Assembly: GCF_005771565.1 (NCBI RefSeq)
Contig: NZ_VAWA01000005.1
Span: forward strand, 62,001 to 126,000
Source: Nesterenkonia sphaerica
GTDB taxonomy: Bacteria > Actinomycetota > Actinomycetes > Actinomycetales > Micrococcaceae
DNA length: 64,000 nt
Reading direction: 5' to 3'
A program made the position numbers and the translations under genes. This document shows positions 1 through 64,000 of this stretch, one piece after another. Numbering within the stretch: the stretch's first letter is position 1; every line of letters starts with the position of its first letter. The notes beneath the pieces were generated by a model. It was not told the DNA's origin. It did no database searches and saw only the letters and a program-made list of their open reading frames with translations.

Positions 1-2
1 CC

Positions 3-764
3 CGGGACACCCCCGAGAAGTCTCTGCTCAAGCCGCTGCACAAGACCGGCGGCCGCAACAGCTCCGGGAAAATCACCACCCGGCACAAGGGTGGTGGACA
101 TAAGCGCCAGTACCGGCTGATCGACTTCCGCCGCGCCGACCGCGACGGAGTCCCTGCCAAGGTCGCCCACATCGAATATGACCCCAACCGGACCGCACGC
201 ATCGCGCTGCTGCACTTTGCAGACGGCACCAAGCGTTACATCCTGGCCCCAGCGAAGCTGGTCCAGGGTGCAGTCGTGGAGTCCGGTCCCAACGCGGACA
301 TCAAACCAGGCAACAACCTGCCGCTGCGTAACATCCCGATCGGTACAGTCATTCACGCCGTGGAGCTGCGACCCGGGGGAGGGGCCAAGCTCGGCCGATC
401 CGCCGGTGCGTCCATCCAGCTGGTGGCCCGTGAGGGCAAGTACGCCCAGGTCCGTCTGCCCTCGGGCGAAGTGCGCTACGTAGACGTCCGCTGCCGCGCC
501 ACGGTTGGCCAGGTCGGCAACGCCGAACAGACCAACATCAGCTGGGGCAAGGCCGGACGTATGCGCTGGAAGGGTGTGCGTCCCACAGTCCGCGGTGTGG
601 TGATGAACCCCGTGGACCACCCACATGGTGGCGGTGAGGGCAAGACTTCCGGTGGACGTCACCCGGTCAACCCCAATGGCAAGCCAGAGGGCCGCACCCG
701 TCGGCCGAATAAGGAAAGCGACAAACTCATCGTGCGTCGCCGTCGAACGAAGAACAAGCGATAG
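3..764 (+). CDS. rplB: 50S ribosomal protein L2 (5' end cut by window edge)
   Basis: Ribosomal protein L2 binds 23S rRNA near the peptidyl-transferase centre and is needed for subunit joining. The frame is open from base 3 to the TAG at 762-764, giving 253 residues. L2 is usually about 278 residues, so roughly 25 N-terminal residues lie before the window. The conserved [13 protein letters not shown] segment with the functionally important histidine is present, as is the basic C-terminal tail ending KNKR. It is followed 12 bases later by rpsS, the normal S10-operon order. Confidence 0.97.
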
Positions 765-776
765 GAGCCTGGAAAC

Positions 777-1058
777 ATGCCACGCAGCCTGAAGAAGGGC
801 CCCTTCGTTGATCAGCACCTGTACCTCAAGGTCCAGGCTGAGAACGAAAAGGGCACCAAGAACGTCATCAAGACCTGGTCCCGCCGTTCCATGATCATCC
901 CGGACATGCTCGGCCACACCATTGCCGTGCATGACGGACGTAAGCACATCCCCGTGTTCATCACCGAGTCGATGGTGGGCCACAAGCTCGGCGAGTTTGC
1001 CTCGACCCGCGCGTTCCGCGGACATGTGAAGGACGACAAGAGGGGCAAGCGCCGCTGA
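777..1058 (+). CDS. rpsS: 30S ribosomal protein S19
   Basis: S19 sits in the head of the small subunit and contacts S13 and the A-site region. The 93-residue product starts [12 protein letters not shown], the family signature, and has the usual length. The ATG follows an AGGAG-like site just after the rplB stop. The gene lies between rplB and rplV as in most bacterial S10 operons. No irregularities were seen. Confidence 0.97.
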
Positions 1059-1100
1059 CGCGGGGCTTGAACTTCTAGAGAAGACGAGAGAAGGAAAGCA

Positions 1101-1466
1101 ATGGAAGCCAAGGCAATTGCGCGCTATGTGCGTGTGACGCCTATGAAGGCCCGTCGCGTCGTCGACCTTGTCCGGGGCAAACAGGCCAATGAAGCACTGG
1201 CCATTCTGCAGTTCGCCCCACAGGGTGCCTCGGAGCCGGTGTACAAGGTGGTCGCATCCGCCATGGCCAACGCCCGGCAGCATGCCGACAAAGACGGTGT
1301 CGCCTTCAATGAGGACGACTACATCATTACCGAAGCACGCGTGGACGAGGGTCCGACCATGAAGCGGTTCCGGCCACGGGCACAGGGACGCGCGTTTCGG
1401 ATCAACAAGCGCACCAGCCACGTGACCATCGTGGTCGGCACAGAACAGAAAGGTGGGGATCAGTAG
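1101..1466 (+). CDS. rplV: 50S ribosomal protein L22
   Basis: L22 binds all domains of 23S rRNA, and its extended hairpin lines the peptide exit tunnel. The 121-residue product starts [20 protein letters not shown] and carries the [11 protein letters not shown] segment of the tunnel hairpin followed by the [10 protein letters not shown] end strand. A strong purine-rich site (GAGAAGGAAAG) precedes the ATG. Its TAG stop overlaps the GTG start of rpsC by one base, so translation of the two is probably coupled. Confidence 0.97.
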
Positions 1467-2281
1467 TGGGACAGAAGATCAACCCCAATGGTTTCCGTCT
1501 GGGCATCACCACTGACCACGTTTCGCACTGGTACGCCGACTCCACGAAGCCGGGTCAGCGCTACAAGGACTTCGTCAAGGAAGATGTTCAGATTCGCGAG
1601 CTGCTGGAGAAGAGCGTCGAGCGCGCCGGCATCTCCAAGGTGGAAATCGAACGCACCCGGGACCGGGTCCGCGTCGACATCCACACCGCTCGTCCGGGCA
1701 TCGTCATCGGGCGGCGCGGAGCAGAGGCTGACCGTATCCGCAGCGAACTGGAGAAGCTCACCAAGAAGCAGATCCAGCTGAACATCCTCGAGGTGAAGAG
1801 CCCGGAGACGGACGCGCAGCTGGTGGCCCAAGGTGTGGCCGAGCAGCTGGCAGCCCGTGTGGCCTTCCGCCGTGCCATGAAGAAGGCCATCTCCTCGGCC
1901 ATGCGTTCCGGGGCCAAGGGTATTCGTATCCAGTGCTCCGGACGCCTCGGCGGAGCTGAGATGTCCCGTTCAGAGTTCTACCGTGAAGGCCGTGTGCCGC
2001 TGCACACCCTGCGCGCAAACATTGACTTCGGCAAGCACGAGGCCAAGACGACCTTCGGGCGCATCGGCGTGAAGGTCTGGGTCTACAAGGGTGACCTTAC
2101 CGCTAAGGAACTGGCCGCCCAGCAGGCGGCACAGCCATCCGGACGCGGACGTGGCGGTGACCGCGGCGGACGCGGCGGCGCAGGCGGCGGAGATCGTCGT
2201 CGGCGTGGTGCCGGACGCGGACGTGACGGTGCCGCCCCAGAAGCCACAGCAGCACCTGCCGCCGAAGGAGGGCAGAACTGA
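1466..2281 (+). CDS. rpsC: 30S ribosomal protein S3 with an RG-rich C-terminal tail
   Basis: S3 forms part of the mRNA entry site on the 30S head. The 271-residue product starts with GTG overlapping the rplV stop (TAGTG). It contains the KH-domain core with the GRRGAEADR loop at about residues 75-84 and the usual C-terminal domain to about residue 218. The last 50 or so residues form a tail of repeated RGRGG/GGRGG units ending in an alanine-rich stretch, which makes this S3 longer than the 206-233 residues of typical bacterial S3. Similar basic tails occur in other actinobacteria. Confidence 0.96.
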
Positions 2282-2697
2282 TGTTGATGCCTAAGCGCGT
2301 CAAGTACCGCAAACCCCACAAGCCCAAGCGCAGTGGCATGGCCAAGGGCGGCACGGAGCTGGCTTTCGGCGAGTACGGCATCCAGGCGCTCAGCCCGGCA
2401 TACGTCACCAACCGGCAGATCGAGTCGGCGCGTATCGCGATGACCCGTCACATCAAGCGTGGTGGCAAGGTGTGGATCAGCATCTACCCGGACCACCCGC
2501 TGACGAAGAAGCCTGCCGAAGTCCGTATGGGCTCCGGCAAGGGCTCCCCCGAGTGGTGGGTCGCCAATGTCAAGCCCGGACGCGTGATGTTCGAGCTGTC
2601 CGGTGTCAGCGAGGAAGTGGCCAAAGAGGCCCTGCGTCTGGCAATCCATAAGCTGCCGATGAAGGCACGCGTGATCAGCCGAGAGAGTGGTGAATGA
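2281..2697 (+). CDS. rplP: 50S ribosomal protein L16
   Basis: L16 binds 23S rRNA close to the A-site tRNA elbow and is important for late subunit assembly. The 138-residue product begins [14 protein letters not shown] and has the conserved [17 protein letters not shown] segment, with normal length. Its ATG follows directly on the rpsC stop, and its own stop overlaps the rpmC start (ATGA). The spacing indicates one polycistronic, translationally coupled unit. Confidence 0.97.
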
Positions 2698-2969
2698 TCA
2701 TGGCAGTGGGAACACAAGACCTGACCACTGAGAAATTGGCCGAGCTCAACGACGCTGAGCTGGGCACCAAGCTCCGTGGGGCCAAGGAAGAGCTGTTCAA
2801 CCTGCGCTTCCAGTCCGCCACCGGCCAGCTGGAGAACTCGGCTCGACTGAAGGCCGTCAAGCGTGACATCGCGCGCATCTACACTGTGCTGCGCGAGCGT
2901 GAGCTGGGCATCCGTGAATCAGTGGATGCCCCTGCTGAGGCTGAAGAGACCGAGGAGGATTCGGCATGA
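2694..2969 (+). CDS. rpmC: 50S ribosomal protein L29
   Basis: L29 lies near the exit of the peptide tunnel, where it helps dock chaperones and targeting factors. The 91-residue product has the two-helix L29 core ([20 protein letters not shown]) and an acidic C-terminal extension rich in Glu and Ala, beyond the 63-70 residues usual elsewhere. Two starts are possible: ATG at 2694, overlapping the rplP stop, or ATG at 2700 (MAVGTQDL). The overlap favours the first, but both are close. Confidence 0.94.
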
Positions 2970-3271
2970 GTGAAAATACAACTGAGGCCGTTCAGCGGAA
3001 CAAGGACCACACCTCTGCTGATCGGAACTACCGCAAGAACCTGCGCGGCGTCGTCGTCTCCGACAAGATGGAGAAGACGATTGTGGTGGAGGTTGAGGAC
3101 CGTCGTAAGCACTCCCTCTACGGGAAGGTGATGAAGCGGCACTCGAAGTTCAAGGCCCATGATGAGAATCAGGAGGCCGGCATCGGGGATACGGTGCTGA
3201 TCTCTGAGACACGTCCATTGTCAGCGACCAAGCGCTGGCGGCTGGTGCGGGTCATCGAAAAGGCCAAGTGA
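2966..3271 (+). CDS. rpsQ: 30S ribosomal protein S17
   Basis: S17 is a primary 16S rRNA binding protein and an early assembly factor. The 101-residue product has an extra N-terminal segment of about 20 residues and then the OB-fold core with [18 protein letters not shown] and the [14 protein letters not shown] signature. The ATG overlaps the rpmC stop (ATGA). This is the last gene of the S10 operon; the next 300 bases hold a hairpin and a promoter before rplN. Confidence 0.96.
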
Positions 3272-3314
3272 GCCGCGGGGCCGGCGAACTTTCGCTGGTC
3301 GGCTGACATCTTAT

Positions 3315-3362
3315 GCGAAGGGCTCGGAGCGCCAACGTCAAGTTGGGTTCCGGGCCCTTCGC
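3315..3362 (+). terminator. 14-bp stem-loop between the S10 and spc operons
   Basis: The arms at 3315-3328 (GCGAAGGGCTCGGA) and 3349-3362 (TCCGGGCCCTTCGC) pair with one G-T wobble around a 20-base loop. No T-run follows. It lies 43 bases after rpsQ and could end S10 transcripts or act on the spc leader. Its right arm falls inside the spacer of the putative spc promoter, so the hairpin may not form in spc RNA. Confidence 0.55.
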
Positions 3363-3371
3363 GTGTAGACT
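3343..3371 (+). promoter_or_regulatory. Putative spc operon promoter
   Basis: TTGGGT at 3343-3348 and TAGACT at 3366-3371 are separated by 17 bases, a good match to an actinobacterial housekeeping promoter. It would start an RNA with a leader of about 200 bases before rplN (3576). The remaining leader to 3575 has no ORF that I can support. Confidence 0.55.
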
Positions 3372-3575
3372 GTTGTAGTTGTGCGCCCGTGTGCGTAGTT
3401 TTTCTCCGCCACGGACAGCGCACGTCCCCCAAAGCCGCCTCGGCCATCCACCAAAGAAGGAGCTCGCAGGAGCCATGGTGTGTGGGAAAGCGGCGGGGGA
3501 GCATCCAGAAATCTAGAGGTTCCACCAGGCTCGGACAGTGTGTGCGAGGACCAGTAGGACGACAGGAGAAGACAC

Positions 3576-3947
3576 GTGATTCAGCAGGAATCGCGGCTGA
3601 AGATCGCCGACAACACCGGTGCCAAGGAGATCCTTGTCATCCGTGTGCTCGGCGGTTCCGGACGCCGCTATGCAGGCATCGGCGACACCTTCGTCGCCAC
3701 TGTCAAAGACGCCATCCCCGGCGGGAACGTGAAGAAGGGCGAGGTGGTCAAGGCCGTCGTCGTGCGCTCACGCAAGAAGACCCGCCGTACCGATGGGTCC
3801 TACATCAGCTTCGACGAAAACGCTGCCGTCATCCTCAAAGGTGACACCCCAGAACCCCGGGGCACCCGCATCTTCGGGCCCGTGGGCCGGGAACTGCGCG
3901 ATAAGCGCTTCATGAAGATCGTCTCCCTCGCACCGGAGGTGCTGTAA
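3576..3947 (+). CDS. rplN: 50S ribosomal protein L14
   Basis: L14 binds 23S rRNA at the subunit interface and contributes to intersubunit bridges. The 123-residue product starts with GTG ([18 protein letters not shown]) after a GACAGGAGAAG site and has the family motif [12 protein letters not shown]. Length is normal. It is the first gene of the spc operon and is separated from rpsQ by a 304-base region that holds the hairpin and promoter described here. Confidence 0.97.
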
Positions 3948-3949
3948 CC

Positions 3950-4276
3950 GTGGCCAAGATCAAGAAAGACGATTTCGTCCAGGTGCTCACCGGCAAGGAC
4001 AAGGGCAAGCAGGGCAAGGTTCTCCAGGTCATCCCGAAGAACGACCGCGTCGTCGTCGAGGGTGTCAACCGGGTCAAGCGTCACCTGCGTGCTGGCCAGT
4101 TCGGTCAGAACGAGGGCGGCATTGTGGAGTCCGAGGCCCCAATTCATATTTCGAATGTGGCAGTAGTCGACCCAGACACTGAGAAGCCGACCCGTGTGGG
4201 ATACCGCTTCGAAGAGGTGGACGGCGAAGTCAAGAAGGTCCGCTACGCCAAGGCCTCCGGGAAGGAGCTGTCATGA
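3950..4276 (+). CDS. rplX: 50S ribosomal protein L24
   Basis: L24 is an assembly initiator protein that binds the 5' part of 23S rRNA. The 108-residue product starts with GTG two bases after the rplN stop. It contains the KOW motif in [20 protein letters not shown] at about residues 12-31 and the [14 protein letters not shown] segment. Its stop overlaps the rplE ATG. No irregularities. Confidence 0.97.
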
Positions 4277-4842
4277 CCGAGACTGCAGAGAAGATCACTC
4301 CACGACTGAAGAGCAAGTACCGCGAAGAGATTCGCGAGTCGCTGCAGAACGAGTTCGGCTACAAGAACGTCATGCAGGTCCCCGGCCTGGTCAAAGTCGT
4401 GGTCAACATGGGTGTCGGCGAAGCCGCTCGGGACTCCAAGCTCATCCAGGGTGCCATCGATGACCTGACCAGGATCACCGGTCAGAAGCCCAAGGTCACC
4501 CGGGCTCGGAAGTCGATCGCGCAGTTCAAGCTGCGTGAGGGCCAGCCCATCGGCACACACACCACGCTTCGCGGCGACCGGATGTGGGAGTTCCTCGATC
4601 GTCTGGTGACGCTGGCGCTGCCGCGCATCCGTGACTTCCGTGGACTCAGCGACCGCCAGTTTGACGGCAACGGCAACTACACGTTCGGACTCACCGAGCA
4701 GGCGGTCTTTCACGAGATCGATCAGGACAAGATCGACCGTCCCCGCGGAATGGACATCACTGTGGTGACCACCGCCACCACCGACGACGAAGGCCGGGCG
4801 CTGCTTCGCGCGCTGGGCTTCCCTTTCAAGAGCAACCAGTAA
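4273..4842 (+). CDS. rplE: 50S ribosomal protein L5
   Basis: L5 binds 5S rRNA and connects it to the large subunit. The 189-residue product has [18 protein letters not shown] near residue 40 and the [17 protein letters not shown] region typical of the family. The ATG overlaps the rplX stop. It is followed by rpsH after 78 bases; the S14 gene that often sits here in other bacteria is absent. Confidence 0.97.
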
Positions 4843-4920
4843 TCACTACGCCGCAGGTCCGTGCACCAGAGCGATGCTCCGGAGCACGGAAACCACGTCG
4901 AGGAAGAGTAAAAGTCTCAT

Positions 4921-5319
4921 ATGACAATGACTGATCCAGTCGCAGACATGCTGACCCGTCTGCGCAACGCCAACTCGGCATTCCACGACCAGGTCACAAT
5001 GCCGAGCTCCAAGCTCAAAGTCCGCATTGCTGACATCCTCAAAGCAGAGGGCTACATCACCGACTGGCGCGAAGAGGAGGCCGAGGTCGGGAAGAAGCTC
5101 GTCATCGACCTCAAGTTCGGGCCCAGCCGTGAGCGTTCCATCGCCGGCCTGAAGCGCATCTCGAAGCCGGGCCTGCGGGTCTACGCGAAGTCCAACAACC
5201 TCCCGCACGTGCTGGGCGGATTGGGCATCGCTATCCTGTCCACCTCCTCCGGTCTGCTCACTGACCGGCAGGCTGGCAAGAAGGGCGTAGGTGGGGAAGT
5301 CCTCGCCTACGTCTGGTAA
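4921..5319 (+). CDS. rpsH: 30S ribosomal protein S8
   Basis: S8 is a primary binder of the central domain of 16S rRNA and a translational regulator of the spc operon in E. coli. The 132-residue product starts [18 protein letters not shown] and ends [14 protein letters not shown], both family hallmarks. The 78-base gap before it has a GAGGAAGAG ribosome site and no extra gene. Whether S8 regulates this operon cannot be judged from the sequence alone. Confidence 0.97.
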
Positions 5320-5340
5320 TCCGGAAGGAGTCTGAGCACT

Positions 5341-5877
5341 ATGTCACGCATCGGTCGTCTTCCGATCACCGTCCCATCCGGTATCGAGGTCAGCCTCGAA
5401 GGCCGCGAAATCCGAATCAAAGGTTCCAAAGGTGAACTCAGCCGCACGCTGGCTGAGGGCATCACCGTGGAGGTCGAGGACGGGACAATCACCGTCCACC
5501 GTCCCAACGACGAACGCGAATCACGTTCCCTGCACGGGCTGACCCGCAGCCTGATCAACAACATGATCATCGGGGTCACCGAGGGCTTCACCAAGAAGCT
5601 CGAGATTGTCGGCACCGGTTATCGAGTGCAGGCCAAGGGCAACGACCTCGAATTCGCCCTGGGCTACTCCCACCCAGTGCCGGTCAAAGCACCAGAGGGC
5701 ATCACCTTCACCGTTGAGGGTGCCAACAAGTTGGCAGTCTCCGGGATCGACAAGCAGCAGGTCGGCGAGGTCGCTGCGAATATCCGCAAACTGCGCAAGC
5801 CCGACCCGTACAAGGGCAAAGGCGTGCGCTACGAAGGCGAGCAGATTCGCCGCAAGGCCGGAAAGGCAGGTAAGTAA
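5341..5877 (+). CDS. rplF: 50S ribosomal protein L6
   Basis: L6 binds domain VI of 23S rRNA near the sarcin-ricin loop. The 178-residue product shows [17 protein letters not shown] at the N-terminus and the second-domain signature [19 protein letters not shown] near the C-terminus. An AAGGAG site precedes the ATG. It lies 21 bases after rpsH and 3 bases before rplR, as expected for the spc operon. Confidence 0.97.
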
Positions 5878-5880
5878 ACC

Positions 5881-6252
5881 ATGGCTATCGGTATCAAGGG
5901 CAAGTCCAAGTCCGCTGCCCGCGGCCGGCGCCACCTGCGCCTGCGCAAGAAGGTCGAAGGCTCACCAGAGCGTCCGCGCCTGGTCGTCAACCGCTCCGCG
6001 CGCCACATGGTCGCTCAGGTCGTCAATGACCTCGAAGGCAAGACCATGGTCTCCGCCACCACAATGGAAGCTGACCTGCGCAGCTTCGACGGTGACAAGA
6101 CCGCTAAGGCCAAGAAGATCGGCGAACTGATCGCCGAGCGTGCCAAAGCTGTGGGCATCGAGGCTGTGGTCTTCGACCGCGGTGGCAATAAGTACCACGG
6201 TCGCGTGGCCGCTGTCGCAGACGGCGCACGGGAAGGCGGTTTGAAGCTGTGA
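5881..6252 (+). CDS. rplR: 50S ribosomal protein L18
   Basis: L18 binds 5S rRNA and helps integrate it into the 50S subunit. The 123-residue product has a basic N-terminus ([20 protein letters not shown]) followed by the [16 protein letters not shown] core and ends [12 protein letters not shown], as in other bacterial L18 proteins. The stop overlaps the GTG start of rpsE (GTGA). Confidence 0.96.
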
Positions 6253-6989
6253 GTGAGAACGCAACTAATGAGAAGGACTTCTCTGTGACTGAGTCCAACG
6301 ACAAGACCAGCGCCGAGTCTGCAGGGCAGACTCAGGCAGCTGACCAGAAGAGCGACTCCCGCCGAGGTGAGCGCGGCGCCCGCGGCGAAGGCCGTGGACG
6401 TGGGCGCGGCCGAGGAGAGGGCCGTGGTCGTGGTGGCCGCGATGAGGAGAAGGACAAGTTCCTCGAGCGCGTCGTCACCATCAACCGTGTGTCGAAGGTC
6501 GTCAAGGGCGGCCGGCGCTTCAGCTTCACCGCACTTGTGGTGGTCGGCGACGGCGACGGCACCGTTGGTGTGGGCTACGGCAAGGCCAAGGAAGTGCCGG
6601 CGGCCATTGCCAAGGGTGTGGAGGAGGCGAAGAAGAGCTTCTTCCGCGTGCCTCGCGTCGGTTCCACCATCCCGCACCTGGTCAAGGGTGAGGACGCAGC
6701 TGGCGTAGTGCTGCTGCGCCCCGCCTCTGCCGGTACCGGTGTGATCGCCGGAGGTCCCGTGCGTGCCGTGCTGGAATGCGCCGGAATCCACGACGTGCTG
6801 ACCAAGTCCATGGGCTCGGTGAACGCCATTAACATCGTTCACGGCACCATCGACGCCCTCAAGCAGCTCGAGGAGCCGGAAGCCGTGGCCGCACGCCGCG
6901 GTAAGGCTCTCGATGAGGTTGCACCGGCTCCGATGCTGCGGACAATGGCCGCAGACCGCGAAGCACGTACCCAGAAGGCAGGTGCATGA
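6249..6989 (+). CDS. rpsE: 30S ribosomal protein S5 with an RG-rich N-terminal extension
   Basis: S5 lies at the mRNA entry channel and affects decoding fidelity. The 246-residue product is clearly longer than the usual 165-200 residues: the first 70 or so are a low-complexity extension, with an acidic part and then repeated RG/RGRG units at about residues 37-64. The S5 core follows ([20 protein letters not shown], then [12 protein letters not shown] and [15 protein letters not shown]). The GTG start overlaps the rplR stop; an internal GTG at 6285 is a less likely alternative. Confidence 0.95.
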
Positions 6990-7219
6990 CAATGGCAGAC
7001 GTCCAATACACCACTGCCCGTGATCTCAAGGTTTCGGATGCGAAGCTGGAGATCACTCAGACCAAGTCCGTCATCGGCACCAAGCCGAAGCACCGGGAGA
7101 CCGTGCGCTCCCTGGGGCTGAAGCGCATCGGACACACTGTGGTCCGCGATGCCGACGCAGTCACGGTGGGGATGCTCAACACCGTGAAGCATCTTGTCAA
7201 AGTTGAGGAGGCCAAGTGA
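6986..7219 (+). CDS. rpmD: 50S ribosomal protein L30
   Basis: L30 is a small 23S rRNA-binding protein. The 77-residue product contains [20 protein letters not shown] and [15 protein letters not shown], the characteristic L30 segments. ATG at 6986 overlaps the rpsE stop; a second in-frame ATG at 6992 (MADVQY) is also possible. It is followed by an overlapping rplO. About 15 extra N-terminal residues compared with the 58-60 residue bacterial form are typical of actinobacteria. Confidence 0.95.
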
Positions 7220-7713
7220 TGGCAGAGAACACTCCTGCCGAGTCCGAGGTCCTGAAGCTGCACGACCTGAAACCTGCCCGTGGCTCCAAGAAGGCCCGCC
7301 AGCGCGTGGGTCGAGGCGAGGCTTCCAAAGGTAAGACCGCAGGTCGAGGCACCAAGGGAACCAAGGCACGCAACCAGGTTCGCGCCGGCTTCGAAGGTGG
7401 GCAGCTTCCGCTGTACATGCGCCTTCCGAAGCTGCGTGGATTCAAGAGCCCGTTTCGGGTCGAGTACTCACCCGTCAACCTCACAAAGCTGGGCGACCTC
7501 TATCCGGAGGGTGGAGACGTCACAGCCGAGGACCTGGTGGCCAAGGGCGTCGCTCGCAAGGGCAAGCCGGTGAAGATCCTCGGTTCCGGGGACATCTCGG
7601 TGGCGGTCAACGTGAAAGCCCACGGCTTCTCCGCTTCCGCCGAAGAGAAGATCAAGGCTGCAGGTGGCTCCGTTCAGCAGCTTCCGCTGAAGAACGCCCC
7701 AGCTGCTGAGTGA
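7216..7713 (+). CDS. rplO: 50S ribosomal protein L15
   Basis: L15 is a late 50S assembly protein. The 165-residue product has the glycine- and lysine-rich N-terminal arm ([20 protein letters not shown]) and the [20 protein letters not shown] motif. Its ATG overlaps the rpmD stop. A strong terminator hairpin stands 24 bases after the stop, so rplO seems to end the spc mRNA, with secY starting from its own promoter. Confidence 0.96.
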
Positions 7714-7736
7714 TCGTCTCCAGCTGAGACATGAGT

Positions 7737-7763
7737 CAGCCCCCGCTGCACAAGCGGGGGCTG
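7737..7763 (+). terminator. 11-bp hairpin terminator after rplO
   Basis: Perfect inverted repeat CAGCCCCCGCT / AGCGGGGGCTG with a 5-base loop, 24 bases after the rplO stop. A short CCTGTTT follows. It would separate the ribosomal genes from secY-adk-map. Confidence 0.8.
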
Positions 7764-7780
7764 AACCTGTTTGACCCCGA

Positions 7781-7810
7781 TTCTTTCACCAGTGCTGCGG
7801 CGGGTAGGAT
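7781..7810 (+). promoter_or_regulatory. Putative secY promoter
   Basis: TAGGAT at 7805-7810 is a good -10 hexamer. TTCTTT at 7781-7786 with an 18-base spacer is the best -35, but it is weak. The position, between the rplO terminator and secY, supports a separate promoter. Confidence 0.45.
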
Positions 7811-7861
7811 GATGGACGGCGGTCGGCCCATGAGAAATGCCGCGCCCACAGAGGAGGACGC

Positions 7862-9169
7862 TTGTTCAGCGCAATAGCCAGGGTGTTCGCATCACCTGAC
7901 CTGCGCATGAAGATCCTATTCACGTTAGGGATCATCACGATCTATCGGATCGGCGCATTCATTCCCGCACCCGGAGTGGACTACAACGGTGTGCAGCGCT
8001 GCCTCGCTCTGGGCAACACCGACGGAGGGCTCTACTCCTTCGTCAACATGTTTACCGGCGGCGCGATGCTCCAGGTCTCTGTCTTCGCACTCGGCATCAT
8101 GCCCTACATCACCGCAGCCATCATCGTGCAGCTGCTTCGTGTGGTGATCCCGCGGTTCGAGGCACTGCAGCGTGAAGGCGCTCAGGGCCAGGCGAAACTG
8201 ACCCAGTACACCCGTTACCTCACTCTGGCACTGGCTACCCTCAACGCCACTGTGCTGGTGACGATGGCGCGCTCAGGAGCCCTGCTGGGCTGCGAGCCCG
8301 GTGAAATCATCCCGGACGACTCCCTGCCGGTGATTCTGCTGATGATCCTGGTGATGACCACCGGTGTGGCGATGATCATGTGGCTGGGTGAGCAGATCAC
8401 TGAGCGCGGAGTCGGCAACGGCATGTCCATCCTGATCTTCGTGGCCATCGCTGCTGGCTTCCCCGGTTCCATGCGGCAGATCTGGATTGAGCAGGATTGG
8501 CGAGTCTTCACCGCTATCTGCATCATCGGGCTGTGCCTCATCGCAGCCATCGTCTTCGTCGAACAGTCCCAGCGGCGAGTGCCGGTGCAGTACGCGAAGA
8601 AGCAGATCGGGCGCCGGACCGTTGGCGGTACCAGCACCTACATCCCCATCAAGGTCAATATGGCTGGCGTGATCCCGGTGATCTTCTCCTCCTCGGTGCT
8701 GATGCTTCCCTCAGTGGCGATGCAGTTCAACCAGCCGGCCCCGGGCGAGGAGCCCTCTGGCATCTTCGTCTTCCTCAACCAGTACTTCGACGGCGCGCAC
8801 CCGGTGTACATGGCCACGTTCTTCCTGATGACCGTGGGATTCACCTACTTCTACGTCTCGATCACGTTCAACCCGAATGAGGTCGCGGAGAATATGCGCA
8901 AGTATGGGGGGTTCATCCCAGGAGTACGCGCCGGGAAGCCCACCGAGGGCTATCTGGCTTATGTCATCAGCCGCATCACCTTCCCCGGCTCGCTGTATCT
9001 CGGTTTCGTCGCGATGATCCCGCTGATGGCTTTCGTGCTCATCGGAGCGGACCAGAACTTCCCGTTCGGCGGCACCTCAATCCTGATTATGGTCGGCGTC
9101 GGACTGACGACGGTGAAACAGATCAGTGCACAGATGGAACAACACAACTACGAAGGGCTGCTGCGATGA
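7862..9169 (+). CDS. secY: Preprotein translocase subunit SecY
   Basis: SecY is the channel of the Sec translocon in the cytoplasmic membrane. The 435-residue product begins with TTG (FSAIARVFASPDLRMKILFT) eight bases after a GAGGAGG ribosome site, and this start matches the conserved N-terminus of actinobacterial SecY. Ten membrane segments can be picked out, starting at about residues 18-36, with the cytoplasmic loop QSQRRVPVQYAKKQIGRR around residues 235-252 that contacts SecA and the ribosome. The stop overlaps adk. Confidence 0.97.
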   Translation: MFSAIARVFASPDLRMKILFTLGIITIYRIGAFIPAPGVDYNGVQRCLALGNTDGGLYSFVNMFTGGAMLQVSVFALGIMPYITAAIIVQLLRVVIPRFEALQREGAQGQAKLTQYTRYLTLALATLNATVLVTMARSGALLGCEPGEIIPDDSLPVILLMILVMTTGVAMIMWLGEQITERGVGNGMSILIFVAIAAGFPGSMRQIWIEQDWRVFTAICIIGLCLIAAIVFVEQSQRRVPVQYAKKQIGRRTVGGTSTYIPIKVNMAGVIPVIFSSSVLMLPSVAMQFNQPAPGEEPSGIFVFLNQYFDGAHPVYMATFFLMTVGFTYFYVSITFNPNEVAENMRKYGGFIPGVRAGKPTEGYLAYVISRITFPGSLYLGFVAMIPLMAFVLIGADQNFPFGGTSILIMVGVGLTTVKQISAQMEQHNYEGLLR

Positions 9170-9735
9170 CGCGAATGCTGATCGTTGGACCACAGGGTTC
9201 CGGCAAAGGTACACAGGCCAAGCTGGTCTCAGAAAAACTGGGCATTGTCGCCATCTCCACGGGTGACATTTTCCGGGCCAACATCAAAGGGGAGACCGAA
9301 CTCGGCCAAGAGGCAAAGAAGTATGTCGACGCCGGGGATCTGGTACCCGATTCGCTGACCAACCGCCTGGTCGAAGACCGGCTGCGGTGGGACGACGCCG
9401 CCGACGGCTTCCTCCTCGACGGCTATCCCCGCAACCGCACCCAGGCCGCCACCCTGGATGAGATCTTGGCCCGTCTGGGTGTTGAGCTCGACGTCGTGCT
9501 GGAACTCACTGCCGACACCGAGGAGCTCACCCAGCGCCTGAAGCACCGCGCGGAGACCGAGGGTCGGGCCGACGACGCCGACGAGACCGTGATCCGGCGT
9601 CGGCTCGAGCTTTTCGAGAACGAGACCCGACCGATGATCGACGAATACAAGACGCGGAATCTGGTCAAGCAGGTCGACGGCCTGGGCTCTGTGGATGAGG
9701 TCAACGTCCGCATCATGGAAGCCCTGAACTCCTAA
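9166..9735 (+). CDS. adk: Adenylate kinase
   Basis: Adenylate kinase interconverts ATP plus AMP and two ADP in the cytoplasm. The 189-residue product has the P-loop GPQGSGKGTQAK at residues 7-18, the DGYPRN motif at about 85-90 and an RRLELF segment in the region after the lid. It is the short form with no four-cysteine zinc lid. The ATG overlaps the secY stop, and map starts one base after the adk stop, the classical secY-adk-map order. Confidence 0.97.
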   Translation: MTRMLIVGPQGSGKGTQAKLVSEKLGIVAISTGDIFRANIKGETELGQEAKKYVDAGDLVPDSLTNRLVEDRLRWDDAADGFLLDGYPRNRTQAATLDEILARLGVELDVVLELTADTEELTQRLKHRAETEGRADDADETVIRRRLELFENETRPMIDEYKTRNLVKQVDGLGSVDEVNVRIMEALNS

Positions 9736-9736
9736 C

Positions 9737-10576
9737 GTGTTCTCCCGCGGACGCATCGAGCTGAAGACCGACCAGCAGCTCAAGCACATGGACGCAGCCG
9801 GTTCAGTGCTGTGCGAGGCGCTGGACACCACTGTTGCGGCCGCGCGCCCGGGGGTGACCACGGGGGAGCTCAACGAGATCTTCGCCGAGTCCATCGCAGC
9901 CCGCGGTGCGGTGCCGAACTTCCTGAACTATCACGGCTTCCCCGGGCACATCTGCACGTCGGTGAACGACGAGGTGGTCCATGGGATCCCCGGCGAGCGG
10001 GTCTTGGAGGTCGGTGACGTGCTGAAGATCGACGCCGGATGCATCGTCCAAGGCTGGCACTCCGACTCCGCCCGCACCGTGATCCTGGGATCCAGCAGTT
10101 CAGGGACCGCAGACCCGGAGGACGAGCGGCTCTCGGCGATCACCCGGGCAGCGCTCTGGCACGGCATAGCCGCCTTCGCCACTGCCAAGCACATTGGGGA
10201 GATCGGCGAAGCCGTGGAGGACTATGTGAACTCCCAACCCGGCAAGCCACTGGGGATCTTGGAAGACTACGTCGGTCACGGCATCGGCTCCGCCATGCAC
10301 CTGCCGCCTGACGTCTTCAACTATGCCACCGGGATGAAGGGTGCCAAGATCAAACCAGGTATGGCGCTGGCCATCGAGCCGATGCTGGTCCGCGGCAGCA
10401 TCGAGACCAAGGTGCTCAGTGACGAGTGGACGGTGGTGACTGCTGACGCGGCGCACGCCAGCCAGTGGGAACACTCTGTGTGCCGTCACCGCGACGGTGT
10501 CTGGGTCCTCACCGCCCCTGATGGGGGCGCCGCAGACCTCGAACCATTGGGTGTGACGCCAGTTCCGATACCGTGA
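9737..10576 (+). CDS. map: Methionine aminopeptidase, type I
   Basis: This enzyme removes the initiator methionine from new proteins. The 279-residue product starts with GTG. It contains the metal-ligand positions of the pita-bread fold: Asp in DAGCIVQGWHSDSA (two aspartates), His in GHGIGSAMHLPP, Glu in LAIEPML and Glu in QWEHSVC. No N-terminal zinc-finger extension is present, so it is close to the type Ia form. It probably ends the secY-adk-map mRNA; the next 188 bases hold the infA promoter region. Confidence 0.95.
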   Translation: MFSRGRIELKTDQQLKHMDAAGSVLCEALDTTVAAARPGVTTGELNEIFAESIAARGAVPNFLNYHGFPGHICTSVNDEVVHGIPGERVLEVGDVLKIDAGCIVQGWHSDSARTVILGSSSSGTADPEDERLSAITRAALWHGIAAFATAKHIGEIGEAVEDYVNSQPGKPLGILEDYVGHGIGSAMHLPPDVFNYATGMKGAKIKPGMALAIEPMLVRGSIETKVLSDEWTVVTADAAHASQWEHSVCRHRDGVWVLTAPDGGAADLEPLGVTPVPIP

Positions 10577-10597
10577 GGACCAGCCTGTGACAGCAGA

Positions 10598-10627
10598 TTG
10601 GCGCGGCAGGCTTGACTCCGGTAGTAT
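10598..10627 (+). promoter_or_regulatory. Putative infA promoter
   Basis: TTGGCG at 10598-10603 and TAGTAT at 10622-10627 are spaced by 18 bases. A second -35-like TTGACT lies at 10612-10617 without a well-spaced -10. The RNA would have a leader of about 130 bases. The rest of 10577-10764 shows no ORF that I can support. Confidence 0.4.
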
Positions 10628-10764
10628 CTTTTGTTGGTTGTCTCTGCGGTCCTGTGTGCCCGCAAGGCTCTGAAGCAAAAAGCCCAGATTCTCTGACCCC
10701 TTTTTCGTGCAGTCTGCTCTGCACTGAAGCAGGTCAGCGGAATCGCGATCGTTGTGTGGAGAAT

Positions 10765-10986
10765 ATGGGGAAAAAAGAAGGCGTCATCGAAGTTGAGGGC
10801 CGGGTGGTCGAAGCCCTGCCCAATGCAATGTTCCGGGTCAAGCTGGAGAACGACCACGTTGTCCTGGCCACCATCTCGGGCAAGATGCGCCAGCACTACA
10901 TCCGCATCCTCCCCGAGGACCGGGTTGTAGTGGAGATGAGTCCTTATGACCTCAACCGCGGCCGCATCGTCTACCGCTACAAGTAA
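10765..10986 (+). CDS. infA: Translation initiation factor IF-1
   Basis: IF-1 binds the A site of the 30S subunit during initiation. The 73-residue product starts [20 protein letters not shown] and ends [12 protein letters not shown], the complete S1/OB-fold protein at its usual length. The ATG was chosen over upstream in-frame starts because it follows a GTGGAG site and gives the conserved N-terminus. It is followed 20 bases later by rpmJ. Confidence 0.96.
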
Positions 10987-11006
10987 GCAAGAGTAGGAGA
11001 ACCGAC

Positions 11007-11120
11007 ATGAAGGTTCAGCCGAGTGTCAAGCCGATCTGCTCGGACTGCAAGACCATCCGCCGTGGTGGGATTGTCCGTGTGATCTGCAAGAACCCGCGCC
11101 ACAAGCAGCGCCAGGGCTGA
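11007..11120 (+). CDS. rpmJ: 50S ribosomal protein L36, zinc-binding (C+) form
   Basis: L36 is the smallest 50S protein. This 37-residue copy reads [20 protein letters not shown] and continues to [13 protein letters not shown]. It keeps the Cys-x2-Cys ... Cys ... His zinc ribbon (Cys11, Cys14, Cys27, His32), so it is the zinc-containing form. The ATG follows a GTAGGAGA site. A second, cysteine-free L36 lies at 44715-44837, giving a zinc-dependent and zinc-independent pair. Confidence 0.96.
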
Positions 11121-11349
11121 ACGTCGTGCGCCTGCGGGCGTAAGACACACCCTGCGAAGGACCACAGCTCAATACAGATATGGCAGTGCAGCTTGCAAAT
11201 GAGCTGGCGAGCACACCTCCGGTTCCCGAAGGCCGGAGACCCACTGAGGACGTCACCTCCGGCGTCGGAACCAGGCTCCGTTGCGGGGCCGGGACCCATT
11301 GGGGTTGCGCTGTCACAGACCTTCGGAAGAACACAAGGAGGACTGCCGT
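11121..11349 (+). other. 229-base spacer between rpmJ and rpsM
   Basis: This is the longest gap within the alpha operon region. It has a short inverted repeat CTCCGG/CCGGAG (11217-11222 and 11233-11238) and other CTCCGG copies, with no coding frame that I can support. It may hold a promoter or a leader for ribosomal-protein autoregulation, but no clear -35/-10 pair was found. Confidence 0.3.
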
Positions 11350-11718
11350 ATGGCACGTCTGGCTGGTGTCGACATCCCGCGCGAAAAGCGCACGGTGATC
11401 GCACTTACCTATATCTATGGCGTGGGTCGTACCCGCGCCGAACAAGTCGTTGAGGTCACAGGTGTTGACGGCAACACCCGCGTGAAGGACCTCACCGACG
11501 AGCAGCTGGTTGCTCTGCGCGACTACATCGAAGGCAACTTCACCGTTGAGGGTGACCTCCGGCGCGAAGTCTCCTCCGATATTCGCCGCAAGGTCGAGAT
11601 CGGCTCCTATGAGGGGCTGCGGCACCGCCGTGGCCTGCCTGTCCGTGGTCAGCGCACCAAGACCAATGCGCGCACCCGCAAAGGCCCCAAGAAGACCGTC
11701 GCAGGCAAGAAGAAGTAG
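11350..11718 (+). CDS. rpsM: 30S ribosomal protein S13
   Basis: S13 lies in the 30S head and contacts P-site tRNA and the 50S subunit. The 122-residue product starts [20 protein letters not shown] and ends with the basic tail [20 protein letters not shown]. An in-frame upstream extension exists but lacks the conserved start; ATG 11350 follows an AAGGAGG site. It is the first gene of the rpsM-rpsK-rpoA-rplQ group. rpsD, which often follows rpsK, is absent here. Confidence 0.97.
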
Positions 11719-11730
11719 TCAGGAGTTCCA

Positions 11731-12132
11731 ATGCCCCCCAAGAGCCGTACTGCGGCGCGCAAGCCACGCCGCCGCGCATCAAAAAACATCACCCAGGGTC
11801 AGGCTCACATCAAGTCGACCTTCAACAACACCATCGTCTCCATCACCGATTCCACCGGTGCCGTGATCTCATGGGCGTCCTCCGGTGAGGTCGGCTTCAA
11901 GGGCTCCCGGAAGTCCACCCCCTTCGCCGCGCAGATGGCCGCCGAGCAGGCTGCCAAGCGTGCTCAGGAGCACGGGATGAAAAAGGTGGAGGTCTTCGTC
12001 AAGGGCCCAGGGTCCGGACGTGAGACTGCGATCCGCTCGCTCCAGGCCGCCGGCCTGGAGGTCGGCTCGATCCAGGATGTCACCCCCAGCGCCCACAACG
12101 GCTGCCGTCCGCCCAAGCGCCGCCGCGTCTGA
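11731..12132 (+). CDS. rpsK: 30S ribosomal protein S11
   Basis: S11 is a platform protein near the mRNA exit site. The 133-residue product has the basic start [19 protein letters not shown], then [18 protein letters not shown], and ends [15 protein letters not shown], the conserved C-terminus with the NGCRPPK motif. A CAGGAG site precedes the ATG. It is followed by 132 bases before rpoA, which contain a GAAAGGA ribosome site. Confidence 0.97.
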
Positions 12133-12264
12133 CGCGGCTTCATTCACCCAGCCCTCACAGCCGGCATGCGGTGCCGCTGTCTCCCCAGACGGCGGCCCCG
12201 CGAGTCGGCAGCCCACTGAAAAAGAATGCGTCATATAGCGGACGCACTCTGAAAGGAATGACCA

Positions 12265-13284
12265 GTGCTTATTGCACAGCGCCCCACGCTGACTGAAGAA
12301 GTCGTCGACGAGAACCGTTCACGCTTCACCATCGAGCCGCTCGAACCAGGTTTCGGCTACACCCTGGGCAACTCCCTGCGCAGGACCCTGCTGTCCTCCA
12401 TCCCCGGCGCAGCAGTCACCAGCATCCGGATCGACGGTGTCCTGCACGAGTTCAGCACCATCGCCGGTGCCAAAGAGGATGTCACCGAGCTGGTCCTCAA
12501 CGTCAAGAAGCTCTCCGTCTCGTCCGAGCACGATGAGCCGGTTGTGGCCTACCTCCGCAAGGAAGGCCCCGGCCCGGTCACCGCAGCGGACATCACGCCG
12601 CCAGCAGGTGTGGAGTTCCACAACCCTGACCAGCAGCTGCTGACGCTCAATGAAGACGGCCGGCTGGACCTGGAGCTGACCATCGAACGCGGCCGCGGCT
12701 ACGTCTCCGCGGCGCTGAACAAGCTCGAGGACTCGGAGATCGGCCGCATCCCGGTGGACTCCATCTACTCCCCGGTGGAGAAGGTCAGCTACAAGGTCGA
12801 GGCCACGCGTGTCGAACAGCGCACCGACTTCGACAAGCTGACCATCGACGTGGAGGCCAAGCCCTCCATGGCTCCCCGCGACGCCCTGGCCTCGGCGGGC
12901 TCCACCCTGGTGGAGCTGTTCGGCCTGGCCAAGGAGCTCAACATCTCCGCTGAGGGCATCGAGATCGGACCTTCCCCGACTGACGCTGCCCTCGCGGCCG
13001 ATATGGCTCTTCCCATTGAGGACCTTGAGCTCACTGTGCGCTCATACAACTGCCTCAAGCGTGAGGGCATCCACACCATTGGTGAGCTCACCGCTCGCTC
13101 CGAGGCGGATCTGATGGACATTCGGAACTTCGGTGCGAAGTCCATCGATGAGGTCAAGGAGAAGCTGGTGGAGTACAACCTTCAGCTGAAGGACTCACCC
13201 GAAGGCTTTGACCCCACGGCCGCTCGCTTCGCTGCTGAACAGGCCGAGTACGACGACGAGGCCGACGCTCAGTTCTCCAGCTGA
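12265..13284 (+). CDS. rpoA: DNA-directed RNA polymerase alpha subunit
   Basis: The alpha dimer nucleates RNA polymerase assembly and its C-terminal domain contacts UP elements and activators. The 339-residue product starts with GTG. Residues 1-230 form the assembly domain with [20 protein letters not shown], and residues of about 255-315 form the C-terminal domain with [15 protein letters not shown] and the [16 protein letters not shown] helix-hairpin-helix. The acidic tail is typical. It shares its mRNA with rplQ. Confidence 0.98.
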
Positions 13285-13348
13285 GCCACAGGTACAAGAC
13301 ATTCGTTCGCTTCATACGGTGAGCGCTTTCCACAAGGAGTAAGAGACC

Positions 13349-13912
13349 ATGCCAACCCCCACTAAGGGACCGCGCCTCGGCGGCAGCCCGGCGCACGAGA
13401 AGCAGATGCTGGCCAACTTGGCCGCCAACCTCTTCGAGCACCGCTCGATCACCACCACGGTGACCAAGGCCAAGCGTCTGCGCCCCTACGCGGAGCGTCT
13501 GATCACGGTGGCGAAGAAGGGCGATCTGGCTGCCCGCCGCCAGGTGGTCGCGAAGATCAGTGCACAGAATGCCACCAACCAGGCCATTGTGCACGAGCTG
13601 TTCACCGTGATCGCTCCGGCGATGGCCGAGCGGCAGGGCGGCTACACCCGCATCACCAAGATCGGCAACCGCAAGGGCGATAACGCCCCCATGGCTGTCA
13701 TCGAGCTGGTGATGGAGCCGGTCAGCCCCAAGCAGCAGGTCGTTCGCGATGCGGAGTCCGCAGTCGCAGCCGCCTCAGCGCAGACTCAGGAGACCGAGCC
13801 GGCAGAGTCGGAAGAGCCCGCAGCGGGCGAGGCTCAGACGGACTCGCCGGCCGAGACCGAGACCGAGACGGCAGCTGAGTCAGACTCAGCAGAGGCCGGC
13901 GAAGACAAGTAG
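13349..13912 (+). CDS. rplQ: 50S ribosomal protein L17 with an acidic C-terminal extension
   Basis: L17 lies near the tunnel exit. The core runs [20 protein letters not shown] to about residue 125 ([18 protein letters not shown]). The remaining 60 or so residues are a low-complexity tail rich in Glu, Ala, Ser and Thr. Bacterial L17 is usually 115-130 residues, so the 187 residues here reflect that tail, which is also known from other actinobacteria. A strong terminator follows. Confidence 0.95.
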
Positions 13913-13931
13913 GTCTTTTCGACCAGTACGT

Positions 13932-13965
13932 GTGTGGGCCCCGACCAAGTGGTCGGGGCCCACAC
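13932..13965 (+). terminator. 15-bp hairpin terminator after rplQ
   Basis: GTGTGGGCCCCGACC pairs perfectly with GGTCGGGGCCCACAC around an AAGT loop, 19 bases after the rplQ stop. There is no strong T-run, but the stem is very stable. It marks the end of the ribosomal superoperon. Confidence 0.85.
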
Positions 13966-13991
13966 GCTTAAGCAGCGTTAGAGTGACAATC

Positions 13992-14855
13992 ATGCGTGTT
14001 CGTCTGGACCTCGCCTATGACGGCATGGCCTACAGCGGTTGGGCAGACCAGCCCGGCCAACGCACTGTGGAAGGCGTGCTCCGCCGGGCGCTGACCACAG
14101 TGGTGCGGCGGGAGGTGCCGGTGGTGGTCGCCGGACGCACTGACGCTGGCGTCCACGCCCGGGGCCAGGTGGTCCACCTCGACCTCAGTGAGGGGGAGTG
14201 GCACACCCTGTCCCGCGGCAGAGACATTGCCCCCGAGACCGCTCTCCTTCAGCGGCTCAACGGGGTACTCGGCAGGGAGGGTGGGGCTGTGACGCTCCAC
14301 GCCGCCAGCCCCGTGCCGGATGACTTCGACGCCCGGTTCTCCGCGCTGACGCGCACCTACTCCTACCGGATCGCTGATCGGCTCGGACTCCGGGATCCCG
14401 TCCGCCGTCACGACACTGCATGGATTCGCCCCTCCCGGAAGCACTGCCCACAGGGGGAGTTGAACGCGGAGATGATGGATGCCGAGGCGACCAGTGCCTT
14501 GGGCCTGCACGACTTCGGCAGTTTCTGCCGCCCCCGAGAGCACGCCACGAGTATCCGCCTGCTCACAGAATTCACCGTGTCTCGCCAGCCGGACGGCGTG
14601 ATCGCCGTGCTGATTACAGCTGATGCCTTCTGCCACCATATGGTCCGCGCCCTGGTAGGGGCGTGTCTCGACGTCGGGGAAGGCCGGCGCGCCCCCGGGT
14701 GGCTCATGTCGCGGCTGCAGGAGCCGATGTGGGACCAGCGTGTCCGGCTTGCCCCCCCGCAGGGCCTGGTGCTGGAACGGGTGGACTATCCCGCCGAGGA
14801 TGAGCTGGCCGCCCGGGCTGAGCAGACCCGTGCCCGGCGGAGCCGCGCGGGCTGA
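13992..14855 (+). CDS. truA: tRNA pseudouridine(38-40) synthase TruA
   Basis: TruA converts uridines 38-40 in the anticodon stem-loop to pseudouridine. The 287-residue product has the catalytic Asp51 in the motif GRTDAGVHARGQ and later LTRTYSYRI and HHMVRALVGACLDVG. ATG 13992 gives the conserved start MRVRLDLAYDGMAYSGWA; GTG 13983 would add three residues. A TAGAGT hexamer at 13979-13984 lies 13 bases before the ATG, so the mRNA may be leaderless. TruA often follows rplQ in actinobacteria. Confidence 0.95.
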   Translation: MRVRLDLAYDGMAYSGWADQPGQRTVEGVLRRALTTVVRREVPVVVAGRTDAGVHARGQVVHLDLSEGEWHTLSRGRDIAPETALLQRLNGVLGREGGAVTLHAASPVPDDFDARFSALTRTYSYRIADRLGLRDPVRRHDTAWIRPSRKHCPQGELNAEMMDAEATSALGLHDFGSFCRPREHATSIRLLTEFTVSRQPDGVIAVLITADAFCHHMVRALVGACLDVGEGRRAPGWLMSRLQEPMWDQRVRLAPPQGLVLERVDYPAEDELAARAEQTRARRSRAG

Positions 14856-15027
14856 ACGGCCAGCGACGACGCTGATGTGACGCAGAAGCCCCAGGTCGGT
14901 GAGTCATCACCGGGGTTCTCAGGTAGGATCGCCCTGCCGCTGAGCTGCTGCTGAGCTGCCGCTGACCCGCACGGTCCGCCCGCTGCGCCCGCTGCGCCGC
15001 GCTTCATCCCGGAAGGACTTCAAAGTC
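14856..15027 (+). promoter_or_regulatory. Intergenic region with putative promoter for the sugar porter
   Basis: TAGGAT at 14924-14929 is a possible -10. Behind it are simple repeats built from GCTGC and CGCCCGCTG units (about 14936-15000). A GGAAGGA ribosome site lies before the ATG at 15028. No gene is supported here. Confidence 0.35.
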
Positions 15028-16482
15028 ATGGCTCCACATTCGCCCTCCGCCTCACCAGCTGTCGGCCCCGTCGTCTGGATTGTGATGGTTGCAGCCTTCG
15101 GTGGCTTTCTCTTCGGATTCGATACAGCGGTCATCAACGGCGCCGTCGCTCCGATACGCGCAGAGTTTGAGCTCGGAGCGCTCATGAGCGGTTTCAGCGT
15201 CTCCAGTGCGTTGCTCGGCTGTGTGATCGGGGCTTTCAGCGGGGGAGTGATCTCCGACCGAGTCGGCCGGCAGAAGGCCATGCTGCTGGCGGCGTCGCTA
15301 TTCTTCTTCTCCGCAGTCGGGTGTGCTCTGGTGCTGGGCGTCCACGATCTCATCTTCTGGCGTCTGGTCGGCGGCATCGGTGTCGGCATGGCCTCAGTGA
15401 TCGCGCCGGCGTACATCGCGGAGGTGTCGCCGAGTGCCTGGCGGGGGCGGCTGGGCTCGCTGTTCCAGCTGGCCATCGTGACTGGTATCTTCATGGCCGC
15501 AATTTCGAATGCCCTCTTCGCCAATCTGGCCGGCGGGGCAGCAGAGCAGCTCTGGTTCGGGCTTGACGCCTGGCGGTGGATGTTCCTTTCCGAGGCAGCC
15601 CCGGCCTTGATCTACGGGCTGTTGGCACTGAGCATTCCGGAATCCCCGCGCTATCTGGTCTCCCGCGGCAAGAACGACGCCGCGGCCAGGATCCTCACCG
15701 AAGTGGTCGGTCTCAGCGGGTCCGCTGCGGTGAAGACGAAGATCGAAGACATCCAGCGCACCATCAATCTGGAGGCCCGGCAGAAGCTCAGAGACCTCTT
15801 CGTCAACGGCAAGCTGATGCCTATCGTCTGGGTGGGCATTGGACTCGCGGTGTTCCAGCAGTTTGTGGGCATCAATGTGATCTTCTACTACTCCACCACG
15901 CTCTGGCAGGCTGTCGGCATCGCGGAGGACCAGGCCCTGCTGGTCCAAGTCATCACCACCTGTGTGAACATCCTTGCCACCATCGTGGGTATCTTGATCG
16001 TGGACAAGGTTGGCCGCCGCATCCCTCTGGTGGTGGGCTCCGCGGTCATGGCAGCAGGGCTGCTGACTATGGCAGTGGCTTTCTCACAAGCAGTGGAGTC
16101 AACCGCCACCAACGAATTCGGTGATGTGGAGACCGTGGTGTCGCTGCCAGAGCCGTGGGGCGTCGTCGCGCTGGTCTCAGCCAACATCTTTGTGCTCGGC
16201 TTCGGTGCCACGTGGGGCCCCTTCATGTGGCTGATGCTCGGTGAGATGTTCCCGAACCGCATCCGTGCTGTGGCCCTGGGGGTCGCTTCGGCCTTCAATT
16301 GGGGTTCCAACTTCCTGATCTCCACACTCTTCCCGCAGATGGCAGAACTCTCCCTGGTATTCGCCTATGGGTTCTATGGGGTCAGCGCTCTGGCCAGCTT
16401 GTTCTTCGTACTGAAGTATGTCCCGGAGACCAAGGGCCGGGAGATTGAGGAGATGCAGGAGAGGGCCCACTCCAAGGTCTGA
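15028..16482 (+). CDS. MFS sugar transporter, sugar porter family
   Basis: This is a proton-coupled sugar permease of the XylE/GalP type in the cytoplasmic membrane. The 484-residue product has about twelve membrane segments and the family motifs: GGFLFGFDTAVINGAV in helix 1, SDRVGRQKAM in the loop after helix 2, PESPRYLV before the central loop, a second VDKVGRRIP loop, and PETKGREIEEM at the end of the last helix. Hexoses, pentoses and polyols are all possible substrates. It lies beside the mannitol PTS operon, facing mtlR tail to tail, which hints at sugar alcohol or hexose uptake, but this is inference. Confidence 0.88.
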   Translation: MAPHSPSASPAVGPVVWIVMVAAFGGFLFGFDTAVINGAVAPIRAEFELGALMSGFSVSSALLGCVIGAFSGGVISDRVGRQKAMLLAASLFFFSAVGCALVLGVHDLIFWRLVGGIGVGMASVIAPAYIAEVSPSAWRGRLGSLFQLAIVTGIFMAAISNALFANLAGGAAEQLWFGLDAWRWMFLSEAAPALIYGLLALSIPESPRYLVSRGKNDAAARILTEVVGLSGSAAVKTKIEDIQRTINLEARQKLRDLFVNGKLMPIVWVGIGLAVFQQFVGINVIFYYSTTLWQAVGIAEDQALLVQVITTCVNILATIVGILIVDKVGRRIPLVVGSAVMAAGLLTMAVAFSQAVESTATNEFGDVETVVSLPEPWGVVALVSANIFVLGFGATWGPFMWLMLGEMFPNRIRAVALGVASAFNWGSNFLISTLFPQMAELSLVFAYGFYGVSALASLFFVLKYVPETKGREIEEMQERAHSKV

Positions 16483-16509
16483 GGCCTCGATGCTAGGCAG
16501 TCGGCGCGC

Positions 16510-18414
16510 TCAGCCGTCAATCAGGGCGGTGAGCTCATCGAGGAAGTCAGTGAAGTTTGTGCCGCGGCGCAGCAGCCGCTGGACTGAGTCGCGTTCGTTG
16601 AAGACCTCCACCAGCTGTTCAAAGATCGTCTGAAACGCCTCACGGTCCTCTTCGCTGAAAGCCACCAGGACGACGAACTGCACACGGTTCTCCCCCCAGC
16701 GCAGGGAGCTCTCCGCCACACCCACCGAAAGTGCGGTCCGCCCAGCGGTCATCTTCAGGGCATGGGGCACTGCCAGCGCGTCCGTGAACGCTGTGGAGGA
16801 CATCGCCTCGCGGGCGATCGCCCGGTCGATGTAGTCCGCGTCTATTACCCCCAGCTCGATAAGTGGGGCTCCCAGCGCCCGGATCACCTCCGGTTCGCTC
16901 ATCGCCTGCAGGGGGCGGACAAAGGCGTGAGGATCAAAATAGTGTTCCAGCTCAGCCCGCAGCCGGGCCAGCCGTCGGGCGCGGCGGCGTCGGGCGGCCG
17001 CAGCGGCAATCCTTTCGGTGTCGGCCTCCGTCAGGAAAGGAGGCAGCAGCACCGTCCGCTCGTCAGGCACCGGGGGTTCGACAGTGGTCAGCACCAGGTC
17101 GGTGGTCAGCGCCCCCCAGTCCGGGGACATCTCCGTCTCCACGGCGGTGACCTCGACGGAGGCGCCCAAAGACCGGTCAATGCGTGAGCGGAGCAGCTCA
17201 TGCAGCTCGTAATACCCCGGACAGACAATCGTCGCGGTCAGCACCGTCTCACTTCGCCGGTTGCGCTCCAGCCGACCTCCCACATGCATGGCGATGTAGG
17301 CGATCTCGTCGTCGCCGATGCTCAGCTGCAGGTGATGGCCGACTTCGCTGGCAATGGAGACCGCCACTTCGAACACCATCGGGTAGGCGGCTTTGAGTGA
17401 GCGGGTCAGCGGGTTCCTGGACCACGCCTGTTCTTTGGCCCGGTGGACCAGGTTCTGCACATGCAGACTGAGCCTGCGCAGAAAATCGTCGTGGTAGATG
17501 TCCACCAAGTACTCCTCGGCGGCATGTTGAACGGCTCTTCGCACCACCGATTCAATGTGCGGGTCCAGACCCACCTCGAGGTCCTCACCCTTCGGGATTA
17601 CCGCGCGGGTCAGGATCAATGACGCGAGGTGGTGCACATCGCCGAGCCCCACACGTGTGCCGAAGTGCCGGAGCGTGAGCTCATCGAGCAGCTCCGCGAC
17701 CCGTTGCTGCGCGGGAGTGGGGTCCACATGGCTGCCCGTCAGGGCCCGGCCCTGGGTGACGCGGTCAGCAGCGATGGCGACGTGCAGAATCACGTCAGAG
17801 ACCGCGAGTTCGTTCACGTAGTACCCCTGCTCGCCCAGACCGGTGGTCAGGTCCTGTTTGAACGGGGAGAACGCCCCAGGATCGATGGATTTCAGGCCAA
17901 CGGTGCGCCGCAGGCTCGCGATGTCAGCGAACCCGGCGTCCATCTCTTGGTGCGCCAGCTGCGAGACCAAGCGCCGCTGCGCCAGCTCATCACCGACCAG
18001 CATCACCCGGGACCCGGAACGCTGCAGTTTCAGCCCGCTGCCCGCAATGAGGTCCCGGACCCGGGCCACATCGGACTCCACCGTGGCTTCCGAGACGTGA
18101 CGCAGGCTCGCTGTGCGGTGGATGTCGACCCCGGCGTCAGCTCCGAGCAGCTCCCGGACCAGCGTGTGCACCCGGTCCTGCGGCGTGGCGCTTTCGCTCT
18201 CGGCGCGCAGTCGTGCCAGTACGGCCCGCTCGGCCCGGTACCCCTGGGGGCCCGATTCGACAGCTGTGCGTGGTGCGCTGCGCGCGTTCAGCTGTGAGAT
18301 GTAGGACCGGACACTGCGCGGGGTCACGCCGAGGGAGTCGGCCAGTGAGGCTGCGGTGACCCAGCCCTCTGCGCGCAGCAGCAGACTCGCCACCTGTTCC
18401 GGACGCCTGCGCAT
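16510..18414 (-). CDS. mtlR: PRD-containing PTS regulator of the MtlR type
   Basis: MtlR-type regulators activate mannitol operons in response to phosphorylation by HPr and EIIB. The 634-residue product has an N-terminal DNA-binding part (GWVTAASLADSLGVTPRSVR, winged helix, residues 15-34), two PRD domains in the middle, an EIIB-like domain around residues 390-475 and a C-terminal EIIA domain with His551 in ALAVPHALK. ATG 18414 was chosen because the longer frame adds 35 basic residues without homology. It is divergent from ptsH-ptsI-mtlA-mtlD, its probable target. Confidence 0.88.
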   Translation of the reverse strand: MRRRPEQVASLLLRAEGWVTAASLADSLGVTPRSVRSYISQLNARSAPRTAVESGPQGYRAERAVLARLRAESESATPQDRVHTLVRELLGADAGVDIHRTASLRHVSEATVESDVARVRDLIAGSGLKLQRSGSRVMLVGDELAQRRLVSQLAHQEMDAGFADIASLRRTVGLKSIDPGAFSPFKQDLTTGLGEQGYYVNELAVSDVILHVAIAADRVTQGRALTGSHVDPTPAQQRVAELLDELTLRHFGTRVGLGDVHHLASLILTRAVIPKGEDLEVGLDPHIESVVRRAVQHAAEEYLVDIYHDDFLRRLSLHVQNLVHRAKEQAWSRNPLTRSLKAAYPMVFEVAVSIASEVGHHLQLSIGDDEIAYIAMHVGGRLERNRRSETVLTATIVCPGYYELHELLRSRIDRSLGASVEVTAVETEMSPDWGALTTDLVLTTVEPPVPDERTVLLPPFLTEADTERIAAAAARRRRARRLARLRAELEHYFDPHAFVRPLQAMSEPEVIRALGAPLIELGVIDADYIDRAIAREAMSSTAFTDALAVPHALKMTAGRTALSVGVAESSLRWGENRVQFVVLVAFSEEDREAFQTIFEQLVEVFNERDSVQRLLRRGTNFTDFLDELTALIDG

Positions 18415-18542
18415 GCCACTTACCCTATGACACCGCGCCTGTGACGCTGCGCGTCGGCGGCTCTCGCAGCTCAGAACCCTGCGATGCCGAGCTGGAACTT
18501 TCCGCAGGGGCGGAAACAAGTCTGGCCTGAAAACACTTCTGA

Positions 18543-18558
18543 TGTGGGCTGCGTCACG
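18543..18558 (+). promoter_or_regulatory. Possible CRP/GlxR-type operator upstream of ptsH
   Basis: TGTGG-N6-TCACG matches the cAMP receptor consensus TGTGA-N6-TCACA at 8 of 10 positions. It sits 42 bases before the ptsH start in the mtlR-ptsH divergent region (18415-18599). A TACGCATTAT segment at 18571-18580 could supply the -10. An adenylate cyclase is encoded at 62541-63923. Confidence 0.35.
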
Positions 18559-18599
18559 GGAGAATCGAATTACGCATTATTCAACGGAAAGGCACCATC

Positions 18600-18869
18600 A
18601 TGTCGGCAACTCGCACTGTCACCGTCGGGTCATCCCAAGGCCTTCACGCTCGTCCGGCCAAGCTGTTCGTCGAAGCAGCGCAGAACACCGGCGCGCAGGT
18701 GACCATCGCCAAGGGTGATAAGTCAGTCAACGCCGCCTCCATCCTGGGGGTGATGTCCCTGGGCGTGGACAAGGGCGACGAGGTGACCATCACCGCAGCC
18801 GGTGATGGTGCTGAGGCTGCACTCGACACACTGGAAACATTCCTCAAAACCGACCACGACGAGGCCTGA
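18600..18869 (+). CDS. ptsH: Phosphocarrier protein HPr
   Basis: HPr passes phosphate from enzyme I to the sugar-specific EII enzymes. The 89-residue product has His16 in SSQGLHARPAKLF, the site phosphorylated by enzyme I, and Ser47 in NAASILGVMSLG, the site of HPr kinase in Firmicutes; actinobacteria generally lack that kinase, so Ser47 may be inert here. An ACGGAAAGG site precedes the ATG. It is the first gene of a four-gene operon with ptsI, mtlA and mtlD. Confidence 0.95.
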   Translation: MSATRTVTVGSSQGLHARPAKLFVEAAQNTGAQVTIAKGDKSVNAASILGVMSLGVDKGDEVTITAAGDGAEAALDTLETFLKTDHDEA

Positions 18870-18874
18870 TCCTC

Positions 18875-20557
18875 ATGTCTGCTGCAGCCCAGTCCGCGAT
18901 GAAAGGGACCGGGATCGGCCGCGGCGTCGCCGTAGGCCCGGTGGCCAGAATGTCACCACCGCCGCTCCCGCCGCCAGCGGAGCCGAGTCTGCTGACACAT
19001 GAGCAGGAGTCCCAGCGGGTCACCGAGGCGATCGCCGCGGTCACCGCAGATCTGACCACCCGTGGGCAGACTGCGGGCGGTCAAGCTCAGGAGGTTCTCG
19101 ACGCGCAGGTCATGATGGCCCAGGACCCCACCGTGCAAGAGGCGGTGGAGACGCTCCTGGCGCAGGGCCAGACCGGTGAGTACGCAGTGCACACGGCGTT
19201 CGCGGAGATGGCCGAGACGCTTCAGGCCCTGGGCGGCTACCTCGGTGAACGCGCGGCCGACCTGCACGACGTCGCTGCCCGCGTGGTGGCGGCACTGCGC
19301 GGCGACCCGCCACCGGGTGTGCCGGACCCAGGGCACCCCTTCGTGCTGGTCGCACAGGACCTCGCTCCGGCTGACACTGCTCTGCTGGACCTGGACAAGG
19401 TCCTGGCGCTGGTGACCATCGAGGGAGGGCCCACCTCCCACACTGCGATCCTCGCTCGCGGGAAAGGCATCACCGCCGTGGTGGGCGTCGCTGAGGCCTC
19501 CCGATTAGCTGACGGTGACGAAGTGATCGTAGATGCCGCCAACTCAACGATCGTGGTGAGCCCCACCCAGGAGCAACGTGCCGAGGCCGCAGCCCGAGTG
19601 CAGGCTCGGGCGGCTGCGCAGGCTGCGCCGCTGACCGACGGTGCGCTGGCGGACGGCACCCCGGTCCCACTGTTGGCGAATCTCGGCACCCCGGAAAGCG
19701 CGGCCGAAGCCGTCCAGCTGGGGGCCGAGGGCGTAGGACTCTTCCGCACCGAGTTCTTGTTCCTCTCCTCTGAGTCCGCGCCCAGCGTGGAGGCCCAGCG
19801 GAAGGCGTATCAAGAGCTGCTGGAAGCGTTCCCCGGCAAGAAAGTGGTGGTCCGAGCACTGGATGCCGGAGCCGACAAACCATTGCCCTTCCTCAACGAT
19901 GCGGAGGAGGAGAACCCCGCCTTGGGACTGCGCGGCCTGCGCGCCCTGCTGACCAATGAAGAAGTGCTGCGTGATCAGCTCTCTGCGCTGGCCCAGGCGC
20001 AGGAGGTCACTTCTGCCGACCTGTGGGTGATGGCGCCGATGGTCTCCACAGTGGAGGAGACCGAGACATTCGCGAAGTTCGCCCACCAGCACGGGCTCAA
20101 GACCGCCGGAGTCATGGTGGAAGTGCCGTCATCTGCGCTGCTGGCCGAGCAGATCCTCAAGACGGCAGACTTCGCGTCCATCGGCACCAATGACCTCACT
20201 CAGTACACGATGGCCGCCGACCGGCTGCTCGGCTCAGTCGCCGGGCTTCAGGACCCCTGGCACCCCGCCGTGCTGAAGCTGGTCCGGGAGGTGGGGGCAG
20301 CCGGGACCGTCACCGGCAAACCGGTCGGTGTCTGCGGCGAGGCAGCTGCTGACCCCCTGCTGGCCGTGGTGCTGGTTGGGCTCGGTGTCACCTCGCTGTC
20401 CATGGCGCCGGCCGCTTTGGCCGATGTCCGCGCTGAGCTGCTGCGGTTCACCAAGGATCAGGCGCGCGCCATCGCCACAGCCGCTGTTTCCGCATCCACC
20501 GCGGCAGAGGCTCTCCAGGCCGCTCAACATACTGCTACCACCCTGACCAACGAGTGA
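18875..20557 (+). CDS. ptsI: PTS enzyme I (phosphoenolpyruvate-protein phosphotransferase)
   Basis: Enzyme I takes phosphate from PEP and passes it to HPr. The 560-residue product has the swivelling domain with active His189 in EGGPTSHTAILARGKG, and the PEP-binding barrel with GAEGVGLFRTEFLFL, the FASIGTNDLTQYTMAADR motif and the catalytic cysteine in GVCGEAAADP. Length is close to the usual 570. It begins five bases after ptsH, so the general PTS proteins are encoded together with the mannitol-specific ones. Confidence 0.96.
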   Translation: MSAAAQSAMKGTGIGRGVAVGPVARMSPPPLPPPAEPSLLTHEQESQRVTEAIAAVTADLTTRGQTAGGQAQEVLDAQVMMAQDPTVQEAVETLLAQGQTGEYAVHTAFAEMAETLQALGGYLGERAADLHDVAARVVAALRGDPPPGVPDPGHPFVLVAQDLAPADTALLDLDKVLALVTIEGGPTSHTAILARGKGITAVVGVAEASRLADGDEVIVDAANSTIVVSPTQEQRAEAAARVQARAAAQAAPLTDGALADGTPVPLLANLGTPESAAEAVQLGAEGVGLFRTEFLFLSSESAPSVEAQRKAYQELLEAFPGKKVVVRALDAGADKPLPFLNDAEEENPALGLRGLRALLTNEEVLRDQLSALAQAQEVTSADLWVMAPMVSTVEETETFAKFAHQHGLKTAGVMVEVPSSALLAEQILKTADFASIGTNDLTQYTMAADRLLGSVAGLQDPWHPAVLKLVREVGAAGTVTGKPVGVCGEAAADPLLAVVLVGLGVTSLSMAPAALADVRAELLRFTKDQARAIATAAVSASTAAEALQAAQHTATTLTNE

Positions 20558-20570
20558 AAAGGGCATACCC

Positions 20571-22631
20571 ATGACGACGTCGTCATCCGACTCCACGTCC
20601 GCAGCTGCCTCCCAGCCGGGGCGGTTCCGCGTCGGAGTCCAAAAGTTCGGATCCTTCCTCTCCGGCATGATCATGCCGAACATTCCCGCGCTCATCGCCT
20701 GGGGCATTGTCACCGCTGTGGTCGTCAATGTCTCCGAATTCACCGAAGCAGGATGGGAACCCACCAACGCGCTGGCGGGGGTCATCTTCCCGATGATCCA
20801 CTACCTGCTGCCCATACTGATCGCCATGCAGGGCGGTCGGCTGATCTACGAGACGCGTGGAGCCGTCGTCGGGGCTGTGGCCGCAGTGGGCGTCATCGTC
20901 GGATCAGACCACATTATCGACCAGTTCAATGCTGCGCTGCCGGCCGGTGAGGATCAGCTCGGGTACGTGCACATGTTCATCGGCGCCATGCTCATGGGGC
21001 CCCTGTCCGCGTGGCTGATGAAAAAGCTCGACGCCGTCTGGGAGGGCAAGATCAAGCCCGGCTTCGAGATGCTGGTCAATATGTTCTCCGCGGGCATTCT
21101 CGGATTCCTGCTGCTCGCGGTCGGCTTCTTTGTCATGGCACCGCCGATCAACTGGCTGATGGCCGCCCTCGGCACCGGCGTGGAGTGGCTGATCGACAAC
21201 AGCCTGCTCCCGCTGACCTCCGTGCTCATCGAGCCGGCCAAGGTGTTCTTCCTCAACAACGCCATCAACCACGGTGTGCTGACCCCCTTGGGAACCCAGC
21301 AGGCCGACGCTCAAGGAAGCTCGATCCTGTTCCTGCTGGAGGCGAACCCCGGGCCCGGACTGGGCCTGCTGCTGGCATTCTCGGTCTTCGGGGTCGGGGC
21401 GGCGAAGGCCACCGCCCCAGGTGCTGCGCTGATCCACTTCGTCGGCGGGATCCATGAGGTCTACTTCCCCTACGTGCTGATGAAGCCGGCCCTGCTGCTG
21501 GCCATGGTGGCCGGCGGCATGACGGGCGTGACCACCAACATGCTCCTGGGTGTGGGCCTGCAGGCCCCCGCGGCCCCGGGTTCAATCATCGCTGTCTATG
21601 TCCAGTCCCTCGGCGGGGGTGTGGGCAATGTGGTCGGAGTGACATTCGGCTGGGTGCTCTCTGCGGGGGTCACCTTCGCAGTGGCCGCGGTGATCCTGTT
21701 GTCCTCCCGCAAGCGAGACATGGAGCTGGGAGATCAGTTCTCCGCAGCTATCGCGAAGACTGAGGCGGCCAAGGGCAAGAGCTCCTCAGCGCTGGCCAGT
21801 CTCAGCGCCGGCGTGCCGAGCGCGGCCGCCGATCGGATCCGCACCATCTACTTCGCCTGTGACGCCGGCATGGGATCCTCCGCCATGGGTGCCTCAGTGT
21901 TGCGGAACAAGCTCTCGGCTGCCGGGATCAGTGACGTCTACGTCACGAACAAGGCGATCTCATCCCTCCCGGGTGACGCTGACCTCGTCATCACCCAGCA
22001 GACGCTGACCGAGCGGGCCCGGCCCAAGGAGCCGCAGGCCATCCACGTCTCAGTGAACAATTTCATGAACGCCCCGGAGTATGACGAGGTGGTGGAGTTG
22101 GTCCAACAGAGCGGAGACGACCAGGCGGTTGCCGCCGGTTCCGAAGCCCCGGCTTCGTCAGCTGAGCACGCCAGCGGTACCCGCACCGCCGTGGAGCCAC
22201 GGGTGCTGACTCAGGACCGGATTCGGATCCGCGCCGGTTCCGCCACGCAGGAGGAGGCGCTGCGCGAGGCCCAGGAGATCCTTGTCTCCGCCGGTGCCGT
22301 CACAGGGGACTATCTCCAGGCGATGCGTGACCGGGAGGCAACGGCATCCACCTATATGGGAAGCGGACTTGCGATCCCTCACGGGACCAATGAGGCGAAG
22401 TCCAGCATCAAGTCCAGTGCCCTCTCGGTAGTCCGCTATGACGGCGGCGTCGACTGGGCGGGTGACCAGGTGAGGTTCGTGGTCGGCATCGCGGGAGTCG
22501 GGGATGAGCACCTGCAGTTGCTGGCCCGAATAGCAGAACTGTTCTCCGACGAGTCCAAGGTGGCTCAGCTGGAGGCCGCCGCCTCAGAGGCCGAACTCCA
22601 CGCACTGCTCAGCGGTGTGAACGACAACTGA
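20571..22631 (+). CDS. mtlA: PTS mannitol transporter, fused EIICBA
   Basis: MtlA imports mannitol and releases it inside as mannitol 1-phosphate. The 686-residue product has the membrane EIIC domain at about residues 15-390, the EIIB domain with phosphorylated Cys430 in YFACDAGMGSSAMG, and the EIIA domain with His604 in GLAIPHGTNEAKSS. All three are on one chain as in E. coli, whereas many Gram-positives split off EIIA. A linker rich in Ala, Ser and Glu at about residues 515-545 joins B and A. It lies 13 bases after ptsI. Confidence 0.96.
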   Translation: MTTSSSDSTSAAASQPGRFRVGVQKFGSFLSGMIMPNIPALIAWGIVTAVVVNVSEFTEAGWEPTNALAGVIFPMIHYLLPILIAMQGGRLIYETRGAVVGAVAAVGVIVGSDHIIDQFNAALPAGEDQLGYVHMFIGAMLMGPLSAWLMKKLDAVWEGKIKPGFEMLVNMFSAGILGFLLLAVGFFVMAPPINWLMAALGTGVEWLIDNSLLPLTSVLIEPAKVFFLNNAINHGVLTPLGTQQADAQGSSILFLLEANPGPGLGLLLAFSVFGVGAAKATAPGAALIHFVGGIHEVYFPYVLMKPALLLAMVAGGMTGVTTNMLLGVGLQAPAAPGSIIAVYVQSLGGGVGNVVGVTFGWVLSAGVTFAVAAVILLSSRKRDMELGDQFSAAIAKTEAAKGKSSSALASLSAGVPSAAADRIRTIYFACDAGMGSSAMGASVLRNKLSAAGISDVYVTNKAISSLPGDADLVITQQTLTERARPKEPQAIHVSVNNFMNAPEYDEVVELVQQSGDDQAVAAGSEAPASSAEHASGTRTAVEPRVLTQDRIRIRAGSATQEEALREAQEILVSAGAVTGDYLQAMRDREATASTYMGSGLAIPHGTNEAKSSIKSSALSVVRYDGGVDWAGDQVRFVVGIAGVGDEHLQLLARIAELFSDESKVAQLEAAASEAELHALLSGVNDN

Positions 22632-22647
22632 CCCGCCCACCAGCACA

Positions 22648-22708
22648 GCGTCTCCGGATGTGGGAAACTTCAGTACTTTCGCGCCGAGTTTCCCACATCC
22701 CGAGACGC
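22648..22708. repeat. Imperfect palindrome, copy 1 (dispersed repeat / terminator)
   Basis: Arms at 22648-22669 and 22687-22708 (22 bases each) pair with one mismatch at arm position 8, around a 17-base loop. The core reads GCGTCTCCGGATGTGGGAAA. The same element occurs in reverse orientation at 39211-39271. It lies between mtlA and mtlD and could reduce expression of mtlD. Confidence 0.8.
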
Positions 22709-22746
22709 CCTAACGGGTTCTATCACCAAACATGGGGGAGACAAGC

Positions 22747-23904
22747 ATGAAGGCAGTTCACTTCGGGGCCGGGAACATCGGACGCGGGTTCGTCGGCGTG
22801 CTGCTGCACCAGGCCGGGTACGAGGTGGTGTTCTCCGACGTCGCCGCGGCGTTGGTGGATGCCCTCAACGCGGCGGATTCCTACACAGTGCGCGAGGCCG
22901 GTGAGGGCGGGCGGGACACCACCGTGACCGGGTTCCGGGCTATCAACAGCGCTGCCGAACCGCAGGCTGTGGCGCAGGAAGTCGCCGAGGCGCACCTGGT
23001 GACCACCGCGGTGGGTCCCGGTGTGCTGAAGTTTATTGCCCAGCACATCGTGGACGGTCTCCAACTGCGTTCGGCACAGCTGCCGCCGCTGCAGGTCATG
23101 GCCTGCGAGAACGCCGTGCGAGCCACCGACACTTTGCGCGGGGAGGTCGAACGACTGGCCGGGTCGCAGTGGCCCCAGCTGCGCGCAAAGGCCACCTTCG
23201 CCAATACCGCTGTGGACCGGATCGTGCCCGGTCAGTCCGGCGACACAGGAGTCGACGTCACCGTGGAACCCTTCTATGAATGGGTCATCGAGTCCGCGCC
23301 TTTCGGTGGTGACCGCCCGCAGATCCCCGGAGTCCACTTCGTCCCGGATCTCGAGCCCTACATTGAGCGCAAGCTCTTCACGGTCAACACCGGACATGCT
23401 TCGGCGGCCTACTTGGGCAGCGCCGCCGGCCACACAACAATTGCCGCTTCGCTCGCCGATCCACAGGTCAGCGGAGGGGTGGAGGCCGCGCTGCGGGAGA
23501 CCTCCGCCCTGCTGGTCGCCAAGCACGGTTTCAGCGCCGCCGATATGGCCGAATACCGGGCGGCCATTCTGCAACGGTTCCGCAATCCCGCACTTCCGGA
23601 CACCACCACTCGCGTGGGACGGCAACCGTTGCGCAAGCTTTCCCGGAAGGAACGGTTCATCGCGCCAGCCGCTGAGGCGGCCGAGCTAGGGATGGGGGTC
23701 GATGGCCTGCTGGCGGCGATCAGCGCAGCCCTGACATTCCACGCTCCGGAGGATGACGAGGCGGCGCAGCTGCAGCGCGCCCTGGCGGAGGTGCACCAAG
23801 GATCAGTCACAGCCGATGAATTCACCGCTGAGATCACCGGTTTAGGGCCGGAGCACCCCCTGTTCCCGCGCATCCGTGAGGAAGTACGCCGCTGCGCTGG
23901 GTAG
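22747..23904 (+). CDS. mtlD: Mannitol-1-phosphate 5-dehydrogenase
   Basis: MtlD oxidises mannitol 1-phosphate to fructose 6-phosphate with NAD. The 385-residue product starts MKAVHFGAGNIGRGFVG, where residues 7-14 are the NAD-binding glycine loop, and later has MACENAVRAT, NTAVDRIVPG and FTVNTGHASAAYLG, all typical of the family. ATG 22747 follows a GGGGGAG site and is preferred over ATG 22732. Although it is in line with mtlA, a palindromic repeat separates the two. Confidence 0.95.
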   Translation: MKAVHFGAGNIGRGFVGVLLHQAGYEVVFSDVAAALVDALNAADSYTVREAGEGGRDTTVTGFRAINSAAEPQAVAQEVAEAHLVTTAVGPGVLKFIAQHIVDGLQLRSAQLPPLQVMACENAVRATDTLRGEVERLAGSQWPQLRAKATFANTAVDRIVPGQSGDTGVDVTVEPFYEWVIESAPFGGDRPQIPGVHFVPDLEPYIERKLFTVNTGHASAAYLGSAAGHTTIAASLADPQVSGGVEAALRETSALLVAKHGFSAADMAEYRAAILQRFRNPALPDTTTRVGRQPLRKLSRKERFIAPAAEAAELGMGVDGLLAAISAALTFHAPEDDEAAQLQRALAEVHQGSVTADEFTAEITGLGPEHPLFPRIREEVRRCAG

Positions 23905-23913
23905 GCTGGACCG

Positions 23914-24801
23914 GTGCACGCACCACTGTGGGACGCCGACTCACCGAACACCGTGATCGCCGGAGACAACCTCCCAGTACTCGAAACCCTCCCGGCCGGG
24001 TCCTTCCAGCTGATCTGCATCGATCCGCCGTTCAACACCGGACGGACCCAGCGGGCCCAGCGCATCCGCACCGTCCGCTCCGCGGCGGGCGACCGGGTGG
24101 GATTCAAGGGGCAGACCTACCAGACTCTCCGGGGGGCGCTGACCGCCTACGACGACACGTTTATCAGCTACTGGGACTTCCTGGCACCCCGGCTTGAACA
24201 GGCATGGAGGCTGTTGGCTGCGACCGGCACGCTGTACCTGCACCTGGACTATCGTGAGGTCCACTACGCCAAAGTCATGCTGGATGCGCTCTTCGGCAGG
24301 GAATGCTTCCTCAACGAGATCATCTGGGCCTACGACTACGGCGCTCGGGCCAAACGCCGCTGGCCCACCAAGCACGACAATATTCTGGTCTACGTCAAAG
24401 ACCCCAAGAAGTACCATTTCAACAGTGACGAGGTGGACCGGGAGCCCTATATGGCACCGGGTCTGGTGACCGCAGAGAAGGTCGCCCGCGGGAAGCTTCC
24501 CACTGACGTGTGGTGGCACACCATCGTCGCCCCCAACGCCCGGGAACGCACCGGATACCCCACCCAGAAGCCGGTCGGTGTGCTCAAGCGCATTGTGGCC
24601 GCCTCCAGCCGCCCCGGGGACTGGGTGCTCGACTTCTTTGCCGGATCCGGAACCACCGGAGCCGCCGCCGCAGAGCTGAACCGGAAGTACCTGCTGATTG
24701 ACTCCCACACAGAGGCCATTGACGTGATGCGCAGACGCCTGTCACGCACGACGCCGCCTCCGCAGTTCCTGACTGCCGACGGCGAGTTGGCGGCCACGTG
24801 A
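23914..24801 (+). CDS. Orphan site-specific DNA methyltransferase (N6-adenine or N4-cytosine), beta class order
   Basis: This enzyme transfers a methyl group from SAM to an exocyclic amine of adenine or cytosine in DNA. The 295-residue product has the catalytic motif IDPPFNTGR at residues 36-44 ahead of the SAM-binding motif DFFAGSGTTGAAAAE at about 240-254, the beta-class order. A variable segment of about 150 residues between them would recognise the target. There is no restriction enzyme next to it, so it is a solitary methylase. It starts with GTG nine bases after mtlD and carries the rplM promoter in its 3' end. Confidence 0.85.
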   Translation: MHAPLWDADSPNTVIAGDNLPVLETLPAGSFQLICIDPPFNTGRTQRAQRIRTVRSAAGDRVGFKGQTYQTLRGALTAYDDTFISYWDFLAPRLEQAWRLLAATGTLYLHLDYREVHYAKVMLDALFGRECFLNEIIWAYDYGARAKRRWPTKHDNILVYVKDPKKYHFNSDEVDREPYMAPGLVTAEKVARGKLPTDVWWHTIVAPNARERTGYPTQKPVGVLKRIVAASSRPGDWVLDFFAGSGTTGAAAAELNRKYLLIDSHTEAIDVMRRRLSRTTPPPQFLTADGELAAT

Positions 24802-24816
24802 GCAACCGGGTATAGT
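24787..24816 (+). promoter_or_regulatory. Promoter of rplM-rpsI
   Basis: TTGGCG (24787-24792) and TATAGT (24811-24816) have an 18-base spacer. The -35 overlaps the last codons of the methyltransferase. The RNA would carry a leader of nearly 300 bases. Confidence 0.6.
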
Positions 24817-24822
24817 CAAGGG

Positions 24823-25118
24823 TTGTTGTGCGTGTCCAGACCTGCCTGGATTCGTGTTGAGGCGGTCCAGTTGCATGGCCGTCAAGCCTCCACGAACCTC
24901 GCGGGAGACAACGGGCCCCGAATCTTCCCGGCCCTCACCCGGGAATCGGGCAGCGCGCTGAAAACCGCAGCCGCCCCGGCGGCTGTCACCTGAAGGGTGC
25001 GGAAACTGCCGTTTCTGCGTCCGAGACCAAGTGCATCACGCGCTGAAAGGCAGCGGATCTCACCCGCCGCCCCCACGCTGCGTGAACCGTAGAACACCGA
25101 CCGTAAGGCATACCAACC
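24823..25118 (+). other. Long 5' leader of rplM
   Basis: About 295 bases lie between the promoter and the rplM GTG without a supported ORF. Several GC-rich complementary stretches (for example around 24910-24960) could fold. Leaders of rplM are known to carry autoregulatory structures in other bacteria; whether this one does is inference. Confidence 0.35.
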
Positions 25119-25562
25119 GTGCGTACGTACACCCCCAAAGAAGGCGACGCCGACCCGCAGTGGCACATCATCGATGCCACTGATGTGGTCCTGGGCCGTC
25201 TTGCCTCGCAGGCTGCTCAGCTGCTGCGCGGCAAGCACAAGCCGACCTTCGCCCCCCACCAGGACATGGGCGATTTTGTGATCATCATCAACGCTGAGAA
25301 AGTCGCCGTCACCGGTGACAAGGCAGCGAAGAAGACCTACTACCGCCACTCCGGCTTCCCCGGCGGCATCACCTCGATCAACTTCGAGCAGATGGTTCAG
25401 CGCCACCCCACCCGCGCAGTGGAGCAGGCCGTCAAAGGCATGATTCCGCACAACAAGCTCGGGGCCGCACAGCTGACTAAGCTGCGCGTCTACGCTGGCA
25501 GCGAGCACCCGCACGCCGCCCAGCAGCCGAAGCCGTTCGAGATTACCCAGGTCGCCCAGTAA
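25119..25562 (+). CDS. rplM: 50S ribosomal protein L13
   Basis: L13 is an early 50S assembly protein. The 147-residue product starts with GTG ([20 protein letters not shown]) and contains [20 protein letters not shown] and the [12 protein letters not shown] motif, ending with a [17 protein letters not shown] segment. Length is normal. It forms a two-gene operon with rpsI, as in nearly all bacteria. Confidence 0.97.
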
Positions 25563-25596
25563 TTCGGGCCCGACTCTAGACACCTTTAGGAGAACC

Positions 25597-26097
25597 GTGG
25601 CTCAGAACACTGAAGAGCTTACTGACACCGAGGAGCTGACAAGCTTCACCTCGGAATCGACCCCGACCACCTCGGCCGACGAGGCGCCTGCTGAGCGTGC
25701 CCCACTGACCGTGCCCGGTGCAGCCATCGGCCGCCGCAAGCGCGCCCGCGCCCGGGTGCGCATCGTGCCCGGCACCGGTAAGTGGACGCTCAACGGCCGC
25801 AGCCTGGAAGACTACTTCCCGAACAAGCTGCACCAGCAGGAGGTCAACGACCCGTTCACCCTGCTGGGCCTCAATGATGCCTACGACGTCATCGCCCGCA
25901 TTGACGGCGGCGGACCCTCCGGTCAGGCCGGTGCGCTGCGCTTGGGCATTTCCCGGGCGCTGAACAGCATCGACCGCGACCACAACCGTCCGGCACTGAA
26001 GAAGGCAGGCTTCCTCACCCGCGACGCCCGCGCCGTGGAGCGGAAGAAGGCCGGTCTCAAGAAGGCCCGTAAGGCTCCGCAGTACTCCAAGCGCTGA
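25597..26097 (+). CDS. rpsI: 30S ribosomal protein S9 with N-terminal extension
   Basis: S9 lies in the 30S head with its C-terminal tail reaching the P-site tRNA. The product has 166 residues, starting with GTG after a TTTAGGAG site. The first 45 or so residues are an acidic, Thr- and Ser-rich extension; the core then starts [15 protein letters not shown] and ends with the conserved tail RKAPQYSKR. The usual S9 is about 130 residues. A terminator follows. Confidence 0.96.
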
Positions 26098-26113
26098 TCC
26101 CTCAGTGACGATG

Positions 26114-26147
26114 AAATGCCCCGTTCGGCTCCCCGAGCGGGGCATTT
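26114..26147 (+). terminator. Hairpin terminator after rpsI
   Basis: AAATGCCCCG pairs with CGGGGCATTT, and an inner TCGG/CCGA pairing closes a four-base loop. It ends in TTT and lies 17 bases after the rpsI stop. Confidence 0.85.
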
Positions 26148-26174
26148 CGCGTCCTTGGGGGCCGATGACATGCG

Positions 26175-26822
26175 GTGCCCGTGATTGAGGTCATTCTGAC
26201 TGGGCTGTGGCTTGGGTTGGTGTTCAATGCGGCTCCAGGACCGGTGTTCACTGAATCGCTGCGCCGGGGGGTCCGGGAGGGCTTTGGACCCGCCTTGGCC
26301 GTGCAGGTGGGCTCGCTGGTCGGCGACGCCGCCTGGGCGGTGCTCGGTTTGGCTGGCGCAGCGGCACTGCTGACTCAGCCGCAGCTGCATATCCCGATCA
26401 CCGTGGGCGGGTGCATCGTGCTTCTGGTGCTGGGACTCCAGGGAGTCCGGGACGCAGTCGCACCGAAATCCCGGCCGGCGGCAGCGCAAACGACCCGCGG
26501 CGGTCTGCTCCGGGGACCGCTGGGCGCAGGCGCCCTTATCTCTCTGGCCAGCGTCTGGAACGTGGTCTACTGGGCCGGGGCGGGGGGCGCCGTCGGCGGT
26601 GCGCTCGGTGATCAGGCCCCCATCGTGCCGCTGCTGGTCTTCTTCGCTGCGTTCATGAGCTCCTCGGTGATCTGGTGCTTTGTGTGTGCGGGTCTGATCG
26701 CGGGGCTGCGCCGGGCGGTGAGTCAGCTGTGGACGCGGATTATCGAAGGTGGGGCCGGTGCCGCACTGATCGTGATGGCTGTCCTGCTGCTCGTCCAAGC
26801 ACTGCAGGCAGTGTCCAGCTGA
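26175..26822 (+). CDS. LysE/RhtB-family amino-acid exporter
   Basis: LysE-family proteins export amino acids or their analogues through the cytoplasmic membrane. The 215-residue product has about six membrane segments and the family start region [20 protein letters not shown], with the conserved N-AAPGP turn at about residues 18-23, followed by [13 protein letters not shown]. The GTG start is the best available, and no strong ribosome site was seen. The substrate cannot be told from sequence. It stands alone between rpsI and glmM. Confidence 0.8.
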
Positions 26823-26914
26823 CCTGGAGCTGCGTTACGGATTGGTACCGAAATGCGATTCCCCGCACACGGAGCGAGCGATTTTCCGCGGTGGGGGTTA
26901 GACTCACCTCCAAT

Positions 26915-28267
26915 ATGACCAGATTGTTTGGAACCGACGGGGTGCGCGGAGAGGCCAATGGGCTGCTGACCGCGGACCTGGCCCTTCGTCTCTCCCAGGC
27001 CGCCGCAGTGGTGCTGGGCCATCGGCGCACTCCCGCCGATAAGCGTCCGGTGGCGGTGCTTGCCCGCGACCCACGAGTCTCCGGCGAGTTTCTCTCCGCC
27101 GCCGTGGAGGCAGGGCTCGCGTCCTCCGGCGTCGACGTCTACGACGCGGGAGTGTTGCCCACCCCAGCGGCCGCGTTCCTGGTCGCTGACTTCGGCGCCG
27201 ACTTTGGCGTCATGATCTCCGCCTCCCACAATCCCGCACCCGACAACGGCATCAAGTTCCTCGGTGCTGGAGGCCACAAACTCGACGACGCCGTCGAGGA
27301 GGAGATCGAGGCGCAGATGGGGCACCCCCCGCTGCTGCCGATAGGGCCCGACGTAGGACGGGTCCAACGATTCTCCGACGCAGAGGACCGTTACGTGGTC
27401 CACCTGCTCCAATCGCTGGGCGGAGTGCGGCTCGAGGGCCTGAAGATCGTGCTTGACTGCGCCCATGGAGCCGCCAGTGGCTGTTCTCCGGAGGCTTTCG
27501 CTGCTGCCGGAGCTGAGATTGTGGTCATCGGCGCTGAGCCTGACGGACTGAATATCAATGACGGGTACGGCTCGACGCATCTGCAGCGTCTGCAGGAAAC
27601 AGTGGTCGCCCAGCGCGCCCATCTGGGTATCGCCCATGACGGGGACGCCGACCGCTGCCTGGCGGTGGACCATACCGGGGACCTGGTCGACGGCGACCAG
27701 ATCATGGGGGTGCTGGCGCTGGCGCTCAAGGAGGCCGGCGCGCTGAAGGACAATACCCTCGCGGTGACGGTAATGAGCAATCTGGGCCTCAAATTGGGCA
27801 TGGCCGCGGCCGGAATCCAGCTGGTGGAGACCGCAGTCGGCGACCGTTACGTCCTCGAGGCCATGCGCGCCGGCGGCTATTCACTCGGCGGCGAGCAGTC
27901 AGGGCACCTCATCTTCGCCGACTACGCCACCACCGGCGACGGCGTCCTGACCGGCCTGCAGCTTGCGGCCCGGGTCGCGGCCACCGGCAAGCCCCTGCGG
28001 ACGCTGAGCGACGAGGCGATGACGCGGCTTCCTCAGGTCTTGGTCAACGTCAGGGGAGTGGACAAAGCGAAGGTGAAGACGCACCAGGCGGTCCAGCAGG
28101 CGGTCAACGCCGCTGAGACACGACTGGGGGAGCACGGCAGAGTGCTGCTGCGGCCCTCGGGCACCGAGCCGGTGGTGCGGGTGATGGTGGAAGCGCCCAC
28201 CGCGGACCTCGCCCACACGGAATCCCAAGTCCTGGCTGACGTGGTCAAATCCGAGCTGGCCCTCTGA
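26915..28267 (+). CDS. glmM: Phosphoglucosamine mutase
   Basis: GlmM converts glucosamine 6-phosphate to glucosamine 1-phosphate for UDP-GlcNAc and cell-wall synthesis. The 450-residue product starts [16 protein letters not shown] and has the phosphorylated Ser104 in [16 protein letters not shown], the metal loop [11 protein letters not shown] near residue 245 and the phosphate-binding [14 protein letters not shown] near the C-terminus. TAGACT at 26899-26904 lies just upstream, leaving almost no leader. glmS, the preceding step, is at 32836. Confidence 0.97.
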
Positions 28268-28298
28268 ACCACCCGCGCAGCGGCCGGAAGCACGCTCT

Positions 28299-29120
28299 TC
28301 ATTCCTGAGGGTTGGGCTGATAGGGCTGGTCATAGTTCGGCGCTGGAGGCTGCCCCCAATACTCCTCCAGGGTCACACCGCGTGCTGTGACATCTTCAGC
28401 AGTCTCCCGCCCCACATACCGCAGATGCCACGGCTCATACTCGAAACCGGTGATCCCCTCGGCGCCCTCCGGGTAGCGGATGAGGAACCCGAACTCACTG
28501 GAGCGCTCAGCCAGCCACTGACCCTGGGCCGACTCGCCGAAACAGGCACGCAGGTAGCACGTGCGGTCCTCGAGGTCGGCGACGTCGACGGCCAGTCCAG
28601 TCTGGTGCTCTGAATGTCCGGGCCGGGCACTGACCCGGTCTGCCGCAGCTGCGCCGTCCTCACTCAGTCGCTGCTCATAGAGCGCCTGCTGAAAGGCAAA
28701 GTCACGGTAGGCCGTGGTCACCCACAGGTCGATCCCCTCCTCGGCTGCGGCTGCAAACATCTGCTCATACGCTCCTGCGGCCACCTCGCGGAGCGGGGCC
28801 CGGTCGAATTCGCGCGCCGCCTCCACCTCCCGCAGGTCCTCAGGTGCGTAGTCCGGCGGGTCCAGCGGATTCTGCTTGTTCACCAAGATGTGGATCGAGT
28901 CCGGGTCCGTCGACGCTTGGCTCACTGGTTCAGGCTGCTCAGGCTGCTCAGGCTGCTCAGGCTGCTCAGGCTGCTCAGGCTGCTCAGGCAGTGCAGACTC
29001 CGCGGAATCGGGGCCCCGAAGGGTCCCAGACGCCGTATCCTCCGACTCTGAACCGTTCTGCGCGCAGGCCGGTGCCAGAATCAGGAGGCTCACGCAGAAC
29101 CCGTGAGCGAGAATGCGCAC
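28299..29120 (-). CDS. VanY-like D-alanyl-D-alanine carboxypeptidase (M15B), secreted
   Basis: M15B peptidases trim the terminal D-Ala from peptidoglycan stems outside the cell. The 273-residue product (GTG start) has a signal segment FCVSLLILAPACAQ, then a linker with six PEQ repeats, and then the catalytic domain with [14 protein letters not shown] (zinc His and Asp) and the EPWHLRYVG zinc-His motif. The signal could be cut at APA by signal peptidase I or lipidated at Cys; the lipobox is not canonical. The start is uncertain because of a poor ribosome site. It is divergent from the CapA-like gene. Confidence 0.82.
   Translation of the reverse strand: MRILAHGFCVSLLILAPACAQNGSESEDTASGTLRGPDSAESALPEQPEQPEQPEQPEQPEQPEPVSQASTDPDSIHILVNKQNPLDPPDYAPEDLREVEAAREFDRAPLREVAAGAYEQMFAAAAEEGIDLWVTTAYRDFAFQQALYEQRLSEDGAAAADRVSARPGHSEHQTGLAVDVADLEDRTCYLRACFGESAQGQWLAERSSEFGFLIRYPEGAEGITGFEYEPWHLRYVGRETAEDVTARGVTLEEYWGQPPAPNYDQPYQPNPQE
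28931..28984. repeat. 9-bp tandem repeat, six units
   Basis: CAGGCTGCT is repeated six times without change and partly a seventh time (CAGGCAGTG). On the minus strand it encodes the Pro-Glu-Gln linker of the VanY-like protein. Confidence 0.95.
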
Positions 29121-29160
29121 ACCTCCACCGTAGTGGGTGCTCAGGGTAGGCTCACAGTCA

Positions 29161-30462
29161 ATGTCGGACACCCCGGGCGCCAGCGCAGCACGCAGGCGGC
29201 TGCTGTTGTGCGTGCTGACAGCAGCACTGGTCCTGACCGGCTGCGCAGGGGACATTGGGAAGACAGACCCGGATCCGGCCGGGCCTGCGGACCGTGACAC
29301 CGGGACCCCCGCAGATGCCAACAATCAGGAGCTCCACCCCAGGGACTCGCAGCCGGACCACTTCACCATCGCCGCTGCCGGGGACGTGCTGATCCACGAC
29401 AATGTGATTGATCAGGCCTCGGCACTCGCGGAGGGTGATGGCTACGCCTTCGCTCCCTTGATGGCCGGTGTGAGAGATCTCATTGCCGGTGCAGACTTGG
29501 CTCTGTGCGCGCTGGAGGTGCCCATCGCTCCCGAGGGCGTGGAACCTGTCGGATACCCCGCCTTCGCCGCCCCGCCCGAGCTGGCCGAGGGCCTGTCCGA
29601 GGTGGGCTTCCACGGTTGCTCGACTGCCAACAACCACGCCTTCGACCAGGGAATCGACGGTCAGGAGCGAACCCTGGAGGTATTGGAGGCCGCGGGTCTG
29701 GGCCACGCCGGTACCGCGCGGACGGCGCAGGAGGCCGACCGGCCCCAGCTGTACACCTTGGACAGGGGCGGCCGTGAAGTCACCGTGGCGCATGTGGCCA
29801 CCACCATGGTCCACAATGAGGCCTACCCGCCGCCTGGCCAGGAGCCGTGGCGCGTCACGGACGTCTCCGCAGAGGCGCTGACCGACCTCGCCGCTCAGGC
29901 GCGTCAGGACGGAGCAGACGTCGTCGTAGCCTCGGTCCACTGGGGGGAGGAGTATGTGCACGAGCCCACCGAGGAGCAGCGGAGCTATGGTGAGGCGCTG
30001 GCCGCCGGAGGGGAGGTCGATGCGGTCTTCGGCGCGCACTCCCACACTCCCCAGCCGGTGGAGCGCCTGGACGGCGGGCCCGGCGGTGAGGGTATGTGGG
30101 TGGTGTGGTCCATGGGCAACTTCCTGTCCAATCAGGACGAAGCCTGCTGCGCAGCGGAGACAGCCACCGGCACGGTGGTCTACGCGAGCGTCGAGGTCGA
30201 CGACGACGCCGCCGAGATCGTCGCTCTGGACTGGTTGCCGGTGACTGTGGCCCGAGGCCCCACTGATGAGGAGCCGCACCGAGGTGTGTGGCCGCTGCGG
30301 GAGCTCGCCGAGGGCGGGATCCCGGAGGAGGTCGAACTCAGTGAGCGGACTGTCCGGAACCGATGGGTCCGCATTCTGGAGGTGATGTCGGATCAGAGGC
30401 TGCGTGGGGAGCCGCCCACGCCCACAGGCGAGGACCCGACCGCGGAGCCTCGCAGTGATTAG
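29161..30462 (+). CDS. CapA-family lipoprotein (poly-gamma-glutamate-type metallophosphatase fold)
   Basis: CapA/PgsA-like proteins share a metallophosphatase fold and take part in capsule polymer export or anchoring. The 433-residue product has a lipoprotein signal (ARRRLLLCVLTAALVLTGC, lipidated Cys in LTGC) and a domain with AAAGDVLIHDNV, STANNHAFDQGIDG, VVVASVHWGEEY and FGAHSHTPQPVE, which supply the metal-ligand Asp, Asn and His residues. ATG 29161 lies 14 bases after the TAGGCT hexamer, suggesting a leaderless mRNA; GTG 29137 is the alternative. No other capsule genes are nearby. Confidence 0.85.
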   Translation: MSDTPGASAARRRLLLCVLTAALVLTGCAGDIGKTDPDPAGPADRDTGTPADANNQELHPRDSQPDHFTIAAAGDVLIHDNVIDQASALAEGDGYAFAPLMAGVRDLIAGADLALCALEVPIAPEGVEPVGYPAFAAPPELAEGLSEVGFHGCSTANNHAFDQGIDGQERTLEVLEAAGLGHAGTARTAQEADRPQLYTLDRGGREVTVAHVATTMVHNEAYPPPGQEPWRVTDVSAEALTDLAAQARQDGADVVVASVHWGEEYVHEPTEEQRSYGEALAAGGEVDAVFGAHSHTPQPVERLDGGPGGEGMWVVWSMGNFLSNQDEACCAAETATGTVVYASVEVDDDAAEIVALDWLPVTVARGPTDEEPHRGVWPLRELAEGGIPEEVELSERTVRNRWVRILEVMSDQRLRGEPPTPTGEDPTAEPRSD

Positions 30463-30487
30463 GACCTCTGCGACAAGTTCCGATGGC

Positions 30488-31027
30488 TCAGCTGCGGCCC
30501 CTGAAGATGCTCCGGGCTCTGCCCAGACGGGTGCTCTCCGCAGCGCCGCCCCTGCCCGGGCCCGGTTGCGCCGCTGTAGGATGCTCCCGATCCGCTGAGG
30601 CAGAAAACGCGGCCGGGTTCGCCGCCTCCGCCTGGACCCTGAGGTGATCCCGGATCTCCTTCAGCAGAGCAATATCCTCCGCATCCGGCTCCTCGGCGGC
30701 CGCCCCCAGCCGTGCGCGGCGAGCAGCAATCATCCTGTTCATGGGCACGATCACCACTACGTAGATGGCGGCAGCGATGAGCAGGAAATTCACTACTGCG
30801 GTCAGCAGCACCCCGAAGCGCATCGGCGGCCCCTCGAAACCGGGCAAGGTGACCGCGAAGAGCGCGTCGAAGTCCGGCTCCTGCGCAAAAAGCTGGCCGA
30901 CCAGCGGCATCAGCACGTTCTCCACCAGCGCATGAATGACGGCGCCGAATGCGGTTCCGAGCACCACGGCCACCGCGAGGTCCACCACGTTGCCCTGCTT
31001 GATGAAGTCAAGGAATCCTTTGATCAT
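30488..31027 (-). CDS. mscL: Large-conductance mechanosensitive channel MscL
   Basis: MscL opens under membrane tension and protects cells from osmotic down-shock. The 179-residue product starts MIKGFLDFIKQGNVVDLAVA, with the first membrane helix at about residues 14-36 (VVLGTAFGAVI) and the second at about 70-92. The C-terminal part with IALLKEIRDHL is the cytoplasmic helix, followed by a basic tail of about 45 residues not found in the 130-150 residue standard form. It follows the coaA-coupled carboxypeptidase by four bases. Confidence 0.95.
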   Translation of the reverse strand: MIKGFLDFIKQGNVVDLAVAVVLGTAFGAVIHALVENVLMPLVGQLFAQEPDFDALFAVTLPGFEGPPMRFGVLLTAVVNFLLIAAAIYVVVIVPMNRMIAARRARLGAAAEEPDAEDIALLKEIRDHLRVQAEAANPAAFSASADREHPTAAQPGPGRGGAAESTRLGRARSIFRGRS

Positions 31028-31031
31028 GAGC

Positions 31032-31733
31032 TCATCTTAGGTTCGGCTCGGCAGAGTCGTACTCCGGGGCAGCCGGCTGGCGCCAGTACTCCTCCAGGGT
31101 CAGCTCGTACTCAGTGACCTCCGCGGCGGTCTCAGTACCCACATAGCGCAGGTGCCAGGGCTCGAAGGCGAACCCAGTGATGTCCTCGGCGCCCTCCGGA
31201 TACCGGATGACAAATCCGAAGTCCTGGGCGCTGGTCTCCAACCACTCATACTCCGGGGTTTCGTGGAAGCACTCACCAAGAATGCACTCGGGATTGTCAA
31301 TGCTGATCACGTCCAGTGCCAAACCGGTCTGATGCTCGGAATACCCAGGGCGGGCGGCAAACTCGTCAGTGGGCTCGAGCCCATGCTCGGCATAGCGTGC
31401 CGAGTAAAGTTCGCTCTGCGCGTCGAAGGAGCGGTATCCGCTGGTAGCGGCCAGGGTGACTCCCTCCTCCGCGGCGGTCTCGAAAAGCTCCTCAGCGGAC
31501 TCAGCGGCCTCCATTCGCAGCAGGACCGGCTCTTCGGCCGATGTCCGGACCTCCACCTCCACCAAGTCATCGGGGGAGTAGTCCACCGGCTGGAGCGGAT
31601 TCTGACGATTGACCAACACATGGATGGAGTCCGGGTCCGCGCTGGCCTGAGATGCCTGCACCTCATGCGGCTGTGGCAGCTGTGCCAGTGCCGCGACGCC
31701 CAGGGCCAACACCTTCTCCGCCAGACCGGTCAT
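31032..31733 (-). CDS. Second VanY-like D-alanyl-D-alanine carboxypeptidase, coupled to coaA
   Basis: This 233-residue product is a paralogue of the carboxypeptidase at 28299-29120. Both share [15 protein letters not shown]-like and YSPDDL-like segments, then [14 protein letters not shown] and EPWHLRYVG with the zinc ligands. The N-terminus ([20 protein letters not shown]) is a weak signal sequence without clear basic residues. The ATG overlaps the coaA stop (ATGA), so it is translationally coupled to pantothenate kinase. The PEQ linker of the paralogue is missing here. Confidence 0.82.
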
Positions 31734-32794
31734 ACTTTGCGCAGCAGCACCCGGGCGACGCTGTGGTCTTCGTCCTTGGACATCACCAGCCGCGCGCGCG
31801 AGCGGGTGGGGTGAATGTTCTCGCGCAGGTTGGGCCCGTTGATGCGCTGCCAGATGTCCGTGGCCTGAGCCACCGCCTGCTGGTCGCTGAGCCTGCTGTA
31901 CTGGTGGAAGTACGCCTCCGGATTGGCAAACGCCCCATGCCTCCACCGCATGAAGCGGTCTACGTACCACTGCTCAATGTGGTGAGGCTTCGCGTCGACG
32001 AAGATCGAGAAGTCGAAGAAATCGCTCAGCGCCAACCCGGCCGTGCCGTCCTCGCGGATCCTGGCCGGTTGGAGAACGTTGAGCCCTTCCAGGATCAGCA
32101 CATCGGGTCTGCGCACCACGAGCTTCTCACCAGGGATGATGTCGTACTTCAGATGGGAGTAGACCGGAGCTGGCACTTCCGGGCGGCCCGACTTCACCTC
32201 AGAGACAAACCGCAGCAACCGCCGGCGGTCATAGGCTTCGGGAAACCCCTTGCGCTCCATCAGCCCGCGCCGACGCAGCTCAGCATTCGGGTACAGGAAG
32301 CCGTCGGTGGTGACCAGCTCCACCCGCGGGGTCGAGGACCAGCGGCGCAGCATCTCTTGGAGCACGCGCGCAGTAGTGGATTTCCCCACCGCCACAGACC
32401 CGGCCACCCCGATGATGAACGGGGTGCGGCGAGTGGTGCCGCCGAGGAAATCATTGGTAGCGGAGCGCAACCGGGCGGCGTTCTCGACATAGATGTTCAA
32501 CAGCCGCGAAAGCGGCAGGTAGACCTGGGCCACCTCGTCCAAGGAGAGGTGCTCACCGATGCCCCGGAGCCGGTCGACGTCGTCCTGGTTCAGCGGCTGC
32601 TCAATGGACTGAGCCAACCGCGCCCAGGCGGCGCGGCCCAATTCGACGAAGGGAGAATAGTGCGTCGACTCGTTGTCCGAGGGCGGCGAACCCGCCCACG
32701 GTGCCGTTCCACTGACCTCGGGAGGAACGGGCACAGGGGCAGTGCGCGGATGAACGGGCTGCGAGTGCACAGGGGACACGATACCGTCTACCAC
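31730..32794 (-). CDS. coaA: Pantothenate kinase, type I
   Basis: CoaA phosphorylates pantothenate, the first step of coenzyme A synthesis. The product has the P-loop GSVAVGKST at residues 132-140, [20 protein letters not shown] and the LEGLNVLQ motif, matching the bacterial type I enzyme (about 316 residues). The 354-residue frame uses GTG 32794. GTG codons at 32779 and 32770 would remove non-homologous residues, and a TATCGT hexamer just before 32770 makes that shorter start credible. It is divergent from glmS. Confidence 0.93.
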
Positions 32795-32835
32795 CGTCTG
32801 CCTTCCCCACGAGGTTCCACGGTATTGTGAGCCCC

Positions 32836-34701
32836 ATGTGTGGAATTGTTGGTTATATCGGGTTGCCGGAGAAGTCTGCTGAGCACCACGCGCTGGACGT
32901 GCTCATGGAGGGCCTGCGACGTCTGGAATATCGGGGCTACGACTCGGCAGGTGTGGCCACTGTGGCCGGTGGGGCAGTGGAGAGCCGGAAAAAATCCGGG
33001 AAACTGGCCAATCTCGTAGCTGAGATTGAGCAGCAGCCGCTGACACCGGCGTCGTTGGGAATCGGGCACACCCGGTGGGCCACCCACGGCGGACCCACGG
33101 ACCTGAACGCTCACCCCCACTTCGGCGATGACAACAAGCTGGCGGTCATCCACAACGGGATCATTGAGAACTTCGCGCAGCTGCGGCAGCGGTTATCCGC
33201 AGCAGGGCACGTGTTCGATTCCCAGACTGACACCGAGGTGGCCGCGAAGCTGATCGGCGAGGCATTTCAGGCCACCGGGGACCTCACTGAAGCGATGCGC
33301 CAGGCGGTCAATGAGCTCGAAGGCGCCTTTACGCTGCTGGCAGTTCACCCCGACCAGCCAGACCGGGTGGTGGCCGCGCGGCGGAACTCCCCCTTGGTGG
33401 TGGGCCTGGGAGAGGGTGAGAATTTCCTGGGCAGCGATGTCTCCGGATTCATAGACTTCACCCGCGAAGCGGTTGAGCTGGAGCAGGATCAGATTGTGAC
33501 GATCACTGCCGGAGACGTCTCGATCATCAACTTTGACGGGTCGGCGGCAGCTGGGAAGCGGTTCTACATTGATTGGGACGCCACCGCGGCGGAAAAGAGC
33601 GGCTATGACTCGTTCATGGAGAAGGAGATCAACGAGCAGCCCAAGGCGGTGGAGGACACGCTGCTGGGGCGCACCGACGCCGCGGGCCGGCTGACCCTCG
33701 ACGAGCTGCGGATCAGCCCGGAGCAGCTGAAGGACACCACCAAGATCATTGTCCTGGCCTGTGGGACAGCAGCATATGCGGGCACAGTGGCAAAGTACGC
33801 GATTGAGCACTGGACACGGATCCCGGTGGAGGTGGAGCTGGCTCACGAGTTCCGCTACCGGGACCCCATCATTGATGAGACCACGCTGGTGGTCTCGATC
33901 TCTCAGTCCGGCGAGACGATGGACACCCTAATGGCGGTCCGCTACGCCAAGGAGCAGGGCGCTCGCACGCTGAGCATCTGCAACACCAATGGCTCCACCA
34001 TCCCCCGTGAGTCGGATGCGGTGCTGTACCTGCATGCCGGACCGGAGATCGCGGTGGCCTCAACCAAGGCGTTCTTGGCGATGATCGCTGCCAGCTACCT
34101 ATTGGGCCTGTACCTGGCGCAGCTGCGCGGGCAGCTGTTCTCCGGCCAGATTAGTGACATCTTGGCCGATCTGCACAAGATCCCGGCGAAGATCCAGAAG
34201 ATTCTCGATTCGGCCGACGAGATCAAGGCCTTGGCCCAAGCGATGGCGCAGACCCCCAGTGTGCTCTTCCTGGGCCGCCATGTGGGGTTCCCGGTGGCGA
34301 TGGAAGGAGCGCTGAAGCTCAAGGAGCTTGCCTACATCCACGCCGAGGGATTCGCCGCCGGGGAGCTCAAGCATGGGCCGATCGCCCTCATCGAAGAAGG
34401 GCAGCCGGTCTTTGTGGTGGTGCCCTCACCGCGCGGACGGGACTCCCTCCACGGGAAGGTGGTCTCCAATATTCAGGAGGTCCGTGCCCGCGGGGCGAAG
34501 ACCATCACCGTGGCCGAGGAGGGCGACGACGCGGTGCGTGAGTTCTCTGAGAACGTCTTTTTCGTTCCCGAGACCCAGCCGCTGCTGATGCCGCTGCTGA
34601 CTACCGTGCCGCTGCAGATCTTCGCCTGCGCACTGGCCAGCGAGAAGGGCTATGACGTGGACCAGCCCCGCAACCTCGCAAAATCCGTCACCGTGGAGTG
34701 A
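32836..34701 (+). CDS. glmS: Glutamine-fructose-6-phosphate aminotransferase (isomerizing)
   Basis: GlmS makes glucosamine 6-phosphate from fructose 6-phosphate and glutamine, the entry into amino-sugar and cell-wall synthesis. The 621-residue product starts [10 protein letters not shown], with the N-terminal nucleophile cysteine exposed after Met removal. The glutaminase part includes [14 protein letters not shown], and the two SIS sugar-binding domains include [10 protein letters not shown] and [15 protein letters not shown] 32836 lies 13 bases after the TATTGT hexamer with no leader, so no glmS ribozyme is present. Confidence 0.97.
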
Positions 34702-34708
34702 ACGGCTG

Positions 34709-35068
34709 GTGATCATCGGAATCGGGGTCGACGTCGTCGAGGTGTCCCGCTTCGCTGAGCAGCTGCGGCGGGCCCCGGCGCTGCGGCAACGGCTCTTCAC
34801 CCCCGCCGAGCGGAACCTGAACCTGCGCTCGCTGGCGGCGCGCTTCGCGGCGAAGGAGGCGGTGGCCAAGGCGTTGGGCGCCCCCGCAGGAATGAACTGG
34901 CAGGACTGTCAGGTGGTCTGCGACGCCACAGGTGACCCCCACCTGGAGATCACCGGCACTGTCGCGGCGGTGGCCGAGGCCAAGGGCGTGCAGCGGTGGC
35001 ACTTATCGATGTCGCATGACGGGGACATCGCCACGGGTATGGTCCTGGCCGAGGGTTCGCTGCAGTAG
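34709..35068 (+). CDS. acpS: Holo-[acyl-carrier-protein] synthase
   Basis: AcpS attaches the 4'-phosphopantetheine arm of CoA to the acyl carrier protein. The 119-residue product has [13 protein letters not shown] at the N-terminus (metal Asp) and [16 protein letters not shown] (metal Glu), both family signatures, and ends with [10 protein letters not shown]. The GTG start gives the conserved beginning VIIGIG; upstream in-frame codons belong to glmS. It lies 7 bases after glmS and 16 before nnr. Confidence 0.95.
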
Positions 35069-35084
35069 ACACCAGGAGGTCGCC

Positions 35085-36575
35085 ATGGTTGCCAACGTGT
35101 ACACCGGTGAGCAGATCCGCGCAGCGGAGCAGCCGCTGCTGGAAGCTGGCCGCGGCCTGACACTGATGCGCCGAGCCGCCTACGGGCTGGCCCACCACAT
35201 TGCCGCTCTGCACCGTCTAGAGCGCGGCAGTGGGATCTACGGTACGCAGATCACCGCACTCATCGGCCCCGGCAACAACGGCGGGGACGGCCTTTGGGCG
35301 CTGGCCCAGTTGGCCCGCCGCGGCGCTTCGGTCAGCGCCGTGCTCACCCGGAGCCGCGCCCACCCCGAAGCGCTTCAGGCCTTCCGCGCAGCCGGCGGCC
35401 GGGAGGTCGAGCGTGTGCCGAGCAGAACCCAGGTCCTCGTCGACGCGGTGGTGGGGACCGGTTTCCGGGGAGAGTTCCGCCGGCCGGAGGTGCCCGGCCT
35501 GGAGATCTTGGACGACGACGCCGCGTCACGGCCTCTGGTGGTGGCCTGTGATCTGCCCTCTGGAGTCAACGCAGACACCGGCGCCGCCGGTGACGGTGTG
35601 CTCGCCGCTGATCACACGGTGACCTTCGGCGGGCTGAAACTGGGTCTGCTCGCCGGGCGCGGCGGGACGCTCAGCGGCACTGTGCACACGGTGCGCATCG
35701 GTGTGGAAGAGCACCTGCCGAAAACCCTGGTGCAGCTGACCACTGCACAGCAGGTGGCCGCGGTAAACCCGCCGAAGCCCTCCGACCATAAGTACTCCCG
35801 CGGGGTCCTGCACGTGGTGGCAGGGTCTTCGGCATTCCCCGGCGCCGCGGTGCTCACGGCGGGCGCTGCCGTGTGCACCGGGGTCGGCATGGTGACCCTC
35901 CACGCCCCAGCAGCGGTCCGTTCTCAGGTCCTCAGCACCTACCCGGAGGTGGTCGGCGCGCCCGCACCCGGTGGCGGTGCGGAGATGTCCGCCTGTGACG
36001 GCGTCGTCATCGGTCCGGGCCTGGGTCAGGAGCAGTGGCGCCTGGCTGAGGCAGAGTCTGTCCTGGAGCGCGCGCTGGACTCCGGCGCCGCATGCGTCCT
36101 AGACGCCTCCGGCTTGCAGCTGATCCGGGACCAGCTGCACCGAAGAGGCGGACTGAACAAGAACGTGCTCATCACGCCCCACCTGGGTGAGGCGCGGCGG
36201 ATCGCACGCATGCTGCGCGACCGGGTGCTGACCGGAATGCTGGAGACCGACTCCGCCGCCGCTGACCCCGTGGAGGCGACGCGACGGCTGGCCGGGAAGC
36301 TGGATTGCAGCGTGCTGCTCAAAGGCACCACTACGGTGATCGCCTCGCCTCAGGGCGAGGTCGTGCTCCACCGGGCGCAGGCTCCTGGCTTGGCCACGGC
36401 GGGCACCGGGGATGTGCTCACCGGAATCCTGGGCGCACTGTGCGTCACCCAGGAGCGCAACTGGCTTGCTGTGGCACCCCGAGCGGTGAGCATGCACACC
36501 CGCGCGGCGCATCGGATAGATCCTGCAGGTCAGGGGCGTTTCGGTGCCTCCGCCCTCATAGGCGCCCTCGGCTAG
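35085..36575 (+). CDS. nnr: Bifunctional NAD(P)HX epimerase / ADP-dependent dehydratase
   Basis: This repair enzyme converts hydrated NAD(P)H back to NAD(P)H. The 496-residue product has the N-terminal epimerase (YjeF_N) domain with LIGPGNNGGDGLWALAQLAR and ACDLPSGVNADTG, and the C-terminal ribokinase-like dehydratase (YjeF_C) domain with LITPHLGEARRIA and the ATAGTGDVLTGILG motif. The ATG follows an ACCAGGAGGTC site. The gene order acpS-nnr-alr-tsaE is common in actinobacteria. Confidence 0.95.
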   Translation: MVANVYTGEQIRAAEQPLLEAGRGLTLMRRAAYGLAHHIAALHRLERGSGIYGTQITALIGPGNNGGDGLWALAQLARRGASVSAVLTRSRAHPEALQAFRAAGGREVERVPSRTQVLVDAVVGTGFRGEFRRPEVPGLEILDDDAASRPLVVACDLPSGVNADTGAAGDGVLAADHTVTFGGLKLGLLAGRGGTLSGTVHTVRIGVEEHLPKTLVQLTTAQQVAAVNPPKPSDHKYSRGVLHVVAGSSAFPGAAVLTAGAAVCTGVGMVTLHAPAAVRSQVLSTYPEVVGAPAPGGGAEMSACDGVVIGPGLGQEQWRLAEAESVLERALDSGAACVLDASGLQLIRDQLHRRGGLNKNVLITPHLGEARRIARMLRDRVLTGMLETDSAAADPVEATRRLAGKLDCSVLLKGTTTVIASPQGEVVLHRAQAPGLATAGTGDVLTGILGALCVTQERNWLAVAPRAVSMHTRAAHRIDPAGQGRFGASALIGALG

Positions 36576-36642
36576 ATCCCCCGCGACCGCCGCGTCGGGC
36601 GGCCTGTCCTCCTGCTGAGGTCTGCCCGGTACCCTGGGGACT

Positions 36643-37773
36643 ATGAAGTTACCGGAGCGTGCGGCGATTATCGATGCCGCTGCCATCGCCCATAACGTGG
36701 GCACCATCGCCGAGTATGTCCGGCCGGCCAAAGTGCTCGCGGCGGTCAAGGCCGATGGCTACGGACACGGTCTGCTCACCGCCGCCCGGGCCGCACTGCA
36801 CGGCGGAGCGGACTGGCTGGGGGTCGCGCACATCGCCGAAGCTCTGCAGCTGCGCGCGCACGGTATTGAGGCCCCGGTGCTGGCCTGGCTGCACACGCAT
36901 GAGGCGGACTTCGCCGCCGCCATCGAGGCCCACATCGACCTCGGGGCCTCCGGCTGGGAGCTGGAACCCATCGCTGAGGCGGCCAACACCCTGCACGAAC
37001 CCGCACGTGTGCACCTGAAGGTGGACACCGGGCTGGGCCGGAACGGGGCCACCATGACCGACTGGCCGGAGCTGGTCCGCCGCGCCGCCGGCTACCAGAA
37101 CCGGGGTCTGATCAGTGTGGAAGGCATCTTCACTCATATGGCCGTCGCCGATGAGCCCGACCGCCGAGAGACGGATGAGCAGCTGGACGCCTTCCGGCAG
37201 GCACTGGCAATTGCCGAGGAGCACGGTGTGGTGCCGGATCTGCGGCATGTCGCCAACACCCCGGCAGCGCTGTCCCGGCCGGATGCCCACTTTGACATGG
37301 TCCGGGTCGGGGTGGGCGTCTACGGACACAGTCCCTTCGCCGACCGGAGCGGACCGTCCCTGGGGCTGAAGCCGGCCATGGAGCTGCGCACCACCGTGGC
37401 CAACGTCAAGTCTGTGCCAGCCGGACAGGGAATCAGCTACGGTCTCACCCACCGGGTGGAGGCCCCCACCAAGCTGGGCCTGATCCCGCTGGGCTACGCC
37501 GACGGCATTCCGCGCATCGCAGTGGGTGCGCCGGTGCTCATCCGCGGCCGCCGATACTGCTCGGCCGGGCGGGTGGCCATGGACCAGTTCGTGGTGGACC
37601 TCGGCGCAGACTCGGACGTCCAGGTGGGTGATGAAGTCGTGGTCTTCGGAGGCGAGTCCGGTATTGAGGCTTCTGAATGGGGCACCGCCGCCGGCACCAT
37701 CAACTACGAGATCGTCACTCGGATCGGCGCCCGCGTTCCGCGGGTCGTGATCAATGCGGAGCCAGTCCCGTGA
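36643..37773 (+). CDS. alr: Alanine racemase
   Basis: Alr is a pyridoxal-phosphate enzyme that makes D-alanine for peptidoglycan. The 376-residue product has the cofactor Lys36 in AAVKADGYGHG and the second catalytic tyrosine region QGISYGLTHRVEAP (about residues 263-276), with the RRYCSAGRVAMDQFVVDLG segment later. The TACCCT hexamer at 36630-36635 lies 13 bases before the ATG, so a leaderless transcript is likely. Its stop overlaps the GTG of tsaE (GTGA). Confidence 0.96.
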   Translation: MKLPERAAIIDAAAIAHNVGTIAEYVRPAKVLAAVKADGYGHGLLTAARAALHGGADWLGVAHIAEALQLRAHGIEAPVLAWLHTHEADFAAAIEAHIDLGASGWELEPIAEAANTLHEPARVHLKVDTGLGRNGATMTDWPELVRRAAGYQNRGLISVEGIFTHMAVADEPDRRETDEQLDAFRQALAIAEEHGVVPDLRHVANTPAALSRPDAHFDMVRVGVGVYGHSPFADRSGPSLGLKPAMELRTTVANVKSVPAGQGISYGLTHRVEAPTKLGLIPLGYADGIPRIAVGAPVLIRGRRYCSAGRVAMDQFVVDLGADSDVQVGDEVVVFGGESGIEASEWGTAAGTINYEIVTRIGARVPRVVINAEPVP

Positions 37774-38402
37774 CGGAGCCTGCCGTGCCGCCGGCGCAGC
37801 TGCCGGGGCAGAACTGGCAGCTGCAGAAGGAGCTGGCCGACCTCGAGGCGACAGCCAGCTTTGCCCGGGCCCTCGCCGCGGAGCTGAAGTCGGAGGACCT
37901 GGTGGTGCTGACCGGAGAGCTCGGTGCCGGCAAGACCACCTTCACGCGCGAACTGGCGGCCGCACTCGGGGTCATCGGCCAGGTGAGCTCACCGACGTTC
38001 ACCATGTCGCGTATCCACCCCAGCCCAGACGGCACGGCGCCGCGCCTGGTACACGTCGATGCCTATCGCACCGACGCCGCAGGCCTGGAGTCGCTCGATC
38101 TGCTGGCCACCCTGCCGGGCTCAGTCACGGTGGTGGAGTGGGGGCGCGGGATGGTGGAGCGCGCCCTGTTAGGTGACTCGGGTTCGTGGCTCGATCTGGA
38201 ACTGCGCCAGAGTCCCGCTGAGAGTACCGCGGCAGATGGCAAGCCCCTAAGCGGTGGCCCCGCCGGCGGCGTCGTCGCCGGTATCCAGACTGACTTCAGC
38301 GAGTCAGAGGAGGACATCCTGGGCACCCGGCGGCTGGCGGTGCTGCGCGGCTACGGTCCGCGGTGGAGCGCGCCGCCGGCCAGGCTGCAACGGTGGGGAT
38401 GA
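37770..38402 (+). CDS. tsaE: tRNA t6A biosynthesis ATPase TsaE
   Basis: TsaE is the ATPase that resets the TsaD-TsaB complex making the t6A37 modification in tRNAs that read ANN codons. The 210-residue product has the Walker A motif GELGAGKTTFTRELA starting at residue 49, SSPTFTMSRIHP and HVDAYRTDAAGLESLDL. It is longer than the 150-residue standard because of an inserted segment near the C-terminus. The GTG start overlaps the alr stop. Together with tsaB, rimI and tsaD it forms the t6A cluster. Confidence 0.94.
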   Translation: MTEPAVPPAQLPGQNWQLQKELADLEATASFARALAAELKSEDLVVLTGELGAGKTTFTRELAAALGVIGQVSSPTFTMSRIHPSPDGTAPRLVHVDAYRTDAAGLESLDLLATLPGSVTVVEWGRGMVERALLGDSGSWLDLELRQSPAESTAADGKPLSGGPAGGVVAGIQTDFSESEEDILGTRRLAVLRGYGPRWSAPPARLQRWG

Positions 38403-38471
38403 CAGTCGCCGACGTGCTCTGCGGCTGGTCGGCAGTCCTGCGCAGACTGATTTGATCGCTACCATGGTGGG

Positions 38472-39149
38472 GTGCTGCTGCTTTCCATCGACTCCTCCGC
38501 CGGGGCCTCGGCCGCGCTGACCCGCCGCGGAGAAATCCTGCAGCAGTGGCGTACAGAAGAGACGAACTCCCATGCTGAAGTGCTGACCCCTGCTGTCCAG
38601 CGGATGCTCGAGGCCGCCGGCGTCTCCGGGACGGATCTCGACGGCGTCGCGGTGGGGGTGGGTCCCGGACCCTTCACCGGGCTCCGGGTGGGACTGGCCT
38701 TGGCCCATGCCCTGGCTGAGGCGTGGTCGAAGCCGCTGCACGGGATCTGCAGTTTGGACTCGGTGGCTCTGCGCGCGACCGACGCCGGGGTCGAGGGTGA
38801 GTTTCTGGTAGCTACCGACGCCCGCCGCCGCGAGGTCTATTGGGCCCACTATGTCAGCGACGAGGCCGGTTCGCGGCTGGTGAAGGGCCCCTTTGTGTCC
38901 CCAGCAGCTGAATTGCCCCCACTGCCTGTGGTGGGCGCCGGGCTGCAGCTCTACCCGGAGGCACTTCATCCGGCGAAGGTGGACCAGGACCCCTCGGGGT
39001 GGACGCCCGATGCTGTTGAATTGGGCCAGCTGGCTGCCGCGGCCCTGGCCGGGGAGATCCACGGCGTCCTGTGCCAGGCGCGCCCGTTGTATCTGCGCGA
39101 CTCAGATGCCAAAGTGCCCGAGCAGATGCGGCAGGGAGCGCCCAGATGA
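38472..39149 (+). CDS. tsaB: tRNA t6A biosynthesis protein TsaB
   Basis: TsaB is the non-catalytic partner that dimerises with TsaD. The 225-residue product starts with GTG (LLLSIDSSAGASAALTRRG), contains NSHAEVLTPAVQRML and GVGPGPFTGLRVGLALA, the ASKHA-fold signatures of the family. TACCAT at 38460-38465 lies 12 bases before the GTG, suggesting a leaderless mRNA. It is separated from rimI by 156 bases with tandem and inverted repeats. Confidence 0.93.
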   Translation: MLLLSIDSSAGASAALTRRGEILQQWRTEETNSHAEVLTPAVQRMLEAAGVSGTDLDGVAVGVGPGPFTGLRVGLALAHALAEAWSKPLHGICSLDSVALRATDAGVEGEFLVATDARRREVYWAHYVSDEAGSRLVKGPFVSPAAELPPLPVVGAGLQLYPEALHPAKVDQDPSGWTPDAVELGQLAAAALAGEIHGVLCQARPLYLRDSDAKVPEQMRQGAPR

Positions 39150-39160
39150 ACCCTCGACCA

Positions 39161-39205
39161 GGGCACTCTCAACCGGGCCACTCTCACCCATGGCACTCTC
39201 AACCC
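39161..39205. repeat. Three imperfect 14-15-bp tandem repeats
   Basis: Units GGGCACTCTCAACC (39161), GGGCCACTCTCACCC (39175) and TGGCACTCTCAACCC (39191) lie directly after tsaB. They precede the palindromic repeat at 39211. Confidence 0.7.
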
Positions 39206-39210
39206 AGAGC

Positions 39211-39271
39211 GCGTCTCGGGATGTGGGAAATGAGCCCAGCAATGGACCCGGTTTCCCACATCCGGAGACGC
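39211..39271. repeat. Imperfect palindrome, copy 2 (inverted relative to copy 1)
   Basis: Arms GCGTCTCGGGATGTGGGAAA (39211-39230) and TTTCCCACATCCGGAGACGC (39252-39271) pair with one mismatch at the same position 8 as in the copy at 22648. The two arms are exchanged, so this copy is the reverse complement of the first. The 21-base loop differs in sequence. Confidence 0.8.
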
Positions 39272-39305
39272 TCTGTGCGAGGCGGCATGCCGGTGGAGGT
39301 GCGGG

Positions 39306-39848
39306 GTGGGCGCTGAGACGTCGATGTCCGCTGTCTCCATCCGGCCGATGACCACCCGTGACATTCCGCAGGTGATCCAGCTGGAGCGGAGGCTGTTCCC
39401 CCACGATGCCTGGCCCGAACGGTTTTTCTACGACGAGCTCGCCCAGGCGGAACCCAGTGTCGCGGCACCGCATGCCACCCGCGCCTACTGGGTGGCCCGA
39501 GAGGACGAGACTCTGTTGGGGTACGCGGGGATGATGTGTGTGCTGCCGCTGGCCGATGTCCAGACCTTGGCGGTGGCACCCGAAGCGCAGGGCAGGGGGC
39601 TGGGGTCCCGGCTGCTGGGCCTGATCGAACAGGAAGCCCGCCGCAGGGCCGCCGAGGACCTGCTTCTGGAAGTCCGCAGCGATAATCCGCGTGCCCAGCA
39701 GCTGTATCTGCGCTGCGGGTTTGAGCAGATCCACCGACGGCGGGAGTACTATCCCGATGGCGGCGACGCTCTCATCATGCGCAAACGACTCATCGCCCCG
39801 CGCCCCACTGTGGGGCCGCTCGGCAGAAAAGGGGGAGAAGACGCGTGA
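39306..39848 (+). CDS. rimI: Ribosomal-protein-alanine N-acetyltransferase-like GNAT
   Basis: RimI-type enzymes acetylate the N-terminus of ribosomal protein S18 or other proteins. The 180-residue product is a GNAT fold with acetyl-CoA loop [15 protein letters not shown] at about residues 92-106, preceded by DVQTLAV, and ends with [18 protein letters not shown] 39306 has a good GGAGGT site five bases upstream; ATG 39324 is an alternative. Its stop overlaps tsaD. The position between tsaB and tsaD is typical in actinobacteria; the actual substrate is not proven. Confidence 0.88.
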
Positions 39849-40918
39849 CTGAACCGCTGGTGCTCGGCATTGAGACCTCTTGCGATGAGACCGGAATCGG
39901 GATTGTCCGGGGAACCCACCTGCTGGCCAACGAGGTGGCCTCTTCCATGGACGAGCATGTCCGCTACGGCGGGGTGATTCCGGAGATCGCCGCCCGCGCC
40001 CACCTGGAAGCGTTCACCCCCACTCTGCGCAGGGCACTGGAGACCGCAGATGTTGAACTCGAGGAGGTCGACGCGATCGCGGTGACCGCCGGACCGGGCC
40101 TTGCCGGAGCGCTCATGGTGGGGCTCTCGGCTGCCAAAGGGCTGGCATTGGCTGCCGGGAAGCCGCTCTACGGCGTGAACCACCTGGTGGCCCACGTGGC
40201 CGTGGCCCTGGCCGACCAGCACGGCAACTCCTCACCGCTGCCGGAGAATACCGCGGCTCTGCTGGTCTCGGGAGGTCACACCGAGATCCTTCGGGTGGGG
40301 TCGCTGGCTGATGATGTCGAACTGATCGGATCCACTATCGACGATGCCGCCGGTGAAGCCTATGACAAGACTGCCCGGCTGCTGGGGCTGGGGTACCCCG
40401 GCGGTCCCGCAATCGACGCCGCCGCGCGGACGGGGGACCCACAGGCTTTTCGGTTTCCCCGCGGGCTGACAATGCCGAAGTTCGAAGGCACGGCGCAGAA
40501 TCCCGGCAAGCACCGGCACAACTGGTCGTTCTCCGGGCTGAAGACTGCCGTAGCTCGGGCCGCAGAACAGTTCACCTCCCAGGGGTTCGCGGTGCCAACT
40601 GCGGATCTGGCGGCCAGTTTCCAAGAGGCGGTGGTGGACGTGCTGACCGCCAAAGCCGTGCGTGCCTGTCAGGAGCAGGGACTGACCAGCATGCTGCTCG
40701 GCGGAGGCGTGGCCGCCAATTCCCGGCTTCGTGAGCTGCTGGCGCAGCGCTGCGGTGCTGCCGGGATCCAGCTGACCGTCCCCCCGGTGCGGCTGTGCAC
40801 TGATAACGGGGCCATGGTTGCGGCGCTGGGTGCCCATCTGGTCAGTGCAGGCGCGCCGCCGTCGTCGTTGGATATCCCTGCCGATTCCAGCCTCCCGGTG
40901 GACCGCATCGTCGTCTGA
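39845..40918 (+). CDS. tsaD: tRNA N6-adenosine threonylcarbamoyltransferase TsaD
   Basis: TsaD transfers the threonylcarbamoyl group to A37 of tRNAs that read ANN codons. The 357-residue product has [14 protein letters not shown] at residues 8-21, the metal-binding HxxxH of His113 and His117 in [25 protein letters not shown], and the C-terminal metal Asp in [11 protein letters not shown]. The GTG start overlaps the rimI stop, so it is coupled. Length is standard. Confidence 0.97.
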
Positions 40919-40964
40919 GCCTGGGCGCAGTCACTCCCGGCAGCTCGGTCCAGAGCGGGCCATT

Positions 40965-40979
40965 CCCCGGCCGCCGGGG
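40965..40979. terminator. Small hairpin between convergent tsaD and the GCS2 ligase
   Basis: CCCCGG pairs with CCGGGG around a CCG loop in the 64-base convergent gap. No T-run on either side, so termination is only a suggestion. Confidence 0.3.
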
Positions 40980-40982
40980 GTC

Positions 40983-42134
40983 TCAGCCGTTGATGCTGGT
41001 CCGGGTGATGGCCGCAGAGTCCAGCACCACCTGGCGCAGGTCGCCGTCATGGGACTCGGCGACCTTCTTCTGCCGCTGATAGCCGGCGCCGTTGCGCATG
41101 ATGGTCTCCAAGTACCGCAGTTCCTCGGCGCAGCCCAAGTCTCGGGCCACCGGCTCCAGCCGCTCCAGTTCGCGGACCATGGCCTCGGTGACCAGTTCCT
41201 CATCGCCGTGTTCGTTGAGGATGATGATGGCATCGAGTCCGTAGCGCGCCGCCCTCCACTTGTTTTCCTTCACGTACCAGTGCGGCATCGAGGCCACGGA
41301 GCCGCCGGCATCCAGCTGTCGCATCGTGTCCTCCACCAAACATTGAGTGAAGGCGGCGAACGCACCGATCTCCTCCAAGGTGGAGACCCCGTCACAGATC
41401 CGCATTTCCACGGTTCCCAACCGGGGAACCGCCCGGAAGTCCCACCGCACCTCCGTGACGTCGTTGATCACCCCGGTGTGCTCCAGGTCAGCGACGGCTT
41501 TTTCATACCCCGACCATTCGGCGAACTGATATGACTGGCCTGCGGTGGGCAGCTGCTGGAACATCAGCGCCCGGTTGGAGGCGTACCCGGTGTCCTCGCC
41601 GGACCAGAAGGGCGAGGAGGCTGAAAGTGCCTGGAAGTGCGCGTTGTAGTTGCACAGTGCGTTGACCACCGGCATGGCGTATTTCACATCCGGAAGCCCC
41701 ACATGCACATGGATGCCGTAGATGACCATCTGGCGTCCCCACCACTGGGTGCGGCGGATGAGCTCGTTGTAGCGCTCCTTGTCGGTCACAGGTTGCTTGT
41801 TCGGCGGAGCGAACGGGTGCGACCCCTGACAGTAGAGCTCCACGTCAAGCGGCTCGCAGTGCTTCATCACGTTCAGGGCGGTCTGGCGCAGCTGCCCCAC
41901 ACCTTCGGCCACATCGTTGCAGATGTCGGTGACCAGCTCCACGGTGTTCAGCAGCAGCTCCTGCTTGACGTAAGGGTGCTCCTGCTCACGGGCAAGCCCG
42001 GGGTGATCGGCCCGGGTGGCTTCGAGGATGCGCTCAGCGACGCTGCGCAGATCCCCGGTCTGCCGGTCAACCAGCGCCAGCTCCCATTCGATGCCGAGGG
42101 TTGATCGGGAGGAATCGGCAAACTCAAGTCCCAT
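40983..42134 (-). CDS. Carboxylate-amine ligase, glutamate-cysteine ligase 2 (YbdK) family
   Basis: GCS2-family enzymes join glutamate to an amine, classically cysteine. The 383-residue product has the family segments STLGIEWELALVD at the start, EPYVKQ-like HPYVKQELLLNTVELVTD, the QWWGRQMVIYGIHVHVG motif and VRWDFRAVPRLGTVEMRICD. ATG 42134 is preferred because an AGGAG site lies six bases upstream, while ATG 42140 directly abuts that site. In actinobacteria, which mostly use mycothiol rather than glutathione, the true product is uncertain. Confidence 0.88.
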   Translation of the reverse strand: MGLEFADSSRSTLGIEWELALVDRQTGDLRSVAERILEATRADHPGLAREQEHPYVKQELLLNTVELVTDICNDVAEGVGQLRQTALNVMKHCEPLDVELYCQGSHPFAPPNKQPVTDKERYNELIRRTQWWGRQMVIYGIHVHVGLPDVKYAMPVVNALCNYNAHFQALSASSPFWSGEDTGYASNRALMFQQLPTAGQSYQFAEWSGYEKAVADLEHTGVINDVTEVRWDFRAVPRLGTVEMRICDGVSTLEEIGAFAAFTQCLVEDTMRQLDAGGSVASMPHWYVKENKWRAARYGLDAIIILNEHGDEELVTEAMVRELERLEPVARDLGCAEELRYLETIMRNGAGYQRQKKVAESHDGDLRQVVLDSAAITRTSING

Positions 42135-42231
42135 GAGCATCTCCTGTCATCAGCCGTCTGCTCAACGAGCCAACTGTATCCGCACTTTCCTGGAGGGATC
42201 CTCTGTGCAGTCTCTGAGCCGCCTGCGGTTG

Positions 42232-42259
42232 TTGGCGCGGCTGCAGCAGACCGTACGCT
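42232..42259 (+). promoter_or_regulatory. Putative promoter of the NagZ-like gene
   Basis: TTGGCG (42232-42237) and TACGCT (42254-42259) have a 16-base spacer. The ATG at 42267 is 13 bases after the -10 start, so the transcript would be leaderless. Confidence 0.5.
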
Positions 42260-42266
42260 TAAGGGG

Positions 42267-44120
42267 ATGGTGTCTCTCGCGCGCGTTCTCACTCCGGCTG
42301 CTCTGACGGCGGCCCTTTTGCTTTCTTCCTGTGCCGGGGGCGACGACGCCGCCTCGCCTGAGGGCACTGAGCCCGCGCCCGAGGGTGCCGAACTCAGTGA
42401 GGAGGAGATTGCTGCTCAGGAGCAGCAAGAGGACCAGGCACGCTTCGAGGAGGCGGTGGATGCCCAGGAGGCAGCACTGGCGGGTCCGGGGGAGCAGCAC
42501 CGCTCGGAGGCCGCTGATCTGGTCGCTGAGATGACTCCGGCCCAGCGCGCAGGCCAGGTGATCATCGGCGAGTACACCGGCACCGACGTCGACTCTGCCG
42601 CTGAGTTGCTGGAGCAACACCACTTAGCGGGGGTGATCCTGATGGGACACAATATCCCGACCAGCTCCGGGGTGGTGGACATCGAAGCGCTGGAAGCTCA
42701 GATTGACGCGCTGGCCAGTTCCGACCGCGGGACGGAGGAGGGCTCCGGAGATGCTGTGCCACCAATCATCTCCGTGGACCAGGAGGGTGGTCTGGTGACC
42801 CGCGTGGGTGCGCCGCTGCTGGAGTGGCCCACGCCCATGGCCTCCGGTGCGGTCCACCAGGCCAGTGGTGAGCTCTGGAGCGTCGGTCAGCTCCACCGGT
42901 ACATGGCTCAGGATCTCGCGGACTTGGGGTTCACGGTGACGTTCGCGCCCAACGCCGACGTCACGATGGGTCAGGCCGATCCCACCATGGGTTCGCGAAC
43001 ATTTGGCGCAGACCCGGACAGCGTCGGACCGTTGGCCCTGCAAGGTCTGCGCGGATTGGCGGATGCCGGTCTGGCCGGGTCCATCAAGCACTTCCCGGGA
43101 CATGGTTCGGTGACAGAGGACTCGCATGCCACACTGCCGGTGCAGCAGCGCGGACTCAGCGAGCTGCGTCAAAGCGACTGGAAGCCGTTCGCTGAGGTGA
43201 TTGAAGCGGGGGCGCCGATGGTGATGATGGGTCACATTGAGGTCCCCGAGTGGGGGCAGGGGGCGCCCTCGTCACTATCGGCTGCCGCGTACGCAGAGAT
43301 TCGCGACATGGGACACGAGGGCGTCATTGTCACCGACGCGATGAACATGGCGGCCATTGCTGACAGATTCGGTGGCGATCAGGCGGTGGTCGAAGCGCTC
43401 GCGGCCGGCGCCGATCTGATTCTCATGCCGCACTCCTCCCCAGGGGCCCACGGCGCCATCATCGAAGCGGTGGAGTCCGGGGAGCTGGAGGCCGACCGTC
43501 TCAGCGAAGCCGCAGAGCGGGTGGTGGCCCTGGCGCTGTGGCAGCAGGAGCTGATGACCGGGGAGCTGGAAGCGGGACCTGGCGTCTCTGCCGCGGAGCA
43601 GCTGCGCGGCCGGACAGTCTACGGACCACTCGGCAGCGGTGGCGAAACCGAGGAACCCGGTGGCCAGACCGGGGGGGAGGACCGCGAAGACGCTGACGAC
43701 GACGACCCAGCTGTGGCGGGCGACGCTGCGGCCGTGGCAGAGCACGTGGCCGTGCGGGCGATCACCCTGGTCGAGGGGGAGTGTGAGGCGGAACTGGTCA
43801 CTGAGGCCCTGCAGATTCATGGCGGAACTGAGCAGGATCGCCAACGACTGGCAGCCGCTGCGCAGGAGGCGGGGCTGGAGGTGGGATATGGCCCGGTGGT
43901 CACGCTGCTGGGCGGTAGCACGCCCGGTTCAGGCGAGGTAGTGGTCGCCCTGGATCGGCCTGAGCCCCTGGCTGACTCCGCCGGAGGGACCAAACTGGCC
44001 CTCTACGGCCGTACTGCAGAAACCTTTGACGCCCTGGTGGCAGTGCTGACTGGGGCAGAGGCTCCGGGAGCGCTTCCGGTCGAGGTGGGAGAGTACCCGG
44101 TGGGCCACGCCCAATGCTGA
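42267..44120 (+). CDS. Glycoside hydrolase family 3 lipoprotein (NagZ-like beta-N-acetylhexosaminidase)
   Basis: GH3 hexosaminidases release N-acetylglucosamine from cell-wall fragments. The 617-residue product has a lipoprotein signal ending LLLSSC (Cys about residue 22), an acidic coiled segment of about 60 residues, then the barrel domain with PIISVDQEGGLVTRVG, SIKHFPGHGSVTEDSHATLP (His of the catalytic dyad) and VIVTDAMNMAAIADRFGG (Asp nucleophile). A C-terminal region after residue 440 starts with an acidic linker and may be a second domain. Extracellular, membrane-anchored. Confidence 0.9.
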   Translation: MVSLARVLTPAALTAALLLSSCAGGDDAASPEGTEPAPEGAELSEEEIAAQEQQEDQARFEEAVDAQEAALAGPGEQHRSEAADLVAEMTPAQRAGQVIIGEYTGTDVDSAAELLEQHHLAGVILMGHNIPTSSGVVDIEALEAQIDALASSDRGTEEGSGDAVPPIISVDQEGGLVTRVGAPLLEWPTPMASGAVHQASGELWSVGQLHRYMAQDLADLGFTVTFAPNADVTMGQADPTMGSRTFGADPDSVGPLALQGLRGLADAGLAGSIKHFPGHGSVTEDSHATLPVQQRGLSELRQSDWKPFAEVIEAGAPMVMMGHIEVPEWGQGAPSSLSAAAYAEIRDMGHEGVIVTDAMNMAAIADRFGGDQAVVEALAAGADLILMPHSSPGAHGAIIEAVESGELEADRLSEAAERVVALALWQQELMTGELEAGPGVSAAEQLRGRTVYGPLGSGGETEEPGGQTGGEDREDADDDDPAVAGDAAAVAEHVAVRAITLVEGECEAELVTEALQIHGGTEQDRQRLAAAAQEAGLEVGYGPVVTLLGGSTPGSGEVVVALDRPEPLADSAGGTKLALYGRTAETFDALVAVLTGAEAPGALPVEVGEYPVGHAQC

Positions 44121-44145
44121 GCACAGGCTAAGACGAATCATGCAG

Positions 44146-44176
44146 TTGACTCGCAATAAAAATATTGCAATATACT
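44146..44176 (+). promoter_or_regulatory. Promoter with operator in its spacer, upstream of the ArsR gene
   Basis: TTGACT (44146-44151) and TATACT (44171-44176) are near-consensus with a 19-base spacer. The spacer holds inverted repeat GCAAT-N6-ATTGC (44153-44168), and a perfect 12-base palindrome ATATTGCAATAT covers 44162-44173. The AT-rich stretch stands out from its GC-rich surroundings. It is a likely self-regulatory site for the ArsR-type repressor. Confidence 0.65.
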
Positions 44177-44196
44177 TATATGTGTGGTGAAGTGGG

Positions 44197-44529
44197 ATGG
44201 TGAGCGATAAAACCGCGCTTGCCCAGACTGCGCAGCTGTTCAAGGTCCTCGGTCATGAGTCGCGACTCTGGCTCTTGGAGCTCATTGGACAGGAATCACA
44301 AACGGTAGGTGCCCTGGTGGAGGCAACGGGTATGTCGCAGCCACTGGTGTCGCAGCACTTGCGGGTGCTGAAGCAGGCTGGACTGGCTCGGAGCGAGCGC
44401 CGCGGGAAAGAGGTGGAGTATCAGCTAGCGGACCATCACGTGGCGCACGTGATTGCCGATGCCATTGCTCACACGCAGGAGACTGGACCCACCGTGCCGC
44501 AAAGAGCGGCTGAAGGAGCTTCGCGATGA
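44197..44529 (+). CDS. ArsR/SmtB-family repressor with alpha5-type zinc site
   Basis: ArsR/SmtB proteins repress DNA when metal-free or, in a few cases, respond otherwise to metal. The 110-residue product has a winged helix (GALVEATGMSQPLVSQHLRV, residues 38-57). The last helix carries Asp79, His81, His92 and Glu95, an exact DxH-x10-HxxE pattern known from zinc sensors such as SmtB and CzrA. The ELCVCDL-type alpha3 site for arsenic or cadmium is missing. Its stop overlaps the ATG of the His-rich peptide (ATGA). Confidence 0.88.
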   Translation: MVSDKTALAQTAQLFKVLGHESRLWLLELIGQESQTVGALVEATGMSQPLVSQHLRVLKQAGLARSERRGKEVEYQLADHHVAHVIADAIAHTQETGPTVPQRAAEGASR

Positions 44530-44678
44530 ATGACCACAAGACTGCCGAGCACACTCTCGAAGACCACACCCATGGCCCGAACTGCGGCCATGAGGCTGTG
44601 GATCATGAGGGGCATGTGGATTACCTCCACGACGACCACCGCCATGCAGAGCATGGGGATCACTACGACGAGCACTGA
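44526..44678 (+). CDS. Histidine-rich 50-residue peptide, putative metal binder
   Basis: The frame encodes 50 residues, 13 of them histidine, plus many Asp and Glu and one Cys in HTHGPNCGHEAVDHEGH. It has no signal or membrane segment. The ATG overlaps the stop of the ArsR gene, so both are made together. Similar short proteins, sometimes labelled zinc transporter permease, occur in actinobacteria as far as I recall; they are too small to be permeases. A zinc-buffering or metallochaperone role is inference. Confidence 0.75.
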   Translation: MNDHKTAEHTLEDHTHGPNCGHEAVDHEGHVDYLHDDHRHAEHGDHYDEH

Positions 44679-44702
44679 CCCGCCACAGGGTGCTCAGTAG
44701 GT

Positions 44703-44728
44703 GCCGCCAGGGGTCTAGCCTTGGCGGC
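44703..44728. terminator. Hairpin between convergent His-rich gene and rpmJ2
   Basis: GCCGCCA (44703-44709) pairs with TGGCGGC (44722-44728). It overlaps the stop region of rpmJ2 and may act in both directions. No T-run was seen. Confidence 0.35.
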
Positions 44729-44837
44729 CCTTGAACCGCGGGTTCTGCTTGTTGATGACGTATGTCTTGCCGCGCCGGCGCACTACCTGTGAACCGGGCT
44801 GCTTCTTCAATGAGCGCAGCGACTTGCGAACCTTCAT
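44715..44837 (-). CDS. rpmJ2: 50S ribosomal protein L36, cysteine-free (C-) form
   Basis: The 40-residue product reads [20 protein letters not shown] and ends [11 protein letters not shown]. It is an L36 whose zinc cysteines are all replaced, the form that substitutes for zinc-L36 when zinc is scarce, usually under Zur control. ATG 44837 is preceded by a strong TTGGAGGA site; the longer frame upstream has no merit. It is divergent from the CobW-like gene, and the shared 67-base region holds the island's 22-bp motif. The zinc form is at 11007-11120. Confidence 0.93.
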
Positions 44838-44846
44838 TTGTTCCTC

Positions 44847-44868
44847 CAATTGCGAATGAGTAGCATTA
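44847..44868. promoter_or_regulatory. 22-bp shared operator candidate, site A
   Basis: CAATTGCGAATGAGTAGCAT plus TA lies between rpmJ2 and the CobW-like gene. It matches the site at 48249-48270 in 18 of 22 positions. It contains AATG-N5-CATT as an inverted repeat. On the minus strand a TATGCT -10-like hexamer stands directly before it, so a bound protein would block rpmJ2. Confidence 0.6.
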
Positions 44869-44904
44869 GCATAAATCATAAGCGGAAATATGGAGAGGAC
44901 GCTA

Positions 44905-45933
44905 ATGCCTACAGAGGTCACCGCCGTCGTCGGCGCCTGCGGACCCGAGCGCCAACGCTATGCCCGCATGGCAGCTCACCAGCGCGGTGCGTCTGTGGTG
45001 CCTGCCCAGCAGATCGCCGCCAGCGGCTCAGCGGTGGAGGAAGCACTGGATCATCTCTTGAGGGGTCCCGGGACGGGGCGGCTCGTGGTCGAGTATCCGC
45101 TGCACCACCCTGTGCTGCACATCATCGGGGAGCTGACTGACGCTGACGTCCCTACAGAACTGACTGACCTGGTGTGCCTGGTCGACGCCGCGCACCTGCT
45201 GACAGACCTGTCCTCAGCCGAGCAGCTGCCCCTGGCCAGTGACCAGGACTGCGGCCACTCCTCCGTCTACGCCTCGAGAGCAGAGCTGATTGTCACTCAG
45301 ATCGAGTACGCCTCCCTGGTGGTGTTGGTCAATACGGACTCGCTGCGGGCACATCAGCTGAACCGACTTCTTACGCTTATCAGCTGCCTGGCGCCCAAGG
45401 CTGATATTGACATGGTCGACTCCTCCGGTCACCAGGCCCGGCGCCGGGACCGGGGCAGCTTCACGATGGAGCAGACCCACGCCGGGTGGGTGAGTCTGCT
45501 CAACGGAGACTTCGCTCCGCGGTTCCACGATTCTGCCGTGACGGCCCTGCGCTACGAACAGATGCGCCCCTTTCATCCGGGCCGTCTTGACGACCTGATG
45601 ATGCGCTGGAGGGAGGCCACGGCTGGCGGAGCGCTGCTGCGTTCGGCGGGCTTCTGCCATCTGGCGACGCGGCCCCACATCACGGGGCATTGGAACCAAG
45701 TCGGAACGCACGCAGCTCTGTTTCCCGCCGCTTTCGACCACCAATTGAGTCCCGAGGATGAACCTCTGGCTTTCGGGCAGGATCTGGCGCTCATTGGGGT
45801 CGGTTTTCGGGCTGAGCAGCTGATCCGAGAGCTCGACGACGCGGCGCTGACAGATCAGGAGCTGCTGGGCGGCCCCGCACTCTGGGCCACCTTTCCGGAT
45901 CCTTTCCCGGAATGGCGCACCGCAGACCACTGA
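44905..45933 (+). CDS. CobW/COG0523-like protein with degenerate GTPase motifs
   Basis: COG0523 proteins are usually GTP-driven metallochaperones, several of them for zinc. The 342-residue product keeps the family layout: N-terminal Rossmann-like part ([16 protein letters not shown]), a [10 protein letters not shown] strand, [17 protein letters not shown] where the switch and NKxD-like elements should be, and the C-terminal domain with [12 protein letters not shown] and [13 protein letters not shown]. The P-loop has GACGPERQ instead of GxxGxGKT, and no CxCC motif is present. It may therefore not hydrolyse GTP. ATG 44905 follows a TGGAGAGG site. Confidence 0.82.
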
Positions 45934-45960
45934 GCTGCGGTCCCGACTTTTGGGGCGGCC

Positions 45961-47217
45961 TCACCGTTTCAAAAGCGAACCGACGGTGACCCCGGCTGCC
46001 TGGAAGGGAGCCATATTCCGGGTAAGCACTCGGTCTGAAGAGATGCCGACCGGCAGGATCACGACCTCCTGGCAGAAGCCCACTGCCTGGACCAGCAGCG
46101 CAGAGAGTTCCGCCCACGCCTCGGCCAGCGGCACATGAGTGCCGGCGAGAGCCACCGTCGGCTGCCCGTCTGTGATCATCACGATCCGCCGCTGGCTGGG
46201 ACCATCACCGGCCAAGAGCTTCAACGCCAGTTCCACTCCGTGGGCCAATGGAGTGCCGCCGCCTGCCGGAACCTGGCTGACAGCGCGACGCGCTCTAACG
46301 GGACTGGTGCTGCGCTCAATCAGCGTGCGGGCCGACCCGCCGGCAGCCAGAATCACAGAGACTGCTCCGCGTCGGGAAGCCAGCGAGTCGACGGTTCGAG
46401 TGACGGTCCGCGAGGCCACCGACAAGCCGCTCTGGCCCAGCGAGGAGGAGCCGTCCACCAGCAGCACCGTGTGTGAGCCTCCGCTGCGTCGGCGTCGCAC
46501 TGTGTGCAGATCCGATTCCTGCACGGTGGGCGGACCTGGCGCTCCAGTTGCCCCCATGCGCCTGGCCGCGCGCCGAACAGTGTGTGCGATCGAAATCGGC
46601 GCACCGGTCTCTGCCGGCGCCTCGCGCATTGCGCTGCCACGCCGCAGATTCACCGCCTCGGCCCCTGACCTGCCGGGAAGCGGCTGTGGCGATACTTCCC
46701 GGTTGCGGACCGGTTCGATCTCCGGAGGCAACCCAGGCGGCTCCTCAAGCGAGCAGCTCTCCTCACCGAGTGTCAGCTCTGCCGCCTCCCCCGGGAGGTG
46801 CCTCTCTCCGAGCCCAACAGGCAAGGGGCTGCCAGCGGGTGCGCCACCGCTTGTTGCCTCCGTGCAGGGCTCATCACCGGCGGGCTCATCACCTGCGGGC
46901 TCCTCAGCGGTGCTGGCTTCCTGCCCGTCCTGATCTTCCGCCAATCCCGATTCTGACGCCTCCTCCGAAGGGGGTGGGGTCACCGCAGCTGGGGAGGCAT
47001 CGGGCTCGGCACGATCGTCCTGGTCCTCGTTGGACGTCTCCTGGGGCTGTTCAGCCGCGGAGGGGTCACCGGGCAGAGGAGTCCCCTGGTCCAGTTCCGC
47101 TTCGATCACGCAGAGTTTGGTGGGGGTCTCCGTGTGATCCCACGCCAAGGTGTGCAGACGCCTGCCACCGCGCAGCCGCACCTGGCCCTGGGTACCCCAT
47201 ATGGTGAATCGCTCCAC
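45961..47217 (-). CDS. ChlD/BchD-like chelatase subunit (von Willebrand A domain)
   Basis: ChlD works with the AAA+ subunit ChlI to drive metal insertion by a large ChlH/CobN-type subunit. The 418-residue product has an acidic, Pro- and Glu-rich N-terminal half, then a short basic stretch, and from about residue 248 a vWA domain. The MIDAS residues are Asp255, Ser257 and Ser259 in VDGSSSLG, with Asp350 in MITDGQP, and the ChlD hallmark GGGTPL is at 319-324. The N-terminal AAA-like domain of full ChlD is lacking. It starts with GTG six bases after chlI. Confidence 0.83.
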   Translation of the reverse strand: MERFTIWGTQGQVRLRGGRRLHTLAWDHTETPTKLCVIEAELDQGTPLPGDPSAAEQPQETSNEDQDDRAEPDASPAAVTPPPSEEASESGLAEDQDGQEASTAEEPAGDEPAGDEPCTEATSGGAPAGSPLPVGLGERHLPGEAAELTLGEESCSLEEPPGLPPEIEPVRNREVSPQPLPGRSGAEAVNLRRGSAMREAPAETGAPISIAHTVRRAARRMGATGAPGPPTVQESDLHTVRRRRSGGSHTVLLVDGSSSLGQSGLSVASRTVTRTVDSLASRRGAVSVILAAGGSARTLIERSTSPVRARRAVSQVPAGGGTPLAHGVELALKLLAGDGPSQRRIVMITDGQPTVALAGTHVPLAEAWAELSALLVQAVGFCQEVVILPVGISSDRVLTRNMAPFQAAGVTVGSLLKR

Positions 47218-47223
47218 CGCCGC

Positions 47224-48168
47224 TCACGCTGCCCGCAGGCCCAGGACTCGGGCGGCGGCCAGTTTCACCCGTGTGGAGCCGGAGGTCTGACGCGTACGGG
47301 GTTCCTCAACCATCCTGTGCTGCAGGGTAGGGACGGCGGCGAAGATCACATCACTGCGGGTGACCTCGTCGCGTCCGCCCAACGCTGCGAGAGCTCGGGC
47401 TGTGCGTGTGAGAACAATTTCAGCGCGATGCCCTACAGCCCCCGCCTCGATGCAGATGTCAACGATCTGCTGCGCAGTGTGAGCAGGAGTGTGAACGTGT
47501 GGCAGGCGTGTCCGTGCGTTCACGATGCGGTGAGCCACCTGCTCCTCCGTGTCTGCCCACTGCGCGGAGAATCCCGCAGCATCGTCGTCGAACTGGATCC
47601 GGCGGCGCACAATCTCTGCGCGGAGTCCCTTGTCCCGGATTGTCCGGACCTGTGTGGCCAGACCGAAGCGGTCTTCGAGCTGTGGCCGCAGCTGGCCCTC
47701 CTCTGGGTTTCCGCTTCCGACCAGAACGTACCGTGCCGGGTGCACATGGCTGACTCCGTCCCTCTCCACGCGATTTACTCCTGAGGCAGAGACATCGAGG
47801 AGCACATCAACCAAGAAATCGTCAAGCAGGTTCACCTCGTCTATGTACAGAAACCCGCCATGGGCGTCGCTGAGGATCCCGGGCGCGAACGCCACCTCTC
47901 CGTTGAGTGCTCGCTGGATGTCCATCGTGCCTAGAATGCGGTCCTCGCTGGCACCCAGAGGCAGATCCACTACCGGCATATTGAGCCCATGGGCCGTCAG
48001 GAGCTGCCCCAGAGAGCGGATGGTGGTGGTCTTCGCGGTGCCGCGATCGCCCAGTGCCAGCACCCCGGAAATGCGGGGATCGACGGCTGTGAGGATGAGG
48101 CAGCTTTTCAGTTCGTCCTGACCCAGCACCGCGCTGAAGGGAAAGAGGTAGGACTCACGTGTCTTCAT
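47224..48168 (-). CDS. ChlI/BchI-like AAA+ chelatase ATPase
   Basis: ChlI is the AAA+ motor of magnesium and cobalt chelatases. The 314-residue product starts SYLFPFSAVLGQDELK and has Walker A GDRGTAKT at residues 40-47, PLGASEDRILGTMDI, Walker B FLYIDEVNLLDD at about 106-117, and GSGNPEEGQLRPQLEDRFG, all close to authentic ChlI rather than the MoxR type. ATG 48168 has no clear ribosome site. Upstream, shared with the divergent flavoprotein, is the second copy of the 22-bp motif. No ChlH or CobN gene is in the window. Confidence 0.86.
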   Translation of the reverse strand: MKTRESYLFPFSAVLGQDELKSCLILTAVDPRISGVLALGDRGTAKTTTIRSLGQLLTAHGLNMPVVDLPLGASEDRILGTMDIQRALNGEVAFAPGILSDAHGGFLYIDEVNLLDDFLVDVLLDVSASGVNRVERDGVSHVHPARYVLVGSGNPEEGQLRPQLEDRFGLATQVRTIRDKGLRAEIVRRRIQFDDDAAGFSAQWADTEEQVAHRIVNARTRLPHVHTPAHTAQQIVDICIEAGAVGHRAEIVLTRTARALAALGGRDEVTRSDVIFAAVPTLQHRMVEEPRTRQTSGSTRVKLAAARVLGLRAA

Positions 48169-48248
48169 GCAGCGTGCGTCCGAGCTGTAAACGGTGCGGG
48201 TTCCGGGCGAGGGTCTGGGGGTCTCGAGATCACGTCTGCAGACTAATG

Positions 48249-48280
48249 CAATTGAGAACTAGTAGCAATAAAGCGTAGGG
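48249..48280 (+). promoter_or_regulatory. Promoter of the flavoprotein gene overlapped by the 22-bp motif, site B
   Basis: The motif CAATTGAGAACTAGTAGCAA plus TA covers 48249-48270. TTGAGA (48252-48257) and TAGGGT (48275-48280) are 17 bases apart, so the motif covers the -35 and most of the spacer. It also has ATTG-N11-CAAT as an inverted repeat. The arrangement suits a repressor. It lies in the 120-base divergent gap to the ChlI-like gene. Confidence 0.6.
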
Positions 48281-48288
48281 TGAGTCGG

Positions 48289-49401
48289 ATGCGCATACTA
48301 GACACACTCGTCATTGGAGCCGGCCCTGCTGGGCTGGGCACCGCTCTGGCACTCGATGTGGTTGATGACCTTCACTATGGAGTCGTGGACCGCGGGCGAG
48401 TCGGTCAGACGTTTCTGGACTGGCCGGAGCCGCAGAGGTTTCTCACCCCGTCCTTCCCCTCCAATGGCTACGGTGCCACAGACCTGAACTCCATTCACCC
48501 CCTGACCTCTCCGGCATACAGTTTGGGCGTCGACTACCCCACAGGCAGGCAGTACGCCACCTATCTGCGCAGCGTGGCCAAGATTTTCGAGATTCCGGTG
48601 GTCACTGAGGTGGAAGTTCTTGACGTCCTGCGAAGTGACGGCGACCTCTTCACTGTGGAGACCACGCAGCAGACTCTGCGGGCTCGGACCGTGGTCTGGG
48701 CCGGAGGTGAATTTCACCAGAAGGGTGTGCCCGCAATCTCCGGGGGTGACCTGCTCACCCACGCCTCTGAGAAAGACGCATGGCGACAGCGGGAAGCGGA
48801 TGTAGTCATCCTCGGGGGTTTTGAATCGGGCATCGACCTCGCCTGCCACCACATTGCTCAGGGTGCAAAGCAGGTCACCGTGGTGGACGGCTCTCAGCCC
48901 TGGGATGACCCAGAGGCTTCAGATCCCTCGCTTGAGCTGGCACCGCGGACCCGCATGAGACTGTCCCAAGCCCAGGCCAGCGGCCGACTCGCTTTTTTCC
49001 CCAGTCACGCCGTCGAGGTGGCCCAAGGCGGCGAAGGTTTTGTGGTGGAGCTCGAGGATGGTCAGAAGGTGAGCAGTACTGCGCCGCCGATTGCGGCCAC
49101 GGGGTTCGGTCCAGGACTCGGGCCGGTGAGCGGGCTTTTCGAACAGCGAGACGACGGCTGGCCCCTGGTGGACGACAATGACGAGTCCACCATTATTGAC
49201 GGGCTTTTCCTCTCCGGTGCAGCCTTGCGCCACGGCTCCAAGCGCTTCTGCTTCGTCTACAAATTCCGCCAGCGGTATGCCCATATTGCGCACGCGATTG
49301 GTCACCGGCTGGGCAAGAACACAGACAACCTTGAAGCGTGGCGAGAAGCGGGCATGTGGGCCGAGGACATTGCCGCCTGCGGCGCAGACTGCACATGCTG
49401 A
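48289..49401 (+). CDS. FAD-dependent oxidoreductase (thioredoxin-reductase/CzcO-like) with Cys-rich tail
   Basis: The 370-residue product has the FAD-binding motif VIGAGPAGLGTALAL at residues 8-22, a second dinucleotide motif VVILGGFESGIDLA in the middle, and a late AATGFGPGLG with FLSGAALRHGS. These features fit flavin-dependent pyridine-nucleotide oxidoreductases. The last seven residues are CGADCTC, a Cys-x3-Cys-x-Cys tail that may bind metal or act in redox. ATG 48289 lies 14 bases after TAGGGT; GTG 48280 is the alternative. Its stop overlaps the transporter start. Substrate unknown. Confidence 0.75.
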   Translation: MRILDTLVIGAGPAGLGTALALDVVDDLHYGVVDRGRVGQTFLDWPEPQRFLTPSFPSNGYGATDLNSIHPLTSPAYSLGVDYPTGRQYATYLRSVAKIFEIPVVTEVEVLDVLRSDGDLFTVETTQQTLRARTVVWAGGEFHQKGVPAISGGDLLTHASEKDAWRQREADVVILGGFESGIDLACHHIAQGAKQVTVVDGSQPWDDPEASDPSLELAPRTRMRLSQAQASGRLAFFPSHAVEVAQGGEGFVVELEDGQKVSSTAPPIAATGFGPGLGPVSGLFEQRDDGWPLVDDNDESTIIDGLFLSGAALRHGSKRFCFVYKFRQRYAHIAHAIGHRLGKNTDNLEAWREAGMWAEDIAACGADCTC

Positions 49402-50425
49402 TCGGCGTTGCCCACCATCGCCTTCGCAGTCTTCAGCACCAGGTGGCGGGTCCCGGTCTCGCGGCGCTGCTCTTCGCCGCCGCGATGGGTGCAGGACTGT
49501 TCACCGCCGCTGTGGTGCCGGGGGCATCCGGCTTCGTCAGCGGGGCATCGACCCTCTCATCATGGTCTTGCTCACCGTGCTGTTCCTAGACATCCGATTC
49601 ACCGGCGCAGGCCAGCTCCTGAAGGCACCCCGGACCTTGACCGCAGTCATGGGCATGAACTTCCTGATTATTCCGATACTTGCTTTCGGGCTGACAGCTC
49701 TCGCCATCCCCGGCGACTCCATGCTGCGCTTGGGTGTCCTGATTTACCTGCTTTTTCCGTGTACGGACTGGTTCCTCGGATTCATCCGGATCACCGGGGG
49801 CAACACTGTGCTCGGCGCCGCGCTCATTCCGATTAACCTCTGCATCCAGGTGACGCTCTATCCGTTTTGGATCAGCTTGTTCACCGGCGAGCCGATCGGT
49901 GCGGTCCTTTCAGCTTTCGGTCCTGCCGCGCTGTACGGCATCGGCATTCCTGTCGGGATCGCGGTCGCGATTCGCCTCGGACTGGGCTTGGCGGCAGACC
50001 ACAACGCGGCGCAACGGTTCTGCGCCAGGATGTCCAGAGCAGCGCCCTGGATCTTGGCACTGACAATTTTTTCGCTGTTTGCGGCCTTTGGGGAGCTCTC
50101 CGTGGCTTCGAAGGATTTCGGGCAGGTGCTGCTGGCGGTGTTCTGCTACTTTGTGGTGACCTTCATTCTCATCGAACTGATCTCTCGGGGGCTGAAGCTG
50201 CACCCTCAGGATCACGCACTGCTGACTTTTACCGTGTCTGCGCGCAATGCGCCGTTGATGCTGGCAATCACTGCTACAGCCTTCGGCGATGAGCCTGTGC
50301 TGATGGCAGCCATTGTGCTGGGAATGCTCCTGGAATTTCCTCACCTGACGGCACTAACGTGGCTGCTACGGCGGCGTGCCAGCAGCCACCAGGCGCCCTC
50401 AGAGATCCGGGTCGGGGTCGGATAG
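49395..50425 (+). pseudogene. SBF/ACR3-like membrane transporter, interrupted by a one-base deletion
   Basis: The first 50 codons from ATG 49395 (overlapping the flavoprotein stop) give a first membrane helix, GLAALLFAAAMGAGLFTAAV. At the GGGG run 49542-49545 the frame must shift by -1 to continue into IDPLIMVLLTVLFLDIRF and eight or so further helices to 50425. One extra G would give ...GFVSGGIDPLIMV, a smooth fit to the bile acid:sodium symporter/ACR3 fold. It could be a real frameshift, a sequencing error or programmed slippage. Substrate is unknown; arsenite is only one option. Confidence 0.75.
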
Positions 50426-51385
50426 CGTCTCTACGCGCGGGTCTCCGACGGCTGGCACCACCATCACTGGACCCTCGGCCTTGAGCAGGACACCCCGGGA
50501 GACCGAACCGAGCACCGCCCCGGAGAAATTACCGCGGCCGTGGGTTCCCAGCACCGTCAGGGCTGCACCACTGGTCTGCTTGCTCATGACCGCGATGGGG
50601 TCCCCGGGCTCGAGCACCGTGGTGACGCTCAAAGAGGGGTAGTGCTGAGCAACCCACTGCACTTCCTCATCCAAGAAGTCTTTCAGCTGCGCTGCCCGCC
50701 GTTCGAGCAGATCGGTGTCCTTAAGCTCGGGGTACCACAGCAGAGTTCCCGGAAGGGGTAGCGCCATGGTCAGTTGAAGTGAGGTCTCGCGCTCTTCGGC
50801 CGCCTGTGCTGCCTGCAGCAGCGCGGCTCGACTCTGCGGCGAGTTGTCCACGCCGACCACTACGGGGGCCTCATGTCCGCCCTCACTGGTCTGTTCAGGG
50901 TCAAAGTACCGTGGCACCACGATGGTGGGGCAGTGCGCGTGCCCGGGCAGTCCAGACGCGACAGATCCCAGTATTCGGCCGAGGAACCCTCCTCGGCCGC
51001 GTGCGCCGACGATCGCGAGCTGCGCGTCGCGAGACAGATCCACCAGGACCCCGGCGGCGTCCCCGCCCTCACTCCGGTAGCTGACCTCACCTGAATAGTC
51101 GCGCAGGTGGTTCCGCGCCTCGCCCAAGAACCGCTCCGAGGCCTCGATCCTCTCCTCAGCCTCGTGCTTTTCGGGGGCAGCGCTGAGCGTGGCGTATATG
51201 CTCGGAGGAATGCTGTAAGCATTGACGACAGTCAGTGCTGTGCCGCGACGTCGCGCGATCCGTGCGCCGTAGTGCAGGGCCGCGGTGCTTGCTGCAGAAC
51301 CGTCGAAACCCACAAGGACGCCGAGCCGTCTCTCCGGGGAATCAAAGGGCAAATTAGCCTCATCTCTACGAATTTCCTTGCTCAT
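50399..51385 (-). CDS. Tandem universal stress protein
   Basis: Usp proteins bind ATP and help survival under stress. The 328-residue product contains two Usp domains, residues of about 20-155 and 172-310. Both keep the ATP loop: IVGARGRGGFLGRILGSVAS and VLGTHGRGNFSGAVLGSVSR. Both start with the VLVGFDGS/VVVGVDNS strand. Its 3' end overlaps the end of the transporter gene by 27 bases on the opposite strand. An isolated gene with no visible operon partner. Confidence 0.9.
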   Translation of the reverse strand: MSKEIRRDEANLPFDSPERRLGVLVGFDGSAASTAALHYGARIARRRGTALTVVNAYSIPPSIYATLSAAPEKHEAEERIEASERFLGEARNHLRDYSGEVSYRSEGGDAAGVLVDLSRDAQLAIVGARGRGGFLGRILGSVASGLPGHAHCPTIVVPRYFDPEQTSEGGHEAPVVVGVDNSPQSRAALLQAAQAAEERETSLQLTMALPLPGTLLWYPELKDTDLLERRAAQLKDFLDEEVQWVAQHYPSLSVTTVLEPGDPIAVMSKQTSGAALTVLGTHGRGNFSGAVLGSVSRGVLLKAEGPVMVVPAVGDPRVETLSDPDPDL

Positions 51386-51550
51386 GATAGCCTCTTTCTA
51401 GAGTGACCAGCATCCAAGTGATCCCCATGGGGTGTTCTCCCATCATATGCTAAGGTTCTCGGTTCGTCATTGGGATATTTCTCTAGTTTTTTTGACACCG
51501 CGGGAGGCTCAGTGGAGAAATTCCTCGCTCACCGATGGAAAGGTCATCAC
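51386..51550. other. Divergent intergenic region before the CopC-like gene
   Basis: This is unusually AT-rich for the window. A TAAGGT hexamer at 51451-51456 may be a -10, and a GGAAAGG ribosome site precedes ATG 51551. No copy of the 22-bp island motif and no supported small gene. Confidence 0.3.
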
Positions 51551-52261
51551 ATGCATTCGGCCCCGACTTCTCGAGTCGCATGGCGGCTGGGAGGTGCCGT
51601 CTCGGCGACTCTGGCCCTGGGATTGGCGGCTTCTCCGGCCGCACACGCCCATGACACGTTGGTGGAATCCGCCCCCGAGTCCGACGAGGTGCTTGAGGAG
51701 TCTCCAGACGAGGTGGTCCTGGAGTTCTCCGGTGATGGCATCACCACTGGTGCCGCCATCACCAATGACATCGTGGTGCTGGACTCGGACCAAGAGGATT
51801 GGGCCTCCGAAGAGCCGGCAGAGGTGGAGGGGTCCACCATGCGGACTGAGATCCCGGAGCCGTTGCCCAATGGCGAATACGAAGTCCGCTACCGAGTGGT
51901 GTACTCAGACGGTCACGACGAGGAACAGGGTTTCACCTTTGAGGTGGAGGCACCGCTGGAGGAGGGGGCGGATGAAGCGACGCTGGGTGACCCGGATGAT
52001 GCCGAGGCTGCCGAAGAGCCTACGGAGCCCAGCGATGAGAGCCCCAAGACAGCCGAACCCCCGCCGACCGAAGAGACTGATGAGGATGCGGCACTGAGTC
52101 AGTCACAGGCCCAGGGTGGAGACGAACGGTGGGGACAGGGACTGTTCTGGGCCGGCCTGGTGGCAGCTTTGGCCGCTATCGTCACCGTCGTGTGGTTCGC
52201 GCTCCGCCGCCGCAGCACAGTCTCGGAACCTGGAGGGGGGTCTGAGCGAGGCGGAGACTGA
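51551..52261 (+). CDS. CopC-domain copper-binding protein, membrane-anchored
   Basis: CopC domains bind copper outside the cell and often feed a CopD permease. The 236-residue product has a signal peptide (cut after AAHA, residue 33), which leaves His34 as the N-terminal Cu ligand (HDTLVESAP). The beta-sandwich includes NGEYEVRYRVVYSDGHDEEQ with the second histidine. An acidic Glu/Pro-rich stalk follows, then a membrane helix (GLFWAGLVAALAAIVTVVWF) and a basic tail. ATG 51551 is preferred over 51470 for its signal start. No CopD gene is next to it. Confidence 0.87.
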   Translation: MHSAPTSRVAWRLGGAVSATLALGLAASPAAHAHDTLVESAPESDEVLEESPDEVVLEFSGDGITTGAAITNDIVVLDSDQEDWASEEPAEVEGSTMRTEIPEPLPNGEYEVRYRVVYSDGHDEEQGFTFEVEAPLEEGADEATLGDPDDAEAAEEPTEPSDESPKTAEPPPTEETDEDAALSQSQAQGGDERWGQGLFWAGLVAALAAIVTVVWFALRRRSTVSEPGGGSERGGD

Positions 52262-52262
52262 G

Positions 52263-53561
52263 TCAGCTGACGGGTTCGACCACGGCGGCAAGCCGAGTGT
52301 CGCCAAGTCTCGTGATCACCAGCGTCGCGTGGCGAGGCGCGGCCGGCGGCTTTTTCGGCAAGATCTGCCGGCGAAGCCGCTCCGGCACCACATCCACCCC
52401 GCGCTTCTTGATATCGACGCTTCCCACGTGGTGGGCTGCGCACCAAAGTTTCAGTCGTTTCGGCGAATACGGCAGCACTTCCAGGACGCGGAACTGCCGT
52501 GCCAGCGGTGAGTGGGGTTCACACTTCTCCGCATCGCTGCAGAAGTACGCGATACGCTCATCCAGCAGCCAACCCCCCACCTGCGCGCATAGCTGTGCCA
52601 CCAGTCCCGAACGGATGACCGCGGGGTCCGGTTCCCACAGCACACCGGTCAGTCCCGCCGGGCCAGCCACAGTCACTGCGGGGTCTTCGCCGAAGTCCGA
52701 AACAGCCGTCAGCTCGGTGGCTCCTGCGCTGCGCGAGCCGTGGCCCCGATGGGGAGGTGATGGAGCCGGCTCCGCCGAAGGATCGAGGACGGTGGCGGCT
52801 CGTCTGACCCCGGGCCGTGCCAGGTCGTTGAACCACAGGGTCACCTCCACCAGGTCGCCTCCGACGCTAACCCACTCGGCTTCGCATTCGGCAGGTATGA
52901 GCTCATGCGGAATGCCGGGGCCCAGTTTCACCCCCAGGGGCACGCCGGTGGAGGCCAGCCGGGTCACGAAGCTCAGTGGGGGGCTGAACTCCTCAGGGTC
53001 CCAGATGCGGGCTCGATCGGTCCGGCGTGCCGGATCAAGCCATACTCCCGTGCCGGTGATGGTTCCCGCGGCAAGATGCTCGGCCGCCCACCGCTCAGCC
53101 GTGGTGTGGAGGACATGCGCCTCCGGGAACGGGCGCAGATTGATCAGGGCTGCCGCGGCTGTGGGTTCATCGGCCTCAAGGGCCGTGACGTGCATGCCCG
53201 CCGAAGCGAAGGCCAGGGAGTCGGCGCCCAGTCCGCACCCCATATCCACCACATGCTCAACTCCGGCCTGACGGAAGCGGTGCGCGTGACCGGCGGCCAC
53301 CTGCAGCCGCGTGGCCTGTTCCAGGCCCCGCTGAGTCAGCAGCAGCTGATCGGCGAAGGTGCCAAACTTGGCCCGCGCGTCGCGGCGCAATCGCAGCTGT
53401 GTGAGCACAGCCGCCACAATCTGCGGATCCCACCCCTGCTTCCGAAGGGTGGTATTCATCGCTGCAGCGCTGTCCTGTGCGTACGGGGGCAAGGAGTTGA
53501 GCAGTTCCCACGTCTGCGGCGTCAGCAGGGGCTTCAGAGAATCTGTGGCAGGGTCAGACAC
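52263..53561 (-). CDS. Class I SAM-dependent methyltransferase with THUMP-like domain
   Basis: The 432-residue product has the SAM motif VDMGCGLGADSLAFA at about residues 109-123, followed by VTALEADEPT and VWLDPARRTDRA, and a C-terminal THUMP-like domain ending LVITRLGDTRLAAVVEPV. RNA is the probable substrate because THUMP domains bind tRNA, but the exact target is not known to me. An N-terminal segment of about 100 residues is helical. It converges with the CopC-like gene, one base apart. Confidence 0.82.
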   Translation of the reverse strand: MSDPATDSLKPLLTPQTWELLNSLPPYAQDSAAAMNTTLRKQGWDPQIVAAVLTQLRLRRDARAKFGTFADQLLLTQRGLEQATRLQVAAGHAHRFRQAGVEHVVDMGCGLGADSLAFASAGMHVTALEADEPTAAAALINLRPFPEAHVLHTTAERWAAEHLAAGTITGTGVWLDPARRTDRARIWDPEEFSPPLSFVTRLASTGVPLGVKLGPGIPHELIPAECEAEWVSVGGDLVEVTLWFNDLARPGVRRAATVLDPSAEPAPSPPHRGHGSRSAGATELTAVSDFGEDPAVTVAGPAGLTGVLWEPDPAVIRSGLVAQLCAQVGGWLLDERIAYFCSDAEKCEPHSPLARQFRVLEVLPYSPKRLKLWCAAHHVGSVDIKKRGVDVVPERLRRQILPKKPPAAPRHATLVITRLGDTRLAAVVEPVS

Positions 53562-53606
53562 CCCTCCACCGTAGCCCAGGCAAGCGGGTGATCCCCCGGG
53601 ACGGGT

Positions 53607-54497
53607 CTAGAGCACAACTGTGCGGTTCCCGCTGAGGAACACGCGATTCTGGCAGTGCCATTTCACCGCATTCGCCAGTGCCTTGCACTCGGTGTCGCGC
53701 CCGGCTGCGATGAGGTCCTTCGGCTCGTAGGTGTGATCCACCTGAACCACCTGCTGGGCAATGATGGGTCCTTCATCAAGCTGATCATTGACGTAGTGGG
53801 CTGTGGCGCCCACAGTCTTTACCCCGCGCTCATACGCTTGATGGTAAGGCTTTGCGCCCTTAAAGGACGGCAGAAAAGAGTGGTGGATATTGATCGCCCG
53901 ACCAGCCAATGCTGTGGTGAGCTCCGCTGAGAATATCTGCATATACCGGGCCAGCACCACCAGATCAACGTCGAACCGGTCCACCAGTCTCAGCAGCTCG
54001 GCCTCCGCCTCCGGCTTCGTCTCCTTGGTGACAGGGATGTGAAAGTACGGGATGCCGTGCCATTCGACCAGCTCACGATGATCGGGGTGATTCGACACCA
54101 CCGCGACAATTTCGATGGGAAGCTCACCCACCCGGGAGCGGTAGAGCAAGTCGTTGAGACAGTGGCCCGCCTTCGAGACCATGATCATCACCCGGCGCCG
54201 TGCGCCGTGGGGCGTCAAACTCCAGTCGGCATCCAGCTCGGCCGCCAGATCTGCGAAATCCTGGTGGAGCGGGGTCTCTTCATCAGTTGCCTCGGTGCTT
54301 GTCACTGAGAAATGTATCCGGGAGAAGAAGTGGTCGGTGCGGGCGTCGTCGAACTGTTTGAGTTCGACGATGTCGCCGCCGTGGCGGACCAGGACACCCG
54401 TGAGTGAATGGACGATTCCTGCTCGCTGAGGGCACGAAAACGTCAGCACGTACTCCTGCTGAGCCGCTGAATCTGCGCTCTGTGTGGCTGGTGCCAT
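53607..54497 (-). CDS. purU: Formyltetrahydrofolate deformylase
   Basis: PurU hydrolyses 10-formyl-THF to THF and formate, balancing one-carbon pools with purine synthesis. The 296-residue product has an N-terminal ACT domain (LTFSCPQRAGIVHSLTGVLV) and the C-terminal formyltransferase-like domain with AINIHHSFLPSFKGAKPYHQ and QLDEGPIIAQQVVQVDH, which holds the catalytic Asn/His/Asp triad positions. An CCAGGAGAA site precedes the ATG. The remnant of a serine dehydratase gene ends 21 bases upstream. Confidence 0.95.
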   Translation of the reverse strand: MAPATQSADSAAQQEYVLTFSCPQRAGIVHSLTGVLVRHGGDIVELKQFDDARTDHFFSRIHFSVTSTEATDEETPLHQDFADLAAELDADWSLTPHGARRRVMIMVSKAGHCLNDLLYRSRVGELPIEIVAVVSNHPDHRELVEWHGIPYFHIPVTKETKPEAEAELLRLVDRFDVDLVVLARYMQIFSAELTTALAGRAINIHHSFLPSFKGAKPYHQAYERGVKTVGATAHYVNDQLDEGPIIAQQVVQVDHTYEPKDLIAAGRDTECKALANAVKWHCQNRVFLSGNRTVVL

Positions 54498-54518
54498 GGT
54501 TGCTGTTCTCCTGGATTC

Positions 54519-54626
54519 TCAACACTCGGTGACATTGACGGCCAACCCACCTAGGGAGGTCTTATTGCATTTGGACAAGATATCCGCGCCGGGCTCCTTC
54601 ATCGTCGGGATCGCGTCATCCAAGGA
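54519..54626 (-). pseudogene. sdaA: 3' remnant of an L-serine dehydratase gene
   Basis: The last 35 codons before the TGA at 54519-54521 encode SLDDAIPTMKEPGADILSKC followed by NKTSLGGLAVNVTEC. This strongly resembles the C-terminus of L-serine ammonia-lyases, which end in a KYKETS-x-GGLAVN-x-x-EC pattern. No start or other SdaA domain is found upstream, and the cysteine in LSKC is not normal. It looks like the end of a deleted gene that once headed an sdaA-purU operon. The rest of the gap 54498-54718 shows no other gene. Confidence 0.6.
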
Positions 54627-54718
54627 CACAAGCAGCCGCTGCCGCAGACCAGGAGCCCGACGCCGCACATCAAGTCCGCCGGTGCGCCCCGAGTGGGTGT
54701 CTGTGCCTTGTATTCGAA

Positions 54719-55453
54719 TTAGGAGAAAAGCAGCCAGAAGACGGCGGTGGCAGTGCCCGAGCTGACCGCCAGAAAGAGGATGATCCACATCGCAGGCGGA
54801 AGCGGCAGCGCTCGCCAGGCTCGGGCGGCTTGGGCGGCGTCGGTCCCAGCGGCGGAGCGGGAGCGGGGGCGCAGATGGACCCGGCAGAGGTCGAGGGTGC
54901 CGCGTACCCCGGCCAGCGCATAGAAGACGCCCAGCCCCACCACGGTGGAACCGACGATCTCTGGGTCGTTATGCCACCAGATCAGCCCAGTGCTCAGCGC
55001 AGCCAGCAGACAGGAGAGGATGCCCACAGTGTTCCTGGACAGCAGCAGGGCCAGCACCAGCACGGCTTGGTAGGCAGTCAGCGCAGCTCCAGAGTGGCCT
55101 GCCGTTGCCAGCCAGACCAGCCCGAGGGCCAGGAACCCAGGAGCAGGGTAGCCGGCGAGGAAGGTGAGCAGGAGGCCGGGACCCTGCGGCCGTCCCCGGG
55201 AAACGGTGACCCCTGAGGTGTCCGTGTGCAGCTTGATGCCCGAGACGCGGCGACCGGTCACCCAGGCAGCAAGTACGTGGCCCATTTCATGGACGATGGT
55301 CGAGGCCTGCCGCGCGACCCTCCAGATTCCAGGTACAGCGGTGAGCACCACCACCGCGGCCACGAGCACAGTCACGGTTTCCGGGTTCGGAGAGGCCTCC
55401 ACGCCCCAACGTTCGGCGACGGCGTCCATCGCCGTTCGAGCACCGTCAATCAC
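54719..55453 (-). CDS. M50-type membrane metallopeptidase-like protein
   Basis: M50 proteins cut substrates within or near the membrane. The 244-residue product has about six membrane segments. Segment two precedes the zinc motif HEMGH at residues 55-59 (ASTIVHEMGHVLAAWVTGR), followed by the GVTVSRGRPQGP stretch. The second Asp-containing motif of true site-2 proteases is not obvious, so it may belong to the M50B-like actinobacterial group. GTG start. No regulated partner, such as an anti-sigma factor, is adjacent. Confidence 0.75.
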   Translation of the reverse strand: MIDGARTAMDAVAERWGVEASPNPETVTVLVAAVVVLTAVPGIWRVARQASTIVHEMGHVLAAWVTGRRVSGIKLHTDTSGVTVSRGRPQGPGLLLTFLAGYPAPGFLALGLVWLATAGHSGAALTAYQAVLVLALLLSRNTVGILSCLLAALSTGLIWWHNDPEIVGSTVVGLGVFYALAGVRGTLDLCRVHLRPRSRSAAGTDAAQAARAWRALPLPPAMWIILFLAVSSGTATAVFWLLFS

Positions 55454-55509
55454 GCGCGGAGACAGCGGCGGGAGTGAGCGAGCATGTGCAGGTGAACAGC
55501 GCCGATGGG

Positions 55510-57297
55510 TCAGTCCGGAATGGTGGCGAGGACTTCACCAGCTTTGAGACTGGTGCCGGTCTCAATCTTGAGACCTTTGATCTTTCCGGCCTTGTGAGCG
55601 GTGATCGGCTGTTCCATCTTCATCGCCTCCAGCACGGCTACGAGGTCGCCTTCCTGGACTTTGGTGCCGTTCTTCACGGCCACCTTCACCACTGTGCCCT
55701 GCATAGGTGAGGTAAGGGAGTCGCCGCTGGCGGCTGCTGCTGTGGCGGTGCGGTTGCGCCGCTTCTTCTTCGGCCCGGTCTGGGCGTTGCCGACCAGCTT
55801 CCCAGCAGACAGCGCGGCCGGAACGTTGACATGGACACGCTTGCCGTTGACCTCGACCACCACCTCCTCGCGGCCTTCGGCAGCCTCGGGATCTGGGTGC
55901 GCGGTGAGGGCATTGAAGGGGGCGATGTCATTGTGGAACTCAGTCTCGATCCAGCGGGTGTGGACCGTGAACTTGTTGGCCCGAGGCGCGGTGAGCTCGG
56001 GGGCAAAAGCAGGATCCTCCACCACTTTCCGGTGGAAGGGCAAGACCGTGGGCATGCCCTCAATGGTCATCTCGTGGAGTGCACGACGGGCACGCTGCAA
56101 CGCCTGCCTGCGGTCTGCACCGGTCACTATGAGTTTCGCGACCATCGAGTCGAACGCTCCGGAGATCGTCTCGCCGGCCCGCACCCCGGAGTCCACGCGT
56201 ACTCCGGGCCCGGTCGGGAGGTCGAAGCGCTCCAGCCGTCCCGGTGCTGGCATGAAGTTTCGTCCAGCGTCCTCCCCGTTGATCCGGAATTCGAAACTGT
56301 GGCCTCGGGTCGGTGGGTCGTCGTAGCCCAGCCGCTCTCCGCGGGCAATGCGGAACTGTTCGCGCACGAGATCCACTCCGGCGACCTCTTCCGTGACCGG
56401 GTGCTCCACCTGCAGGCGGGTATTGACCTCCAGGAAGCTGATGGTTCCGTCTGCGCCGATGAGAAACTCGCAGGTCCCGGCCCCGGCATAACCGGCTTCC
56501 TTGAGGATGGCTTTGGAGGAGCGGTAGAGCTGCCGGTTCTGCGCCCGGGTGAGAAATGGTGCCGGCGCTTCCTCCACCAGTTTCTGATTCCGCCGCTGCA
56601 GTGAGCAGTCCCGGGTGGAGACCACCACGACGTGCCCATGCTGATCTGCCAGGCACTGAGTCTCCACATGCCGGGGCTGATCCAGGAACTTTTCGATGAA
56701 GCATTCGCCCCGGCCGAAGGCGGCGGTCGCTTCCCGCACAGCGGACTCGTAGAGCTCAACAATCTCATCGTGCTCCCGGACCACCTTGATGCCGCGGCCA
56801 CCGCCTCCGTGAGCTGCCTTGATGGCAATCGGCAGGCCCTGCTTCTCGGCGAAGCGGAGCACCTCCTTGGCTGAACTCACCGGCTCTTTGGTTCCCGGTG
56901 CCAGCGGAGCGCCCACCTTTTCGGCGATTTGCCGGGCGGAGACCTTATCGCCCAGACGCTCGATGGCTTGAGGACTGGGGCCGATCCACACCAGCCCGGC
57001 CTCGGTGACGGCACGCGCGAACTCGGCGTTCTCCGACAGGAATCCGTAGCCGGGGTGCACGGCGTCGGCTCCAGTCGCTGTGGCTGCTGCCAGGATCTTC
57101 TCGGCGACCAGATATGAATCCGCGGCGCTGGCCCCGCCCAAGGCATACGCCTCGTCGGCCATCGTCACGTGGACCGCGTCGCGGTCCGGATCGGCATAGA
57201 CCGCTACGGTGGACAGGCCCTCGTCTTGGGCGGCGCGGATGATGCGCACTGCGATTTCGCCGCGGTTGGCGATGAGCACCTTGGAGAACTCTGTCAT
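55510..57297 (-). CDS. accA3: Acyl-CoA carboxylase alpha subunit (biotin carboxylase-BCCP)
   Basis: The alpha subunit carboxylates its own biotin for acetyl- or propionyl-CoA carboxylase. The 595-residue product has the biotin carboxylase part with [13 protein letters not shown], the ATP-grasp [10 protein letters not shown] loop and [16 protein letters not shown], and at the end the biotinyl domain with Lys560 in [10 protein letters not shown] Lys/Arg-rich linker lies before the biotinyl domain. The ATG overlaps the maf stop. It is the last gene of the accD-accE-maf-accA block. Confidence 0.95.
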
Positions 57298-58016
57298 GGG
57301 GTGTTCCTTACTCCCGTGTAGTCGGTCAAATCATGTCCTAGGCTCGCCAGCAGCCGTTCCACCGCAGCCGGAGAGATCCCGATGACGGCCTCACGGTCAC
57401 CGTCGACCTGTTCAATGAACTCTGCGGCGCCACCTTCGAGGGTGAACGCCCCGGCACACTGCAACGGCTCCCCGGTCTCGGCGTAGCGGATGATCTGCTC
57501 ATCGGTGGGGTGCCCGAAGTGCACGTGCGAGGACACCGTCTCACCAGCGGCATTGAGCTGGCGGGTTTGCCCTGTGGGCGCCGAGCCCAGGATGTACTCC
57601 AGGCCGGGGGCGGCCCACCGGCTCTTCTTCGACTCGGGGTCCTCGGTGGTATCGACCAGCCAGTGGCCGGTGTGCAGGGTGCCGGTCTTGCCGCGCATGA
57701 GCTTCCAACGCTCGAGGACTACGTCAACTTCATACGGCTTGCCGTAGGTGACGCCCTCGAGTTCGAATACGGAGTCGCAGCCCAGCACCAGGGCGCCACG
57801 GGCCTCCGGGCTGGCCGCCACATCTTCTGCCTTGGCCCGAGCCAGAAGCAGTGCTTCCTCGGCGGCGCTGAGCGGCCCACCCGCCTCCACGGCTGAGGCG
57901 ACCACCGCGGGCTCGTCGACGGCGGAGACCACGACGTCGAAGGTGATGCCGGCGTCGTTGAGGATCTGGCGGCGGCTGGGCGAGGCGGAGGCCAGCACCA
58001 GGTGGGGCGGAGCCAT
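57294..58016 (-). CDS. maf: Maf-like nucleoside triphosphate pyrophosphatase
   Basis: Maf proteins hydrolyse modified or canonical NTPs and can affect septum formation. The 240-residue product starts [19 protein letters not shown] and has the family LASASPSRR loop at residues 8-16, [14 protein letters not shown] and [13 protein letters not shown] 58016 was chosen over an upstream frame start for this conserved beginning. It is coupled to the carboxylase alpha gene by a four-base overlap. Confidence 0.93.
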
Positions 58017-58027
58017 GCGGGGCCAGA

Positions 58028-58336
58028 TCAACGCAGTCCCCCCGTGGCGTGGTTCCAGGAGCCGCGTCCGGGCCGGCCCCATAGGCCGTGCTGGTCCTGA
58101 TCCAGACGATGCCTGCGCTGCAGCGCACGGTCGGCCGGGCCCGTGCCGCCGGCATCGGTGGAGTCCGTGGCGGCGGATGCCGCAGTGGCCAGCACAGCGA
58201 GCAGGGCCGCCAGCTCAGTCTCCTCCAGATCCACGCCTCTCACCGGCAGCGCCGGTGACTCGGGCTGCGGGGTGTCCGGGGAGTCGGCTGAGGCTGCTGG
58301 GGGAGTCGTCATAGGGGGGTGGTGGGGCGGTGTCAT
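58028..58336 (-). CDS. accE: Acyl-CoA carboxylase epsilon subunit
   Basis: The epsilon subunit is a small actinobacterial protein that stabilises the alpha-beta complex. The 102-residue product is Pro- and Ala-rich at the start, then has LPVRGVDLEETELAALLAVL, the family core, and ends GRGSWNHATGGLR, similar to the W-containing end of known epsilon subunits. Start is uncertain: ATG 58336, four bases after the beta-subunit stop, or ATG 58312. Its place between beta and maf is as in mycobacteria and streptomycetes. Confidence 0.82.
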   Translation of the reverse strand: MTPPHHPPMTTPPAASADSPDTPQPESPALPVRGVDLEETELAALLAVLATAASAATDSTDAGGTGPADRALQRRHRLDQDQHGLWGRPGRGSWNHATGGLR

Positions 58337-58340
58337 GGGG

Positions 58341-59942
58341 CTACAGCGGGATATTTCCGTGCTTCTTGGCTGGCGGGGTCTCACGCTTGTGATAGGTGGC
58401 CTGCAGCGCTTTGCCGATCTGCCACCGGGTTTCGGCAGGCTCGATCACCGCGTCAATGTAACCGAGTTCGGCTGCCTGATAGGGGTTCAGCAGTGCTGCC
58501 TCGTAGTCTTCAATGAGCTCTTGGCGGCGGGCTTCCACGTCCCCGCCGTCTTGACTGACCTTGGCCAGCTCCCGGCGGTGGAGAATGTTCACCGCGCCTT
58601 GGGCCCCCATCACACCGATCTGTGCGGTGGGCCAGGCCAGATTGATGTCCGCACCGAGCTTCTTGGAGCCCATCACGATGTACGCCCCGCCGAAGGCCTT
58701 GCGGGTGATCACCGTGATCTTCGGGACGGTGGCCTCTGCGTATGCGTACAGCAGTTTGGCGCCGCGCCGGATGATGCCGCCCCATTCCTGATCGGTGCCG
58801 GGGAGGAACCCAGGCACGTCCACCAGGGTCAGGATCGGAATGTTGAAGGCGTCGCAGAAACGCACGAATCGCGCGGCTTTTTCGGATGCTGCGATGTCCA
58901 GGGTGCCGGCCAGTTGACTGGGCTGGTTGGCGACCACCCCCACAGAGCGTCCTGAGATGCGCCCGAAACCGGTGATGATGTTGGGCGCGTAGAGGGCCTG
59001 CAGCTGCAGGAAGTAGCCGTCGTCGACAAGCTGCTCCACCAGGGCTGCCATGTCATATGGTGCCGAGGCCGAATCCGGCACCAAACTGTTCAGCGCCTCA
59101 TCCTCGGCCTCAATCTTGGGGCGTTCCTCAAACGGTTCTTCAGGAGACTCCGCCAGGTTGTTCAGCGGTAGGAACTCCAGCAGCTCTTTGGCGAACTCGA
59201 TGGCATCCTCTTCGTCGAGGGCCATGTAGGTGGCGGTGCCGGTGGTGGTGTTGTGTGAGCGAGCACCTCCGAGGGCCTCCATGTCGACGTCTTCACCCGT
59301 GACGGACTTGATGACGTCAGGACCGGTGATGAACATGTGGGACGTCTTATCCACCATGATCACGAAGTCCGTCAGGGCCGGGGAATAGGCCGCTCCGCCT
59401 GCCGCCGGCCCCATAATGAGGGTGATCTGAGGGATCACGCCTGAGGAGTGGACATTGTTGCGGAAGATATCGGCGAACATCGCCAGGGAGGCTACGCCTT
59501 CCTGGATGCGGGCACCGCCCCCGTCATTGATACCGATCACCGGGCACCCGTTGCGAGCGGCAAACTCCTGGACCTTGACGATCTTCTCACCGTTGACGGC
59601 GCTGAGTGAACCCCCGAAGACCGCGAAATCCTGGGCATAGACCGCCACCATGCGTCCGTCGATGGTGCCGTACCCGGAGACCAGGCCGTCGCCGACCAGC
59701 TTCTTCTTCTCCATGCCGAACGCATGGGTGCGGTGCACCGCGAGTGCGTCGAACTCGACAAAGGAGTCCTCATCCAAGAGCATCTCAATGCGCTCCCGGG
59801 CGGTGTGCTTGCCCCGGTTGTGCTGCTTGGCGATCGCCTCCTCGCCCGCCGGGGCGAGGGTCTGGTCACGACGACGGCGAAAATCTGCCAGTTTGTCAGC
59901 AGTGGTTCTCGGCCGTGCGACACCGGGTGAGGATTTGTCCAT
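58341..59942 (-). CDS. accD5: Acyl-CoA carboxylase beta subunit (carboxyltransferase)
   Basis: The beta subunit transfers CO2 from biotin to acetyl- or propionyl-CoA. The 533-residue product has [39 protein letters not shown] and [19 protein letters not shown] in the N-domain, and [20 protein letters not shown] and [16 protein letters not shown] in the C-domain. These glycine-rich loops form the oxyanion holes for the acyl-CoA and carboxybiotin. It is the first gene of a four-gene leftward operon. Exact substrate preference cannot be told by eye. Confidence 0.93.
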
Positions 59943-60105
59943 AGTGGGCTATCAGGCGCTTTCGTCGTCGTGCTGTACGGGTTCCACAAACTTTGCGCCA
60001 GTCTAATGAGCCAGGGGTCCTTTGCGGATGTAGGGACCCTACAAAAACTGAGGCCTTCCAACATTACAATTAACAACGATTCCTACTGATGAGTAAGCTG
60101 TGACT
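59943..60105. promoter_or_regulatory. Divergent control region of accD5 and the SDR gene
   Basis: TAAGCT at 60094-60099 lies 12 bases before ATG 60106, a likely leaderless promoter for the SDR. GGGTCC and GGACCC near 60016-60050 form a weak inverted repeat. The region is AT-rich compared with its surroundings. Confidence 0.4.
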
Positions 60106-60948
60106 ATGACCACAAACGCGCTGGCTTCAAAAACCGTTCTCATCTCCGGCGGCAGCCGTGGCATCGGCCACGCTATTGCGGTGAAGCTCGCGGCGGCCGG
60201 GGCCAATATTGTGCTGCTGGCGAAGACCGGCCGGGCCCACGATTCACTTCCGGGCACGGTGCACACCGCAGTCGATGATGTGGTCGCCGCCGGCGGTGAC
60301 GGGCTGGCAGTGGTCGGCGATATCCGCCGCGACGAAGACATCGCGCGGGCAGTGGATGCTGCGCTCGAGCGCTTCGGCGCCATTGACGCGGTGGTGAACA
60401 ATGCCTCGGCAATTGATCTGAGCCCAGCTGAGCACCAACAGATGAAGCGCTATGACCTCATGCACGACATCAACGCCCGCGGCACCTTCGCCCTCTCCCG
60501 GGCCGTGATCCCGCATCTGCGCCACAGCGCGCAACACAGCGGGTGGGTTCCCAAGATCCTGACCCTGTCCCCGCCGCTGAATCTTGACCCCGTCTGGTTC
60601 GGCCGGCACCTGGCGTACACCATGAGCAAGTACGCTATGTCCATGACCACTCTGGGGCTGGCCGCCGAGCTGGATGAGGTCGGCGTGAGCGTGAACTCGC
60701 TGTGGCCGGCGACGCTGATTGAGACCGCCGCACTGCGCAGTATCCCTGAAGGTGAGCAGCTCGCTCGGGGAGCGCGGTCCCCGCAGATCGTCGCCGACGC
60801 CGCCAGCTCACTGCTCAGCGGGGAGGCGGACTTTGGCACCGGGCAGTTTTTGACGGATGAGCAGGTGCTCGCCTCTGTGGGGGTCACTGACTTTGCTCAC
60901 TACGCCGTGGACCCGGCCAGCGAGCTGGTCCCTGACATCTTCCTGTAG
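60106..60948 (+). CDS. Short-chain dehydrogenase/reductase, HSDL2-like
   Basis: The 280-residue product has the NAD(P)-binding motif SGGSRGIGHAIAVKLAAAG, VVNNASAIDLSP and a catalytic Tyr-x3-Lys in AYTMSKYAMSM. The surrounding PPLNLDPVWFGRHLAYT and NSLWPATLIETAA match the hydroxysteroid-dehydrogenase-like 2 group, often linked to lipid metabolism. ATG 60106 is preferred over GTG 60100. It lies beside acyl-CoA carboxylase genes, which suggests a fatty-acid role, but substrate is unproven. Confidence 0.85.
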   Translation: MTTNALASKTVLISGGSRGIGHAIAVKLAAAGANIVLLAKTGRAHDSLPGTVHTAVDDVVAAGGDGLAVVGDIRRDEDIARAVDAALERFGAIDAVVNNASAIDLSPAEHQQMKRYDLMHDINARGTFALSRAVIPHLRHSAQHSGWVPKILTLSPPLNLDPVWFGRHLAYTMSKYAMSMTTLGLAAELDEVGVSVNSLWPATLIETAALRSIPEGEQLARGARSPQIVADAASSLLSGEADFGTGQFLTDEQVLASVGVTDFAHYAVDPASELVPDIFL

Positions 60949-60957
60949 CTGACAGCG

Positions 60958-61890
60958 ATGAGTGCCGACGCTGCTGCCGAACTCGACGACGGGCTGCTGC
61001 AGAGCCGACTTGTGGACTCTGGTCTGTTCGCCGCAGTACACCGTGTGGCCAGCACCGGATCCACCAACGAGGACCTCTTGTCAGCTGCCGACAGCGCTGC
61101 GGCAGGTGCGGCGATGCCGCATCTGACAGCGCTCACTGCCGAGCAGCAGACCGGCGGCCGGGGGCGTCAGGCCCGCTCGTGGGCTTCGCCGAAGGGGACC
61201 TCATTGTCCACCTCGCTGCTGCTGAGGCCGAGCTTGCCGGTGGTGGAACGGCACTGGGTCACCCTCTGCGTAGGACTGGCTCTGGTGCGGGCACTGCGCA
61301 GCCGCGGCGTTCCTGGGGCGCTGAAGTGGCCCAATGACGTCCACGTCCGCGGACGCAAGATTGCAGGGATCCTCGCCGCGGTCCCGCTGAGAGATCCTGA
61401 GGCTGTGGTGGTGGGCTGCGGCATCAATGTCCTGCTCGACGAGCAGCAGCTGCCCACCCCCACCGCCACCTCCCTGACCCTGGAGCTGGCGCGGGCTGGA
61501 GAGCCTATCCCGCTTCCCGGCACGGCCGCTGCCGGGCAGTTGCGCAGCGCGCTGCTCTGCGACTGGCTGGAGGAGGTGGCGATTCTGCTGGAGGACGTCC
61601 GGCACCATGGCAGCATTGAACCGGTCCGAGCCGAGATCCTGGCGGTGATCAGCACCGTAGGGCAGGACGTCCGGATTGAGCTCCCCGATGGTACTGCCGT
61701 CCGGGGTGCAGCAGTCGCGGTGGAGCACGACGGCGCGCTGACGGTTGAGGTCAGCGGGCGACGTCGGGCTGGTTCCGGGGCCGGTGGGGTGGCGAGCGAG
61801 GGTCTGTGGCGCACCGAGCGCACTCCGCAGCGGGAGTCCTTCCATGCCGGGGACGTGGTACACCTCAGGCCTCTCGGGGAGCCCACGTAG
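60958..61890 (+). CDS. birA: Biotin-[acetyl-CoA-carboxylase] ligase
   Basis: BirA joins biotin to the carboxyl carrier lysine, here Lys560 of the neighbouring alpha subunit. The 310-residue product has TGGRGRQARSWASPKG at about residues 65-80 and LKWPNDVHVRGRKIAGI at about 121-137, the biotinyl-AMP binding loops. There is no N-terminal winged helix, so it cannot act as a DNA-binding repressor. The small C-terminal domain is present. It lies nine bases after the SDR gene. Confidence 0.93.
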   Translation: MSADAAAELDDGLLQSRLVDSGLFAAVHRVASTGSTNEDLLSAADSAAAGAAMPHLTALTAEQQTGGRGRQARSWASPKGTSLSTSLLLRPSLPVVERHWVTLCVGLALVRALRSRGVPGALKWPNDVHVRGRKIAGILAAVPLRDPEAVVVGCGINVLLDEQQLPTPTATSLTLELARAGEPIPLPGTAAAGQLRSALLCDWLEEVAILLEDVRHHGSIEPVRAEILAVISTVGQDVRIELPDGTAVRGAAVAVEHDGALTVEVSGRRRAGSGAGGVASEGLWRTERTPQRESFHAGDVVHLRPLGEPT

Positions 61891-61942
61891 ACTGGGAGTC
61901 CCCGACGGTGCCGAGACAAGACAGGAAGGAGGCGCCTCAGCC

Positions 61943-62548
61943 GTGCTGTTGAAACTGGTAGAGGGCGAGCAAGCGATCGTGCGCACTCGCGCCCATCACC
62001 GCGCCCTGCTTCCGGCCGCGATCAACCTGGTGGTGACCATCGGACTGATGAGCTTCCTGTTGGGCTACGTCACCCGAGACACCCAGCCCGCGTTCCTGCA
62101 GCACTACAGCCACATTGCAGTCTTCCTGCTGTGGACAGCGGGGCTGGTGGCAGTAGGCCTGGGCACCGTGAAACCAGTGCTCACGTGGCTGAACCGCCTC
62201 ACCTACCTCACCACTGAGCGCATTGTGCAGAAGAACTTCCTAGGGGCCCCGCACGCCCGGGTCATCCCACTGGCACTGCTGAGCCAGCATGAGATGCGCC
62301 AGTCAGCGCTGCAGGAAATGACGGGGGCGGGTGATCTGGTGCTGCTCCACGGGGCCTACGGCCAGCACCAGCGCACGCGCCTGAGGGACATGCCGGATAT
62401 CGAACGGTTCAACAGACTTGTGGCCCTGGAACTGGGCGAATACCGGCGCCGTGCCCAAGCCCGGGCTGCAGGCGAGAGGCATGCCCAGCACGCACCGGCG
62501 GCCCGTGGCGATGTGCGTGGATCGTCATTCGGGGGCGGACGTGGCTGA
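61943..62548 (+). CDS. PH-domain-containing membrane protein
   Basis: The 201-residue product has two membrane helices near the start (LPAAINLVVTIGLMSFLLGY and IAVFLLWTAGLVAVGLGTV), then a bacterial PH-like domain with LTYLTTERIVQKNFLG and GAGDLVLLHGAYG. The GTG follows a GGAAGGAGG site. Function is unknown. It commonly lies between birA and an adenylate cyclase in actinobacteria. A basic, Gly-rich tail ends the protein, and its stop overlaps the next gene. Confidence 0.8.
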   Translation: MLLKLVEGEQAIVRTRAHHRALLPAAINLVVTIGLMSFLLGYVTRDTQPAFLQHYSHIAVFLLWTAGLVAVGLGTVKPVLTWLNRLTYLTTERIVQKNFLGAPHARVIPLALLSQHEMRQSALQEMTGAGDLVLLHGAYGQHQRTRLRDMPDIERFNRLVALELGEYRRRAQARAAGERHAQHAPAARGDVRGSSFGGGRG

Positions 62549-63923
62549 TGCTGAGCAGCGGGCTCGGCAGCGTGAGCTCGGCATGCACCGGTACATGGAC
62601 GACGAGACCGAAACTCCTGACCGGGCGGAGCAGACGGAGTACACCGCAGAGGAGCTCGCCGCCGCCCGGGCGGACTGGAGCGACTTCAATGTGCCGCGTC
62701 CGGAGCGGCCGAAGCAGACCGCGCCACGGCCCCGCCAGGTGCCCGACCGCGGATTTGCGCCCGAGAGCGTCGCCCCCAGCAGCGCGCACCCCGCGGAACA
62801 GCCCACACACGCCCCCGGGGTCGGCGCCACGGCCCCCATTCCCACCCCCAGCTTGGAAGAGCGCGCCTGGCACCGCAACATCCGGGAACTTGAGCACCGG
62901 CTGCTCGGAGCGGAACGCACGCTGACCTACCGGGAGATGGCCCAGCGGATGGGTGTCTCCACCCGTTCGGCGCGCAAACTGTGGCGCGCGTTGGGCTTTC
63001 CCAACCTGGACGAGGACGTCAAAGCATTCACTGAGGCCGATGCCGAGGCGCTTGCCCAGATGGTGCATCTGGTGGGTGAAGGGCACCTGAACCAGGAGAC
63101 CGCAATTTCGCTGACCCGTTCCGTGGGGCAGATGACCGACCGCATGGTCGTCTGGCAGATCGAGGCTCTGGTGGAGGACAAGATCGCCAACCAGGAGTAT
63201 TCCGACGCCGAGGCGCGCAGCCACGTGTTCGACACGCTGCCGAAACTCATCGACCCCCTGCACCAGCTGCTCGGATACGCCTGGCGCCGTCAGCTTTCGG
63301 CAGCGCTCCAGCGACTCACGGTACGGGTCGAATCGGGCTTGGCGTCCTTGGACCGCGGCCGGGACCCCGCCGAGCTCGAGCAGTCGCGCGATGACGCGCC
63401 GCTGCCGCTGGCCCGTGCCGTCGGGTTCGCCGACCTGGTCTCCTACACCTCGCTGTCCCGGCAGATGAGTGAGCGCACCCTCGCCCATATGGTGCAGCGT
63501 TTCGAGTCACGCTGCGCGGAGATCATCTCCATCGGCGGCGGGCGGCTGGTCAAGACCGTCGGCGATGAGGTCCTCTACAACGCAGAGACCCCCGAAGCCG
63601 GGGCAGAGATCGCACTAGCGCTTTCGGAGACCATTGCCGCAGACGATGTGCTGCCCGAGGCCCGCGTCTCCGTGGTCTGGGGGCGAGTCCTCTCGCGCAT
63701 GGGAGACATTTACGGGCCCACTGTGAACCTGGCCGCACGGCTGACCTCGCTGGCCGATCCGGGCACCATCCTGGTGGACGCCTCGACCGCCGAAGCGCTG
63801 GAGCTCAGCCAAGATTATCTGCTGGTGCCGCAGCCGCCGCGCCTGGTGCGTGGCTTCGGAGAGGTCTCGCCCAGTCTGTTGCTGCGCGCCCGGACAGGGG
63901 GGATCGCACTTGATCACGCCTAA
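62541..63923 (+). CDS. Class III adenylate cyclase with Rv2212-like regulatory domain
   Basis: This enzyme makes cAMP from ATP. The 460-residue product has a disordered acidic and Pro-rich N-terminus (about 1-110), a regulatory domain with LTYREMAQRMGVSTRSARKL, and a C-terminal cyclase domain. The two metal aspartates are Asp298 in GFADLVSYT and Asp342 in KTVGDEVLY, and GPTVNLAARL carries the transition-state Asn and Arg. All residues needed for activity seem present. GTG 62541 overlaps the PH-protein stop by 8 bases. cAMP may feed the possible CRP site near ptsH. Confidence 0.88.
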   Translation: MADAEQRARQRELGMHRYMDDETETPDRAEQTEYTAEELAAARADWSDFNVPRPERPKQTAPRPRQVPDRGFAPESVAPSSAHPAEQPTHAPGVGATAPIPTPSLEERAWHRNIRELEHRLLGAERTLTYREMAQRMGVSTRSARKLWRALGFPNLDEDVKAFTEADAEALAQMVHLVGEGHLNQETAISLTRSVGQMTDRMVVWQIEALVEDKIANQEYSDAEARSHVFDTLPKLIDPLHQLLGYAWRRQLSAALQRLTVRVESGLASLDRGRDPAELEQSRDDAPLPLARAVGFADLVSYTSLSRQMSERTLAHMVQRFESRCAEIISIGGGRLVKTVGDEVLYNAETPEAGAEIALALSETIAADDVLPEARVSVVWGRVLSRMGDIYGPTVNLAARLTSLADPGTILVDASTAEALELSQDYLLVPQPPRLVRGFGEVSPSLLLRARTGGIALDHA

Positions 63924-63977
63924 GGCGCACCTGCATCAGGCAAACCCCTTAGTTCGTGACAAGATGGTGCAGTGGAC

Positions 63978-64000
63978 ATGAGTGCAGACGCAGGCGCCAG
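63978..64000 (+). CDS. Possible start of the next gene (cut by window end)
   Basis: ATG 63978 opens a frame (MSADAGA) that runs off the window; GTG 63973 is an alternative. In related actinobacteria purK often follows this cyclase, but too little sequence is visible to say. Confidence 0.3.

Follow-up and report, generated by a model that had tools for sequence, protein, structure and literature searches.

Why should two parts of a chelatase be encoded amid genes for zinc shortage in Nesterenkonia sphaerica? By default annotation the ChlI/ChlD pair would be called a magnesium or cobalt chelatase. A zinc-shortage gene set with two chelatase parts, for which an H subunit was not found, hints instead that scarce metal is handled in a way not yet described. 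The stretch of DNA analysed, here called the window, covers 64 kb; within it no RNA family scored over threshold and no tRNA was detected. The original prediction had seen a zinc-limitation island built around the pair. All genes it named were recovered from the list of open reading frames and by domain and family profile searches, at or very near the positions it gave (Table 1).

Table 1. Features of the locus (positions in the window; profile scores with cut-offs where available)
Feature	Position	Strand	Evidence
ArsR/SmtB-type regulator	44197..44529	+	NF033788 84 bits, cut-off 55; complete alpha-5 site pattern
His-rich 50-aa peptide	44526..44678	+	13 His/50 residues
Cysteine-free (type B) ribosomal protein L36	44715..44837	-	NF002021 74.8 bits, cut-off 70
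Zur-type operator, predicted	44850..44871	no strand	common to L36 and COG0523-like gene
COG0523-like protein	44890 or 44905 (start), 45933 (end)	+	CobW_C 39 bits, cut-off 22
ChlD-like protein, acidic linker and vWA	45961..47217	-	VWA_2 41.5 bits; MIDAS intact
ChlI-type AAA+ ATPase	47224..48168	-	TIGR02030 364 bits, TIGR02442 377 bits, both under cut-off
Zur-type operator, predicted	48252..48273	no strand	chlI/flavoprotein intergenic region
FAD/NAD(P)H flavoprotein, C-terminal Cys tail	48280 or 48289 (start), 49401 (end)	+	Pyr_redox_3 268 bits
SBF-family transporter gene, frame broken in assembly	49338..50425	+	SBF 38.5 bits in 49178-50425 frame

A separate gene (11007-11120) encodes the ordinary L36, which has three cysteines. 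The gene divergent from the cysteine-free L36 had been described as COG0523-like. The CobW_C domain bears this out, but the product is a P-loop-less relative and the earlier description is corrected accordingly: a motif search of the translation found neither GxxxxGK[ST] nor CxC/CxCC. By sequence, therefore, it is no GTPase. Walker A and CxCC were also absent from all 14 other Nesterenkonia proteins and the single Agreia protein checked, and the P-loop was kept in relatives from Cryobacterium (L062) and locus L085. The top solved match of a model of the protein was YjiA. Rv0106/MRF, as the NCBIfam name also suggests, is tied to genes of zinc-free ribosomal proteins. The protein examined here resembles Rv0106/MRF and ZigA in such a linkage; it differs in that L36 is the partner and that both curated cut-offs were missed (ZigA 116 bits, MRF 63 bits). 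Rv0106 likewise lacks Walker A and CXCC, according to the available part of the publication (PMC2770081).

Are the chelatase genes under the same control as these zinc genes? An 18-bp zinc-operator matrix was derived from 16 sites picked by eye exclusively in loci outside Nesterenkonia, 13 before flavoprotein genes and 3 before L36 (other-genera matrix). With a Nesterenkonia matrix the site between L36 and the COG0523-like gene was the top site of the 64-kb window (35.8) and that between chlI and the flavoprotein gene the second (20.1), the next independent site reaching 8.8. By eye, the former was also present in 14 of 15 further Nesterenkonia L36 loci; it scored 17.4 with the other-genera matrix, a value attained by 10 of 2000 shuffles. 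Four Nesterenkonia genomes carry chlI, and in all four an operator preceded chlI or its operon, with other-genera scores of 17.3 (window), 20.6 (N. haasae), 20.9 (G153) and 17.8 (G470). In the chlI loci of the latter three it was the top site, followed by independent sites of 10.5, 5.3 and 6.5, respectively. Dinucleotide shuffles, 2000 for each locus, reached the chlI site score once for G470 and never for the others. Two of the four genomes carried chlI-chlD away from the other zinc genes recovered. Since the operators precede chlI or its operon even at such detached loci, chlI-chlD very probably belongs to the predicted Zur regulon. The original claim that the chelatase pair and the flavoprotein take part in the same response is thus supported by a predicted zinc-type operator shared with L36 and the COG0523-like gene.

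A scan of 336 upstream regions was in line with this. Of the 42 best, 32 belonged to genes for L36, the COG0523-like protein, the flavoprotein, SBF, chlI, a methyltransferase of a chlI operon or znuA; the scan cut the chlI regions of G153 and G470 at a guessed start and so missed their sites. In the same order, 26 other genomes supplied 27 loci of less similar ChlI; none of these scored above 7.9 at any place in the stored 2.6-3.8 kb. Here only whole-locus values were used, because upstream values begin at the farthest edge of the open frame and miss known sites. In the window, the other-genera matrix also marked positions 60070 (17.6) and 60126 (18.7) near a carboxyltransferase/short-chain dehydrogenase pair. 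These score as high as the chlI site; hence part of the matches is due to chance or to other causes. Block shuffles of the whole window reached 17.3 in 1 of 20 runs.

Which regulator reads these sites? The same operator stands before znuA (19.5), and a Fur-family gene adjoins znuABC; the sole other Fur-family gene adjoins one of the peroxidase family (KatG-like). The product of the former scored 70 bits with Fur and 36 with Zur, all curated models remaining under cut-off, i.e. they do not call it Zur. The operator core resembles general Fur-family boxes. Accordingly, the sites might belong to an iron or manganese regulator and the genes might answer a metal other than zinc. We consider this very improbable, given the same operator before cysteine-free L36 and znuA and a Corynebacterium glutamicum Zur box of the same type. 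As far as the accessible text of that study goes, this 21-bp box controls cg0794/cg0795, i.e. a COG0523 gene and an oxidoreductase gene are under Zur with 21-bp inverted-repeat operators, and the Zur regulons predicted for actinobacteria contain paralogues of ribosomal proteins, RpmJ among them (PMC2823685). The arrangement differs in that cg0794 and cg0795 diverge from each other; the word chelatase is absent from the text (PMC2823685). The open-licence literature yielded nothing that ties ChlI/ChlD to zinc limitation, and nothing relevant on Nesterenkonia with Zur or on a CzcO flavoprotein with zinc.

The chlI-chlD operon encodes a vWA protein with a MIDAS together with its AAA+ partner. The motifs of ChlI are intact (Walker A GDRGTAKT, Walker B FLYIDE), as are the MIDAS residues of the ChlD-like protein (DGSSS, GGGT, ITDG). 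The earlier designation as a ChlD-like subunit is refined, as the protein is a truncated form. Both in the window and in N. haasae it has vWA alone, AAA+ being undetected, whereas the D subunit of magnesium and cobalt chelatases consists of AAA+ plus vWA; this was judged by domain profiles and by alignment with a full-length ChlD of another Nesterenkonia. In G470 ChlD is split over two frames. This and the missing AAA+ domain could be decay. Used as a query, ChlD found no counterpart among the named genomes. A search of 197 genomes of the family gave matches in four, its own included, one of them weak (E 6e-4) and to another vWA protein.

In ChlI-type AAA+ and vWA subunits the locus resembles the H-I-D chelatases; it differs in the missing H and in ChlI scores under the curated cut-offs. 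PF02514, the profile for H (ChlH/CobN), matched in none of the four chlI-bearing Nesterenkonia genomes, which are 96-99% complete, while the same search detected H in Microlunatus, Lolliginicoccus and 5 of 14 controls. A sequence search may miss a very divergent H, and the pair might have an H-like partner too divergent for PF02514 or absent from the assemblies; with the positive controls and genome completeness at hand this appears improbable. An ordinary cobalt or magnesium chelatase was rejected on two grounds: H was not found, and the operator is absent from the order's less similar ChlI loci. Anti-phage defence was dropped as well, a single weak AAA+ match being all that was found.

Is the pair still functional? 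dN/dS was 0.09 for ChlI, 0.09 for the flavoprotein and 0.17 for the vWA part; between G153 and G470 the value for ChlI was 0.22. From these sequence comparisons ChlI and the flavoprotein look to be under purifying selection. Operator, missing H and purifying selection together argue against a magnesium or cobalt chelatase and indicate a role in zinc economy. Outside the genus, the closest ChlI recovered points in another direction. It is part of a Microlunatus operon with a B12/siderophore-type importer, H (977 bits, BchH cut-off 829), ChlI and ChlD, and a zinc-type site lies upstream (15.3, next 4.9; 6 of 2000 shuffles). The five ChlI sequences group in a clade with support, though its Microlunatus row was flagged as a long branch. 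In Pseudomonas aeruginosa, the available part of the report describes a Zur-regulated operon of methyltransferase, receptor and CobN-like genes, PA1921-PA1925 (PMC4542158). It is similar in that Zur there regulates a gene of chelatase type along with a methyltransferase; it differs in its CobN-like H, since the search of Nesterenkonia recovered I and D but no H. The pair may thus be a leftover of a Zur-controlled full chelatase (importer, H, I, D) for an imported tetrapyrrole-like chelate, with H lost and the rest decaying or idle, and the ChlD defects in the window and G470 would fit. We judge this unlikely in view of a ChlI dN/dS as low as that of the flavoprotein, the low vWA value, intact Walker and MIDAS motifs in the window, and operators retained in two lineages.

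A precedent for metal insertion by an AAA+/vWA pair without H exists in NorQD, as stated in the accessible portions of two reports (PMC13036017; PMC9976466). NorQ/NorD-type pairs likewise combine one AAA+ ring protein with a vWA protein, linker and MIDAS included, and have no tetrapyrrole subunit. The AAA+ protein here is, however, nearer to ChlI than to MoxR (bpMoxR 29.3 bits, cut-off 27; ChlI models score far higher), and the operon shows no recognisable cognate target enzyme.

A conserved six-gene island was rejected, because the pieces come apart in relatives: N. haasae has chlI-chlD-flavoprotein on one contig and ArsR-HisR-L36-COG0523 on another, and in two other Nesterenkonia species chlI-chlD is apart from both the flavoprotein and the ArsR-L36-COG0523 parts. 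A lack of conserved linkage, which the original prediction had named as speaking against it, thus holds by half: linkage of chlID with the flavoprotein was seen in 2 of 4 genomes, and among 12 named loci 5 had the flavoprotein linked to L36/COG0523. ChlI and the flavoprotein occurred in the same 4 of 30 Nesterenkonia genomes. On the tree of the COG0523-like protein this joint trait requires 3 changes, 2 of them forced; joint presence in the window and N. haasae may come from adjacency. ChlI is missing in 26 of the 30 genus genomes and in 8 of 10 genomes of other genera that carry the flavoprotein. Being mostly found without ChlI, the flavoprotein has no need of it.

Across Actinomycetota, the flavoprotein gene recurs next to zinc genes. 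It ends in CGADCTC, and the three tail cysteines were present in 24 of 24 homologs. The closest solved structure is 3d1c, a flavin-containing putative monooxygenase of Staphylococcus aureus: the family profile matched at full length with the tail aligned (E 2.8e-103), and 3d1c has a DD.SCC...C.C C-terminus, but identity in the structural match is 28%. Judged from sequence, the flavoprotein belongs to a broader family of zinc loci whose members end in a conserved cysteine tail. The locus brings this family to attention; one structure of it, 3d1c, came out in 2008. Bacillithiol disulfide reductase, the second-nearest fold, was rejected (71 bits, cut-off 340). Arsenic resistance by ArsR, an ACR3-like transporter and an ArsO-like flavoprotein was rejected on scores (ArsO 41.5 vs 425; ACR3 62.7 vs 282.8) and because the neighbours are zinc genes. 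The SBF transporter is broken as noted originally, with its C-terminal part in the 49562-50425 frame and its N-terminal part in another; copies in relatives are intact.

From in silico data, i.e. operators, gene content, H not found, selection and co-occurrence, we infer Zur binding at the sites, the zinc response of the genes and the motor mechanism as follows. Two divergent promoter pairs (L36/COG0523-like; chlI/flavoprotein) would each be under a Zur-type operator, occupied by zinc-loaded Zur and vacated at both when zinc is short. Zinc-free L36 would then take the place of zinc-binding L36. The P-loop-less COG0523 protein would probably serve as an adaptor that binds zinc, or else act at the ribosome, in analogy to Rv0106/MRF. 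The flavoprotein with its flexible Cys tail and partner transporter may handle a small molecule bound to a thiol or a metal, or else a metal carried by the tail itself. ChlI and the vWA-only ChlD would assemble into an AAA+/vWA machine that is powered by ATP and lacks H, the tetrapyrrole-binding subunit. As the best explanation of the whole we lean slightly towards such a Zur-controlled, H-less motor that remodels a protein client. That it pulls the client at the MIDAS face like NorQD, letting metal enter or leave, is a tentative analogy; the flavoprotein is a candidate client. It is rather doubtful that the pair, under Zur control, spends ATP on remodelling a metalloprotein, perhaps the Cys-tailed flavoprotein, to regain its zinc or to insert another metal. 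If true, a zinc-shortage ChlI/vWA machine released from its tetrapyrrole subunit would join chelatase motors to NorQD-type protein metallation machines.

The ArsR-type regulator at the edge of the locus may stand on the other side of zinc homeostasis. A motif search of its translation located D-x-H-x10-H-x2-E, which we take to be the alpha-5 zinc-site pattern of ArsR-type regulators, beginning at residue 79. Its upstream region in the window is without a Zur-type operator (score 2.1, equalled by 1433 of 2000 shuffles). More likely it senses zinc excess rather than shortage. The His-rich peptide is a probable metal buffer; homologs were found with ArsR in one Gulosibacter locus, and of 11 distant flavoprotein loci 5 also had one.

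Every gene named by the original prediction was located in the window (positions 62001-126000 of contig 44 in a 2.79 Mb assembly of 86 contigs, 99.27% complete): ArsR, the His-rich peptide, L36, the COG0523-like protein, ChlD- and ChlI-like subunits, the flavoprotein and SBF, the last split over two frames. Two identities needed correction. The ChlD-like protein is a vWA protein only, and the COG0523-like protein contains neither a Walker A nor a CxC motif. The P-loop was missing in all proteins checked from the genus (window and 14 other Nesterenkonia) and in one Agreia protein. It is kept in two relatives, the Cryobacterium protein at L062 and the protein at L085; thus, P-loop loss is not universal among COG0523-like relatives. 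Among solved structures, the COG0523 GTPase YjiA best matched an AlphaFold model of the window protein (14 aligned sequences, mean pLDDT 83.7), at E 4e-13 and a low TM-score (0.35-0.40). A precedent for the P-loop loss is Rv0106 of M. tuberculosis, which is reported to have neither Walker A nor CXCC (PMC2770081).

Zinc operators were predicted with two matrices. The first (22 bp, from 12 genomes among the Nesterenkonia L36 loci) was run over both strands of the window. It scored the L36/COG0523-like site at 35.8 and the chlI/flavoprotein site at 20.1, followed by 10.0 (the reverse overlap of the former) and 8.8. Among 15 further Nesterenkonia L36 loci inspected, the L36/COG0523-like site recurs in 14 and is missing from L050. 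To avoid circularity, the second matrix (18 bp) was taken from other genera, using 16 sites chosen by eye, 13 before flavoprotein genes and three before L36. It was applied to 336 upstream regions from 19 loci; of the 42 that scored best, 32 belonged to L36, COG0523-like, flavoprotein, SBF, chlI, chlI-operon methyltransferase or znuA genes. The other ten were three ankyrin-type genes divergent from SBF or flavoprotein, two unknown-family genes and one oxidoreductase gene beside L36, the N. haasae ArsR and importer genes, which share one region, and the window genes at 58341 and 60106.

With the 18-bp matrix, sites upstream of chlI or its operon scored 17.3 in the window, 20.6 in N. haasae (next 10.5), 17.8 in Nesterenkonia sp. 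PF2B19 (next 6.5) and 20.9 in G153, a fourth chlI-bearing Nesterenkonia (next in the 19-kb locus 5.3). The G153 site was scanned directly because gene calling had missed this chlI, which therefore lay outside the 336 regions. Of 2000 dinucleotide shuffles each, one reached the score in PF2B19 and none in the other three. Block shuffles of the whole window (n = 20) gave maxima of 10.6-17.3; the window chlI site alone is therefore borderline in a 64-kb scan, and the case for a chlI operator rests on the 22-bp matrix together with the recurrence of a predicted site at this position in all four genomes. In 27 loci of less similar ChlI from 26 other genomes of the order no score exceeded 7.9 within the stored 2.6-3.8 kb; an operator beyond that span would be missed.

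Coordinates of features in the window and in other loci (L-numbers)
Feature	Locus	Coordinates	Observation
Candidate operator, L36/COG0523-like	window	44850-44871	
Candidate operator, chlI/flavoprotein	window	48252-48273	
Secreted CopC-domain protein	window	51470-52261	near universal stress gene; gene order resembles chlID surroundings in N. haasae
Carboxyltransferase gene	window	58341-59942 (-)	near the two further sites
Further site	window	60070-60087	zinc-operator-like; 18-bp matrix 17.6
Short-chain dehydrogenase gene	window	60100-60948 (+)	near the two further sites
Further site	window	60126-60143	zinc-operator-like; 18-bp matrix 18.7
COG0523-like relative	L062	8768-9787	beside flavoprotein locus
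COG0523-like relative	L085	4719-5981	beside flavoprotein locus
PF2B19 ChlD	L037	9721-11662	spread over two overlapping frames, from decay or misassembly
Transglycosylase-like protein	L005	10532-11461	Pfam SLT match
Transglycosylase-like protein	L035	8684-9463	no Pfam match
Transglycosylase-like protein	L036	6969-7682	
ZnuA/ABC importers, choice-of-anchor M surface protein-like proteins	L038	11287-18416	near L36/COG0523-like
ZnuA/ABC importers, choice-of-anchor M surface protein-like proteins	L044	10163-18000	near L36/COG0523-like
SBF transporter	L047	3365-4393	strong zinc-type operator (24.5); no flavoprotein gene called adjacent
Importer-chelatase operon	L095	4242-13166	Microlunatus parietis

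The genome's own znuA has an operator-like site (19.5) and lies beside a Fur-family gene; a second Fur-family gene adjoins a peroxidase-family gene. The label 'Zur' for the first rests on the gene's place because the protein is below the cut-off of every curated model. No zinc-type site was found upstream of the window ArsR (score 2.1); the upstream region of the N. haasae ArsR has one of 18.5. Operators of this type are in keeping with the Zur boxes known from C. glutamicum, a species whose Zur represses cg0794 (COG0523) and cg0795 (oxidoreductase) (PMC2823685).

Neighbourhoods were compared by BLAST of our own gene calls, with key names verified by Pfam. In N. haasae methyltransferase-chlI-chlD is divergent from flavoprotein-SBF on one contig; a separate contig carries ArsR-HisR, L36, COG0523-like and a ZnuA/ABC-type metal importer. 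In G153 and PF2B19 flavoprotein-SBF, argG, argH, a transglycosylase-like protein, L36 and COG0523-like lie within about 8 kb, and chlI-chlD is located away from this cluster. Of the proposal that chelatase pair and flavoprotein belong to one zinc response, the regulatory part is supported by the predicted operators before chlI; the island as a whole is not conserved, chlI-chlD being linked to the flavoprotein gene in two of the four genomes. The transglycosylase-like protein often adjoins L36/COG0523-like or chlD in Nesterenkonia.

SBF adjoins the flavoprotein gene in all 12 named family loci, and L36 plus COG0523-like are within 10 kb in five. Among 11 distant homolog loci (L084-L094) a FeoB-like GTPase/Gate protein is a neighbour in ten (domains verified in three), znuA/znuB are nearby in six and ArsR with HisR in five. 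The flavoprotein is therefore itself a zinc-locus protein. A SaoD/DsrE-family gene lies upstream at L084, and L086 has one of similar appearance. Three C-terminal cysteines (C364, C368 and C370 of the window protein, with the start at 48289) are kept in 24/24 aligned homologs, two duplicate loci and one locus without a called gene being left out; C321 is also conserved. In an AlphaFold model built from 23 sequences (mean pLDDT 87.0), confidence is low for the tail. Among solved structures, S. aureus 3d1c, whose tail is of the same kind, matched best by both sequence and fold, followed by bacillithiol disulfide reductases. A mobile cysteine tail on a flavin reductase would be reminiscent of mercuric reductase.

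How are these genes distributed? COG0523-like occurs in 17 of 30 Nesterenkonia genomes, and ChlI and the flavoprotein in four each (own genome counted), the identical four: the source genome, N. haasae, PF2B19 and G153. Were the genomes independent, which is not the case, chance would pick the same four of 30 once in 27,405. On a COG0523-like protein tree (15 of 17 Nesterenkonia rows plus one outgroup; the 13 genomes without the gene not included) the joint trait needs three changes, two forced by well-supported branches; G483, sister of N. haasae, has neither gene. Joint loss could be explained by one event in the source genome and N. haasae because the two genes are divergent neighbours there; in G153 and PF2B19 they are unlinked. 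ChlI was found in 27 of 396 genomes of the order (E<=1e-50), 26 of them with less similar proteins in open frames of 470-1769 aa, and the flavoprotein in one of 297, our own (E<=1e-40). A flavoprotein profile (E<=1e-30) matched 12 of 396 phylum genomes, own counted. Four of the 12 named family genomes have ChlI: two Nesterenkonia, Microlunatus and Lolliginicoccus.

The H subunit (PF02514) was not found in the four ChlI-bearing Nesterenkonia; among ten genomes searched it was present in two, the ChlI-bearing Microlunatus and Lolliginicoccus. Against N. haasae dN/dS was 0.09 for ChlI and flavoprotein, 0.26 for ChlD (0.17 for its vWA part, the last 190 residues) and 0.19 for the neighbour Usp, rough values because dS was 1.3-1.7; ChlI of G153 versus PF2B19 gave 0.22. 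Regulation and gene content, as read from sequence, give good support to a predicted Zur-type zinc-shortage regulon that would include an H-less ChlI/vWA motor. ChlI together with a protein of acidic linker and MIDAS-bearing vWA domain resembles NorQ/NorD. In that pair, the proposed role of the vWA protein is to grip the client while the AAA+ ring pulls on a linker, opening a way in for the metal (PMC13036017, PMC9976466). However, the Nesterenkonia AAA+ protein is closest to ChlI; the analogy is one of architecture, not membership.

Nesterenkonia and Microlunatus ChlI form one supported clade (five rows, 100/99), with the Microlunatus row flagged as a long branch. In Microlunatus parietis one operon contains a B12/siderophore-type importer, an H subunit above the BchH cut-off and then chlI-chlD; the genome also has a flavoprotein-SBF pair. 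The operon is preceded by a zinc-type site of 15.3 (next 4.9; 6 of 2000 shuffles as high) and is a candidate zinc-regulated chelatase. Such a complete zinc-controlled chelatase is therefore a likely ancestor or cousin of the Nesterenkonia chlI-chlD. The operon parallels methyltransferase/CobN-like genes of P. aeruginosa, which are under Zur control (PMC4542158).
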